44,238 nucleotides of DNA from Clostridia bacterium (lineage in GTDB: Bacteria > Bacillota > Clostridia > UMGS1883 > UMGS1540): positions 1 through 44,238 of the forward strand of contig JAFZQX010000020.1 of assembly GCA_017620205.1 (NCBI GenBank), given 5' to 3'. Below, piece after piece: positions 1 through 44,238 of this stretch (position 1 is the stretch's first letter; every line of letters begins with the position of its first letter). The position numbers were made by a program, and so were the translations under genes. The notes beneath the pieces were generated by a model that saw only the letters and a program-made list of their open reading frames with translations, did no database searches and was not told the origin of the DNA.

Positions 1-135
1 CCGCGGGACCCATTTATGGGTAGTAAGTAGTAATTGCATGGCTGGCAGGCCAATTAAAAACGCACTTGTGCGTTGCCAGTAAAGGTTAGGGCTATGCCCG
101 AAAATGAAATACCACCCGCTATGCGGGTGGATATT
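1..135. mobile_element. Hairpin-rich segment; possible IS200/IS605-like right end or guide-RNA remnant
   Basis: Five stem-loops lie within 130 bases: CCCAT/ATGGG (9-20), CTGGC/GCCAG (42-46 with 75-79) enclosing AACGCAC/GTGCGTT (59-74), GGGC/GCCC (89-99) and a perfect 8-bp CCACCCGC/GCGGGTGG stem with a 3-base loop (112-130). No long reading frame continues through it and no good T-tract follows, so an ordinary terminator does not explain it. Subterminal hairpins and a structured RNA overlapping the right end are typical of IS200/IS605-family elements carrying TnpB. The assignment is inference: no transposase or tnpB is visible, because the element would lie left of the window. Another structured RNA or the 3' end of an unseen gene is possible. 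Bases 136-295 are AT-rich and show nothing else I can name. Confidence 0.3.
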
Positions 136-295
136 TATTCTCTGGAGACATCTTATTAAAATAAATTTAATGTTATTTAATATATTCCATACATATATTT
201 CTATGTAACTGTATTTAAATCTCAACCCTAGATTTATTAATAGTAATATGATAGAATAAAAACAAAAAAATCAAGAAAGAAAGGTGTATATAAGG

Positions 296-460
296 GTGTA
301 TAACGAAGATTTAGCAATATATAAAGGTTATTTGAGAGGACTAATTAGACAATTAAAAATGTTGAGAACAGCTATTGAGAATGACAATAAAGGTGAAGCC
401 CAAATAATAATAAACGAATTAATTGAAGATACACAGAATAATATTGAAGATAAGAATTAA
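296..460 (+). CDS. Small hypothetical protein (54 aa)
   Basis: GTG-started frame of 54 codons, too short for most gene finders. A purine-rich AAGAAAGAAAGG ends 11 bases before the GTG and could serve as ribosome binding site; an in-frame GTG at 284 is an alternative but sits on top of that site. The product is charged and looks alpha-helical: it starts VYNEDLAIYKGYLRGLIRQL, continues with an acidic helix and ends NIEDKN. It has no signal peptide, membrane segment or cysteine. I do not recognise a family. It stands alone between the hairpin-rich left edge and the convergent trmFO, a position compatible with small accessory or mobile-element cargo. Its sequence is more AT-rich than the neighbouring core genes. 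Confidence 0.45.
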   Translation: MYNEDLAIYKGYLRGLIRQLKMLRTAIENDNKGEAQIIINELIEDTQNNIEDKN

Positions 461-489
461 AAAAATTATTAGAGTTTTTGCCATAAAGC

Positions 490-522
490 ATGCACCACCA
501 AAATGTTATTTGGGTGGTGCAT
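490..522. terminator. Convergent hairpin between the small gene and trmFO
   Basis: Ten-base arms ATGCACCACC (490-499) and GGTGGTGCAT (513-522), extended by AAA/TTT with one bulged G. It lies 3' of both convergent genes, so a shared transcription-end role is likely. A T-tract follows on the plus side only about 14 bases later (536-543), so termination strength is uncertain. Confidence 0.5.
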
Positions 523-541
523 ATCAATTCGCAATCTTTTT

Positions 542-1816
542 TTACAGCTTTTCTATTATTTCAAGGCTTCTTTCAGCAAGCTTTGTATAGCGCTCTTTTT
601 TATCTCTTATTCTTTCGGGCAGCGGCGGTAAAATTCCGAAGTTTGCGTTCATGGGCTGAAAAGTACCGGTAGAATCCCCCGAAATATACTTTGTAAGAGC
701 TCCCATAATTGTTTCGCGCGGAAAATCGTATCTTTTACCTGCCGCGGACATTCCGGCTATCATACCACTCATGGCGGATTCAATATATCCTTCAACGCCC
801 GTCATCTGTCCGGCGAAGTAAATTCTTTCGTTGCCTTTCATTGAAAAATCGTCATTTAATAGGCTCGGTGAATCTAAAAACAGGTTTCTGTGCATAACGC
901 CGTAGCGGACAAACTCGGCGTTTTTCAGCGCGGGTATCATTGAAAATACTCTCTTTTGCTCTGAAAACTTTAAGTTTGTCTGAAAACCGACTATATTATA
1001 AAGCGTTTTGTCTTTGTTATCACAGCGCAGCTGTACGTTTGCATACGGTCTGCGGCCTGTGTGCGGATCTGTTAGCCCTACCGGCTTTAAAGGACCGAAA
1101 CGTATTGTGTCGCGTCCCCTTTTTGCCATTACCTCAACAGGCATACAGCCTTCAAAAAAGTGCAGCTTATCTATACTTTCGTGTATAGGCGCGCGCTCGG
1201 CTGACACCAAATTATCATAAAAAGCATTATATTCTTCTTCATTCATGGGGCAGTTTATATAGTCGTCATCTCCCCTGTCGTAACGGGATGCTTTAAATGC
1301 GCTTGTCATATCTATACTGTCATATGTTAGTATCGGTGCGGCAGCGTCAAAAAAGCTGAGATAGCCACCTGTGAGTTTTTTGATCTCCTCTGCCATAGCG
1401 CCGTCTACAAGTGGGCCGCAAGCTATAATTACAGTCCCATCTTTCGGAATTTCTGTTACCTCTTCGTTAATAACACGGATGTTTTCCATTGAGTTTATTT
1501 TATCCGTTACGGCTTTAGCAAATAGCTCGCGGTCAACAGCCAAAGCGCCGCCTGCAGGCACACTTGTTTCTTCTGCTGAGTCAAGTACAACAGATGAGAA
1601 ATGGCGCATTTCGCGCTTTAAAAGGCCGCTTGCGCTGTCAAGCCTGTCGGCTTTTAAAGAGTTAGAGCACACAAGCTCGCAAAGGAACGGAAGTGAGTGT
1701 GCCGGAGAAAATTTATTCGGTTTCATTTCATACAGCGTGACATTTGCTCCACGCAAAGCGGCGGCGTATGCCGCTTCACATCCGGCAAGTCCGCCGCCGA
1801 TAACAGTAATATTCAT
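542..1816 (-). CDS. trmFO: Methylenetetrahydrofolate--tRNA-(uracil-5-)-methyltransferase TrmFO
   Basis: A cytoplasmic flavoenzyme that methylates U54 in the tRNA T-loop, using methylene-tetrahydrofolate as carbon donor and reduced FAD; it replaces TrmA in most Gram-positives. The 424-aa length fits the family (about 435). The N-terminus carries the FAD-binding GGGLAGCEAA motif (residues 7-16). The two functional cysteines are present: C50 in ELVCSNSLK and C224 in FEGCMPVEV, matching the catalytic pair known from the Bacillus enzyme. The C-terminal IYFAGQMTGVEGY flavin motif is intact. ATG start with AGAGG about 8 bases upstream. It follows topA after 85 bases, the usual topA-trmFO order in Bacillota, and is probably co-transcribed with it. 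Confidence 0.96.
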   Translation of the reverse strand: MNITVIGGGLAGCEAAYAAALRGANVTLYEMKPNKFSPAHSLPFLCELVCSNSLKADRLDSASGLLKREMRHFSSVVLDSAEETSVPAGGALAVDRELFAKAVTDKINSMENIRVINEEVTEIPKDGTVIIACGPLVDGAMAEEIKKLTGGYLSFFDAAAPILTYDSIDMTSAFKASRYDRGDDDYINCPMNEEEYNAFYDNLVSAERAPIHESIDKLHFFEGCMPVEVMAKRGRDTIRFGPLKPVGLTDPHTGRRPYANVQLRCDNKDKTLYNIVGFQTNLKFSEQKRVFSMIPALKNAEFVRYGVMHRNLFLDSPSLLNDDFSMKGNERIYFAGQMTGVEGYIESAMSGMIAGMSAAGKRYDFPRETIMGALTKYISGDSTGTFQPMNANFGILPPLPERIRDKKERYTKLAERSLEIIEKL

Positions 1817-1834
1817 AATAGACCTCTGAATTTA

Positions 1835-1891
1835 ATGCGCTTTGCGCATCAAGGTTATCCGAAATTCCCGAACTTTAGTTCGATGGAATTT
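1835..1891 (-). other. Two hairpins in the topA-trmFO spacer
   Basis: The 85-base spacer holds AAATTCCCGAAC/GTTCGATGGAATTT (1862-1891, about 12 bp with a 2-base bulge) and the perfect ATGCGC/GCGCAT hairpin (1835-1849). Neither is followed on the minus strand by a T-tract, so they look like mRNA-processing or stability structures rather than terminators. Confidence 0.45.
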
Positions 1892-1901
1892 TGTGATGTT
1901 C

Positions 1902-3962
1902 TTACTTACAGTCTTTGTTAGAGCACACAATCTGTTTGCCCTTACTGCCTTTAACGTATTTTTCAACCATAATACTTCCGCATTTTTCGCACTTTTTATC
2001 TGTCGGCTTATCCCAAAGAACAAAGCCGCAGTCTTTACCCTTTTCGCAGGCGAAATACTTTTTGCCCTTCTGGGATTTTCTTTCAATAATTTCTGCTCCG
2101 CACTGCGGGCATTTAACGCCGGTGCCTTTTATAATCGCTTTGGTGTTGCGGCACTCCGGAAAACCGGGACAAGCAAGGAATTTGCCGAATCTGCCCATTT
2201 TATATACCATCATGCGTCCGCATTTTTCACATTTAACATCCGAGACTTCGTCCTGAAGCTTAACTTTGCCGATTTCTTTATCAGCGTTTTCCAAAAGTTT
2301 TTCAAACGGTGTATAGAAATCGGAAATTGTCTTTTGCCAGCTGTAATTGCCTTCTTCAATTTCGTCAAGTTTCTCTTCCATACCTGCAGTAAACTCAACG
2401 TCAACAATATTGGCAAAATACTGACTGATAAGATCTGTTGTAACGATACCGAGTTCTGTCGGTTTCAAAAGCTTTTTCTCTCTTACAACATAGCCGCGCG
2501 CCATAATTGTTGTTATAATGGGCGCATACGTACTCGGCCTGCCGATTCCCTTTTCTTCAAGTGTTTTTATAAGAGACGCTTCTGTGTATCTTGAAGGCGG
2601 TTCTGTAAAGTGCTGTTCGGGTTTGAGTTCCTTGCACTTTAATTTATCGCCGTCATGTAAATCGGGTATTTTCTTTATATCGCTTTCGTCGTCATCGGAT
2701 GCATATAAAAGCTCAAAGCCTTTGAATTTGATTTTAGATCCGCTTGCTTTAAATGTAGCTTCGCCTGCTTCTATATCGGCGTTTACCACATCATAAGCAG
2801 AGCTTGCCATCTGACTCGCCGTAAAACGCTCCCAAATAAGCTTATAGAGCTTATACAAATCGGGCGTAAGCGCGTCTTTAACCATATCGGGTGAAATATC
2901 AGGCGTTGTGGGACGGATCGCTTCGTGCGCGTCCTGTGAGTTTTTACCGCTTTTATAAAAGCGCGGCTTTTCGGGCAAATATTCGTTTCCGTATGCTTTT
3001 GAGATATATTCTTTTGCAGAAGCCATTGCTTCTGTCGCTATACGGAGAGAATCTGTTCTCATATATGTTATAAGACCCATTGTGCCTTTACCGGGAACAG
3101 AAACGCCTTCATACAGCATCTGCGCAGCTGCCATTGTGCGTTTTGCGGTAAAACCGAGCTTTCTTGATGCTTCCTGCTGCATTGTGCTTGTCGTAAAAGG
3201 CGGCATGGGGTTTTTCTTCTTTGTAGAATATTTTGCCGTTTTAACAACGAAATCCTTGCCGTCTATTTTCTTTAAGACCTCATCCATTTCGCCTTTTGTT
3301 TTAACGGAGAGTTTCTTGCCTTTTAAACCGTAAAAACGCGCGATAAAAGGGTTTTTGCCGTCTGCGCCCGTAAGCTTTGCGTCGAGGCTCCAATATTCCT
3401 GCGGTACGAACTTTTCTATTTCGCGTTCACGGTCAACTAAAAGCTTTGTAGCTGTAGACTGAACTCTGCCTGCGGAGAGACCTTTTTTAATCTTTTTCCA
3501 AAGCAGAGGAGAAAGCTTGTAACCAACAATTCTGTCAAGAACACGTCTTGCCTGCTGCGCATCAACCAAATCTATGTCAATAGAGCGCGGGTTTTTAACA
3601 GCTTCGTTTACTGCTTTTTTAGTAATTTCGTTAAAAGATATTCTGCATTTGTCGTTTGTGTCTATACCAAGCTGTTCCGCAAGATGCCAAGATATAGCTT
3701 CACCTTCGCGGTCAGGGTCGGTTGCGAGATATACGTGGTCAGACGCTTTTGCTTCCTTTTTCAGCTTTGTAAGCAAATCACCCTTACCGCGAATAGTTAT
3801 ATATTTAGGCTCAAAATTATTATCTATATCAACACCGAGCTGGCTTTTGGGCAAGTCTCTGACATGTCCGTTTGAAGCCAAAACATTAAAGCTTCTGCCA
3901 AGGTATCCTTTTATTGTTTTCGCTTTTGACGGCGATTCCACTATAACAAGATTCTTTGCCAT
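1902..3962 (-). CDS. topA: DNA topoisomerase I (type IA)
   Basis: Relaxes negative supercoils by cutting and passing single strands. At 686 aa it has the full bacterial architecture: an N-terminal TOPRIM domain (1-110; NLVIVESPSKAKTI and the metal-binding TDPDREGEA at 81-89), the GLSAGRVQS motif (161-169), and the catalytic tyrosine Y300 in GLITYMRTDS. The last ~110 residues contain three four-cysteine zinc ribbons (CEKCG...CPGFPEC, CPQCG...CEKGKDC, CEKCG...CSNKDC), which bind single-stranded DNA. ATG start with GGAGG seven bases upstream. It probably heads a topA-trmFO transcript. A -35/-10 in the 68 bases upstream is not clear-cut. Nothing is missing or unusual. Confidence 0.97.
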   Translation of the reverse strand: MAKNLVIVESPSKAKTIKGYLGRSFNVLASNGHVRDLPKSQLGVDIDNNFEPKYITIRGKGDLLTKLKKEAKASDHVYLATDPDREGEAISWHLAEQLGIDTNDKCRISFNEITKKAVNEAVKNPRSIDIDLVDAQQARRVLDRIVGYKLSPLLWKKIKKGLSAGRVQSTATKLLVDREREIEKFVPQEYWSLDAKLTGADGKNPFIARFYGLKGKKLSVKTKGEMDEVLKKIDGKDFVVKTAKYSTKKKNPMPPFTTSTMQQEASRKLGFTAKRTMAAAQMLYEGVSVPGKGTMGLITYMRTDSLRIATEAMASAKEYISKAYGNEYLPEKPRFYKSGKNSQDAHEAIRPTTPDISPDMVKDALTPDLYKLYKLIWERFTASQMASSAYDVVNADIEAGEATFKASGSKIKFKGFELLYASDDDESDIKKIPDLHDGDKLKCKELKPEQHFTEPPSRYTEASLIKTLEEKGIGRPSTYAPIITTIMARGYVVREKKLLKPTELGIVTTDLISQYFANIVDVEFTAGMEEKLDEIEEGNYSWQKTISDFYTPFEKLLENADKEIGKVKLQDEVSDVKCEKCGRMMVYKMGRFGKFLACPGFPECRNTKAIIKGTGVKCPQCGAEIIERKSQKGKKYFACEKGKDCGFVLWDKPTDKKCEKCGSIMVEKYVKGSKGKQIVCSNKDCK

Positions 3963-4030
3963 AAGTACCTCCGAAAATAAATCTACCTTATATAAATTAC
4001 TATAAATTTTGTGATTTGTAAAGAGTTTTT

Positions 4031-5854
4031 TTAATTATTTTGAAAAAAATCGAAAATATTCTTTGCCGTATTTTTGTCGATTGACGGAACTGCTTCTAAA
4101 TCTTCTATACTTGCAGCTTTAATATTTTTAAGTGATTTAAAGTGTTTTAAAAGCTCTTTTTGCCTTTTTTTGCCTACTCCCTTGATACCCTCAAGTTCAC
4201 TCTCTATTGCTTTTTTACCGCGTAGTTTTTTGTGATAAGATATTGCAAAACGGTGAGCCTCGTCCTGAATAAATGTTACAAGTCTGAACGCCGAGCTGTG
4301 AACAGGCAGTGGAATTTCTCCTTCAGGACCAACTAAAGCGCGTGTTCGGTGTCTGTCATCCTTTGCCATGCCGAACACAGGTATATTAATATCCAGATTT
4401 TGCAGTGCCTCCAAAGCCGCGTGCACATGTCCCGTGCCGCCGTCAACAAAAATTAGATCAGGCAAGTCAGAAAAAGCTTTATCGCCGTCGTGATATCTTA
4501 AAAAGCGGCGCGAAAGCACTTCGCGCATACAATCATAGTCGTTTGAACCGACAATATACTTGATTTTGAACTTCTTGTATTCCGATTTTTTCGGTCTTCC
4601 GTTTTCAAACACCACCATAGATCCAACATTTTCACTGCCGGCAGTGTTTGATATATCGTAAGCTTCTATTCGCTCAGGCGTTTTATCAAGTTCCAAAGCG
4701 TTTTTAAGGTCTGCAGAAGCGTGTTTTTTGCTGTTATTTGTGAGAATGTCAATTTTATATTGTGCAAGCGAAATCCCGGCATTTTTCTCTGCCATGGTTA
4801 AAAGCGCTTTGCCTTCTCCCCTCTGCGGTACGCGAACTTCGCATTTTTTGCCTTTTAAGTCCGTAAGCCACTTTGAAAGCGCTTCGGTGTTGTCCCCGGA
4901 TACGGCACAGTAGACATAATCGGGTATTAAGGCTTTACTGCCGTAATAAGCTCTTACAAAATCTTCAACGGAAGTTTCTTTTTCGAGTGAAACTGCCGTT
5001 TCGTCTTTATATAGGTCATCGCCTATCATTTTGCCGTTTCTTATGAAAAATATTCTGAAAACGCATATATCTTCGTTTGATGCAAAAGCAATTACATCGA
5101 TATTCTTTGTCTTTTCGTTTATGACTTTCTGTGAGTTTTCAAGCTTTTTTATGCCGAAAATCTTGTCTCTTACAGCCGCGGCTTTTTCAAACTCAAAGTT
5201 TTCGGCAAATCTATTCATTTGTATTTCAAGATTCTCGGTGAGTTTTTTATTATCGCCTTCAAGAAAACTGCAAATATCTTTAAACAGTTTTCTGTATTCA
5301 TCGGAAGATACTTTACCTGTACAGGGAGCAATACATCTGCCGATAGAATAATAAATACAAGGTCTGTCACGGCCGATATCGCGGGGAAACTGTTTTTTGC
5401 AGTGTTGGACCTTAAATATTTTTTTAACCGCTTCAATGGTGTTTTTGACGGTTCCGCGTCCCGGATACGGTCCAAAATATCTTGCGCCGTCATTTTCTAT
5501 TTTGCGTACAGATAAAATCTTAGGGAACTCATCGTTTAAAGTAACTTTTATATACGGGTAATGTTTATCGTCTTTAAGAAGAATATTATATTTTGGCAGA
5601 TTCTTTTTAATAAGATTGCTTTCAAGACAGAGAGCTTCATATTCGCTGTCGCATACGATATATTCAAAATCAGCGATGTGTGAAACCATTGCAACAACTT
5701 TCGGTGTGTGATTGGCGCTCTCATGGAAATACTGACGGACTCGGTTTTTTAAAATCTTAGCTTTTCCTACATATATTATCTTGCCGTGATTATCTTTCAT
5801 TATATAAACGCCCGGCAGTGCGGGAAGGTTTGCAAGTTTCTCCGATATTGTCAC
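4031..5854 (-). CDS. uvrC: UvrABC excinuclease subunit C
   Basis: Makes both incisions around DNA lesions after UvrA/UvrB recognition. All domains are present in 607 aa: GIY-YIG nuclease (about 12-95; GVYIMKD, IIYVGKA), a four-cysteine cluster C152/C166/C174/C178 corresponding to the proposed iron-sulfur ligands of E. coli UvrC, the UvrB-binding UVR helix pair (205-240), the RNase H-like second nuclease (D400 in EAYDIS, D471 in FVDGGTGH, H534 in DEAHRFAI), and C-terminal helix-hairpin-helix motifs (about 553-605). The start is GTG, with AAGGCGGTG upstream. It lies 68 bases from the divergent-free 5' end of topA on the same strand and may be read through into it, but no uvrA or uvrB is in the window. 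Confidence 0.97.
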   Translation of the reverse strand: MTISEKLANLPALPGVYIMKDNHGKIIYVGKAKILKNRVRQYFHESANHTPKVVAMVSHIADFEYIVCDSEYEALCLESNLIKKNLPKYNILLKDDKHYPYIKVTLNDEFPKILSVRKIENDGARYFGPYPGRGTVKNTIEAVKKIFKVQHCKKQFPRDIGRDRPCIYYSIGRCIAPCTGKVSSDEYRKLFKDICSFLEGDNKKLTENLEIQMNRFAENFEFEKAAAVRDKIFGIKKLENSQKVINEKTKNIDVIAFASNEDICVFRIFFIRNGKMIGDDLYKDETAVSLEKETSVEDFVRAYYGSKALIPDYVYCAVSGDNTEALSKWLTDLKGKKCEVRVPQRGEGKALLTMAEKNAGISLAQYKIDILTNNSKKHASADLKNALELDKTPERIEAYDISNTAGSENVGSMVVFENGRPKKSEYKKFKIKYIVGSNDYDCMREVLSRRFLRYHDGDKAFSDLPDLIFVDGGTGHVHAALEALQNLDINIPVFGMAKDDRHRTRALVGPEGEIPLPVHSSAFRLVTFIQDEAHRFAISYHKKLRGKKAIESELEGIKGVGKKRQKELLKHFKSLKNIKAASIEDLEAVPSIDKNTAKNIFDFFQNN

Positions 5855-5901
5855 AATAGTTCACCGCCTTTACTCTAAAAACAGAGGTTAAATATAGATA
5901 A

Positions 5902-5928
5902 AGTGGGCAACGCTTAGCGCTGCCCACT
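5902..5928 (-). terminator. Hairpin terminator downstream of ptsH
   Basis: AGTGGGCA (5902-5909) pairs with TGCCCACT (5921-5928), with a further CGC/GCG inside. On the minus strand it is followed by a moderately T-rich stretch. It ends the HPr transcript before uvrC. Confidence 0.7.
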
Positions 5929-5939
5929 GCTGTGTTCTA

Positions 5940-6209
5940 TTAAATGTGGTCTGAAAAATCAGATGAAATAAGCTCTATAAGACCGTCAACGGCTTCTTCT
6001 TCATCTGTTCCGTCTGCTATGAGTTTAATCTCGGTTCCTTTTGTTATACCGAGTGAAAGAACGCCGAGCAAACTTTTGGCATTAACTTTTCTTTCATTCT
6101 TTTCAACCCAAACAGAAGATTTATATTCATTTGCTTTTTGAATAAAAAAAGTTGCAGGTCTGGCATGGAGACCAACTTGATTCTTAACGGTAACATCTTT
6201 GGATATCAT
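5940..6209 (-). CDS. ptsH: HPr family phosphocarrier protein
   Basis: Small cytoplasmic carrier that passes phosphate from enzyme I to PTS permeases and, when phosphorylated on serine, acts as a corepressor with CcpA. With the ATG at 6209 the protein is 89 aa, the normal HPr size, and numbering falls exactly in register: active H15 in GLHARPA and the HPrK target S46 in AKSLLGVLS. A strong AAAGGAG lies 8 bases before this ATG; an in-frame ATG 24 bases further upstream would put extra residues over that site and is rejected. It is monocistronic, with its own promoter and a terminator. No ptsI, hprK or PTS permease is nearby. The presence of H15 argues against a Crh-type regulator. Confidence 0.93.
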   Translation of the reverse strand: MISKDVTVKNQVGLHARPATFFIQKANEYKSSVWVEKNERKVNAKSLLGVLSLGITKGTEIKLIADGTDEEEAVDGLIELISSDFSDHI

Positions 6210-6227
6210 TATATCGCTCCTTTGCAG

Positions 6228-6305
6228 ATGCATAACACGCTATGCATAAAATAAGGTCGTCAATTCTACAACAAATAGAATACCAAAAAAAACGCAATTA
6301 GTCAA
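6228..6305 (-). promoter_or_regulatory. ptsH promoter and leader hairpin
   Basis: Minus-strand -35 TTGACT (6300-6305), 17-base spacer, -10 TATTCT (6277-6282). The leader then folds ATGCATA/TATGCAT (6228-6247), just before the ribosome binding site. Confidence 0.7.
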
Positions 6306-6349
6306 TAATTTTTTTTGAAAAAAATCGAAAAAATCATATTTTGGTAATA

Positions 6350-7093
6350 TTAGATTAATACTTTGCTAAAAAACTCCTTTGTTCTGTCATTTTTCGGGTT
6401 GCCGAAAACCTCTTCGGGGGTTCCTTCTTCCATAATAATACCTTCGTCCATAAAAATAACCTTATCGGCAACTTCTTTTGCAAAGCCCATTTCGTGGGTT
6501 ACCACCACCATAGTCATGCCGTTTTTGGCCAAATTTTTCATAACATCAAGCACTTCGCCTACCATTTCGGGGTCAAGAGCCGAAGTGGGTTCGTCAAAAA
6601 GCATAACGTCAGGATCCATACACAGCGCGCGGACAATGGCTACTCTTTGCTTCTGACCGCCCGAAAGCTGCGACGGGTACGATAAAGCTCTGTCTCCGAG
6701 ACCTACACGTTCCAAAAGACCTCTTGCTTTCTCCGCAGCCTGATTTTTGCTCAGCTTTAATAATTTCATAGGCGCCAAGGACATATTTTTAATTATTGTC
6801 ATGTGAGGAAAAAGATTAAAATGCTGAAATACCATGCCCATTTTTTGTCTGTGCTTGTTTATATCAACATTTTTATCCAAAAGGTTTACGCCTTCAAAGT
6901 ATATTTCTCCGCCAGTTGGTCTCTCAAGAAAGTTTAAACACCTTAAAAATGTGGATTTTCCGCTGCCGGAAGGCCCTACTATAACAAGTACTTCACCTTT
7001 ATTGATTTCAAGGTTAATACCTTTGAGAACTTCTATATTTCCAAAAGACTTTTTAAGGTTAACTGTTTTTATTATCGGCGTATTAGTGGTCAC
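6350..7093 (-). CDS. glnQ: Polar amino-acid ABC transporter, ATP-binding protein (GlnQ type)
   Basis: Energises uptake of a polar amino acid (glutamine, cystine, arginine or similar; substrate not readable from the sequence). 247 aa with a complete ABC core: Walker [10 protein letters not shown] (40-48), Q-loop ([10 protein letters not shown]), signature LSGGQKQR (143-150), Walker [13 protein letters not shown] (163-174) and switch H200 in VVVTHE. The GTG start overlaps the end of the permease gene by 11 bases, so translation is likely coupled. Third gene of a binding protein-permease-ATPase operon. The specific symbol is by family resemblance only. Confidence 0.92.
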
Positions 7094-7814
7094 TCTGTCT
7101 CAGTCTCCTTTCGAGAATACCTATAAGCCACGAGAAGAACATTACTATTACAAGATATATCAGAGCTACTGCAATGAGAGGCATAAAGGGCGAATAAGTT
7201 GCGGCACGTATTATATTGCCGCCCATTGTAAGATCCCTTATTGTTACATAACCTGCAACCGACGTCTCTTTAAGTAAAACAATAAACTCATTTGCAAGTG
7301 CCGGTAAAACGTTTTTTAGCGCCTGTGGAATTATTATATAACGCATTGTCTGAACATAATTAAGACCAAGGCTTCGGCCTGCTTCAAACTGTCCGTTGTC
7401 GATAGACATAATACCGGAACGGATTATTTCCGCAACATATGCTCCTGAGTTGATTCCAAACGACAATACAGCTACAAGCATGCTGTTTCTTGAAGAAGCA
7501 AAAATGATGTAATACATAATCATAAGCTGAACTACAACAGGTGTGCCTCTTATTACAGTAAGATATATTTTACAAACAGCATTTGCAATGCTTAAAAAGA
7601 ATTTTCCCAAGCCGTTTTTCATTTCTGAACTGTTTTTGTCGTAGCTTGAACGCACAATGGCAACCAAAACTCCCAAAGCAACGCCTAACAACACGGCAAA
7701 GAAAGTAATCTTTAATGTATTTGAAAGGCCTGATGTCAGATACTTCCAACGATTGTCGGCTTTAAAGTTTAATTCGAAATCCGATTTAATTTTGCTGAAG
7801 TTCAAAATGTTCAA
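7083..7814 (-). CDS. Polar amino-acid ABC transporter, permease (HisMQ/GlnP family)
   Basis: Membrane channel subunit, 243 aa, with a family-typical set of about five membrane spans ([20 protein letters not shown] near 33-52; further spans to the C-terminus). The cytoplasmic EAA coupling loop is clear ([20 protein letters not shown]), as is the following [16 protein letters not shown] typical of the HisMQ family. TTG start with AAAGG five bases upstream. It would act as a homodimer, because only one permease gene is present. It lies about 100 bases after the binding-protein gene, with an internal terminator between them, and overlaps the ATPase gene. Confidence 0.9.
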
Positions 7815-7856
7815 ATCCTTTCGGGCAGAGCTGGGTTTAAACTAATACAAAAATGT

Positions 7857-7881
7857 TTCGGGGCGGATTATCCGCCCCGAA
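7857..7881 (-). terminator. Intercistronic hairpin between binding protein and permease genes
   Basis: Perfect 11-bp stem TTCGGGGCGGA/TCCGCCCCGAA with a 3-base loop. On the minus strand a short T-run follows (CATTTTTG). Probably a partial terminator that makes the binding protein more abundant than the membrane subunits. Confidence 0.75.
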
Positions 7882-7912
7882 CAAAAACATAAATAACTAT
7901 ATGTTGCGGTAA

Positions 7913-8659
7913 TTATTTAATGTATTTACTAACTATACTGTCAATAGTTCCGTCTTCTTTGAGTTCTTTAAGCGCTTTGTTGATGTCATCTAAAAGCTGG
8001 GTGTTTTCTTTAGCAACGCAGATAGCGTAGTCTTCTTCCGTGTAAGCTGTTTCAAGAATCTTCAAGCCTTCGTTTGCTTCAACATAAGCCTTAGCAGGTT
8101 CGTTATCTATAATAACACAGCTGATTTTATCGTTTAAGAGTGCCTGCACTGCATCATTACCTGTTGTAAATTTGTCAACGCGGTCAGCGCCAAAATCTCC
8201 TTCTGCGTATATATCGCCTGTTGTGCCCTTCTGTGTTCCTATACGGTAATCAGCACCTTCAGCGCTTAAATCGTCAACCGATTTAATATCGCTGTCTTCG
8301 GGAACTATAACTGCCTGAACGCCTTTAGCGTATGTGTCTGTGAAGTTAATGTTTTTAAGACGGTCTTCTGTAACTGTCATGCCCGCCATACCGAAATCAG
8401 CTTTTCCGGACTGGACCGCAGTTATAATTGTATCAAAATCCATATCATCAATTACAAGCTTTTTTCCAAGTTTGTCAGCAATAGCCTGTGCAATTTCAGC
8501 GTCAATACCTACTATTGATTCGTTTTCATAATACTCATAAGGCGGGAACTGTGCGTTAGTAGCCATGTGTAATTCGCCTGCATCCTGCTGTGTGCTTCCG
8601 CAAGCGCAAAGCGCAAACAAGAGTGCTGCGGCTAAGATAAGTGAAAATATTTTTTTCAT
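7913..8659 (-). CDS. Amino-acid ABC transporter substrate-binding lipoprotein
   Basis: 248 aa. The N-terminus is a lipoprotein signal peptide (KKIFSLILAAALLFALCAC) with lipidated C20, so the mature protein is anchored outside the membrane. The mature part is a bacterial extracellular solute-binding protein family 3 domain: ATNAQFPPYEYYE, the VGIDAEIAQAIADKLGKKL strand-helix, FDTIITAVQSGKADFGMAGM and TEDRLKNINFT are hallmark segments. FPPYEY with DFGMAGMT resembles binders of glutamine, cystine or arginine; I cannot choose. ATG start with GGAGG eight bases upstream. First gene of the operon, with its own promoter. Confidence 0.92.
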   Translation of the reverse strand: MKKIFSLILAAALLFALCACGSTQQDAGELHMATNAQFPPYEYYENESIVGIDAEIAQAIADKLGKKLVIDDMDFDTIITAVQSGKADFGMAGMTVTEDRLKNINFTDTYAKGVQAVIVPEDSDIKSVDDLSAEGADYRIGTQKGTTGDIYAEGDFGADRVDKFTTGNDAVQALLNDKISCVIIDNEPAKAYVEANEGLKILETAYTEEDYAICVAKENTQLLDDINKALKELKEDGTIDSIVSKYIK

Positions 8660-8692
8660 AATATAATCCTCCGTTTTTTAAATTTAATATAT

Positions 8693-8720
8693 ATTATATC
8701 ACAAATTTTCCAAATTGCAA
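8693..8720 (-). promoter_or_regulatory. Promoter of the amino-acid ABC operon
   Basis: Minus-strand -35 TTGCAA (8715-8720), 16-base spacer, perfect -10 TATAAT (8693-8698). Confidence 0.65.
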
Positions 8721-8744
8721 GTTTTTTTAATAAGCACAGAATTG

Positions 8745-10724
8745 CTATAAATTAATAATATTTACGTCATCTTTATTGATTTCAGGTTTTCTGCAAGTAA
8801 ACATTATAATCTGCTGACCGTTTTTCGCGCGATGCAAAAGCTCTGAAAATGCGTTGTCTTCCCTGCCTTTATCGTACTGTGCAAAACCGTCGTCAATAAA
8901 TATCGGTTTTGTTTGTCCGAATAGCGTGTCCGCAACGGCAAGACGGACGCAAAAATAAACTGCGTCGCACGTGCCGGATGAAAAATAACCCAAATCTTTT
9001 GTACCTTCGTAAAGGAGTTTAACAGAATACTCTTTATCTAAATAGAGCTTATTATACTTACCGCCGGTTATTCTTGATAGAATTTCAGCTGCTTTATTGT
9101 TTATTACGGGTGTATAATCGCTGTTGATCTGAGCGTATGCTTCGTTCATGCATTGGAAAGCAAGCGACAAGGCTTCATATTCAGCATTGGCTTCTTCGAG
9201 CTGAGATAAAATATCTGCGCGTTCGGTAACAATTAAGTCCGGCGTGCGTGTTCCGCCTTGCGCTGCACTCAGGACGCCTTCGATTTTTGCGTGTTCCGCC
9301 ACCGCAGTTTCAAGGGCTTTCCTCTTTTCTTCGATCATTTCAGATATAATATCGATTGGCAGTGAAACCTCGACAGGAACAAAGTCCTCCGGGATTTTTA
9401 TTCCGTTTATTAAAGAAGTAATGTCGCCGATCTTTTTATTAATATCAACCGCCTTTTCTGTAAGCGCTGCGTAACTCAGCTTATTTTCTATGTAGTTTAC
9501 CATTCTCTTGTTATATTCGTCAGCCGTTGAGACTCCGTATTTAAACAGTTCGCTGTCTATCTTTGCGTTTTTTTCATTTGCTGTACAAAGTTTTTCTTCA
9601 TATACTTTCAGCAATTTTTTTCTTTTGTATTCAAAAAAGCAGAATACTGCTGCTGTTATAAGCGCCAAACAGCCGAAAGAGTTAAACGAAGCTTTTAAGC
9701 TTTTGGTTATATAGTACAGCATCAGGCAAATGGCGGCCTCAACCGCTGCCGAGCACGCAAAAGAAATTAAAGGACATTTGTTTTTTAAACGTTTAATATC
9801 ACTTTCAATATTTTCTGTATTTTCTTTTGAAGCATGAATGATTTCCGAAGCTTGTTCTTGATAAACTGCATTTTTTTTCAAGTACTCTTCAGAACATTTT
9901 AATTCGTTTTCAACGTATTCTAAAGCGCTTTCTGCGTCCGCTTTATCTTTCTGCGCCGTCTTCAAAGAATCATACTTTTCCTGAATTACTGCAGTTTCCT
10001 TTTCTTTTGTAAGTCTTTCTATATCACTGCGGAGCTTTTCCGCGTATGCTGAAAGTGATTTTTCTTTTTCAATATTTTGAGCGTTTTCATCACGCTCTTT
10101 TTGAGCATTAACAAGCTCGTTGTTCAGCTCCGTTATCCGTTGGCCAAGCTCATTTATCAAACCGCCCTTGCCTCTTTCGGGCATTAGTCTCTTCATTTGT
10201 TCACGTATTCTTTCCGATGCTTCTTTTAAGCTTACGTCTTCAGACGCGTTGTGAGTAAGGTTTATTAATTTTTGAGCAAGCTCTTCGTTTTCACCTGATA
10301 TTTTTGTACCAAGCTGTTTTATATAAAATGTTTTTAAAAAGGCATCTTCACCAATGCCTACCTCGTTTTCCGGTACGAAGTCATAGTTTTCCGAGTTTAA
10401 AATATCAAAGCACTCTAACGCGTCATAGGCTCTTGTTCTGCCCGATTTTCTGGAAATTCTGAGTGTTTTCCCGCCGTCCGAAACAATGTCCATTTCGCCG
10501 CTTAGTATTTTTCCGTCCCAAGGTGTATATTTTAATCTGTCGTTTCTCTTGACGTCCGAAACCTTTGGAGCATTAAATCCGAAAAGCATGGACTTTATAA
10601 ACGACATGAGCGTCGATTTTCCGGCTTCGTTACCGCCATAAACAATATTCAGACCATCTTTGAAATCAATTTGCCTGTTATTGAATTTTCCGTATGAAAT
10701 AATATTAACTGATTTAATTTTCAT
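8745..10724 (-). CDS. SbcC/YhaN-like ATPase with coiled coil and central membrane hairpin
   Basis: 659-aa SMC/Rad50-type ATPase. The N-terminal half-site has Walker A GGNEAGKST (30-38). A coiled coil runs from about 165 to 315, followed by two hydrophobic spans (319-339 and 349-364), then a second coil. The C-terminal half-site has a signature-like FSSGTCDAVYFCVRLAVAD and Walker B PIFIDDGFAQYD (about 607-618). The mid-protein membrane spans fit the YhaN branch (PF13514-like) rather than cytosolic SbcC. It starts 12 bases after the metallophosphatase gene, so the pair probably forms an Mre11-Rad50-like nuclease at the membrane. It is shorter than Bacillus YhaN (about 960 aa), mainly in the coiled coil. 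ATG start. Confidence 0.85.
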   Translation of the reverse strand: MKIKSVNIISYGKFNNRQIDFKDGLNIVYGGNEAGKSTLMSFIKSMLFGFNAPKVSDVKRNDRLKYTPWDGKILSGEMDIVSDGGKTLRISRKSGRTRAYDALECFDILNSENYDFVPENEVGIGEDAFLKTFYIKQLGTKISGENEELAQKLINLTHNASEDVSLKEASERIREQMKRLMPERGKGGLINELGQRITELNNELVNAQKERDENAQNIEKEKSLSAYAEKLRSDIERLTKEKETAVIQEKYDSLKTAQKDKADAESALEYVENELKCSEEYLKKNAVYQEQASEIIHASKENTENIESDIKRLKNKCPLISFACSAAVEAAICLMLYYITKSLKASFNSFGCLALITAAVFCFFEYKRKKLLKVYEEKLCTANEKNAKIDSELFKYGVSTADEYNKRMVNYIENKLSYAALTEKAVDINKKIGDITSLINGIKIPEDFVPVEVSLPIDIISEMIEEKRKALETAVAEHAKIEGVLSAAQGGTRTPDLIVTERADILSQLEEANAEYEALSLAFQCMNEAYAQINSDYTPVINNKAAEILSRITGGKYNKLYLDKEYSVKLLYEGTKDLGYFSSGTCDAVYFCVRLAVADTLFGQTKPIFIDDGFAQYDKGREDNAFSELLHRAKNGQQIIMFTCRKPEINKDDVNIINL

Positions 10725-10736
10725 ATTATATACCCA

Positions 10737-11804
10737 TCAGAAATCAAACTGTTCTCCACTGAGCGCCAAAAGCCCGAGCTTCTCTGCTCTTTTTTTAATT
10801 TCATCATTTGCGTCCTTTTCCAGAAGCTTTTTTAAAAACACAGCTTCAGCCATTGAAGATGATCTGTCTGTTTCGGTTTTTGTCTCATCATATATTTTAA
10901 CAAAAAACAGTTTTTCTTCAAGCATCTGTTTCAATGCGGATTTATTAAAAATCACTTCTTTCGGGATTTTGCCCTGAAGAATGATTTTATAAATGTTTTC
11001 AGAATTCATGTCTTTTAATTTGGAGCAAATATCTGCGTTTGTTAAACAATCTGATACGTCAACCTTCTTCACTGCCACGGAGCGCTTTGCGGTTTTTATA
11101 AAGCAAAGGTTTACTGACTTACATTCAATATCGCCAAAAATTATGCCGCCGGCACCTGTTTCGTCAAAAGAGAATCCCTGCGGTGTTCCGCAGTACGCAT
11201 AATACGTGTACCCGGCTTTCATTATTTCGCCGCCTGCGTGAATATGACCTGCCGCCAGATAGTCGAGTCCGCATTGCTCTAATTCTTCTTTGGTTACCGG
11301 ATTTATGTCTCTGTACGGCGGTAAAGAGCAGTGCATGAGCATGATGTTTGTCATACCGTCGTCTATAGCTTTAAAACCGTTTAAAATATTATCATCTGTT
11401 GATTTACCGTAAAACCCGTATCCGTAAACACGTACATTTAGTTCTCTAAGTTCTACAAAATCAAGCTTATTGTCGAAAACGTGCACATTTTCACCGAGAT
11501 TTTCACGGAAGTATACCTTATTGCCGCTGATACAGTCATGATTACCCGGAGCTATAAAAACAGGTGTGTCCGGGATTTCGGCAAAGCAGCGCTTTAAAAA
11601 CTCAACAGTTTTGTAGGATACGTATTCATTTTCAAATACGTCGCCCGACAGCAATAGTATTTCTGCGCCGCGTCTTTTAACTTCCTCAATAGTGTTTTTA
11701 AAGGATAACAGCCGTTCTTCGCGGCATATTTCGGCCTTTTCGGGAGGCATACCGATAAGAGGTGAATCTAAATGCAAATCACCGGTATGTATAATTTTAG
11801 TCAT
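10737..11804 (-). CDS. Metallophosphoesterase, SbcD/YhaO-like DNA exonuclease
   Basis: Mre11-type nuclease, 355 aa. The calcineurin-like metal motifs are all there: GDLHLDS (8-14), GDVFEN, GNHDC (87-91), H158 in LMHCS, and GHIHAGG (186-192). The C-terminal ~120 residues would cap the active site and contact the ATPase. The ATG at 11804 has AGAGG seven bases upstream; a start 21 bases earlier would run over that site. First gene of a two-gene unit with the YhaN-like ATPase, and placed 46 bases after rpmE, whose terminator lies in that gap, so expression may depend on read-through. Confidence 0.87.
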   Translation of the reverse strand: MTKIIHTGDLHLDSPLIGMPPEKAEICREERLLSFKNTIEEVKRRGAEILLLSGDVFENEYVSYKTVEFLKRCFAEIPDTPVFIAPGNHDCISGNKVYFRENLGENVHVFDNKLDFVELRELNVRVYGYGFYGKSTDDNILNGFKAIDDGMTNIMLMHCSLPPYRDINPVTKEELEQCGLDYLAAGHIHAGGEIMKAGYTYYAYCGTPQGFSFDETGAGGIIFGDIECKSVNLCFIKTAKRSVAVKKVDVSDCLTNADICSKLKDMNSENIYKIILQGKIPKEVIFNKSALKQMLEEKLFFVKIYDETKTETDRSSSMAEAVFLKKLLEKDANDEIKKRAEKLGLLALSGEQFDF

Positions 11805-11827
11805 ATTTTTTCCTCTATAAAACAAAA

Positions 11828-11845
11828 AAGCGCACTGCTGCGCTT
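11828..11845 (-). terminator. rpmE terminator
   Basis: AAGCGCA (11828-11834), loop CTGC, TGCGCTT (11839-11845). On the minus strand the stem is followed by TTTTGTTTT. Canonical rho-independent form. Confidence 0.85.
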
Positions 11846-11849
11846 CTTG

Positions 11850-12053
11850 TTACTTATCAAGATTAAATTTCTTTCTGAATTTCTCAACACGTCCGCCCGT
11901 GTCTACCAATTTCTGCTTACCTGTAAAGAAAGGATGGCATGCAGAGCAAATTTCAACTGTAAGATTTTCTTTAGTTGAACCTGTTTCGATAACATTACCG
12001 CAGGCACACTTGATTGTTGTTTTCTTATATTCGGGATGAATTCCTTCTCTCAT
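11850..12053 (-). CDS. rpmE: 50S ribosomal protein L31 (zinc-binding type)
   Basis: 67-aa L31 beginning MREGIHPEY, with [17 protein letters not shown] at the C-terminal side. The cysteine set C16, C18, C36 and C39 (CAC and CSAC) is complete, so this is the zinc-holding form, not the zinc-independent YtiA type made under zinc starvation. The ATG at 12053 has GAGG eight bases upstream; the GTG nine bases further upstream lies inside that site. Own promoter and terminator, so mainly a single-gene transcript. Confidence 0.97.
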
Positions 12054-12091
12054 CAATATCACCTCGTTCCGTATTTCGTTCCTATCATCGT

Positions 12092-12120
12092 ATTATAGCA
12101 CACATTTTTTTAAAATGCAA
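12092..12120 (-). promoter_or_regulatory. rpmE promoter
   Basis: Minus-strand -35 TTGCAT (12115-12120), 17-base spacer, perfect -10 TATAAT (12092-12097). Confidence 0.7.
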
Positions 12121-12148
12121 TAACTTTTTTAAGTTTTTTGAAAAAAGC

Positions 12149-13456
12149 TCAAAATGCATTTTCAAAACAGTCTAAAACGCCTAAATCCCATGTAAGACGT
12201 GACAAAACATATTTGTCTCTTATATCCATTGTCGCAACAAAAGTATTTGATAACTCTTTTTCGTCTATTCCGATGTCCGAAACGCTTTTTGGCGCTTCTA
12301 CGGTATCGAGAATCTTTTCAATTTCTTCCGTAGGTGGTATTTCTTCTTTTATTATATTAAGTATACTGCCCCAATTCTTTATTATAGTATTTATTCTTTC
12401 ATTATGTTTGTATACTGCGAATTTCTGCTCTTTTTTATCAAGCTCTATCATGGTTTTGCCGCTTTCGCCCAAAAAGTCAATGAGCATTTGTCTGTGTTTT
12501 GGTAAATCAAAGCTTTCCGCAAACTTAAGCGCTTTATTTAAATCGGGAGTTATTTTTTGAAGCTTTTCATAAAGACTTGCAGCATATAGAGTTGCGATGC
12601 CGCACTGGATACCGTGCAGAGACGTGCATGTTCCGAATTCAACGCCTCTCATGTCCCACACGTGCGAAAAATAGTGTTCAACGCCCGATGCCGGTCTCGA
12701 AACTCCTGCGTATGCCATTGCCAAGCCGCCGTTTATAAGTCCGTTAAGCACAGCTTCGACCGCTTTGTCCTCACGCTTCATAAGTCCTTCGGCGTTGTCA
12801 ACGCAAGCTTTTAGAGATTTTCTTATAATGCCGGCAACTTCTTCGCAGTAATATTCGCCCGTTACTATATGCCCTATTCTCCATTCACATATACTGATGT
12901 ATTTAGCAAGCATATCACCGAGACCTGCGCGCAGCATATCGTCAGGCGCTGTTTTTACTATATCCGTATCACCTATTATTACATCGGGGCATCTGCTTTG
13001 AAGAGAAACCTTAAGATTGTCACAGATGGCGGAAGAAGTTGCGGAAGCATAACCGTCCATTGACGGCGCCGTGCATATAATAATATACGGTTTACCCGTG
13101 GTATTTGAGATTATTTTGCAAATATCATTAATTGTGCCGGAGCCAACACCGATTACCGCATCGCAAGATATATCAAAATGCATCAGCGCTGAGCCTATTG
13201 CACTTTCGTCGCAATGCAGTTCTTTGAATGAAAAGACATGCAAAGCACACTCAAAACCATTATCATCAAGTACTGTTTTTACAGCATTGCCGGCAGCGCT
13301 TAAAGTGTTTTCGTCTGCAACAACAAAAGGTTTTCGGCAGTTGTATTCATGCAGCACATCAGAGAGCCGCGGCAAAACATTCTTGCCCAGGATTATTTTA
13401 TCAATTGTTGATATGTGTTTTTTGCCGCAGGTGCAGTTTGGATTAAACTCAATCAT
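12149..13456 (-). CDS. egsA: sn-Glycerol-1-phosphate dehydrogenase (AraM/EgsA family)
   Basis: NAD(P)-dependent, metal-containing dehydrogenase of the iron-alcohol-dehydrogenase superfamily that reduces dihydroxyacetone phosphate to sn-glycerol-1-phosphate. 435 aa. Motifs: GVGSGTIND (103-111) for nucleotide binding, the family signature PSMDGYAS (131-138), and metal ligands D181 (GLGD), H261 (SGVEHYFSHVWDM) and H281 (SLHGIQCG). In Bacillus, AraM supplies G1P for heptaprenylglyceryl phosphate; no PcrB-like synthase is visible here, so the downstream product is unknown. A CxCGxxH cluster near the N-terminus (8-14) is a common AraM feature. ATG start, own promoter, probably monocistronic. Confidence 0.9.
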   Translation of the reverse strand: MIEFNPNCTCGKKHISTIDKIILGKNVLPRLSDVLHEYNCRKPFVVADENTLSAAGNAVKTVLDDNGFECALHVFSFKELHCDESAIGSALMHFDISCDAVIGVGSGTINDICKIISNTTGKPYIIICTAPSMDGYASATSSAICDNLKVSLQSRCPDVIIGDTDIVKTAPDDMLRAGLGDMLAKYISICEWRIGHIVTGEYYCEEVAGIIRKSLKACVDNAEGLMKREDKAVEAVLNGLINGGLAMAYAGVSRPASGVEHYFSHVWDMRGVEFGTCTSLHGIQCGIATLYAASLYEKLQKITPDLNKALKFAESFDLPKHRQMLIDFLGESGKTMIELDKKEQKFAVYKHNERINTIIKNWGSILNIIKEEIPPTEEIEKILDTVEAPKSVSDIGIDEKELSNTFVATMDIRDKYVLSRLTWDLGVLDCFENAF

Positions 13457-13488
13457 TTTTTTTAATTCCTGTTCGTATTTTTTATATA

Positions 13489-13517
13489 ATTTTAATTTTA
13501 AAATTAAACTTTGTCAA
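13489..13517 (-). promoter_or_regulatory. egsA promoter with AT-rich palindrome
   Basis: Minus-strand -35 TTGACA (13512-13517), 17-base spacer, -10 TAAAAT (13489-13494). A perfect 18-base palindrome, TTTAATTTTAAAATTAAA (13491-13508), fills the spacer; it may be an operator or only AT-rich symmetry. Confidence 0.55.
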
Positions 13518-13520
13518 TAG

Positions 13521-14609
13521 TTAAAATGCGGAAAGCCACATCTGCAGAGTGTCCCAAATGAAGTCTTTTAATCTTTTCTCGGAGATTTCACGGCTTTCAC
13601 CGAACACTATTTCACATCCGCCTAAGGAAACGCCGTCAACAGACACATAGGCACTGCCTGCTCTTTCGCCTCTTTTAACTGGCAAAGATAAACTGTCGGG
13701 CATATTGTTTTTAACAGATACACGTCTGATTTCAGATTCATTTAAATATGCGCCGACAACGCCTTTGTATATGAGGTTCAAAGGGTTTCCGTCAATTGTT
13801 GTTATAATTCCTGCGTTTTGACCGTTTGAAATAATTTGGTGATATTTATACTCCGCAAACGCTTTGTCATATAAATATATGTGGTCGTTCCAATCGTCCG
13901 GGTCGTTTAAAGTTACTGCAATAAGAGAAAAACCGCTTCTCTCGCACGATGAAACAAGGCATCTGCCGCATCTTTTTGTAAACCCTGTTTTAACGCCTGT
14001 TATTCCTTCGTACTTTGAAAGGAGTTTGTTGTGGTTTGTATATGTAGTTCCCGAAAGATTGATGCTTTTTGTTTGAACTATTTCTGCAAACAGTGGGTTT
14101 TTTAATGCTTCCTGCGTTATTAATGCCAAATCCTTTGCGGTTGTATAATGGCCGTCTGCATCGAGTCCGTTCGGGTTTTTAAATGATGTGTCAAGAGCGC
14201 CTGTTTCCTTTGCTCTCTCTGTCATTTTTACAGCAAATGATTCAACGTTTCCGCTTATATGTTCTGCAATTGCAACAGCCGCATCGTTTCCGGAAGCCAG
14301 CATAAGCCCGTATAAAAGCTCACGCATACTTATTTTATCACCGGCTTTAAGATACATTGAACTGCCTTCTGTATTTGCAGCATTATTAGAAACTGTTACA
14401 GTATCGTCGGGATTTGAGTTCTCTATAGCTACAAGTGCTGTCATTATTTTCGTAGTGCTGGCCATGGGAAGCTTTTCGTTTTCATTTTGTGCATAAAGAA
14501 CTCTGCCGTTTTCCGCATCAATAAGAATATAGCTTTTAGCACTCATTGCATAACAATCAACCGGGACAACCACGCATAATATGATAATTAAAACTATAAA
14601 TCTTCTCAA
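13521..14609 (-). CDS. dacF: Serine-type D-Ala-D-Ala carboxypeptidase (PBP5/DacF family)
   Basis: Exported enzyme that trims the terminal D-alanine from peptidoglycan stem peptides. With the TTG start at 14609 it is 362 aa. The signal peptide (MRRFIVLIIILCVVVPVDCYA) is followed by the transpeptidase-like fold with SxxK (S51-K54, STTK), SxN (S106-N108) and KTG (207-209), and by a C-terminal beta domain. The C-terminus ends in an amphipathic-looking LKDFIWDTLQMWLSAF, a likely membrane-docking helix. AGGGG lies nine bases before the chosen TTG; the in-frame TTG nine bases upstream touches that site and is less likely. The symbol is by family resemblance (DacF versus DacA/DacB not resolved). The start region lies inside the terminator of the upstream gene. 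Confidence 0.88.
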   Translation of the reverse strand: MRRFIVLIIILCVVVPVDCYAMSAKSYILIDAENGRVLYAQNENEKLPMASTTKIMTALVAIENSNPDDTVTVSNNAANTEGSSMYLKAGDKISMRELLYGLMLASGNDAAVAIAEHISGNVESFAVKMTERAKETGALDTSFKNPNGLDADGHYTTAKDLALITQEALKNPLFAEIVQTKSINLSGTTYTNHNKLLSKYEGITGVKTGFTKRCGRCLVSSCERSGFSLIAVTLNDPDDWNDHIYLYDKAFAEYKYHQIISNGQNAGIITTIDGNPLNLIYKGVVGAYLNESEIRRVSVKNNMPDSLSLPVKRGERAGSAYVSVDGVSLGGCEIVFGESREISEKRLKDFIWDTLQMWLSAF

Positions 14610-14648
14610 AAAAATCAACCCCTAAATAAGTATATGAGTTGATTTTTT
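14608..14648 (-). terminator. Hairpin ending the ygjV-like transcript and overlapping the dacF start
   Basis: Arms AAAAAATCAAC and GTTGATTTTTT (plus-strand 14609-14619 and 14638-14648) enclose an 18-base loop. The minus-strand 3' arm is itself a T-tract. The dacF ribosome binding site (14619-14623) and TTG start (14607-14609) fall at and within this arm, so the same fold can affect both termination and dacF translation. Confidence 0.55.
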
Positions 14649-14663
14649 AAAAATATGTTATTA

Positions 14664-15203
14664 TTATACTGCCGCAGGCTCTTCCTTTTTTTGATTTCTT
14701 ATGTCAAATTTATATATGGCAATAAGAATTGAAAGGAGTGTAAGCGAGTCGCTTACGGCGCCCTCCCATACCCCCGTGAAAAGGTTGTAAATTATCCATA
14801 GTATACAAGAGGGAATTGTAATAAGCCTCAGCAGCCGTTCTTTTTTCATGCCGTACGAAACAGTTGTTATAAGCTTTGCTCCAACTGGCAAAAGGCTTCT
14901 CGGTCCCTCCCAGGAAATGGCTCCGAGAGTTACGACAAGAGCTCCGAAAGCTATAATTATAGGCGTTGTAGAACGTCCTATTTTTACGAATTTATAATAC
15001 AGATAATTCCTGAGACCAGACACGAGGTCAAGCCATGCACCGGTGAAAGCTCCGACTAAAAAATATTGTACGGCAAACGACGTTTCGGATGCCATTTTAC
15101 AAAGAACGATCTGTTTATGCTTTTTAAACTGAAAAGGTATTATGCTGAGAATAAGTCCCAAAATGCCGAAAAACCTAACTAAAATCTTTAAAAGTAACTC
15201 CAT
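14664..15203 (-). CDS. YgjV-family inner membrane protein
   Basis: 179-aa, very hydrophobic protein with about five or six membrane spans (LVRFFGILGLILSIIPFQF, the VQYFLVGAFTGAWLD region, TTPIIIAFGALVVTLGAI, a mid span and two C-terminal spans). The layout and the F(Q)FK, GAFTGAWLD and R(N)YLYYKF segments recall the Imp-YgjV family (PF10688), whose function is unknown; a relation to SWEET/PQ-loop-like small carriers has been suggested from topology only. ATG start with GGGAGG upstream at a long 12-base spacing. It is read divergently from the galactose operon from a separate promoter. Confidence 0.75.
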   Translation of the reverse strand: MELLLKILVRFFGILGLILSIIPFQFKKHKQIVLCKMASETSFAVQYFLVGAFTGAWLDLVSGLRNYLYYKFVKIGRSTTPIIIAFGALVVTLGAISWEGPRSLLPVGAKLITTVSYGMKKERLLRLITIPSCILWIIYNLFTGVWEGAVSDSLTLLSILIAIYKFDIRNQKKEEPAAV

Positions 15204-15235
15204 TTATGGTTTAAACCTCCCGCTGAATTCATCTA

Positions 15236-15264
15236 ATTATACAATCATAGCGCTATAAAGTCAA
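15236..15264 (-). promoter_or_regulatory. Promoter of the ygjV-like gene
   Basis: Minus-strand -35 TTGACT (15259-15264), 17-base spacer, perfect -10 TATAAT (15236-15241). The spacer contains the palindrome ATAGCGCTAT (15247-15256), a possible operator. Confidence 0.7.
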
Positions 15265-15286
15265 TATCAAGTTCAAAATAATTACA

Positions 15287-15302
15287 TTTTGACATGTCAA
15301 AA
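15287..15302. promoter_or_regulatory. Perfect palindrome between divergent promoters (candidate operator)
   Basis: TTTTGACATGTCAAAA, a 16-base perfect dyad, ends 13 bases upstream of the gal-operon -35 and sits 22 bases beyond the divergent -35. Position and symmetry suggest a binding site for a regulator of the galactose operon; which protein binds is unknown. Confidence 0.5.
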
Positions 15303-15315
15303 ATACATTTTACTA

Positions 15316-15344
15316 TTGAAATTACGTGTTAAATGGTATATAAT
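15316..15344 (+). promoter_or_regulatory. Promoter of the galactoside operon
   Basis: -35 TTGAAA (15316-15321), 17-base spacer, perfect -10 TATAAT (15339-15344). The transcript would start near 15351, about 30 bases before the GH4 gene. Confidence 0.75.
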
Positions 15345-15378
15345 CTAATTAAAATTAAACATGAAAGGTGCGTTTTTT

Positions 15379-16698
15379 ATGAAAATTACTTTTTTGGGTG
15401 CAGGCAGCACCGTATTTTGCAAGAACTTACTTGGCGACTGTCTTCTTTCGGAGCATATGAACGATTTTGAAATCGCTTTATATGATATTGACGCCGAAAG
15501 ACTTGAAGAAAGTTACATACTCATTGACAAGCTCAACAAGAAATACAACGCGGGTAAAGCTACCATCGGAAAATTCTGCGGCGTTGAAAACAGAAAAGCA
15601 GCTTTGAAAGATTCCGACTTTGTAGTAAACGCAGTTCAGATAGGCGGATATGAGCCCTGTACTGTTATTGACTTTGAAATTCCGAAAAAGTACGGCCTCC
15701 GTCAGACAATTGCCGACACTCTCGGTATAGGCGGTATCATGCGTGCGCTCCGTACAATTCCCGTTATGCAGGATTTTGCAAACGATATTGAAGAAGTTTG
15801 CCCGAATGCACTCTTCTTAAACTACACAAACCCGATGGCTATTTTAACAGGCTATATGCAGAGACATACAAACGTAAACACTTTGGGCCTTTGCCACAGC
15901 GTTCAGGTTTGCGCTAAATCACTTTTTGAAACACTCGGCATGGAAGTAGAGGGTTATACCGAGAAAATCGCCGGCATCAACCACATGGCATGGCTCCTTG
16001 AAATCAAGGATAAAGACGGAAACGATATGTACCCCCTTATCAAGCAGAAAGCTCTTGAGAAAAACGCTTCCGGAGTTCACGACAACATGGTACGACTTGA
16101 ATACATCAACAATTTCGGCTACTACTGCACTGAAAGCAGCGAACATAACGCTGAATACAATCCATTCTACATCAAATCTAAATATCCCGAACTTATAGAA
16201 AAATACGGTATTCCCCTTGATGAATATCCGAGAAGATGTGTAAATCAGATTAATGAGTGGAAAGAACAGAGAGACAATCTTATACACGGTGAAGATATTC
16301 AGCACGAGAGAAGCCGCGAATATACTTCCAGAATTATTGAAGCTATGATTACTAACAAACCGTTTAAATTCGGCGGTAACGTTATAAACAACGGTCTTAT
16401 CACAAACCTCCCCCCGAAAGCATGTGTTGAAGTTCCCTGTATTGCAGACGGCGTAGGCATCACACCCACATACGTGGGCGAACTCCCGACACAGCTCGCT
16501 GCTATGAACGTTACAAATGTTAACCCTCAGCTTTTAACAATTGAGGCGGCAGTTTCCAGAAAACGTGAAGATATTTACCGTGCGGCAATGCTTGATCCTC
16601 ACACAGCTGCAGAGCTTTCAATTGACGATATTAAAAAGATGTGCGATGAACTAATCGAAGCACATCACGCTGCCGGTTATATGCTTGAATACAAATAA
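15379..16698 (+). CDS. melA: Glycoside hydrolase family 4, alpha-galactosidase type (MelA)
   Basis: NAD+- and Mn2+-dependent hydrolase that cleaves glycosides by a redox-elimination route; cytoplasmic, 439 aa. Visible motifs: dinucleotide-binding FLGAGS (5-10), NAVQIGG (84-90), NYTNPMA (148-154), metal-binding C172-H173 in GLCHSVQ, and H202 in GINHMAW. The C174/H-type metal site and the NAVQIGGYEPC segment fit alpha-galactosidases rather than 6-phospho-glycosidases, and the galactokinase/galT context agrees. The ATG at 15379 has AAAGGTG eight bases upstream; an in-frame ATG at 15361 precedes that site. First gene of the operon. No sugar transporter accompanies it. Confidence 0.88.
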   Translation: MKITFLGAGSTVFCKNLLGDCLLSEHMNDFEIALYDIDAERLEESYILIDKLNKKYNAGKATIGKFCGVENRKAALKDSDFVVNAVQIGGYEPCTVIDFEIPKKYGLRQTIADTLGIGGIMRALRTIPVMQDFANDIEEVCPNALFLNYTNPMAILTGYMQRHTNVNTLGLCHSVQVCAKSLFETLGMEVEGYTEKIAGINHMAWLLEIKDKDGNDMYPLIKQKALEKNASGVHDNMVRLEYINNFGYYCTESSEHNAEYNPFYIKSKYPELIEKYGIPLDEYPRRCVNQINEWKEQRDNLIHGEDIQHERSREYTSRIIEAMITNKPFKFGGNVINNGLITNLPPKACVEVPCIADGVGITPTYVGELPTQLAAMNVTNVNPQLLTIEAAVSRKREDIYRAAMLDPHTAAELSIDDIKKMCDELIEAHHAAGYMLEYK

Positions 16699-16712
16699 TA
16701 TAAGGTGTTTCT

Positions 16713-17525
16713 ATGTTGCAGATTTTCAGAAATTTTGAAGATTCTAAATTTAATGATTTAAGGCTTTTAAATTACGGCATGGAAGAATGCTCTCCGGGGC
16801 ATTCTTTCGGCCCGTATATCCGCGACTATTATCTTATGCACTATGTGTGCTCCGGAAAAGGCACATATACTTTAAACGGCAAAGAGTTTAGTATTGAACG
16901 AGACCGTGTTTTTATTATACCGCCGGGTGAAGTTACTGTGTACAGTGCCGACGACCAAAACCCTTGGACATATATGTGGATAGGAATAAGCGGAATCGCC
17001 ATTGAAGAATATATGAAGATGGCGGGCTTCAAAAAAAGTAATCCGATTATTAAAGCGTCTAAGAAGCTCAAATCAATTCTAAAAACTATAATTGATAAAA
17101 GTGAAGAACAGGGATACAATTCTCTTCCTGTTACAGGCAACTTGTATTTTTTCATTGATGAGCTTATTAAATGCGGAGGCGGCAGTGAAAAGCGTAAATC
17201 CGTAGCGCAAACCTATGTAGAAAACGCAATACTATATATAAACAATAACATTCAAAACAAACTTACCGTTTCTGAAATAGCTGATTATATCGGTGTAAAC
17301 CGTGTATATTTCTGCAATATATTTAAAAAGATAATGGGCTGCACGCCGCAAAGTTATATTCTTAATTTAAAAATAGAAAAAGCTAAGATGTTTTTGGAAG
17401 AAACAAATAACGAGATACGTTTTATAGCAAACTCTCTCGGATATGACGATCCGTTTGTTTTTTCACATGCATTTACCAAAAAGACAGGCGTAAGCCCCAA
17501 AAACTGGAGAAACAAAACTAAATGA
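16713..17525 (+). CDS. AraC-family transcriptional regulator
   Basis: 270 aa in two parts: an N-terminal cupin-like sugar-sensing domain (about 15-150; HSFGPYIRDYYLMHYVCSGKG, FIIPPGEVTVY) and a C-terminal double helix-turn-helix (about 170-268; KLTVSEIADYIGVNRVYFCN and IRFIANSLGYDDPFVFSHAF). This MsmR/MelR-like layout is usual for activators of galactoside and raffinose genes. It lies 14 bases after melA and 27 before galT in the same transcript, so it probably senses a galactoside and controls its own operon, perhaps through the palindrome at 15287-15302. ATG start with AAGGTG upstream. Confidence 0.9.
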   Translation: MLQIFRNFEDSKFNDLRLLNYGMEECSPGHSFGPYIRDYYLMHYVCSGKGTYTLNGKEFSIERDRVFIIPPGEVTVYSADDQNPWTYMWIGISGIAIEEYMKMAGFKKSNPIIKASKKLKSILKTIIDKSEEQGYNSLPVTGNLYFFIDELIKCGGGSEKRKSVAQTYVENAILYINNNIQNKLTVSEIADYIGVNRVYFCNIFKKIMGCTPQSYILNLKIEKAKMFLEETNNEIRFIANSLGYDDPFVFSHAFTKKTGVSPKNWRNKTK

Positions 17526-17552
17526 GCCAAATATGGCGGAATGGAGATAATT

Positions 17553-18548
17553 ATGGCTGAACTCAGATGGCACCCACTTACAAAAGATTGGGTTATGATT
17601 GCTTCAAACAGACAGAACCGTCCTCATATGCCTGAAAACTGGTGCCCGTTTTGCCCGGGTCCCGACAATGATAAGGTTCCGAAAGCGTTTGACGTTTATG
17701 AATATGATAACGACTTTCCCGCGCTTTCACAAAACCCGCCGGTTCCCGATGACGTAGCAACAGACATTTATAAGACAAAAGAATCATACGGCAAGTGCGA
17801 AGTTATTTTGTATTCATCCGAACATACCGTAACTCTGCCGGAGCTCGGAATTGATCATGTCCGCAAACTCGTTGATTTGTGGACTGAGCGTTTTGAAGCA
17901 CTCAGCGCCGATGAAAAAATTAAATACGTTTTTATATTTGAAAACCGCGGAAAAGTAGTAGGCGTTACAATGCCCCACCCCCACGGTCAGATATACGGCT
18001 ACGGCTTTATACCGAAAAAGATTGAACTTGAACTTGCTTCTTCAAAAGAGCATTTTGAAAAGACAGGAAACTGCCTTTTCTGCGACATGCTCCGCGACGA
18101 AGTAAAAGACGGCAGAAGAATTATATTTGAAAACGAAGACTTTTTGGTATACCTTCCCTTCTTCTCCGAATATCCCTACGGTATGTACATTGCCGCTAAA
18201 TCGCATAAACAGTATTTAACAGAATTTAACGACAGAGAAAAAACAAATCTTGCTGCGGCAATACGCGAAGCAGCAGGAACGCTTGATAATCTCTTTGGTT
18301 ACACGTTCCCCTATATGATGTGTATGCACCAGGGCCCCGTAAACAGCGGCGACACTAGCGATTTCTATCATTTCCATATAGAATTCTTCCCGCCGATGAG
18401 AAGTGCTGATAAGCAAAAATTCAACGCTTCAAGCGAAACAGGTGCGTGGGCGCACTGCAATCCAACGGCTCCCGAGGAAACAAGCAAAGAACTCCGTGCT
18501 GCGCATGAAAAGTATGTAAATTCTGAAGAATATAAGTCTACAAAATGA
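17553..18548 (+). CDS. galT: Galactose-1-phosphate uridylyltransferase
   Basis: Leloir enzyme that swaps UMP between UDP-glucose and galactose-1-phosphate. 331 aa, the size of the class I (HIT-superfamily) enzyme rather than the long Bacillus-type GalT2. The active-site HPHGQ (142-146) carries the nucleophilic H144. N-terminal C31/C34 (CPFC) can bind zinc, and a second pair occurs in NCLFCDM. FYHFHIEFFPP near the C-terminus supplies further histidines. The ATG at 17553 has GGAG seven bases upstream; the ATG at 17541 has none. Operon with melA, the AraC regulator and galK; galE is absent here. Confidence 0.94.
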   Translation: MAELRWHPLTKDWVMIASNRQNRPHMPENWCPFCPGPDNDKVPKAFDVYEYDNDFPALSQNPPVPDDVATDIYKTKESYGKCEVILYSSEHTVTLPELGIDHVRKLVDLWTERFEALSADEKIKYVFIFENRGKVVGVTMPHPHGQIYGYGFIPKKIELELASSKEHFEKTGNCLFCDMLRDEVKDGRRIIFENEDFLVYLPFFSEYPYGMYIAAKSHKQYLTEFNDREKTNLAAAIREAAGTLDNLFGYTFPYMMCMHQGPVNSGDTSDFYHFHIEFFPPMRSADKQKFNASSETGAWAHCNPTAPEETSKELRAAHEKYVNSEEYKSTK

Positions 18549-18563
18549 TTTTGTGAGGATAAT

Positions 18564-19754
18564 ATGTATATTGATGATTTAAAAGTTAAATTTATTAAGT
18601 TATACGGCGCGTCTTCCGAAGAGCTGAGGGTGTTCAGCTCACCCGGCAGAGTTAATCTTATAGGAGAACATACGGACTATAACGGCGGATTTGTTTTCCC
18701 CGCAGCTTTAAGTCTCGGAACAACAATAGTTCTCAGAAAGAACAATGAAAACAAAGTCAGAATGAGAGTTACGGATTTGCCCGACTTTGTAGAAGTTGAT
18801 TTAAACGACTTAAACAAAGAGGAATACAGAAATCTTCGTTGGGGTAACTATCAGGTTGGCGTTATGCTCGCTTTAAAAGAAAAAGGATACGACATAGTAG
18901 GATGTGATATGCTTTATGACGATACATTGCCGCACGGCGGCGGCCTTTCGTCATCTGCCGCAATAGAGGTTTCAACTGCACTCGCTTTCGCAACGCTCTC
19001 AAACGAGAAAAACGTCAAAACCGAACCAGTTGATATGATTGAAATGGCATTCTGCGGGCAGACGTCTGAGCGCGAATTCTGCGGCGTTAACTGCGGTATA
19101 ATGGACCAGTTCGCGTCTGCTATGGGTAAAAAGGAACATGCAATTTACCTTGACTGCAAAAAGATGGAGTATGATCTTGTTCCTCTTTCTTTAAAAGGAT
19201 GCAAAATCGTTATAACAAATACAAATAAAAAGCACAGCCTCGCGTCAAGCAAATACAACGAACGCCGCGGCGAATGCGAAAAAGGCTTTGAGATTCTTAA
19301 AAAAGAAATACCTTCTGCTACATGTCTCGGTGATATCTCTGTTGAAGAATTTGAAGAGCACAAAAGTGCAATTACCGATGAAACCGTTTTAAAACGCGTA
19401 ACACATGTTATATATGAAGACGACAGAGTATTAAAAAGCGTTGAAGCTTTAAAAGGCGGAGATCTTGAAACATTCGGCAAACTCATGAACGCAAGTCATG
19501 ATTCCCTTTCAAAGCTATATGAAGTAACAGGCGAAGAGCTTGATACATTAGCTTATGAAGCACAGAAGCTTCCCGGCGTTTTAGGCTCGCGTATGACCGG
19601 AGCAGGCTTTGGCGGCTGTACCGTATCAATTGTAAAAGAAGAATTTGTTGATGAGTTTATAGAAAAGCTTGACAGAACATATACTTCAAAGATAGGCTAT
19701 CCCCCATCTTTCATTGTTGACGAAACCGGAGACGGCGGCAGAGAAATAAAATAA
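18564..19754 (+). CDS. galK: Galactokinase
   Basis: GHMP-family kinase that phosphorylates galactose at C1 with ATP. 396 aa. Motifs: the galactokinase signature PGRVNLIGEHTDY (27-39), the ATP-binding LPHGGGLSSSAA (122-133), catalytic D181 in CGIMDQFASA, and the C-terminal GHMP motif SRMTGAGFGGC. ATG start with GTGAGG upstream, 15 bases after galT. Last gene of the operon; the terminator lies about 125 bases downstream. The GalK-GalT pair hands UDP-galactose/glucose-1-phosphate to a distant epimerase and to phosphoglucomutase, which is encoded at 26893-28593. Confidence 0.96.
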   Translation: MYIDDLKVKFIKLYGASSEELRVFSSPGRVNLIGEHTDYNGGFVFPAALSLGTTIVLRKNNENKVRMRVTDLPDFVEVDLNDLNKEEYRNLRWGNYQVGVMLALKEKGYDIVGCDMLYDDTLPHGGGLSSSAAIEVSTALAFATLSNEKNVKTEPVDMIEMAFCGQTSEREFCGVNCGIMDQFASAMGKKEHAIYLDCKKMEYDLVPLSLKGCKIVITNTNKKHSLASSKYNERRGECEKGFEILKKEIPSATCLGDISVEEFEEHKSAITDETVLKRVTHVIYEDDRVLKSVEALKGGDLETFGKLMNASHDSLSKLYEVTGEELDTLAYEAQKLPGVLGSRMTGAGFGGCTVSIVKEEFVDEFIEKLDRTYTSKIGYPPSFIVDETGDGGREIK

Positions 19755-19756
19755 AA

Positions 19757-19917
19757 AAGTGTTTTAACAAACACTTAACCCCCAATTTTGTTGGCAGACA
19801 GGTAATTATTTGTGAAACAATCAAACTACGCGCTTTCGCGCACAATTCCCTAAATTATAAGAAGAGTGTTTTTATAAGGCGGAAACCTTGATTTTATCGG
19901 GTTTCCGCAATTTTTTT
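19757..19917 (+). terminator. Terminator region of the gal operon
   Basis: A first hairpin AAGTGTTT/AAACACTT (19757-19776) directly follows galK but lacks a T-tract. The main terminator is GCGGAAACC (19879-19887) with GGTTTCCGC (19900-19908), followed by TTTTTTTG and a further T-run. The ~100 bases between the hairpins hold no gene I can see. Confidence 0.85.
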
Positions 19918-19937
19918 GTTTTTTTTCAAAAAAACTC

Positions 19938-19966
19938 TTGACAGGTTTAAAAAAGTATGTTATTAT
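19938..19966 (+). promoter_or_regulatory. metY promoter
   Basis: Perfect -35 TTGACA (19938-19943), 17-base spacer, -10 TATTAT (19961-19966). The transcript would start near 19973, giving a leader of about 185 bases that contains the short ORF at 20026. Confidence 0.8.
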
Positions 19967-20025
19967 CAATGCATACCAAACAGATATGTATTCTATGTGA
20001 TTGAAATCAAAGGACGGAAAGCAAT

Positions 20026-20106
20026 ATGTTTAATTACTATTTAAGCAAATGGTTTTTCCTTTTGCGGCAAAACTACAGATTCGGACGAATGTGTTACATG
20101 CTTTAA
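20026..20106 (+). CDS. Candidate leader peptide upstream of metY (26 aa)
   Basis: An ATG frame of 26 codons with AAAGGA 11 bases upstream (and GGAAAG closer) lies wholly in the metY leader, 51 bases before metY. The encoded peptide begins MFNYYLSKWFFLLR and ends in RFGRMCYML, so three of its four sulfur-residue codons (Met22, Cys23, Met25) sit just before the stop. A sulfur-residue cluster at the end of a short ORF in front of a Met/Cys biosynthetic gene is what a translation-dependent sensor would look like. An AT-rich stem AATTTAAA/TTTAAATT follows the stop and ends just at the metY ribosome binding site. No classical terminator is seen in the leader. Function is inference; the frame could be fortuitous. 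Confidence 0.5.
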   Translation: MFNYYLSKWFFLLRQNYRFGRMCYML

Positions 20107-20157
20107 TTTAAATACTGACTTACTACTATATTTTAAATTTGAAAGGATGTAATATAA

Positions 20158-21453
20158 ATGGCAGATATAAAAGATACTTCAAAATGGGGTTTTGATACAA
20201 AACAGTTACATATAGGACAGGAAAGCTACGATAAAGAAAGCGACGCAAGAGCCGTTCCTATATATCAGACAACTTCCTATGTATTTAAAAATTCGGCGCA
20301 CGCTGCAGCGCGTTTCGGTCTTGCAGACGCAGGCAACATCTACGGTAGACTTACAAACTCAACACAGGACGTTTTTGAAAAAAGAATTGCCGCACTTGAA
20401 GGCGGCGTAGCAGCACTTGCAACGGCATCAGGCGCTTCGGCTATTACATATACAATAGAAAACCTTGCCGAAGGCGGCGGCCACATTGTAGCGCAGAAAA
20501 CAATATACGGTGGTTCTTATAACCTTCTCGCGCATACGCTTCCGAAATACGGCATTAAAACAACTTTTGTTGATATCCATAATTTAGAGGAAGTTAAGGC
20601 CGCTATAACACCCGAAACAAAGGCAATTTATACGGAATCGCTTGGCAACCCGAACAGCGATATTCCGGATATAGACGCGCTTTCCGAAATAGCGCACGCA
20701 AACGGCTTGCCGCTCGTAGTAGATTCAACATTTGCTACTCCCTATCTTTTCAGACCGATAGAACACGGCGCCGATATAGTTATCCATTCCGCGACAAAGT
20801 TTATCGGCGGTCACGGCACAACGCTTGGCGGCGTAATAGTTGACAGCGGTAAGTTTGATTGGGAAAAGAGCGGAAGATTTGCATCGCTTGTAGATCCGAA
20901 TCCCAGCTATCACGGTATTTCGTTTACAAAAGCGGTCGGCGCCGCTGCGTTTGTAACTAAAATACGTGCGATACTCCTTCGCGATACAGGCGCCGCAATT
21001 TCACCGTTTAATGCATTCCTGCTCCTGCAGGGTCTTGAAACGCTTTCGCTCCGCGTTGAGCGTCACGCTGAAAACACAAAGAAGGTTCTGGACTTCTTAA
21101 GCGCGCATCCGCAGGTTGAAAAGATAAACCACCCGGCGCTTTTGGATCACCCACAGCATGAGCTTTATAAGAAGTATTACCCGAACGGCGGCGGCTCAAT
21201 ATTTACGTTTGAGATAAAAGGCGGTGCTAAAGAAGCGCAGGACTTTATAGACAGACTGCAGATTTTCTCACTCCTTGCAAACGTTGCGGACGTAAAATCA
21301 CTTGTAATCCACCCCGCAAGCACAACTCATTCACAGCTTTCGGAAGAAGAACTGCTTGATCAGGGCATTAAACCTAATACAATAAGACTTTCAATAGGTA
21401 CAGAAACCGCACAGGATATTATAGACGACTTAAAACAGGCATTCCAACACTAA
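20158..21453 (+). CDS. metY: O-acetylhomoserine sulfhydrylase (aminocarboxypropyltransferase)
   Basis: PLP enzyme that condenses O-acetylhomoserine with sulfide (or methanethiol) to homocysteine (or methionine). 431 aa, the length of the MetY branch, which is longer than MetB/MetC. The PLP lysine is K214 in HSATKFIGGHG; the cofactor region also shows TASGASAIT (89-97), NIYGRLTNSTQ (60-70) and DSTFATPYLFRP (189-200). ATG start with GAAAGGATG upstream. Single-gene transcript with its own promoter and a strong terminator, and a possible regulatory short ORF in the leader. cysK lies 1.3 kb downstream on the same strand but separate from it. Confidence 0.93.
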   Translation: MADIKDTSKWGFDTKQLHIGQESYDKESDARAVPIYQTTSYVFKNSAHAAARFGLADAGNIYGRLTNSTQDVFEKRIAALEGGVAALATASGASAITYTIENLAEGGGHIVAQKTIYGGSYNLLAHTLPKYGIKTTFVDIHNLEEVKAAITPETKAIYTESLGNPNSDIPDIDALSEIAHANGLPLVVDSTFATPYLFRPIEHGADIVIHSATKFIGGHGTTLGGVIVDSGKFDWEKSGRFASLVDPNPSYHGISFTKAVGAAAFVTKIRAILLRDTGAAISPFNAFLLLQGLETLSLRVERHAENTKKVLDFLSAHPQVEKINHPALLDHPQHELYKKYYPNGGGSIFTFEIKGGAKEAQDFIDRLQIFSLLANVADVKSLVIHPASTTHSQLSEEELLDQGIKPNTIRLSIGTETAQDIIDDLKQAFQH

Positions 21454-21482
21454 AAAAAGGGCTTAAAGCCCTTTTTTTAGTG
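21448..21482. terminator. Bidirectional terminator between metY and hydE
   Basis: Near-perfect inverted repeat CACTAAAAAAAGGGC/GCCCTTTTTTTAGTG. Both strands have a T7 tract after the GC core, so it can end metY (plus) and hydE (minus). It overlaps the last bases of both coding regions. Confidence 0.9.
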
Positions 21483-22526
21483 TTTTTTTACATTACCTAT
21501 ATCCGTTACTATATTATATCCTACAGACGATACTCTGCCTTTTAAGCACTGGATACACTGCGCGGCTTCTTCTCCGGTGCAGATTTTGTTTTCATATATG
21601 TCATAGAGCTTGCGGTAGTCTTTAGGTGAAAGATTTGGCATTACAACGTTTGCGCCCGCACAAAGTCCCATTTCGCGTCCGCGCGGATGAATTGTGCCGA
21701 GCGCTGTTGTAGCAGGTATCAGCGCATACGGAAACATAAGTCGTAGTATTGATATAAGCCTCAGTGTTACGGTAAAGCTGCCGTTTTGAAAATCAGCAAA
21801 AGGCGTTTCTGAGTGATTTATATAAGGGCCTATTCCTATCATATCGGGCTGCAGCTCTTGCAGAAAACGTAAATCCGATATAAGATTTTCTGTTGTCTGA
21901 TACGGTGAGCCTACCATAAAGCCTGAACCCACCTGATATCCTATCTCTTTTAAATCAAAAAGACATCTTTTTCGGTTTTCTGAGCTTAGCTCTATCGGAT
22001 GAAGCTTTCTGTAATGCTCCGGGTCTGCCGTTTCGTGACGCAGCAGATATCTGTTAGCTCCAGAGTCATAAAAAGCCTTATAGCTTTCCTTTTCTTTTTC
22101 GCCGAGAGAAAGAGTTATCGCGCAATCCGGAAAGCTTTCACGGATTTTGCTGATCAAAGAGCATAATATTTCATCTGTAAACCAAGCGTCCTCCCCGCCT
22201 TGAAGCACAAATGTTCTGAAGCCGAGCGAATAACCTTCTTTGCAGCACTCAAAAATCTGTTCCGGTGTCAAGCGGTATCTTTCGCAATTTTTATTGCCCC
22301 TTCGTATTCCGCAGTAGAAGCAGTTGTTTTTACAGTAATTTGATATTTCAATAAGTCCGCGTATATAAACATCCTTACCGTACAACGACCGGCGCACCGT
22401 GTCCGCTTTCTTATATAAAAGCTCATCGCTTTTTGTGCTGCGGAGCATTTCATCAAATTCTTCATTTGTTAAGTCATTGTTTTCATAAAGCTTATTTACA
22501 AGCTCATTTGCTCTTTCTTCTGTCAA
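21477..22526 (-). CDS. hydE: [FeFe]-hydrogenase maturation radical SAM enzyme HydE
   Basis: Radical S-adenosylmethionine enzyme that helps build the H-cluster organometallic ligands of [FeFe] hydrogenase. About 349 aa. The cluster motif C65xxxC69xxC72 (YCKNNCFYC) binds the 4Fe-4S cluster; the following YCGIRRGNKN is characteristic of HydE. TFVLQGGED and GSGFMVGSPYQT are SAM-binding TIM-barrel segments, and C-terminal PNLSPKDYRKLYDIY supports HydE over BioB/ThiH/PylB. TTG start at 22526 with GGTG five bases upstream; another TTG at 22544 is possible. HydF, HydG and hydrogenase genes are not in the window. Own promoter. Confidence 0.88.
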   Translation of the reverse strand: MTEERANELVNKLYENNDLTNEEFDEMLRSTKSDELLYKKADTVRRSLYGKDVYIRGLIEISNYCKNNCFYCGIRRGNKNCERYRLTPEQIFECCKEGYSLGFRTFVLQGGEDAWFTDEILCSLISKIRESFPDCAITLSLGEKEKESYKAFYDSGANRYLLRHETADPEHYRKLHPIELSSENRKRCLFDLKEIGYQVGSGFMVGSPYQTTENLISDLRFLQELQPDMIGIGPYINHSETPFADFQNGSFTVTLRLISILRLMFPYALIPATTALGTIHPRGREMGLCAGANVVMPNLSPKDYRKLYDIYENKICTGEEAAQCIQCLKGRVSSVGYNIVTDIGNVKKH

Positions 22527-22564
22527 GTTGTCACCGCCCAACAAATCTTACATATTTTATAAGG

Positions 22565-22593
22565 ATTATATACTCAAACACATCAAAAGTCAA
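22565..22593 (-). promoter_or_regulatory. hydE promoter
   Basis: Minus-strand -35 TTGACT (22588-22593), 17-base spacer, perfect -10 TATAAT (22565-22570). Confidence 0.75.
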
Positions 22594-22641
22594 GAAAAAA
22601 CGGGGTTTAATTATTTTTTTAAACTTTTTTACAAAAAAGTA

Positions 22642-22670
22642 TTGACAAATAAAAAAAGTAGTGCTAATAT
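22642..22670 (+). promoter_or_regulatory. cysK promoter
   Basis: Perfect -35 TTGACA (22642-22647), 17-base spacer, -10 TAATAT (22665-22670). Like the metY promoter it has AAAAAAGTA in the spacer. Confidence 0.8.
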
Positions 22671-22673
22671 ATA

Positions 22674-22701
22674 ACCTATAAAACACGTAGGTGTTATAGG
22701 T
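22674..22701 (+). promoter_or_regulatory. Inverted repeat at the cysK transcription start (candidate operator or leader hairpin)
   Basis: ACCTATAAAACAC, loop GTAG, GTGTTATAGGT: an 11-bp stem with a 2-base bulge, beginning about 4 bases after the -10. It spans the expected transcription start, a usual place for a repressor site, and would also fold in RNA. No T-tract follows. Confidence 0.5.
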
Positions 22702-22740
22702 ATTTGTTTGGTAATTGAATTTTGAAAGGTGATGTTTTAA

Positions 22741-23670
22741 ATGAAAATTTATAATCAGATAACAGACTTAATCGGAGGCACTCCCCTCTACGAACTTAAA
22801 AACTATGAAAAACTTGAAAACCTAAACGCTAAAATTGTTGCAAAGCTTGAATACTTTAATCCCGCTGGCAGCGTTAAAGACAGAATTGCAAAAGCCATGA
22901 TAGAAGACGCGGAAAGCAAAGGCCTCTTAAAAGAAGGCTCTGTCATCATCGAGCCTACAAGCGGAAACACAGGTATAGGTCTTGCGGCAGTTGCGGCTTC
23001 AAAAGGCTATAGAATAATACTTACAATGCCTGAAACGATGAGCGTTGAAAGAAGAAACCTTTTAAAAGCTTACGGTGCCGAGCTTGTTTTAACAGATGGT
23101 GCAAAAGGCATGAAAGGCGCTATCGCAAAAGCCGAGGAGCTTGCAGAGAGCACGCCCGGCAGTTTTATTCCCAGCCAGTTTACAAACCCTGCAAACCCTG
23201 CAATTCACAAAGCTACAACAGGTCCTGAAATCTGGAACGATACAGACGGTAAGGTTGATATATTTGTTGCAGGCGTCGGCACAGGCGGTACTATCACGGG
23301 CGTTGGAGAATATTTGAAATCACAGAATCCTAACGTAAAAGTTGTTGCTGTAGAGCCTGCCGGCTCCCCCGTACTGTCAAAAGGCGTAGCGGGTCCGCAT
23401 AAAATTCAGGGTATCGGTGCAGGATTTGTTCCGGATACTTTAAATACGGAAGTATATGACGAAATAATTCCCGTTGAAAACGAAGATGCGTTTAAGACCG
23501 GCAGAGCGATTGCGCAAAAGGAAGGAATTCTTGTCGGAATTTCCGCAGGCGCGGCAGTATATGCCGCAACAGAGCTTGCTAAAAGGCCTGAAAACGCCGG
23601 TAAAATAATAGTAGCACTTTTGCCCGATACAGGTGACAGATACCTCTCAACTCCCCTCTTTTCAGAATAA
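22741..23670 (+). CDS. cysK: Cysteine synthase (O-acetylserine sulfhydrylase)
   Basis: PLP enzyme that makes cysteine from O-acetylserine and sulfide. 309 aa, the CysK size. PLP lysine K46 in [11 protein letters not shown] (40-50), the substrate-binding TSGNTG loop (73-78), the phosphate-cradle GTGGTITG, and the [11 protein letters not shown] segment typical of CysK rather than cystathionine beta-synthase. ATG start with GAAAGGTGATG upstream. Single-gene transcript with its own promoter. No cysE is visible. With MetY it gives the cell two entry points for sulfide. Confidence 0.95.
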
Positions 23671-23704
23671 TTTCAAAAAAACATAAAGTTTTTTAAAAAA
23701 GTTC

Positions 23705-23733
23705 TTGCAATTATATAAAATATATGGTATATT
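23705..23733 (+). promoter_or_regulatory. rplS promoter
   Basis: -35 TTGCAA (23705-23710), 17-base spacer, -10 TATATT (23728-23733). Confidence 0.65.
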
Positions 23734-23751
23734 ATTAAATTGTTAGATTAG

Positions 23752-23800
23752 AGTGTTCCTCTGAGCAGGCTTTGTGTCACGAACATTCGTTATGAAGGGA
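23752..23800 (+). ncRNA. L19 ribosomal-protein leader (candidate)
   Basis: In the 5' leader of rplS, AGTGTTC (23752-23758) pairs with GAACATT (23781-23787, one G-U), enclosing a CTCTGAGCAGGC-containing loop, then the GGGAGGG ribosome binding site follows. Leader structures before rplS that are thought to mediate autoregulation by L19 are known in Bacillota. The match here is by position and shape only. Confidence 0.5.
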
Positions 23801-23812
23801 GGGCGTAATATA

Positions 23813-24154
23813 GTGGATATATTAAACGCCATTACAAAAGATCAAATCAGAACGGATTTGCCTGAACTTAAAATCGGTGATACTTTAAAAGTATACATCA
23901 AGGTTAAAGAAGGCAACCGCGAAAGAGTTCAGCTCTTTGAAGGAACTCTTATCTCAAGAAAGCACGGCGGCATCAGTGAAACAATCACTGTAAGAAGACT
24001 TGCTTCCGGCGTAGGTGTTGAAAAGGTATTCCCCTTGAATTCACCCAACATTGACAGAATTGAAATTGTTCGTCACGGTAAAGTTAGACGTGCTAAACTT
24101 TACTACCTCAGAGACAGAGTTGGTAAAGCAGCAAAAGTTAAAGAACAGCTTTAA
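23813..24154 (+). CDS. rplS: 50S ribosomal protein L19
   Basis: 113-residue-class protein of the 30S-50S interface. The GTG at 23813 gives the usual length (about 113-114 aa) and is preceded by a strong GGGAGGG nine bases away; an ATG 39 bases upstream lies in the leader and is rejected. Family segments are evident: [48 protein letters not shown], and the C-terminal [20 protein letters not shown]. It opens the rplS-lepB-rbgA group seen in many Bacillota. Confidence 0.97.
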
Positions 24155-24166
24155 TATGTTGAAAAG

Positions 24167-24193
24167 AAAAAATGGGGCTTTTGTCCCATTTTT
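24167..24193 (+). terminator. Terminator after rplS
   Basis: AAAAAATGGG (24167-24176) pairs with CCCATTTTT (24185-24193), followed by ATCTTTT. It lies 35 bases before lepB, so lepB and rbgA probably get reduced read-through from the ribosomal-protein promoter. Confidence 0.8.
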
Positions 24194-24228
24194 ATCTTTT
24201 AAGCTATTTTTTGAAAGGCAGGATAATT

Positions 24229-24825
24229 ATGTCAGAAAACAATGATTTTCAGCAGGATAATATAACAACAGGAACAGAAACACCTTCTTCCCCGCCCGTC
24301 AAAAGCGCGGCGCGTGAAGTTGGTGAATGGGTTCTATCGATTGTCATAGCGCTTGTGATTGCGCTTGTTTTGCGTAATTATGTTATTTCCTTTGTCAGAG
24401 TTGACGGCTCTTCCATGGTACCTACTCTCCAAAACAACGAACGTCTCTTTATTGTAAGACTCGGATATAAGCCCAAAAGCGGTGATATTATTATTCTTGA
24501 CCCCGGCCCCGGCGCAGACGGAAAAAAAAGAGGTCCTTATGTAAAGCGTGTAATCGGCTTGCCCGGCGAGACAGTTGAAATTAACAACGAAACAGGTGAA
24601 GTAACTGTAGACTCCAAACCTTTTGTTGTTGACGGTATTAACAATGAGACGAGAAGTGCGCAGGATACGTATGTCGTACCCGAAAACAGCGTTTTCGTAA
24701 TGGGTGACAACCGAAACAACAGTCATGACAGCAGAGCTTCAGACGTTAGTTTCGTTCCCTATAACAGAGTTATGGGAAAAGTTGTATTCAGAGTTTGGCC
24801 GTTAAATAAACTCCGCAAGTTTTAA
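24229..24825 (+). CDS. lepB: Signal peptidase I
   Basis: Membrane-bound serine/lysine protease that removes signal peptides from secreted proteins. With the ATG at 24229 (AGGCAGGA upstream) it is 198 aa. A short cytoplasmic tail rich in Ser/Thr/Pro precedes one membrane span (about 32-52), then the catalytic domain outside: S62 in GSSMVPTL, general base K106 in YVKRVIGLPGE, and the C-terminal MGDNRNNSHDSR box. One membrane span is the Gram-positive form (E. coli has two). Followed after 11 bases by rbgA. Confidence 0.95.
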   Translation: MSENNDFQQDNITTGTETPSSPPVKSAAREVGEWVLSIVIALVIALVLRNYVISFVRVDGSSMVPTLQNNERLFIVRLGYKPKSGDIIILDPGPGADGKKRGPYVKRVIGLPGETVEINNETGEVTVDSKPFVVDGINNETRSAQDTYVVPENSVFVMGDNRNNSHDSRASDVSFVPYNRVMGKVVFRVWPLNKLRKF

Positions 24826-24836
24826 AGAGGTTTGTT

Positions 24837-25691
24837 ATGAATATACAGTGGTTTCCCGGTCATATGACAAAAACACGCAGGCTTATTGAAGAAAACCTGC
24901 GACTTGTAGATATTTGTATAGAGATAGCGGACGCGCGCTTGATTATTTCAAGCCGCAGCCCGCTTCTTTCAGATTTAATTAAAAATAAGCCGCAGCTGCT
25001 TATTATAAACAAATCCGATATAGCGGATGATGCTGTTAACAAAGAGTGGATGCAGTGGTTTAAAGAGCGTAAGCAAAACGCGCTTTTTGTAAACAGCCGT
25101 GACGGCGGCAAGCTTTTAAATAAAGTTACGGATGAAATACATAAAATACTTGCCGAAAAAATTAAAGCAAAAGAAGAAAAAGGAATTGTATCAAAATCCG
25201 TACGCGCAATGGTCACGGGAATTCCGAATGTAGGAAAATCAACTTTCATTAATAATATTTCAGGCAGAAAAAGCGCTAAAACAGGCGACAGGCCGGGCGT
25301 TACGACAGGTAAACAGTGGATAACCGTTCCCGGTATAGAACTTCTTGATACTCCCGGTATTCTATCTCCTAAGTTTCTTTCTGAAACACAGGGCGAGCAC
25401 CTTGCAATGTCAGGCGCTGTGCGCGACGCTGTGTTCGACACGGCAGAGCTATCGTGCATTTTGCTGGAGTTTTTAAGAGACAATTATTCGGGCCTGTTAT
25501 GTACAAGGTTTAAAATTACAGATACTGCTGATTTAAAAGGATATGAAATTATGGAAAAAATCTGTAAAAGCCGAGGCTTTATTGTCCGCGGGGGCGATTT
25601 TGACTATGACAGGGCGTCGGCTATAATTCTTGACGAATTCCGCAGTGCCAAGATAGGCAGAATTTCACTTGAAAGACCGTCTGATATTTAG
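24837..25691 (+). CDS. rbgA: Ribosome biogenesis GTPase RbgA/YlqF
   Basis: GTPase needed for late assembly of the large ribosomal subunit. 284 aa with the circularly permuted order of G motifs: G4 NKSD (58-61) comes first, then G1 GIPNVGKST (128-136), then G3 DTPG (171-174). N-terminal IQWFPGHMTKTRR (3-15) is the YlqF signature, and the C-terminal ANTAR-like helical domain covers about 190-284. ATG start, AAAGAGG upstream. A strong terminator follows. Confidence 0.96.
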   Translation: MNIQWFPGHMTKTRRLIEENLRLVDICIEIADARLIISSRSPLLSDLIKNKPQLLIINKSDIADDAVNKEWMQWFKERKQNALFVNSRDGGKLLNKVTDEIHKILAEKIKAKEEKGIVSKSVRAMVTGIPNVGKSTFINNISGRKSAKTGDRPGVTTGKQWITVPGIELLDTPGILSPKFLSETQGEHLAMSGAVRDAVFDTAELSCILLEFLRDNYSGLLCTRFKITDTADLKGYEIMEKICKSRGFIVRGGDFDYDRASAIILDEFRSAKIGRISLERPSDI

Positions 25692-25694
25692 GCT

Positions 25695-25735
25695 AAAACA
25701 GCAGTTAAACTTTAAAAGTTTAACTGCTGTTTTTA
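25695..25735. terminator. Terminator after rbgA, usable from both strands
   Basis: AAAACAGCAGTTAAACTTT and AAAGTTTAACTGCTGTTTT form a 19-base perfect inverted repeat with almost no spacer; T5 follows on the plus strand. It would also end transcription from the remnant at 25740-26030. Confidence 0.9.
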
Positions 25736-25739
25736 AGTT

Positions 25740-26030
25740 TTATTGAACTGCTATAAAGCCGGGATTGTTATAGTCGTAACCTTGCGAATCAGTAGCTTTA
25801 TATACATAGTATCCCCAGCGTGAATACATTAATTCACTGTCGCTGTTGTAATAGTTCTTTTTACCGAGATGATACTCGGTAAAATAGCGGTGTCCGCCGG
25901 TCGATTCATAAGAATATTTAAGATGTCCGGTTGGATTAAAAGGAACGCTTGAGTCGTCATAAACATAATATCTCTTAATAGCACCCGGATAATTTCCTTC
26001 ATCGTCTTCATAATTATAGTGCCATTCATA
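25740..26030 (-). pseudogene. 5'-truncated remnant of a Tyr-rich (probably exported) protein
   Basis: An open minus-strand frame of 96 codons with no usable start: TAA lies immediately upstream, and the first ATG is deep inside. The translation is nevertheless protein-like and unusually aromatic: it begins YEWHYNYEDDEGNYPGAI, continues RYYVYDDSSVPFNPTGHLKY and YFTEYHLGKKNYY, and ends SRWGYYVYKATDSQG...NPGFIAVQ. About one residue in five is Tyr. This resembles repeats of secreted or surface proteins, but I do not recognise a family. In-frame sequence just before the TAA (PYALTAGL) also reads sensibly, so a nonsense mutation plus loss of the 5' end is likely. It lies between the PHP phosphatase and the rbgA terminator. 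Confidence 0.55.
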
Positions 26031-26063
26031 TTAAAGCCCTGCTGTCAACGCATACGGCGATAG

Positions 26064-26840
26064 TCATTTGTTTAACAATCTTATTTTCGGTTTTCCTATA
26101 TAATTGAGCGCATATTTTTCTGTTATTTCTTTTGCCTTTACTAAAGATACCATATCGCAGGCGGCATCCTTGTCGTGTGCATCAAAGCCGTATGTTACCG
26201 GAGATTGCTCCTCCCCCACGATTTTCCAAAACGTTTCATTAGGATAGTTTCTTCCTGTTCTTATTCCTAAAAAATTAACTTCAAGCGGTACATTTTCTTC
26301 TCTTGACGCAATGCAGATCTTCCGCATTTCTTTTATATAAAAAGAAGAATCTCCTACGTAGTTTATCATATCGGGGTGCGCAACATATGAAAAACATCCT
26401 GTTTTTACTGCAGTTACAACAGTATCAACATATTCACAAAGAAGACTTTTGTCTGTTGTTTTTACTGTAGACTGCACACCATCCGGATATTCTTCTTTCA
26501 AAAAATGCTGCCCCAAAATAATATATTCAGCTCCGAAATCTGTGGCGTTTTTAATCATTTTCGGGAAATAGCTTTTATAGTATTCCATTTCGAAACCTAT
26601 TTTTATGTCGATTTGTTCTTTGTATTTTTTACGCAACGAATTTATTTCGGCAAAATAATCTTTAACCTCAGTCAAAGGTATTCTGAAATACGACTGATAA
26701 CCGTCCGGAAAGGCAAACGGAGCATGATCCGAAAAGCCCATGAATTTTATTCCCCCGTCAATGGCATTTAAAATATATTCTTCGGGTGTATCTTTAGCGT
26801 GACGGCAGTGTTTTGTATGTGTGTGATAATTATAGTTCAT
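26064..26840 (-). CDS. PHP-domain phosphatase, histidinol-phosphatase (HisK) type
   Basis: 258 aa. Metal-binding PHP motifs: YHTHTKHCRHA (5-15), GFSDHAPF (35-42), E in IGFEMEYY, H in LGQHFL, YVAHPDM (154-160 region), and GFDAHDKDA near the C-terminus. This set matches the HisK/YtvP-like histidinol-phosphate phosphatases (histidine pathway, last-but-one steps). The window has no other his genes, so the substrate could differ. ATG start with AGAAGG upstream. It follows the pgm terminator by 23 bases, so a cryptic promoter or read-through must drive it. Confidence 0.83.
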   Translation of the reverse strand: MNYNYHTHTKHCRHAKDTPEEYILNAIDGGIKFMGFSDHAPFAFPDGYQSYFRIPLTEVKDYFAEINSLRKKYKEQIDIKIGFEMEYYKSYFPKMIKNATDFGAEYIILGQHFLKEEYPDGVQSTVKTTDKSLLCEYVDTVVTAVKTGCFSYVAHPDMINYVGDSSFYIKEMRKICIASREENVPLEVNFLGIRTGRNYPNETFWKIVGEEQSPVTYGFDAHDKDAACDMVSLVKAKEITEKYALNYIGKPKIRLLNK

Positions 26841-26862
26841 ATGTAGTCCTTCTTTTCAAAGT

Positions 26863-26885
26863 AAAAAGAGACCGCAGTGGGTCTC
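26863..26885 (-). terminator. Terminator after pgm
   Basis: GAGACC (26868-26873), loop GCAGTG, GGTCTC (26880-26885); T5 follows on the minus strand (26863-26867). Ends the rnj-pgm operon. Confidence 0.8.
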
Positions 26886-26892
26886 CTTAATT

Positions 26893-28593
26893 TTAATCCA
26901 ACAGTTTCTTTATATCGTTTTTGATTAAAGCTGCTTTTTCTTCTGTGTTTTCAGAGAAAAAGCCGGAATAAATCTTAAACTTCGGTTCCGTACCACTCGG
27001 ACGGAAAGCGACAAATGTACCGTCGTCTGTTACAAAGCGCAAAACGTTTGACGAAGGAAAATCAATTTTGCTTTCATTTCCGTCTTTATCATATTTTATA
27101 CCGAGCTTAACGTCTGTATATGATAATACATCGCTTCCTCCTATTGATTTCGGCGGGTTTGCACGAAGCTTATCCATAATAGCTGCTATTTTATCCATAC
27201 CATCTACACCTTCAAAATAGATATTGTCAACCCATTCGCCGAACTTACCGTATTTTTTATAAAGGTTTAAAAGCGCTTCGTATATAGTCATACCCTGAAG
27301 TTTATACCATGAAGCCATTTCCATAATAAGCAGCGCCGCACCGACAGCGTCCTTATCTCTTACATAAGTTCCGGGCAGATAGCCGTAGCTTTCCTCAAAA
27401 CCGAAAATATACGTTTTGTCACCGCTTTTTTCATATGCCTTTATCTTTTCGGCAATAAACTTAAAGCCCGTCAAAACGTTTACAAGCTCCGTACCGTAGT
27501 AATCGCAAATCTTTTGAATAATCTCATTCGTAACTATTGTTTTTATAACAACTGCATTTTCCGGCAGCTCTCCCCTCTCTTTTTTCTGTGAGAGAACATA
27601 GTCTACCAAAAGAGCGCCCGTCTGGTTACCCGTTATCGGGATATAATTGTCCTTGTCATCTTTGACGATAAGACCGATTCTGTCAGAATCGGGATCTGTT
27701 CCTATAATAAGGTCAATTCCCTTGTGCTTGGCAATATCTATAGCAAGGGCAAAACCTTCCGGGTTTTCGGGATTGGGGCTTTTAACAGTCGGAAAATCGC
27801 CGTCAGGAAGTTCCTGCTCTTTAACTACTTCAAGTGACTTAAGGCCGCAACGCTTTAATACTTCACGAACCGGGATATTTCCTGCACCGTGGAAAGGCGT
27901 ATAAACAACAGAAAGCTGTGCTTTTTCAATTGCATCGCGGTTAATGGAAATATCCATTACTTCTTTATAGAATGCCTCGTCAATTTCTTCGCCGATTCTG
28001 TTTATAAGTCCATTTTCACGCGCCTCTGCTTCATCCATTGTCTTTACGTCGAAAATATCAACACCGGCTATAAAACCGGTAATTGAATCTGCCGCTTCGG
28101 ATACAACCTGTGCGCCGTCATCTCCATATACTTTGTAGCCGTTATACTCTTTCGGGTTGTGACTTGCAGTGATATTAACACCTGCCGCACAGCCGAGGTA
28201 TCTTACTGCAAAACTGAGTTCCGGAGTGGGTCTTAAAGTGTCAAATAAATATGATTTAACGCCTTCTGCAGCTAAAACCTTTGCTGTTTCTACAGCAAAA
28301 AGTTTGGAATTATTTCTGCAGTCAAAAGCTATTGCAACGCCGTCCGACTGTCTGCCGAGTTTTACAACATATTTTGCAAGGCCGCAGCTTGCGTGCCTAA
28401 CGGTATATATATTCATGTTTGAAGCGCCAACCTTCATAATACCGCGCAAACCGGCCGTGCCGAATTCAAGATCCTTTAAAAAGCGCATTTTGATTTCGTT
28501 GTCGTCGTCTTTTATAGACAAAAGCTCTTTTTTACTCGCATCATCGATACCGTCACTCTCAAGCCATCTTTTGTATTTATTCAAATAATCCAC
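26893..28593 (-). CDS. pgm: Alpha-phosphohexomutase (phosphoglucomutase/phosphomannomutase)
   Basis: Interconverts hexose 1- and 6-phosphates; cytoplasmic, 566 aa, the long PgcA-like form of Bacillota. Catalytic phosphoserine S144 in TASHNPKEYNGYK (142-154), metal loop GTDPDSDRIG (299-308; D300, D302, D304), sugar-specificity GFEESYGYL, and phosphate-binding FRPSGTEPK near the C-terminus. All four domains are present. GTG start with GGAG upstream, five bases after rqcH. It links glucose-1-phosphate from the Leloir pathway to glycolysis, though it is not in that operon. Confidence 0.94.
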   Translation of the reverse strand: MDYLNKYKRWLESDGIDDASKKELLSIKDDDNEIKMRFLKDLEFGTAGLRGIMKVGASNMNIYTVRHASCGLAKYVVKLGRQSDGVAIAFDCRNNSKLFAVETAKVLAAEGVKSYLFDTLRPTPELSFAVRYLGCAAGVNITASHNPKEYNGYKVYGDDGAQVVSEAADSITGFIAGVDIFDVKTMDEAEARENGLINRIGEEIDEAFYKEVMDISINRDAIEKAQLSVVYTPFHGAGNIPVREVLKRCGLKSLEVVKEQELPDGDFPTVKSPNPENPEGFALAIDIAKHKGIDLIIGTDPDSDRIGLIVKDDKDNYIPITGNQTGALLVDYVLSQKKERGELPENAVVIKTIVTNEIIQKICDYYGTELVNVLTGFKFIAEKIKAYEKSGDKTYIFGFEESYGYLPGTYVRDKDAVGAALLIMEMASWYKLQGMTIYEALLNLYKKYGKFGEWVDNIYFEGVDGMDKIAAIMDKLRANPPKSIGGSDVLSYTDVKLGIKYDKDGNESKIDFPSSNVLRFVTDDGTFVAFRPSGTEPKFKIYSGFFSENTEEKAALIKNDIKKLLD

Positions 28594-28598
28594 CTTTA

Positions 28599-30323
28599 TT
28601 ACTCCTTCCTTGGCGTTACGTACGCTGTTTTATAGTTTTCATATATAACCTTTCCGGGCATTGCGCCGCCCGGCTTTTTTACATTTTTTCTGCGGCAGTA
28701 ATCAACTGCAGCCTTGTTTTGTTCGCGCAGAGAACTGTAATATGCCGCAAGAGAGGCTGCGTACTCTATGACGCCGTCAGGGATTTCCGTACCCTTATTT
28801 TTTATAACAACATGCGATCCGGGACTGTCTTTAACGTGCAGCCATATATCATAGGTCTTTGCAATTTTTAAAGTTACATAATCATTTTGCTTGTTGTTAC
28901 GCCCGACAAATATTTCGTATCCTTCAAATTCAAACTTAAGAGGCTCTGATTTTTCCGTGTTTCTCTTTTGTTTTTTATTGTTTTTTTCTTCTCTTATATA
29001 TTTATTTTCTGAAAGCTCACGTCTTATCTCGTTTAAGTCTTCCTCCGTTTCCGATATCTCTATACTGTTTTGAACAGACTCTAAATACTCAATTTCGGCA
29101 ATATTCTTCTTAATCTGTTCTTCGGTTACGGTTTTAGCCGTTTTTGCTTTCCTGTACTTTTTATAATACATTTCCGCATTTTTCTGCGGTGATTTGGTTT
29201 TGTCCAAAGGGATTTCAATCTTCGGCAAACCGTCTTCATAGTAGTTTTCAAGCAGAACTATACTTTCGCCGCCGGAAAGCTTATAGAGATTAGCAGTTAA
29301 AATATCTCCGTATATGCGCCATTTATCCGCGTTTTCCGTTTCAGCAAGCTTATCCTGCTGGATAGAGAGTTTTTTTCTGCAGCGCGTAAGCGCATTTGAA
29401 ACAACTTTGCGTACGGAAGCGCTCTTTTGCCTTATTCTCTCCTGCATATCACGAAGATAGAAGAAAGAGTCCATCGCTTCGCTGAGGGTATCAAATGACT
29501 CTATATCATCTTTAGAGTAGTACGAAATATTATATGCATTAAAATCTATTGTTTTGCCGTCGCAAGTTATTACTTCGGGTGAAAAGCGTTTTGCTTTAAT
29601 ATCTTTAAATGCGTCAAAAAGAATTTCGCATACTTTTTTTATATTTGTGCCGTCAAGACGGGTATCTACAGAGTCTGTTGCTCTGAAAGCAATTTCTCTG
29701 CCAAACGCAGGAGATGTGCCGCGAAACCCTGATAAAACTGCTTTTTCTATCAGAATATCTTTTGGAAAACTCAGCAATTTCTCAAAAATCGCATCATAGT
29801 CAGCCTCCATGGGATTAAGCTTATCCTGAACCGGAGGAAACCTATATGTTATTCCGGGCAAAATACTCCTGGCGGCGGAAAGTGATATGTCTACTCTTCT
29901 TATACTGTCAATCACTTTCCCGTCACTTACTAAAATAATGTTGCTCTGCCTGCTCATTATTTCTACAATAAGGTGTTTTACTTTTTTGTCTCCGAGTTCA
30001 TCGGTTGCTTCTATGCCAACATCTAAGATCCTGTCAAAAAAGTGTTGAGTCACCGAAACAACTCTGCCGCCACCCAAATGCTTTCTTAAAAGCATACAAA
30101 AAAGCGGCGCGTCAATGGGATTAGGTTTTTTTGACTCTGTAAACTGAATCCTCGCAAGAGACGGAGATGCACAAAAAAGCAGAATAAACTGTTTCCCTGC
30201 ATTTTTTATATACAACCTTATTTCGTCTTTTTCGGGCTGGTGAATTTTCTCAATTTTACCGCCTAAAATATTTTTTTCGCACTCATTTAATACTGCCGAA
30301 ACAGCTATGGCATCAAACGGCAT
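28599..30323 (-). CDS. rqcH: Ribosome quality-control factor RqcH (NFACT/FbpA family)
   Basis: Binds stalled 50S subunits carrying peptidyl-tRNA and directs C-terminal alanine tailing (Rqc2/NEMF homologue); formerly called fibronectin-binding protein. 574 aa: NFACT-N (1-180) with the essential D97-R98 pair in FFDRIL, exactly at the Bacillus positions; helix-hairpin-helix; coiled-coil arms (about 290-430); and NFACT-R (about 455-560) with YEIFVGRNNKQNDYVT and DIWLHVKDSPGSHVVI. ATG start. In the rnj operon, an apt place because both act on failed translation or RNA turnover. Confidence 0.94.
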   Translation of the reverse strand: MPFDAIAVSAVLNECEKNILGGKIEKIHQPEKDEIRLYIKNAGKQFILLFCASPSLARIQFTESKKPNPIDAPLFCMLLRKHLGGGRVVSVTQHFFDRILDVGIEATDELGDKKVKHLIVEIMSRQSNIILVSDGKVIDSIRRVDISLSAARSILPGITYRFPPVQDKLNPMEADYDAIFEKLLSFPKDILIEKAVLSGFRGTSPAFGREIAFRATDSVDTRLDGTNIKKVCEILFDAFKDIKAKRFSPEVITCDGKTIDFNAYNISYYSKDDIESFDTLSEAMDSFFYLRDMQERIRQKSASVRKVVSNALTRCRKKLSIQQDKLAETENADKWRIYGDILTANLYKLSGGESIVLLENYYEDGLPKIEIPLDKTKSPQKNAEMYYKKYRKAKTAKTVTEEQIKKNIAEIEYLESVQNSIEISETEEDLNEIRRELSENKYIREEKNNKKQKRNTEKSEPLKFEFEGYEIFVGRNNKQNDYVTLKIAKTYDIWLHVKDSPGSHVVIKNKGTEIPDGVIEYAASLAAYYSSLREQNKAAVDYCRRKNVKKPGGAMPGKVIYENYKTAYVTPRKE

Positions 30324-30341
30324 TTCAGTAAGCCTTTCTTA

Positions 30342-31790
30342 TCAGTGATTAATTGTATTCAGCATATTGTTTTTAATATCCCAGAGGTTCTGAGACATAT
30401 CTACATAATAGTTATGTGGGTTGTCAAACCTTAAAACTTCGTCCCAAAGTCTGTCTATTTCATCTGCGCAGAACTTTTTGATTTCGCGCAGCGAAGGCTC
30501 GTCATATACAAGCTTTCCCTTGTCGAAAACTTTCACAAGAAGTTTTTCAGCTTTAAAGTCAGAAACTGTTTTTCTTTTCCATGTGTGATCAGGGTCAAAC
30601 AGTTCAAACGGCTTTGTTTCATCAATTTCTTCATCATGAAGAGTCATAACATCGGCTATGGCCTTGTTTGTCTCTTTCTCAAAAAGTCTGAATACTTGTT
30701 TGAAAGCCGGCGTAGTAATCTTTTCAACATTTTCGGAAATTTTAATTTTCGGAATCATCTTACCGTTACGCCAAATAGCTGCAAGCTTATAAACACCGCC
30801 GAAAACAGGCTCGGATTTTGAAGTTATAAGTCTCTCGCCGACGCCGAAACTGTCAATTTCAGCGCCCTGCGCCAAAATGTCGCGTATAATATATTCGTCA
30901 AGTGAATTGGATACGACAATAGAACAATCCCCCATACCCTCACTTTCAAGAATTTTTCTCATTTTTTTTGTAAGATAAGTTATATCTCCGCTGTCAATGC
31001 GGACGCCCTGAAGCCTGTACCCCATAGGCTCAAGTATTTCTTTGTGAACTCTTATCGCGTTAGGAAGTCCGGATTTTAAAACATTATATGTGTCAATAAG
31101 CAGAGTGCATTTATCGGGATACGCCTTTGCATAAGCAACAAAAGCATCATATTCACTTTCAAAAAGCTGTACCCAGCTGTGCGCCATGGTACCCAGTGCG
31201 GGAAAATCAAACATTCTCTCGGCAATAGTACAAGCAGTACCCGCGCAGCCGCCTATAAAAGCGGCACGTGAACCGTTTATGGCTCCGCTGGGTCCCTGTG
31301 CACGGCGTGAACCGAATTCCATTATGGGTCTTCCGTGTGCGGCTCTGACAATTCTGTTTGCCTTGGTAGCTATGAGAGACTGGTGATTAATTGTTAAAAG
31401 CACCATTGTTTCTACAAGCTGTGCCTGAACCACGGGACCTTTAACAGTAACTATAGGTTCGCCCGGGAAAATGGGTGTTCCTTCTTTTATCGCATAAACA
31501 TCGCACTCAAATTTAAAGTTTTTGAGATAGTCAAGAAACTTTTCGGAAAACATATTTTTGCTTCGAAGATAATCTACGTCTTCCCAGGTAAACGATAAAT
31601 CTCTGAAATATTCAATAAGCTGTGAAAGGCCCGCCGCTATTGCGTAGCCACCGCCGTCAGGCACTTTTCTGAAAAACATATCAAAACAGGCTTCCGTATT
31701 TTCAACTCCGCTTTCAAAATAACCGTTAGCCATCGTGAATTCATAAAAATCCGCAAGCATTGTAAGGTTAAAGGTGTTTCTAACATCCAT
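30342..31790 (-). CDS. pncB: Nicotinate phosphoribosyltransferase
   Basis: First step of the NAD salvage route: nicotinate plus PRPP to nicotinate mononucleotide. About 482 aa from the ATG at 31790, close to the Gram-positive PncB2-type length. Visible family features: N-terminal LTMLADFYEFTMANGYF, EFGSRRAQGPSGAINGSRAA (nicotinate/PRPP pocket), GTMAHSWVQLF, and VRIDSGDITYLTKKMR. GAAAGGA lies 12 bases before this ATG; an open frame continues 54 bases upstream, but into the previous gene. Third gene of the rnj operon. Confidence 0.92.
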   Translation of the reverse strand: MDVRNTFNLTMLADFYEFTMANGYFESGVENTEACFDMFFRKVPDGGGYAIAAGLSQLIEYFRDLSFTWEDVDYLRSKNMFSEKFLDYLKNFKFECDVYAIKEGTPIFPGEPIVTVKGPVVQAQLVETMVLLTINHQSLIATKANRIVRAAHGRPIMEFGSRRAQGPSGAINGSRAAFIGGCAGTACTIAERMFDFPALGTMAHSWVQLFESEYDAFVAYAKAYPDKCTLLIDTYNVLKSGLPNAIRVHKEILEPMGYRLQGVRIDSGDITYLTKKMRKILESEGMGDCSIVVSNSLDEYIIRDILAQGAEIDSFGVGERLITSKSEPVFGGVYKLAAIWRNGKMIPKIKISENVEKITTPAFKQVFRLFEKETNKAIADVMTLHDEEIDETKPFELFDPDHTWKRKTVSDFKAEKLLVKVFDKGKLVYDEPSLREIKKFCADEIDRLWDEVLRFDNPHNYYVDMSQNLWDIKNNMLNTINH

Positions 31791-31810
31791 TTCTCTTATG
31801 TATCCTTTCT

Positions 31811-32086
31811 TTACATTACATGCTCCAAAGCATCCTGAAGCCAATATTCGGCGATATCCATTGCCTTAAACATTCCTTCTCGCTCAGCTTTTTTAATAAT
31901 CCTGTCGCGGCCCTTTTGGTTTTCCTGAAGCTGAATCGTAATATTGTCTGATACCTCAAGATCACCTACTTTTCTGGTTGTATTAACAATCATAAGAATT
32001 ATATACGGATCCTGCGGATTGCCGTAATAAATCATGTTTCCGCGTCTTACTAAGGGCTTTTCTTTGTAATATAAAATGTTTTCCAT
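31811..32086 (-). CDS. Conserved-looking hypothetical protein (91 aa)
   Basis: ATG at 32086 with AAGGTG six bases upstream; a GTG nine bases earlier lies in that site. The product reads as a compact cytoplasmic protein: beta-rich start (ENILYYKEKPLVRRGNMIYY), a strand pair (YIILMIVNTTRKVG, ITIQLQENQKGRDRI), then a helix (KKAEREGMFKAMDIAEYWLQ). No cysteines, signal peptide or membrane span. I do not recognise a characterised family. It sits 25 bases after rnj and 20 before pncB, translated in the same operon as RNase J and RqcH, so a role around RNA turnover or NAD salvage is conceivable but unproven. Confidence 0.85.
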   Translation of the reverse strand: MENILYYKEKPLVRRGNMIYYGNPQDPYIILMIVNTTRKVGDLEVSDNITIQLQENQKGRDRIIKKAEREGMFKAMDIAEYWLQDALEHVM

Positions 32087-32111
32087 TATTATCACCTTAT
32101 CCTTTTAATAT

Positions 32112-33779
32112 TTAAACTTCAATTACAATCGGTAATATCATAGGCTTTCTTCTTGTTTTTTCATACAAGAAATCAGAGAGACGGTTGCGTACGTTGTTTT
32201 TAACGCTGTTTCTGTCACCTTGATTCTTTGAAAGACAGTTTTCAGCTGTTGTTAAAACAAGATCTTTTATCTCTTCCATCAAATCCTCAGATTCTCTTAC
32301 ATATACAAATCCGCGTGAAATTACGTCCGGACCGCTGATAATATTACCCAGATCGTCTATACCGAGTACAACGATCATTATACCGTCTTCACCCAGGTGC
32401 TTTCTGTCACGAAGGACAACATTGCCGACATCACCGACGCCGTAGCCGTCAACAAGCACTCTTCCGGACGAAACCTTTTCTTTGATTCGTGCGCCTTTAT
32501 CGTCTATTTCAAGTACATCGCCAATATCAGCCACAAATATATTTTCCGGTTCTATTCCGACTGTTTCACCGAGTTGCGCGTGGCGTACAAGATGCCTGTG
32601 TTCACCGTGTACGGGCAAAAAATATTTGGGTTTTACAAGACGAAGCATGATTTTAAGTTCTTCGCTGCAAGCGTGTCCGGAAACATGGACTTCCGAGAGT
32701 GATTCGTAAATAACGTCAACCTTTTTCTTAAACAGATCGTTTATAAGATTAAAGACTGCTTTTTCATTTCCGGGTATCGGGCTTGAAGAAAAGATTACAA
32801 GGTCGCCGCGATGCAGATCAACGCTCTTATGATCGGAATTTGCCATTCTTGTAAGAGCGCTCATTGGCTCACCCTGACTTCCGGTTGTAATAATAACAAG
32901 CTGACCCGGTTTGTAGTTTTTAATATCCTCAAGCTCAATAAACGTACCTTCCGGAATATGGACATACCCAAGTTCAATTGAAACATCCATAACGTTTTTC
33001 ATGCTTCTGCCCGATATGGCTATTTTTCTGCCGTGTTTTACCGCCGCGTTTATAATCTGCTGAACGCGGTGAATGTTTGACGAAAACGTTGCCACAATTA
33101 TTCTGTGAAAGGGATGATTAGTAAAGATTTCATCAAACCTCTCCCCAACAGTACTTTCAGACATGGTAAAGCCACGTCTTTCAACGTTTGTACTGTCGCT
33201 CATCATAAGAAGTACACCGCGTTTTCCCAATTCACCGAATCGAACCAAATCTATCATTTCGCTTTCTATCGGTGTAGCGTCAATTTTAAAGTCACCGGTA
33301 TGCACAACTGTGCCGACAGGCGTAGTAACTGCGAGTCCTACAGAATCGGCAATAGAATGGTTAACGCGAATAAACTCAACCTTGAAATTTTCACCAAGTT
33401 TAATTATACTTCCGGCTTTAATTGTTATAAGGTTGGAATCATTTAAAATTCCGTGCTCTTTAAGTTTCAGCTCTACAAGACCAATAGTCAGTCTTGTGCC
33501 GTAAACAGGAACATTCAGACTTTTCAAAACATACGGAAGAGCACCGATATGATCTTCATGTCCGTGTGTAAGTACTATTCCCTTTATCTTATCGGCGTTC
33601 TTTACGAGATATGAAATATCGGGTATTACAATATCTACGCCTAAAAGTTCATCATCGGGGAACGCAAGACCGGAATCTATCACTATCATTTCGTCTGCAT
33701 ACTCAATAACAGTGAGATTCTTACCGATCTCATTGAGACCCCCTAAGGGAATAATTTTCAGTTTTTGTTTTTTTGCCAC
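32112..33779 (-). CDS. rnj: Ribonuclease J
   Basis: Metallo-beta-lactamase nuclease with 5'-3' exonuclease and endonuclease activity; central to mRNA decay and rRNA maturation in Bacillota. 555 aa: metal motif HGHEDH (H72, H74, D76, H77 in LTHGHEDHIG), VNHSIADSVG (H141), VHTGDFKID (H160, D163), the beta-CASP insert with SDSTNVERRG and TGSQGEPMSAL, and VHVSGHAC/PVHGEHRHL further on. GTG start with AGGAGG nine bases upstream. First gene of a five-gene operon (rnj, 91-aa gene, pncB, rqcH, pgm) driven by a strong promoter. RNase J1 versus J2 is not decided; a second copy is not in this window. Confidence 0.96.
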   Translation of the reverse strand: MAKKQKLKIIPLGGLNEIGKNLTVIEYADEMIVIDSGLAFPDDELLGVDIVIPDISYLVKNADKIKGIVLTHGHEDHIGALPYVLKSLNVPVYGTRLTIGLVELKLKEHGILNDSNLITIKAGSIIKLGENFKVEFIRVNHSIADSVGLAVTTPVGTVVHTGDFKIDATPIESEMIDLVRFGELGKRGVLLMMSDSTNVERRGFTMSESTVGERFDEIFTNHPFHRIIVATFSSNIHRVQQIINAAVKHGRKIAISGRSMKNVMDVSIELGYVHIPEGTFIELEDIKNYKPGQLVIITTGSQGEPMSALTRMANSDHKSVDLHRGDLVIFSSSPIPGNEKAVFNLINDLFKKKVDVIYESLSEVHVSGHACSEELKIMLRLVKPKYFLPVHGEHRHLVRHAQLGETVGIEPENIFVADIGDVLEIDDKGARIKEKVSSGRVLVDGYGVGDVGNVVLRDRKHLGEDGIMIVVLGIDDLGNIISGPDVISRGFVYVRESEDLMEEIKDLVLTTAENCLSKNQGDRNSVKNNVRNRLSDFLYEKTRRKPMILPIVIEV

Positions 33780-33850
33780 AAAGTTAAACCTCCTGATGTA
33801 AAATAATATAATAAAAGCCTAGCGGCCAATATGATCACAATATTTTATTT

Positions 33851-33879
33851 ATTATACCATTTTTAAAGGTATTTGTCAA
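33851..33879 (-). promoter_or_regulatory. Promoter of the rnj operon
   Basis: Minus-strand perfect -35 TTGACA (33874-33879), 17-base spacer, perfect -10 TATAAT (33851-33856). The leader is about 65 bases. Confidence 0.85.
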
Positions 33880-33885
33880 ATCTTT

Positions 33886-34872
33886 CTAATACTTAAAAAT
33901 CTTATTCTTTGTGATTATATCTCCGCTTTCAATTAGTGCAGGTCTGTTAAACTCACCCGAAATTTCTACATTTTCTTTTATGATACATTTATCTTTCAAA
34001 ACTGCATTTTTAACAGTACAGCCATTCCCCAGAAAGCATTTATCCATAATAACGCTGTTTAAAACCGACGCTCCCTTTTGTATTCGAACACCGCAGCTTA
34101 TAACACTGCCGTATACTTTCCCGTTGATTATGCAGCCATCACCGATTATTGCGTGTTTAATATCTGCATTTTTATTGATAACTGTAGGCGGATATCCGCT
34201 TGATTGGGTAAATATTCTGTTATCTTTTAAAAACGAATCGGTTTTTTTTAAAAGAAATTCCTCAGACATTTTATAGTATTCTTCGGCGCTCATAGGATAT
34301 GACATATATTTACTGTAATTATACCAAAAAATCTTTAAAGTGTTTATTTGCTTTTTTGCGTCAGACGCAATATCATCTATTTTATTAAATATTTTGTTTT
34401 CTGCGAGATTCAAAAACAAATACCTGCTTAGCAAACATATGCCGGCTGATTTAAAACTGTTTTTTGTTGTCAAAACCGTAATATCCGCCCTATTATTGAT
34501 ATGTGAGTTCAGCAAGTCGGAAAAATCCATGTTAAAAACCATATCTCCTCGGCAAAACAACACATATTTTTCCCTGCACATTTTAATATAGTTAAATATA
34601 TCGGCCGAATAATTGTTGTAACTTGGAATTATACTAAGGCAGAAATCGTTTAATTCTAAGTTCCGAGCGAAACCCCCGTGCAGGTTACTGCTTAAAAACA
34701 AATCTGTGTTATCTGTTAAAACGGCAATATTTTTAATTCCTGAGTTTAACATGGAAGAAACCGGAAATTCTATAAGCTTATATGTGGCATAAACAGGCAG
34801 TCCGTAAATCGGCTGATACCATGAATTAATCTCATTTTCATTTTTGTATATTACTCCTACGGTATTTTTCAT
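33886..34872 (-). CDS. GlgD-like nucleotidyltransferase-fold protein (likely non-catalytic)
   Basis: 328 aa; the layout is that of GlgD, the second subunit of bacterial ADP-glucose pyrophosphorylase: a nucleotidyltransferase-like domain (1-190; YATYKLIEFPVSSMLNSGIKNIAVLTD, FCRGDMVFNMDFSDLL) and a C-terminal left-handed beta-helix (about 225-328; INKNADIKHAIIGDGCIING and hexapeptide repeats). The N-terminal nucleotide-binding GGxGxRL loop of active enzymes is absent, as in GlgD, and the protein is about 40 residues shorter than usual GlgD. glgC, glgA or glgB are not nearby. It is more AT-rich and Asn/Ile/Lys-rich than its neighbours, suggesting relaxed selection or transfer. ATG start with AGAAGGA upstream. 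Confidence 0.75.
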   Translation of the reverse strand: MKNTVGVIYKNENEINSWYQPIYGLPVYATYKLIEFPVSSMLNSGIKNIAVLTDNTDLFLSSNLHGGFARNLELNDFCLSIIPSYNNYSADIFNYIKMCREKYVLFCRGDMVFNMDFSDLLNSHINNRADITVLTTKNSFKSAGICLLSRYLFLNLAENKIFNKIDDIASDAKKQINTLKIFWYNYSKYMSYPMSAEEYYKMSEEFLLKKTDSFLKDNRIFTQSSGYPPTVINKNADIKHAIIGDGCIINGKVYGSVISCGVRIQKGASVLNSVIMDKCFLGNGCTVKNAVLKDKCIIKENVEISGEFNRPALIESGDIITKNKIFKY

Positions 34873-35077
34873 TAATTTATCCTTCTAATTATATCAGAAT
34901 ATTAAACAACACTACAATTATTACCAACTAAATTAATATTAATACAAATTAATATCCACTTGTAAATTATGTTAGAAATGAACATTCTTTATATTCAATT
35001 TTTTACGTATCAAAATCAATTTTGTCGATTTTTAACTATAAAATAATAAAAAATTTGTAAATAATTTTTGTTTTTCC
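34873..35077. other. AT-rich divergent intergenic region
   Basis: No gene seen. The minus strand has a plausible promoter for the GlgD-like gene: -35 TTGTAG (34912-34917), 18-base spacer, -10 TATAAT (34888-34893). Further on are two direct copies of AAATTAATAT (34930-34939 and 34946-34955, 16 bases apart) and the short dyad CAAAATCAATTTTG near 35012. They may be regulator sites or chance in AT-rich DNA. Confidence 0.45.
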
Positions 35078-35209
35078 TTGCAAAATCTTAAAAAAAGTAG
35101 TAAAATAGTGATATATGATGTAAAATTGAATAGAAAATCAATGGATTTTGCAATAATTTAGCTTTGTGTCGACCCGCGATACATTGTTATTAAGTTATTT
35201 TTAGCGGGT
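35078..35209 (+). promoter_or_regulatory. Promoter and leader stem of the PucR-like regulator gene
   Basis: -35 TTGCAA (35078-35083), 17-base spacer, -10 TAAAAT (35101-35106). In the ~115-base leader, ACCCGC (35172-35177) and GCGGGT (35204-35209) can close a 26-base AT-rich loop just before the ribosome binding site. Confidence 0.6.
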
Positions 35210-35230
35210 AGAAAGGTTATGGAGGTAATT

Positions 35231-36316
35231 ATGGCTAACAAACTTGTACAAAATACTATCTATCAACTCAGCGATGCACTCAATTGTCCGCTTGGCGTTA
35301 TTGACGAGGGCTCTGCTGTAATCTCTTATGATGATTGCAGGGATATTCAAAACAATTTCTCGCAGATTGTATATATGGCTTCTGATACAGATTCTTTTTT
35401 CACTTTCAGCGGCTATACATTCTTCTGCCCCTCTTCTACGCCTAACATTGATTATATCTATTTTGCAAAAGGCGAAGATGAAGCGGCTGCAAAGAATGTT
35501 CACATTCTTTCCATCAGCCTCGGAAGCATGAAAAAAATGCACGACGAAAAGTTTGACAAACTTAATTTTATGAAAAATGTTATTCTTGATAACATTCTTA
35601 CCGGCGATCTTATCATTAAATCCAAAGAGCTTCGTATTCAGTATGATGCCGAAAGAGTTGTTTTCCTTATTAAAACAACAAACACGTCAGATTTTTCAGC
35701 AGTTGACGTTTTAATGAACCTCTTCCCTGACAGAAACCATGACTTTATTATAAATATTGATGCAAACACCATTGTAATAATAAAAGACCTTGATTCCGAA
35801 AACACGGGTCTCAGCACAGAAGAAATAGCCCAGCAGATTCTCTCAACCCTAAACTCCGAATCATTAATTCAGGCTGTTATCGGTATAGGTACTGTTGCTT
35901 CAAACATTAATTCACTTGCAAAGTCTTACAAAGACGCATGTATGGCTCTTGAAATCGGTAAAGTATCCGATTTGGATAAAAACATTGTAAATTACGATAA
36001 TCTCGGAATTGCAAGACTTATATACCACCTGCCTACAACACTTTGCGAGCTGTTCCTTGACGAAGTATTTAAAAAAGAATCAATCGACGTACTTGATCAG
36101 GAAACTATTTATACAATACAGAAGTTCTTTGAGAACAACTTAAACGTTTCCGAGACGTCGCGTCATCTTTATGTTCACAGAAACACTCTTGTTTACAGAC
36201 TTGATAAGGTTCAGAAGCTTACAGGTCTTGATTTGAGAGTATTTGATCATGCTATTGTATTTAAAGTAGCGTTAATGGTTAAAAAATACTTACAGTCAAA
36301 CAATTCTAAAATATGA
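35231..36316 (+). CDS. PucR/CdaR-type transcriptional regulator
   Basis: 361 aa. N-terminal sensor-like region (about 1-110) without recognisable ligand motif, a middle CdaR GGDEF-like region (about 115-270; AVIGIGTVASNINSLAKSYK is the typical segment), and a C-terminal PucR helix-turn-helix (about 300-358; NNLNVSETSRHLYVHRNTLV, YRLDKVQKLTGLDL). Relatives respond to purines, sugar diacids or unknown signals. Here it stands directly before ftsE (22 bases), with no catabolic gene nearby, so it may control the cell-division/cell-wall genes that follow. The ATG at 35231 has GGAGG seven bases upstream; the ATG at 35219 is upstream of that site. Confidence 0.87.
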   Translation: MANKLVQNTIYQLSDALNCPLGVIDEGSAVISYDDCRDIQNNFSQIVYMASDTDSFFTFSGYTFFCPSSTPNIDYIYFAKGEDEAAAKNVHILSISLGSMKKMHDEKFDKLNFMKNVILDNILTGDLIIKSKELRIQYDAERVVFLIKTTNTSDFSAVDVLMNLFPDRNHDFIINIDANTIVIIKDLDSENTGLSTEEIAQQILSTLNSESLIQAVIGIGTVASNINSLAKSYKDACMALEIGKVSDLDKNIVNYDNLGIARLIYHLPTTLCELFLDEVFKKESIDVLDQETIYTIQKFFENNLNVSETSRHLYVHRNTLVYRLDKVQKLTGLDLRVFDHAIVFKVALMVKKYLQSNNSKI

Positions 36317-36338
36317 CATTTAAAGGACTTGAATTCAA

Positions 36339-37028
36339 ATGATAATTTTTGATAATGTCACCAAAGTATATGACGACAATAAGACTGTTGCACTTGAAAA
36401 CCTCAGCTTTACTGTCGAAAAAGGTGAATTTGTCTTTTTGGTAGGTCACAGCGGTGCAGGAAAATCATCCATTATCCGCATGCTTCTTTGCGAAGAAAGA
36501 CCTACTTCGGGCAAAGTTATAGTTAACGGTTTTGATATTGGCACACTTTCTCAAAAACAAATCCCGGAACTCCGCCGAAGTCTCGGCGTTGTTTTCCAGG
36601 ATTTCCGTTTGCTTCCGAACAGAACTGTATATGACAACGTAGCTTTTGCGATGCACGTTGTAGGCGCACCCACTAAACAGATACGGCGCCGTGTTCCGGA
36701 AGTTTTAAGCCTTGTTGACCTCGCACACAAAGCAAGAGCATACCCTTCCCAGCTTTCGGGCGGTGAGCAGCAGCGTGTATCCATGGCACGCGCTCTTGCA
36801 AACAATCCTTCAATTTTGATAGCGGACGAACCGACCGGAAATTTAGACCTTAAACGTTCAGATGAAATTATGGCTATTCTTGACCGAATCAATCAAAAAG
36901 GTACTACGGTTGTTATGGCTACACATGCCGAAAAAATCGTAAACAGCATGCAAAAGCGAGTTATAACCCTTGATATGGGTGCTCTGGTTCGCGACGAAGA
37001 GAAAGGTGGTTACGAGGTTGGCATTTAG
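36339..37028 (+). CDS. ftsE: Cell-division ATP-binding protein FtsE
   Basis: ABC-type ATPase that, with FtsX, transmits division-site signals across the membrane to peptidoglycan hydrolases. 229 aa: Walker A GHSGAGKS (36-43), Q-loop FQDFRLLPNRTVYDN (diagnostic of FtsE), signature LSGGEQQRVSMARAL, Walker B ILIADEPTGNLD, and switch His in VMATHAE. ATG start. Its end overlaps the start of ftsX by 11 bases. Confidence 0.97.
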   Translation: MIIFDNVTKVYDDNKTVALENLSFTVEKGEFVFLVGHSGAGKSSIIRMLLCEERPTSGKVIVNGFDIGTLSQKQIPELRRSLGVVFQDFRLLPNRTVYDNVAFAMHVVGAPTKQIRRRVPEVLSLVDLAHKARAYPSQLSGGEQQRVSMARALANNPSILIADEPTGNLDLKRSDEIMAILDRINQKGTTVVMATHAEKIVNSMQKRVITLDMGALVRDEEKGGYEVGI

Positions 37029-37905
37029 AGGCTTAAAATATTACTGCAGCGAAGCGTTTAAAAACATATGGTACAACAAGTTAATGGCTATAACATCTAT
37101 AATCACTGTAATGAGTTGCCTTTTAATATTCGGTTTTTTCCTTGTTGTTCAACTGAATTTAAACGACATCACAAAACAGCTTGAAGGTCAGTGCGAAATT
37201 CAGGCATTCATGCCTCAGGAGTACAATGACGAACAGGCAAAACAGGTTTGTGACAAAATTTCGGTTCTGCCGAACGTAAAATCTGCAATTCTTGAAACAA
37301 GACAGCAGGCGTACGATAATTATAAAGACACTCTCGGTACGGCTGCTAATGTTATGGAAAACATAAATCCCGAGGAATTTCTTCCGGCTTCATGTAAGAT
37401 AAGACCCAATGACATAAGTCAACTGAATGAACTTGAAGCTCAAGTCAGCGCCATTGAGGGCGTTGAAGAAGTAATCAACCGCCGCGATACTGTAAACGGT
37501 GTTATTTCAGTTAATTCAATAATAAGAAACGGCTGCATTATTTTTGCAGTTTTATTAGCGCTTATAGCGGTATTTATTATTTCTAATACGATTAAACTTG
37601 ATGTTCATGCAAGACAAAGAGAAATTCACATAATGAAATACGTTGGCGCAACAGACTGGTTTATACGCTGGCCGTTTATTATTGAAGGCATAATCGTTGG
37701 TTTTTTGGGTGCTGTTGTTGCAATTTTGATAACGCTTCTTATTTCATCTCTTCTTCTTAATGCACTTGATAGTTTCGGAAATATTTTTCAGTTCCGTTCG
37801 TCGTCGGATACAATGCCGCTTGTCAGTGTTGTTTTGCTGCTTTTTGGGGTTGTTATCGGCGCGCTCGGCAGTTTGGTTGCAGTAAGAAAGCATTTGCAGG
37901 TGTAG
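37018..37905 (+). CDS. ftsX: Cell-division protein FtsX
   Basis: Membrane partner of FtsE. With the TTG at 37018 it is 295 aa, the normal size, beginning MAFRGLKYYCSEAFKNIW; GGTGG lies eight bases upstream. A GTG ten bases upstream and an ATG further on are weaker. Four membrane spans: about 24-45, then a large external loop (46-165; KSAILETRQQAYDNYKDTLG), and three C-terminal spans (NGCIIFAVLLALIAVFIISN, IIEGIIVGFLGAVVAILITL, PLVSVVLLLFGVVIGALGSL). The external loop is where the M23 hydrolase coiled coil is expected to dock. Confidence 0.94.
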   Translation: MAFRGLKYYCSEAFKNIWYNKLMAITSIITVMSCLLIFGFFLVVQLNLNDITKQLEGQCEIQAFMPQEYNDEQAKQVCDKISVLPNVKSAILETRQQAYDNYKDTLGTAANVMENINPEEFLPASCKIRPNDISQLNELEAQVSAIEGVEEVINRRDTVNGVISVNSIIRNGCIIFAVLLALIAVFIISNTIKLDVHARQREIHIMKYVGATDWFIRWPFIIEGIIVGFLGAVVAILITLLISSLLLNALDSFGNIFQFRSSSDTMPLVSVVLLLFGVVIGALGSLVAVRKHLQV

Positions 37906-37937
37906 CTTTTGGCTTTTAAACGAAAGGAAGATTTAAA

Positions 37938-39128
37938 GTGAAAAAAAAGAAAAGGCAACAATTAATTGTTTCAATCATTGCTCTTTTTGCCGCAATCGCT
38001 TTTATTGTTATTTCGCTTATACCTACATTTATTGCCGCAAAAGCTGCAACACAAGCAGAGCTTCAGACAAAGCTTCAAGAAAGTCAGCAAAAAAAAGAAA
38101 AAGCCCAACAGCAGCAAAAAGACATACAATACAAAAAAGATATTGCAGTAAGTGAAATCAAACAGCTTGACAGTGAAATCGATACAATTGAAAACGAAAT
38201 TGATGAAGTAAATAACCAAATATATGAAAGCGAAGCAGCTATAGACCAAAAAAACACTGAAATTGAACAGCAAAAAGAAAACATTGCTTCATATAAAGAG
38301 GATTTTATTTCCCGGGCACGCGTTATGTACAAAAGAGGACCGACATCGTATATAGATGTTTTACTCGGCGCAAGTGATTTTTCCGACCTTTTGGACAGAG
38401 CGCAAATGATTAAAAAAGTTACGGAATACGATCAACGTGTTTTAAAAGAAATGGCAGATGCTCAGGCGGCTATTGAGGCAGCCAAAGCTGTAATTGAGGA
38501 AGAGAAAGCAAATCAGGAATTAACTAAACAGATAAAAGAAAACACTGAAGCCGAACTTGAGTCTAAACGTTCGGAAAAAGAAGCTGCGATTGATCAGCTT
38601 AACAGTGATGCTGAAAAAGCAAAGGCTTTGGAAGATGAAGCAGATGCTGAAATGGAACAGTTCAGAAACGAGCTTGCCAGCATGTCATCTTCAGGCGCGG
38701 CATCATCCTCAAGTACAAGCACAAGTGTAGCGTCATACGGCTCAATGCAGTGGCCCGCAGTTGCAAGTAAAACAATTACTTCGCCCTACGGAAACCGCTT
38801 CCACCCCATTCAGAAAGTAAACCGTTTCCATTCCGGAATTGATATCGGAGCACCGTACGGCACGGGAATTGTTGCAGCCGAAAGCGGTACAGTTATAAAA
38901 GCCGCATGGAACGGCGGTTACGGCAAGTGTATTGTTATCGACCACGGTGGCGGTATATATACTTTATACGGACACTGCAGTTCTATAAATGTTAGCGTTG
39001 GTCAATCTGTTTCTCGAGGTCAAACAATCGGACTTATTGGCTCAACAGGAAACTCAACAGGACCGCACCTTCATTTTGAAGTACTGATTAACGGCTCAAC
39101 AACAAATCCTCTTTCATACGTCGGTTAA
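37938..39128 (+). CDS. Coiled-coil M23 murein hydrolase (PcsB/EnvC/CwlO-like)
   Basis: Exported peptidoglycan hydrolase or hydrolase activator that FtsEX likely gates. 396 aa: basic N-terminus and signal/anchor (1-36), long Gln/Lys/Glu coiled coil (about 38-245), Ser/Thr linker (248-266; ASSSSTSTS), then a LytM/M23 domain (268-396). All M23 zinc and catalytic residues are present: HSGIDIGAPYG (H..D), YGHCSS, and HLHFEV (HxH). A complete metal site suggests it is itself active rather than a degenerate EnvC. GTG start with AAAGGAAG upstream, 32 bases after ftsX. Confidence 0.9.
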   Translation: MKKKKRQQLIVSIIALFAAIAFIVISLIPTFIAAKAATQAELQTKLQESQQKKEKAQQQQKDIQYKKDIAVSEIKQLDSEIDTIENEIDEVNNQIYESEAAIDQKNTEIEQQKENIASYKEDFISRARVMYKRGPTSYIDVLLGASDFSDLLDRAQMIKKVTEYDQRVLKEMADAQAAIEAAKAVIEEEKANQELTKQIKENTEAELESKRSEKEAAIDQLNSDAEKAKALEDEADAEMEQFRNELASMSSSGAASSSSTSTSVASYGSMQWPAVASKTITSPYGNRFHPIQKVNRFHSGIDIGAPYGTGIVAAESGTVIKAAWNGGYGKCIVIDHGGGIYTLYGHCSSINVSVGQSVSRGQTIGLIGSTGNSTGPHLHFEVLINGSTTNPLSYVG

Positions 39129-39144
39129 AAATGCATATAATACT

Positions 39145-39179
39145 AAAGGAGTTGTACTTTTAATGTGCATCTCCTTTTT
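39145..39179 (+). terminator. Terminator between the M23 hydrolase and the S41 protease genes
   Basis: AAAGGAGTTGTAC (39145-39157) with GTGCATCTCCTTT (39165-39177), one mismatch and one wobble, then TTATTC. It would lower but not prevent expression of the next gene. Confidence 0.75.
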
Positions 39180-39202
39180 ATTCAGGAAAGGCAAGATATA
39201 TA

Positions 39203-40354
39203 ATGTATAATAAAAAAAGAACTATTATAATTACCGCGTTGATTACCCTTTTGTGTTCAACTGTGTTGTTTCATTTCGTGTTATCGCATTTCATCGATAA
39301 ATCCTATATGATAAAACGCATAATAGAAACAAACTATGACGGCGACATAGACAGTAACAAGTTTGAGGATTACAAAGTCAAAGGAATGGTTGAAGCCTTG
39401 GGAGACCCACATTCTATGTTTCTGACAAAAGATGAATTTGAAGCATTTTACTCAGAAGTCTCCGGAAACTATACAGGTATTGGTATTGAGGTTTACTTAA
39501 ACGAGCAATACCAAATTGAAATAATATCAGTTTTTCCTGATACACCTGCTTTTAACGCAGGACTTCAAGTGGGCGATATTATAAAATCAGCAGGTACTAT
39601 TGAAGCAACTCTTGAAAACTACAGCGATTTAATCAGATTTATGCGCGGGCTGAGCGAAGAAGGCGGCGAAGGCAACACGTTCACACTTACGTTTGAACGT
39701 GACGGCAATGAGTTTTCTACAGAAATTAACAGAGCCGACATAAATGTTCCTACCGTATCAACAAAAGAATTTGACGGTATATACTATGTAAAGGTGTCCG
39801 GCTTTGCCGATGAAACAGAGCGTGATTTTAAATCGTCTATAGAGAGTGCAGAAATATCAGAAAAAAAAGGATTAATTATTGACCTTAGGGATAATCCCGG
39901 CGGTACTTTAGAATCTGTAGTTAATATTGCAGATTACATTTTACCCGAAGGTACGATTGTATATACAAGTGATAAGAACGGAAAAAAAGAGTATTTTAAC
40001 AGTGATAAAAGTGCTGTCGATATACCGATAGTTGTGCTGATAAACGAAAACAGCGCATCAGCTTCAGAGATACTTGCAGCGGCGCTTCATGACAATAACA
40101 AAGCAACACTGATAGGCAAAACAACCTATGGCAAAGGCAGCGTGCAAAACATAACTTTGTTTCCGGACGGAAGCGCTTTAAAACTAACCGTAGCACACTA
40201 TTATACGCCAAAAGGCGTTTGCATAGATGGGATAGGAATAAATCCCGATTACGAAGTTGAGCTTTCCGACGAAAGCAAAACCAAATTAATTTCGATGCTG
40301 GCTTATGAAGAAGACACTCAGCTCCAAAAAGCGGTAGAATTCTTAACACAATAA
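39203..40354 (+). CDS. ctpA: C-terminal processing peptidase, S41 family
   Basis: Membrane-anchored, externally facing serine protease of the CtpA/CtpB type. 383 aa: N-terminal membrane span (8-28), PDZ domain (about 85-170; TGIGIEVYLN, AFNAGLQVGDIIKSA), and S41 catalytic core with LIIDLRDNPGG (224-234), the serine loop SASASE (284-289) and the general-base lysine K311 in YGKGSVQ. Such a protease next to FtsEX and an M23 hydrolase is a repeated arrangement in Bacillota. ATG start with AAAGG 12 bases upstream. Confidence 0.93.
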   Translation: MYNKKRTIIITALITLLCSTVLFHFVLSHFIDKSYMIKRIIETNYDGDIDSNKFEDYKVKGMVEALGDPHSMFLTKDEFEAFYSEVSGNYTGIGIEVYLNEQYQIEIISVFPDTPAFNAGLQVGDIIKSAGTIEATLENYSDLIRFMRGLSEEGGEGNTFTLTFERDGNEFSTEINRADINVPTVSTKEFDGIYYVKVSGFADETERDFKSSIESAEISEKKGLIIDLRDNPGGTLESVVNIADYILPEGTIVYTSDKNGKKEYFNSDKSAVDIPIVVLINENSASASEILAAALHDNNKATLIGKTTYGKGSVQNITLFPDGSALKLTVAHYYTPKGVCIDGIGINPDYEVELSDESKTKLISMLAYEEDTQLQKAVEFLTQ

Positions 40355-40394
40355 ACAAAAAAAACGGTAGGGTTTGAATTTGCGTAAAGCAAGT

Positions 40395-40432
40395 AGCCCC
40401 AAGGGATTTCGATAATCTCTTGGGGCTTTTTT
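40395..40432 (+). terminator. Terminator after ctpA
   Basis: AGCCCCAAGGGAT/AATCTCTTGGGGCT stem with an internal loop, followed by TTTTTT. Downstream, 40433-40552 shows only an inverted copy of AAAGCAAGT and no convincing gene. Confidence 0.9.
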
Positions 40433-40552
40433 AAATAATTATACTATTACAATACTTTTTAATGCACTTAAAACCAAGTTTCACTTGCTTTAGACCGAGT
40501 TTGTCAGTAATCTGGATACATTTCCGCTTTGAAAACGTATTTATAATTTCTG

Positions 40553-41722
40553 CTATATGTATTTTTTTACAAAGCGCCCTATTCTCTCCAGCGCTTCGTT
40601 GATGTTATCTATTGAATATGCATATGAACATCTTATAAAGCCTTCTCCGGAAGCGCCGAATGCATCACCGGGCACTACCGCAATTTTTTCTTCATTCAAA
40701 AGCTTTTCTGCAAATTCCATTGACTTCATTCCGGTTTTCTTTATTGAAGGAAACGCATAAAATGCACCGCCCGGTTCAAAGCACGAAAGACCCATCTTTC
40801 TGAAACCGTCAACAATAACGCGTCTGCGATAATTATACTCCTTTTTCATCATTTCTATGTCGTCATCACCGTGGCGCATTGCTTCAACAGCAGCATACTG
40901 GCTTACTGTCGGAGCACACATAATTGCGTATTGATGAACTTTTCTCATCATAGAAAGCAAAGGTGCGGGACCACAGGCAAAACCAAGTCTCCAGCCTGTC
41001 ATAGCAAAAGCCTTTGAAAAACCGCCTACAACTACTGTTCTCTCCCTCATCCCTTCAATTTCAGCGATTGAAACGTGCTTGCCTGTGTAAGTCAACTCAC
41101 CGTATATTTCATCGCTAAGAACTAAAACGTTTGTATCACGAAGAACTTCCGCTATTTCCAAAAGTGATTCACGGGGCATTACGGCACCTGTCGGGTTGTT
41201 CGGAAAGGGCATAATAAGAAGCTTTGTCTTATCGGTTATAGCCGCACGAAGCGCCTCTGCCGTCAAACGGAAGTCATCCTCTTCTTTAGTAATCAATGGC
41301 ACGGCAACTCCGCCCGCAAGCTTTGTGCACGGCGAATAACAAACAAATGACGGCTCGGGTATTAAAACCTCGTCTCCCGGCGCTACAACGGAACGAATCA
41401 TAAGATCTATGGCTTCACTGCCGCCGACTGTTACAAGAATTTCCTGTTCGGGATCATAGCTGAGTGAAAACCTTCGTTTCTGATAGAGGGAAATCTCTTC
41501 TCTCAGCTCTTTCAAACCGCTGTTTGATGTATAGTATGTATGACCTTTTTCAAGAGAATAAATACCTGCTTCACGAATATGCCAAGGAGTTACGAAATCC
41601 GGCTCACCAACACCGAGAGAAATTGCGTCTTTCATCTCAGCGGCAATATCGAAAAACTTTCTTATTCCCGAGGGCGGAATTGACGCAACCTCAGGATTTA
41701 ATAAACTTTCTAAATCTATCAT
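40553..41722 (-). CDS. PLP-dependent aminotransferase, class I fold type I
   Basis: 389 aa. The PLP lysine is K237 in GGFSKAFAMTGWRLG; the cofactor pocket shows VGGSEAIDL (99-107), FPNNPTGAV (173-181), LSDEIYGEL (202-210), and the substrate-carboxylate Arg in FIRCSYA near the C-terminus. N-terminal ISLGVGEPDF (34-43) marks the aspartate/aromatic/alanine aminotransferase group; the exact substrate is not readable. Its ATG overlaps the stop codon of the Lrp-type regulator (ATGA), so they are translationally coupled; regulator-aminotransferase pairs of this kind are common in clostridia. Confidence 0.9.
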   Translation of the reverse strand: MIDLESLLNPEVASIPPSGIRKFFDIAAEMKDAISLGVGEPDFVTPWHIREAGIYSLEKGHTYYTSNSGLKELREEISLYQKRRFSLSYDPEQEILVTVGGSEAIDLMIRSVVAPGDEVLIPEPSFVCYSPCTKLAGGVAVPLITKEEDDFRLTAEALRAAITDKTKLLIMPFPNNPTGAVMPRESLLEIAEVLRDTNVLVLSDEIYGELTYTGKHVSIAEIEGMRERTVVVGGFSKAFAMTGWRLGFACGPAPLLSMMRKVHQYAIMCAPTVSQYAAVEAMRHGDDDIEMMKKEYNYRRRVIVDGFRKMGLSCFEPGGAFYAFPSIKKTGMKSMEFAEKLLNEEKIAVVPGDAFGASGEGFIRCSYAYSIDNINEALERIGRFVKKYI

Positions 41723-42195
41723 AGGGTTACAAAGCCCCTCTCGTCAATTGCTTTTTTGTTGAAAACTATGCCTGAATCTTTATATGTTCTTAAAACAAAA
41801 TGTGTAGCCGTGCTTAAAATCTGATCCATAGGTGCGAGTCTTTCCGCAACAAACAAAGCAACTTCTTTCATAGTTTTGCCTTCAATAATAAGACCTATAT
41901 CAAAACCGCCGGACATAAGCCAGAGCGTTTTAACATTTTCATACTGATAAATTCTTTCTGCAATTTTGTCAAAGCCTTCACCGTGCTGAGGAGTAACCTT
42001 AAGTTCTATAAAGGCAGTAACCTTATTTATACCTGCTTTTTCCCAATCTATCAAAGTTTTAGAGCCTAAAACTATTTTTTCTTCTTTATATTTTTTTATT
42101 TCGGCTTCAACCGCCTTTTCGTCCATATCAAGCATTACCGCTATCTGTTCGGGTGAAGTAATACCTTTTTCCAAGATACTGAGAATTTCACTCAT
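41719..42195 (-). CDS. Lrp/AsnC-family transcriptional regulator
   Basis: 158 aa with an N-terminal winged helix (about 8-60; TSPEQIAVMLDMDEKAVEAE) and a C-terminal RAM ligand-binding domain (about 65-150; VTAFIELKVTPQ, KTLWLMSGGFDIGLIIEGKT). Such proteins form octamers that sense amino acids. It forms a two-gene operon with the overlapping aminotransferase gene and probably controls it in response to the aminotransferase substrate or product. A perfect dyad overlaps its own -10, suggesting autorepression. ATG start with GGAGG upstream. Confidence 0.9.
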   Translation of the reverse strand: MSEILSILEKGITSPEQIAVMLDMDEKAVEAEIKKYKEEKIVLGSKTLIDWEKAGINKVTAFIELKVTPQHGEGFDKIAERIYQYENVKTLWLMSGGFDIGLIIEGKTMKEVALFVAERLAPMDQILSTATHFVLRTYKDSGIVFNKKAIDERGFVTL

Positions 42196-42210
42196 TTTGA
42201 AATACCTCCG

Positions 42211-42257
42211 ATAATATTATTGAATAATATTATATAACAAATTCAATCCAAAATCAA
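42211..42257 (-). promoter_or_regulatory. lrp-like gene promoter with overlapping dyad operator
   Basis: Minus-strand -35 TTGATT (42252-42257), 17-base spacer, perfect -10 TATAAT (42229-42234). The 23-base perfect dyad ATAATATTATT-G-AATAATATTAT (42211-42233) covers the -10 and transcription start, well placed for autorepression. Confidence 0.65.
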
Positions 42258-42263
42258 GATATA

Positions 42264-43145
42264 TTACTTAATATCACTTAAATAGTTACTTAAAACCCAA
42301 CCTTTACGTCCGTTATACGATATGAGTTTGAAATCACCGTACTCTGCTGAAAGCACATGAACGGTTTCCCCAAGAGGTATCTGCATTATTTCTGCACCCG
42401 ATGTATTTGCAGCGCTTCTTAACGTTATTGAAGAATTGCAGTTTACAACCAAGGCGTCTCCGACATATACCTGCGGCTCAAATTCCGATGTATAGTATCC
42501 GTTTATAAACCCGTATTTGTCATTATATTTAACGTAATAAAACCCGTTTCCAAAGTCTGAAATAAATGTAACAGAGTCAAAAAGCGGTATTTCGGCTTTA
42601 ACTTTTGCATCGTCCTCAGGATAGTAACGAAGGGAAATGTTTTCGTTACACAACACCACATAAAGAGTTGATCCGCTTACGGTTACATCAAACGGACTGT
42701 CATCTATATGTGTATAAGGGGTACCGACTGTCGTTATAATCACATCGCGGTTTTGATTATCCCAATAAACCTCGCAGCCGAGTGTTTCCGATATAACTCT
42801 TATCGGGACCATAGTTCTGTTTTCATATATACGCGGCGCAACAGATATTTCTTTGGCGCCGGCATTAGTATTTACATTACAGCTTCCGATATTAAGCTTA
42901 ATATAAGAACCTGTAGCGTTATTATTTACTGTAACCGACTGCTCTTCACCGTCCCACAAAACATCATACCCCATACCTTCGCTTATTGCACGAAGCGGTA
43001 CGAGCGTTCTGCCTTCAACTATGAAAGGCGCAACATCACAATTAATATAATCACCGTTTAATTTTATTCCTATATCATCTGCTAAAACCGCGAAAGCAGA
43101 ACATATAAATAACAACGCCAAAGTGAGAGATAATATTTTTTTCAT
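42264..43145 (-). CDS. Exported copper-amine-oxidase-N/stalk-domain protein with SH3-like repeats
   Basis: 293 aa. Signal peptide (MKKILSLTLALLFICSAFAVLA), then a copper amine oxidase N-terminal (stalk) domain pair: PFIVEGRTLVPLRAISEGMG with DVLWDGEEQSVTV, and APRIYENRTMVPIRVISETL with EVYWDNQNRDVII (about 25-135). Two SH3-like bacterial domains follow (about 155-225 and 228-293; SLRYYPEDDAKVKAEIP, YVKYNDKYGFINGYY; SITLRSAANTSGAEIMQIPL, GRKGWVLSNYL). Stalk domains are non-catalytic; the whole is probably a cell-wall-associated adaptor. ATG with GGAGG upstream. It lies 66 bases after the lipoprotein gene with a terminator between. Confidence 0.85.
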   Translation of the reverse strand: MKKILSLTLALLFICSAFAVLADDIGIKLNGDYINCDVAPFIVEGRTLVPLRAISEGMGYDVLWDGEEQSVTVNNNATGSYIKLNIGSCNVNTNAGAKEISVAPRIYENRTMVPIRVISETLGCEVYWDNQNRDVIITTVGTPYTHIDDSPFDVTVSGSTLYVVLCNENISLRYYPEDDAKVKAEIPLFDSVTFISDFGNGFYYVKYNDKYGFINGYYTSEFEPQVYVGDALVVNCNSSITLRSAANTSGAEIMQIPLGETVHVLSAEYGDFKLISYNGRKGWVLSNYLSDIK

Positions 43146-43176
43146 TTCATTTCCTCCATATTTATATTGTTTTAAT

Positions 43177-43209
43177 AAAAAAGCAGGGTATCATGAGCCC
43201 TGCTTTTTT
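43177..43209. terminator. Terminator between the lipoprotein and the stalk-domain gene
   Basis: AAAAAAGCAGGG/CCCTGCTTTTTT around an 8-base loop; T6 on both strands. Confidence 0.9.
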
Positions 43210-43210
43210 A

Positions 43211-43753
43211 TTAATAACTCCAGTAAAAGAGCTGCCATTTTCCGTCTTCAGGACGGGCGAACCACCACTGATAGTCATCATATTCCGTGTCGGAATCGCC
43301 CCATTCGCCGCTAACTTCAGTAGGGGAATGAAAATCCGTTTCAAACTCCATAACTTCCGTAAAGTTTTGTCCTTGAATACAATCATTCGCCCACTCAACA
43401 TTGTCTTCGATGTTTTTGTCATCGCCGCCAAATCTTATAGAGTGAACATCGCAGTCTCTCCATTTTGCAAATTTTCCGTTTATAATATTTATTGCTTCAT
43501 CCATGTCTTCTTTAGAAAAAACATCGGATTTGCCGTAATCAATCACAACTTCTGAGCTGTTGGATAAGTTTTCATCAGAATCATCTGCATCTGCAGGTTT
43601 TTCAGTTTCGGAATCTTCGGTGCTTGTATTACTTTCAACAACATTTGTTTCTTCGTTGTTTGCAGGTTCTTCATTTTGGGCGTTTTTATCGACGCAAGCA
43701 GACAAAGTAAACAAAAATGCAATCAAAACCATAGCTGATAATATTTTTCTCAT
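43211..43753 (-). CDS. Putative lipoprotein, unknown function
   Basis: 180 aa. Lipoprotein signal peptide with LSAC lipobox and lipidated C20; then a long low-complexity acidic linker rich in Glu, Asn, Ser, Thr, Asp (about 21-66), then a compact domain (about 68-180) with KEDMDEAINIINGKFAKW, DCDVHSIRFGGDD and a Trp-rich C-terminus (DYQWWFARPEDGKWQLFYWSY). I do not recognise the domain by name. The WQLFYW end and acidic linker are often seen in small surface lipoproteins of clostridia. ATG start with AAGGAG upstream. Confidence 0.85.
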   Translation of the reverse strand: MRKILSAMVLIAFLFTLSACVDKNAQNEEPANNEETNVVESNTSTEDSETEKPADADDSDENLSNSSEVVIDYGKSDVFSKEDMDEAINIINGKFAKWRDCDVHSIRFGGDDKNIEDNVEWANDCIQGQNFTEVMEFETDFHSPTEVSGEWGDSDTEYDDYQWWFARPEDGKWQLFYWSY

Positions 43754-43787
43754 GGATAAAACTCCTTATTTTAAATCAATATAAAAT

Positions 43788-43816
43788 AGTATAACACAAA
43801 AGAATGAATATGTAAA
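43788..43816 (-). promoter_or_regulatory. Promoter of the lipoprotein gene
   Basis: Minus-strand -35 TTTACA (43811-43816), 17-base spacer, -10 TATACT (43788-43793). From 43817 to 43916 I see no gene. Confidence 0.65.
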
Positions 43817-43916
43817 GTAAAATAATAATATTCTTTGAGTTCAATCCGAGTTTAATATTAATGCTTGAAATTTGAGATTGAAATTTCGAGCCGAATATTA
43901 ATAATAACACATAAAA

Positions 43917-43947
43917 GCCGCCGCAAGTAAACAGTGCTTGCGGCGGT
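43917..43947 (-). terminator. Terminator of tRNA-Arg
   Basis: GCCGCCGCAAG (43917-43927) pairs with CTTGCGGCGGT (43937-43947), one G-T; TTTTA follows on the minus strand, two bases after the tRNA 3' end. Confidence 0.85.
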
Positions 43948-43948
43948 G

Positions 43949-44025
43949 TGGCGTCCCAGAAGGGATTTGAACCCCCGACCCCACGCTTAGGAGGCGTGTG
44001 CTCTATCCAACTGAGCTACTGAGAC
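43949..44025 (-). tRNA. tRNA-Arg (anticodon CCU)
   Basis: 77 bases with encoded CCA. On the minus strand: acceptor GTCTCAG/CTGGGAC (one G-T), D-stem GCTC/GAGC with AGTTGGATA loop, anticodon stem CACGC/GCGTG with loop CTCCTAA (anticodon CCT, reading AGG), and T-arm GGGGG/CCCTT-type stem with TTCAAAT loop. All conserved positions fit. Its own promoter and terminator are present. tRNA-Arg genes are frequent integration sites, but no duplicated 3' end is seen here. Confidence 0.95.
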
Positions 44026-44038
44026 AAATGCAATTAAT

Positions 44039-44067
44039 ATTTTAACAGAAACGGAATGCATTGTCAA
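44039..44067 (-). promoter_or_regulatory. tRNA-Arg promoter
   Basis: Minus-strand -35 TTGACA (44062-44067), 17-base spacer, -10 TAAAAT (44039-44044). Confidence 0.8.
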
Positions 44068-44095
44068 TACAATCAAATCACATTAGAAAATTTGC

Positions 44096-44111
44096 ATTGT
44101 AGGTTTACAAT
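44096..44111 (+). promoter_or_regulatory. Dyad ATTGTA-GGTT-TACAAT (candidate operator)
   Basis: Perfect 6-base half-sites separated by four bases, in the leader or promoter region of a gene that starts just after the window. A weak plus-strand promoter, -35 TTGTCA (44061-44066) and -10 TAGAAA 17 bases on, would put it near the transcription start. The regulator is unknown. Confidence 0.4.
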
Positions 44112-44125
44112 AGATGTGTTACATT

Positions 44126-44238
44126 CCGGCATATTTTCATACGAGTAAACTCATATAAAAATATGTCGGCTAAAAAAGTAGCGAACAGAAACTTTTTGTG
44201 TTAAAGTTTAAGTACCACCAAAAACCACACAGAAAGGA
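44126..44238 (+). other. Structured leader of an unseen downstream gene
   Basis: A long imperfect hairpin, CCGGCATATTTTCATACGAGT (44126-44146) with the 21 bases 44149-44169, has 18 Watson-Crick pairs and a two-base spacer; no T-tract follows on either strand. A second stem AAACTTT/AAAGTTT follows near 44190-44211. The window ends in AGAAAGGA, a ribosome binding site, so a plus-strand gene must start within about ten bases beyond. This is compatible with a cis-acting leader RNA; I recognise no known riboswitch class. Confidence 0.4.

Follow-up and report, generated by a model that had tools for sequence, protein, structure and literature searches.

A short leader ORF lies between a predicted promoter and the O-acetylhomoserine sulfhydrylase gene metY in the stretch of Clostridia DNA analyzed here (44,238 nucleotides, hereafter the window), and it belongs to a family of conserved leader peptides that precede sulfur genes. 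We consider it moderately likely that this ORF is a cis-acting translational attenuator of metY, in which a pause of the ribosome at the codons CGA-AUG(-Cys), probably caused by a shortage of Met- or Cys-tRNA, would turn the sulfur genes on.

The 26-codon ORF that the first-pass annotation had placed in the metY leader was present exactly as claimed, from ATG to TAA, 51 nt ahead of the metY ATG (Table 1). The distance from its AAGGA sequence to the leader ATG was 11 nt, a slightly far spacing. Peptide profiles recovered the ORF in its own genome with E values of about 4e-7 to 5e-9, the window peptide being itself among the members of these profiles.

Table 1. Features of the metY leader region, in window coordinates
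Feature	Position	Strand	Basis or remark
Predicted promoter TTGACA-17-TATTAT	19938-19966	+	Consensus match 11/12, TG ahead of the -10 hexamer
Candidate Rrf2/CymR-type operator, imperfect dyad ATGCATA-N9-TATGTAT	19969-19991	+	Spans the expected start site
SD-like AAGGA of the leader ORF	20010-20014	+	Read from the sequence
Leader ORF MFNYYLSKWFFLLRQNYRFGRMCYML*	20026-20106	+	26 codons, ATG to TAA
Conserved core codons RQNYRFGRM (family RxN[F/Y/W]R[F/N]GRM)	20065-20091	+	Family comparison
Invariant codon pair CGA-AUG	20086-20091	+	Family comparison
Tail Cys-Tyr-Met-Leu-stop	20092-20106	+	Single Cys in the window copy
Predicted hairpin, 5' arm	20094-20114	+	Folding; overlaps the ORF end
Predicted hairpin, 3' arm	20130-20152	+	Folding; includes the metY SD AAGGA (20143-20147)
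metY, O-acetylhomoserine sulfhydrylase	20158-21453	+	TIGR01326, 624 bits

When the metY leaders of 60 related genomes were read without assuming any ORF, a short ORF ending in R-M was found in about ten of them, mostly with the sequence [F/Y/W]R[F/N]GRM. The next residue was often Cys, as in MKNYFESLVRANFRFGRMCFCCK and MGNYFEELVRENFRFGRMCK, and sometimes the stop codon came directly after the Met, as in MNFMFEKLVRSNYRFGRM. Among 291 genomes of the class Clostridia, a motif-specific DNA pattern gave 22 sites, versus 4 for a backward-read control, and a protein profile detected relatives in 29 genomes. A second profile, restricted to the 18-residue core, was positive in 15 of 198 and 5 of 32 genomes of two further families. 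In a sample of 398 genomes of the phylum, mostly from outside the class, this core profile rendered, besides the window genome, one borderline partial match, with an AGG codon and no metY. For its part, a scan of named genomes yielded at least 120 stretches; among the matches listed, nearly all were from Clostridia, cultured isolates included, and those from outside were an Erysipelatoclostridium and a Treponema. The Treponema copy, from a metagenome-assembled genome, lies ahead of a URO-D/MtaA-like methyltransferase gene and reflects either horizontal transfer or a binning error. Relatives were found in many other genera, at the matching position before metY. No such ORF precedes metY in the nearest relative that has this gene (86% identical). 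Once all loci were merged, about 158 distinct copies remained; two or three (pattern-only copies such as L159 and L176) are probable chance matches, and the family occurs almost only in Clostridia.

The family consensus was MxxxFxxL[L/V]RxN[F/Y/W]R[F/N]GRM, after which came either a tail rich in Cys or directly the stop codon. R10, N12, R14, R17 and M18 (family numbering) were fixed in the 158 copies and G16 was nearly so, an invariance partly due to the selection of copies by pattern or score. The start codon was located 17 codons ahead of M18 in 131 copies, and an SD-like site preceded 117 of these (background, 21%). Over family codons 8 to 16, synonymous changes predominated and pN/pS was 0.16, which indicates that the peptide is under selection. 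Frame kept with synonymous bias in related metY leaders was the check that the first-pass annotation had named for its proposal of a leader peptide, and this proposal is now strongly supported by the conserved frame, the purifying selection, the SD, the spacing and the downstream sulfur genes. As for what defines a ribosome-mediated leader peptide, a short ORF with its own RBS, the sequences point to a conserved frame, start and SD; the conserved nascent-chain residues near the predicted stall codon that mark an arrest peptide were also found. The fixed RxNxRxG suggests, from sequence comparison, that the nascent chain matters too.

In agreement with the proposed function, metY was found downstream of 125 of the 158 copies, usually 49 to 110 nt from M18 to its start. 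For most of the remaining copies the downstream gene was metQ/NlpA or a sulfate/sulfonate transporter gene, with a sulfate-binding protein and a MetQ-fused binding protein among the products. The genome of the window contains a second, divergent ORF, MSFNFLKLNSAGVMKNGRMCSNARC, with the same AACGGACGAATGTGC core (contig C7, locus L041, 1234-1311), ahead of a gene for a small Cys-rich lipoprotein and one for an SsuA-type sulfonate-binding protein; by itself, the motif of this copy is not beyond chance.

One codon stood apart from this synonymous freedom. The last core Arg (R17) was encoded by CGA in 44 of the 44 copies found by protein profile, and the CGA-AUG pair occurred in 158/158 copies, partly through the selection of copies, whereas R10 and R14 draw on all six Arg codons. 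Among all Arg codons, CGA accounts for 4.7% in the genes of the window and for 2.5% in metY genes. Its sole decoder in this genome is tRNA-Arg(ACG), read as ICG, the other tRNA-Arg species found being UCU, CCU and CCG, a set taken from a draft genome in which some tRNAs may be missing. Poor translation of CGA has been reported from a Salmonella his-leader assay (PMC4046918), and in yeast CGA in the P site disturbs elongation through I-wobble (PMC6301793). The fixed CGA suggests, from the sequence data, that decoding speed matters.

Conservation extended over six to eight consecutive bases, as would be expected if CGAAUGUG were recognized in RNA or DNA by a binding factor or a nuclease, the reading frame being secondary. 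We regard this as highly improbable, since most changes in the flanking codons are synonymous, purifying selection acts on the frame and the base ahead of CGA varies freely. Retention of CGA for base pairing was also judged unlikely, as the flanking wobble bases vary and the partners are not fixed, and a local ATTC-GGAC-GAAT hairpin was rejected, being absent where codon 15 is Asn. With a programmed +1 frameshift at CGA-A-UGU in mind, the +1 frame was compared with shuffles and was open somewhat longer (mean, 24 versus 17 codons), a difference that composition may explain.

Downstream of the Met, 113 copies had a tail, with Cys within six residues in 109 of them; Cys made up 207 of 530 early tail residues (39%), and two or more Cys were counted in 74/158 tails and none in 46/158. 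In the other 45 copies the stop followed the Met directly and the whole core was retained, and therefore Cys cannot be the only signal. The stop was TGA in 36 of these 45 tail-less copies, compared to 26 of 101 metY genes (p 1e-9). We rejected selenocysteine at the TGA/TGY position, since TAA and TAG are found there as well and the frame did not continue into conserved sequence. As regulatory codons for the end product, Met is thus universal, and Cys is frequent but replaceable by a stop. The first-pass annotation had emphasized the Met-Cys-Tyr-Met-Leu end of the window peptide. This holds for the invariant Met and the common Cys, but the conserved part is RxN-aromatic-R-x-G-R-M, and Cys is not universal.

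A simple Cys- or Met-tRNA attenuator in which the sulfur codons alone matter, as proposed in that annotation, would agree with the invariant Met, with the frequency of Cys in the tails and with the polycysteine leader ORFs described in mycobacteria (PMC4633059, PMC1262725). It would, however, have no need of CGA or of the conserved peptide ahead of the sulfur codons, it would leave the 45 of 158 copies with no Cys tail unaccounted for, and we consider it quite unlikely. The opposite emphasis, a TnaC-like metabolite-sensing arrest peptide, supposes that the RxN[F/Y]R[F/N]GRM chain itself arrests the ribosome while Met occupies the P site, ahead of Cys or a stop, with a sulfur metabolite bound (or absent), in tailed and tail-less copies alike. 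It fits the almost fixed core residues, the usual start distance of 17 codons and the tail-less copies, which keep the whole core and favor UGA, as expected of slow RF2 termination. A purely peptide-based arrest would nevertheless not need the fixed choice of CGA among six Arg codons, nor does it explain the enrichment of Cys in the tails; moreover, if the stall opens the RBS, a metabolite signaling plenty would turn a biosynthetic gene on, which is the wrong sense. This alternative thus appears rather unlikely, though less so than the simple attenuator.

The effect of the leader on metY translation was studied by folding. In the window, the predicted fold pairs the end of the ORF with the region of the metY RBS (Table 1), and the unpaired value of the metY SD rose from 0.22 in the free leader to 0.41 on removal of the sequence through +15 of the Met codon. 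The predicted opening is modest, and the fold of the whole leader was not unusually stable (z -0.99). Among 112 metY leaders, the SD was unpaired at 0.34, compared to 0.42 to 0.44 with the spacer shuffled. Removal of the 5' part through +15 nt past the Met codon increased this value by 0.21, versus 0.06 in shuffles (p about 1e-6), the predicted occlusion was weaker when leader ORFs were swapped between species (p = 0.007), and leaders of metY that lack the ORF were more open (0.52 versus 0.35; p = 0.03, n = 17), all p-values being optimistic because these tests count related leaders as independent. The predicted partners of the SD clustered at -15 to -9 and +6 to +12 around the Met codon, inside the footprint of a paused ribosome. 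Classified individually, 55 of the 112 leaders were occluded from the paused-ribosome segment, 17 from elsewhere, and 40 were open. An RBS that is paired and then freed by a paused ribosome, as in erm-type attenuators, is therefore predicted by folding as a family average, not for every leader.

No intrinsic terminator was found between the ORF and metY in the window leader, and intrinsic termination was rejected as the family mechanism, since terminator-like hairpins occurred in only 10 of 158 copies. One copy (L057, genome G258) has a strong intrinsic-terminator-like hairpin between the leader ORF and metY, with a longer spacer of 153 nt, and some lineages may use transcription attenuation instead.

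According to the translational attenuator that we prefer, metY would be off as long as its RBS is paired, within the leader RNA, to the 3' end of the leader ORF. A ribosome translating this ORF would pause at the invariant CGA-AUG(-UGN), CGA being read poorly and by the inosine tRNA-Arg alone; the pause may be reinforced by the arginine-rich nascent peptide, and a shortage of Met-tRNA (at AUG) or of Cys-tRNA (in Cys-rich tails) would lengthen it. The paused ribosome would then cover the bases that trap the SD and set it free, allowing the synthesis of MetY or, elsewhere, of MetQ or sulfate transport proteins. In this scheme the conserved frame and peptide, the codon constraint and the gene context come from sequence comparison, the occlusion and release of the SD are predictions, and we infer the pause, its trigger and the direction of regulation. 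Limitation of Met- or Cys-tRNA is the preferred signal because, for a biosynthetic or uptake gene, a pause should mean shortage. Against the scheme count the metY leaders that are open or occluded from elsewhere, the tail-less copies, the missing ORF in the nearest relative with metY and the modest opening predicted in the window. In addition, one Met codon alone would sense weakly if CGA did not sensitize it, and RxNxRxG is conserved more strongly than a pure codon-starvation attenuator needs. We tentatively suggest, as a possibility that falls somewhat short of even, that the leader senses through a codon pair and not through a run of codons: the bad, inosine-read CGA before AUG (then UGN) would turn one Met/Cys codon into a sensitive gauge of sulfur amino acid supply, helped by the arginine-rich, arrest-like chain. 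Sensing of Met/Cys by the window peptide, as first proposed, is plausible; that reading was right about a leader peptide but overlooked the invariant CGA, the arginine-rich core, the copies stopping after Met and the predicted RBS occlusion.

Control at the promoter was also considered. Dyads similar to that of the window follow the promoter in many metY leaders, including those of relatives without the leader ORF, and ACC-N10-18-GGT was present in 87 of 158 leaders, versus a mean of 43 in shuffles. The cysK leader of the window (22642-22705) contains a similar promoter and then a near-perfect dyad (ACCTATAA...TTATAGGT), likely an Rrf2/CymR-type operator judging from its sequence, without an RM leader ORF. 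In genome G000 (contig C7, about 17.7 to 20.2 kb), an Rrf2 gene about 1 kb from a cystathionine-synthase/lyase-like gene is a candidate CymR-type regulator. In five loci (L053, L060, L063, L064 and L005), the sequence preceding the leader ORF includes another conserved element, CTTTTAACCGGGAGACTTTATCGGAGTCAACCGGTTTT, which matched no Rfam family and may be a terminator or a regulatory RNA of unknown type. An Rrf2/CymR-type repressor as the main control, with the ORF merely tuning metY translation by coupling or reinitiation and sensing nothing, would be in concordance with the start-site dyad, found also in ORF-less relatives and at cysK, and with the three Rrf2 genes of the window genome. It would leave unexplained the conservation of the peptide end, of CGA-AUG and of the Cys/stop pattern, and the usual distance to metY is ill-suited to direct coupling, so we assign it a low probability. 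Judging from its sequence, the dyad at the metY promoter probably adds transcriptional control to the translational attenuation.

We know of no RxN[F/Y]R[F/N]GRM core or CGA-AUG pair in the polycysteine leaders of mycobacteria. Those of the mycobacterial cys operons (PMC1262725, PMC4633059) are alike in being short ORFs with Cys codons near the stop, located before sulfur genes and proposed to sense Cys, but they belong to another phylum, and leaderless translation with Rho-type termination was proposed for them, in contrast to the RBS occlusion predicted here. The uORFC-8-2 motif of Rhodobacterales cysS (PMC8632094) shares a Cys-codon leader ORF and ribosome-mediated control, but it uses an intrinsic terminator and precedes a tRNA synthetase gene in alphaproteobacteria. 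In the erm translational attenuators (PMC8274638, PMC5118997), as is generally known, a paused leader-ORF ribosome likewise frees the RBS of the next gene, but the trigger is a macrolide and the peptides are unrelated and without sulfur codons. Arrest peptides of the TnaC type (PMC8429421) share a conserved nascent peptide, in part ending straight at UGA; they differ in their Trp-induced stall and antitermination of a catabolic operon, and no sequence similarity was noted.

The same metabolic targets are controlled in Bacillota by T-box, S-box and CymR (PMC2940859). The first-pass annotation had described these as the norm in the phylum, which is fair, although leader peptides are known there too, such as the His leader peptide of bacilli (PMC2965389), and a CymR/Rrf2-like dyad, which may act in addition, is present at the metY promoter. 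Its statement that no riboswitch is evident was confirmed by an Rfam covariance search of the leader, which gave no family at threshold, S-box and T-box included, the weak sub-threshold matches not being sulfur riboswitches.

Known kinds of element include leader peptides, leader ORFs rich in Cys and attenuators that occlude an RBS. The peptide matched no family in NCBIfam or Pfam, no description of this leader peptide family was found in the libraries and open-access papers searched, and the open-access literature searched contained no Met-codon attenuator. Control elements of this family are widespread in abundant gut and rumen Clostridia, where they would act on sulfur uptake and methionine synthesis, and they have apparently gone undescribed. 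The family would add a leader peptide that uses a Met codon, and it would be a rare natural case of one strictly conserved synonymous codon, making a role of the I:A wobble in regulation directly testable.
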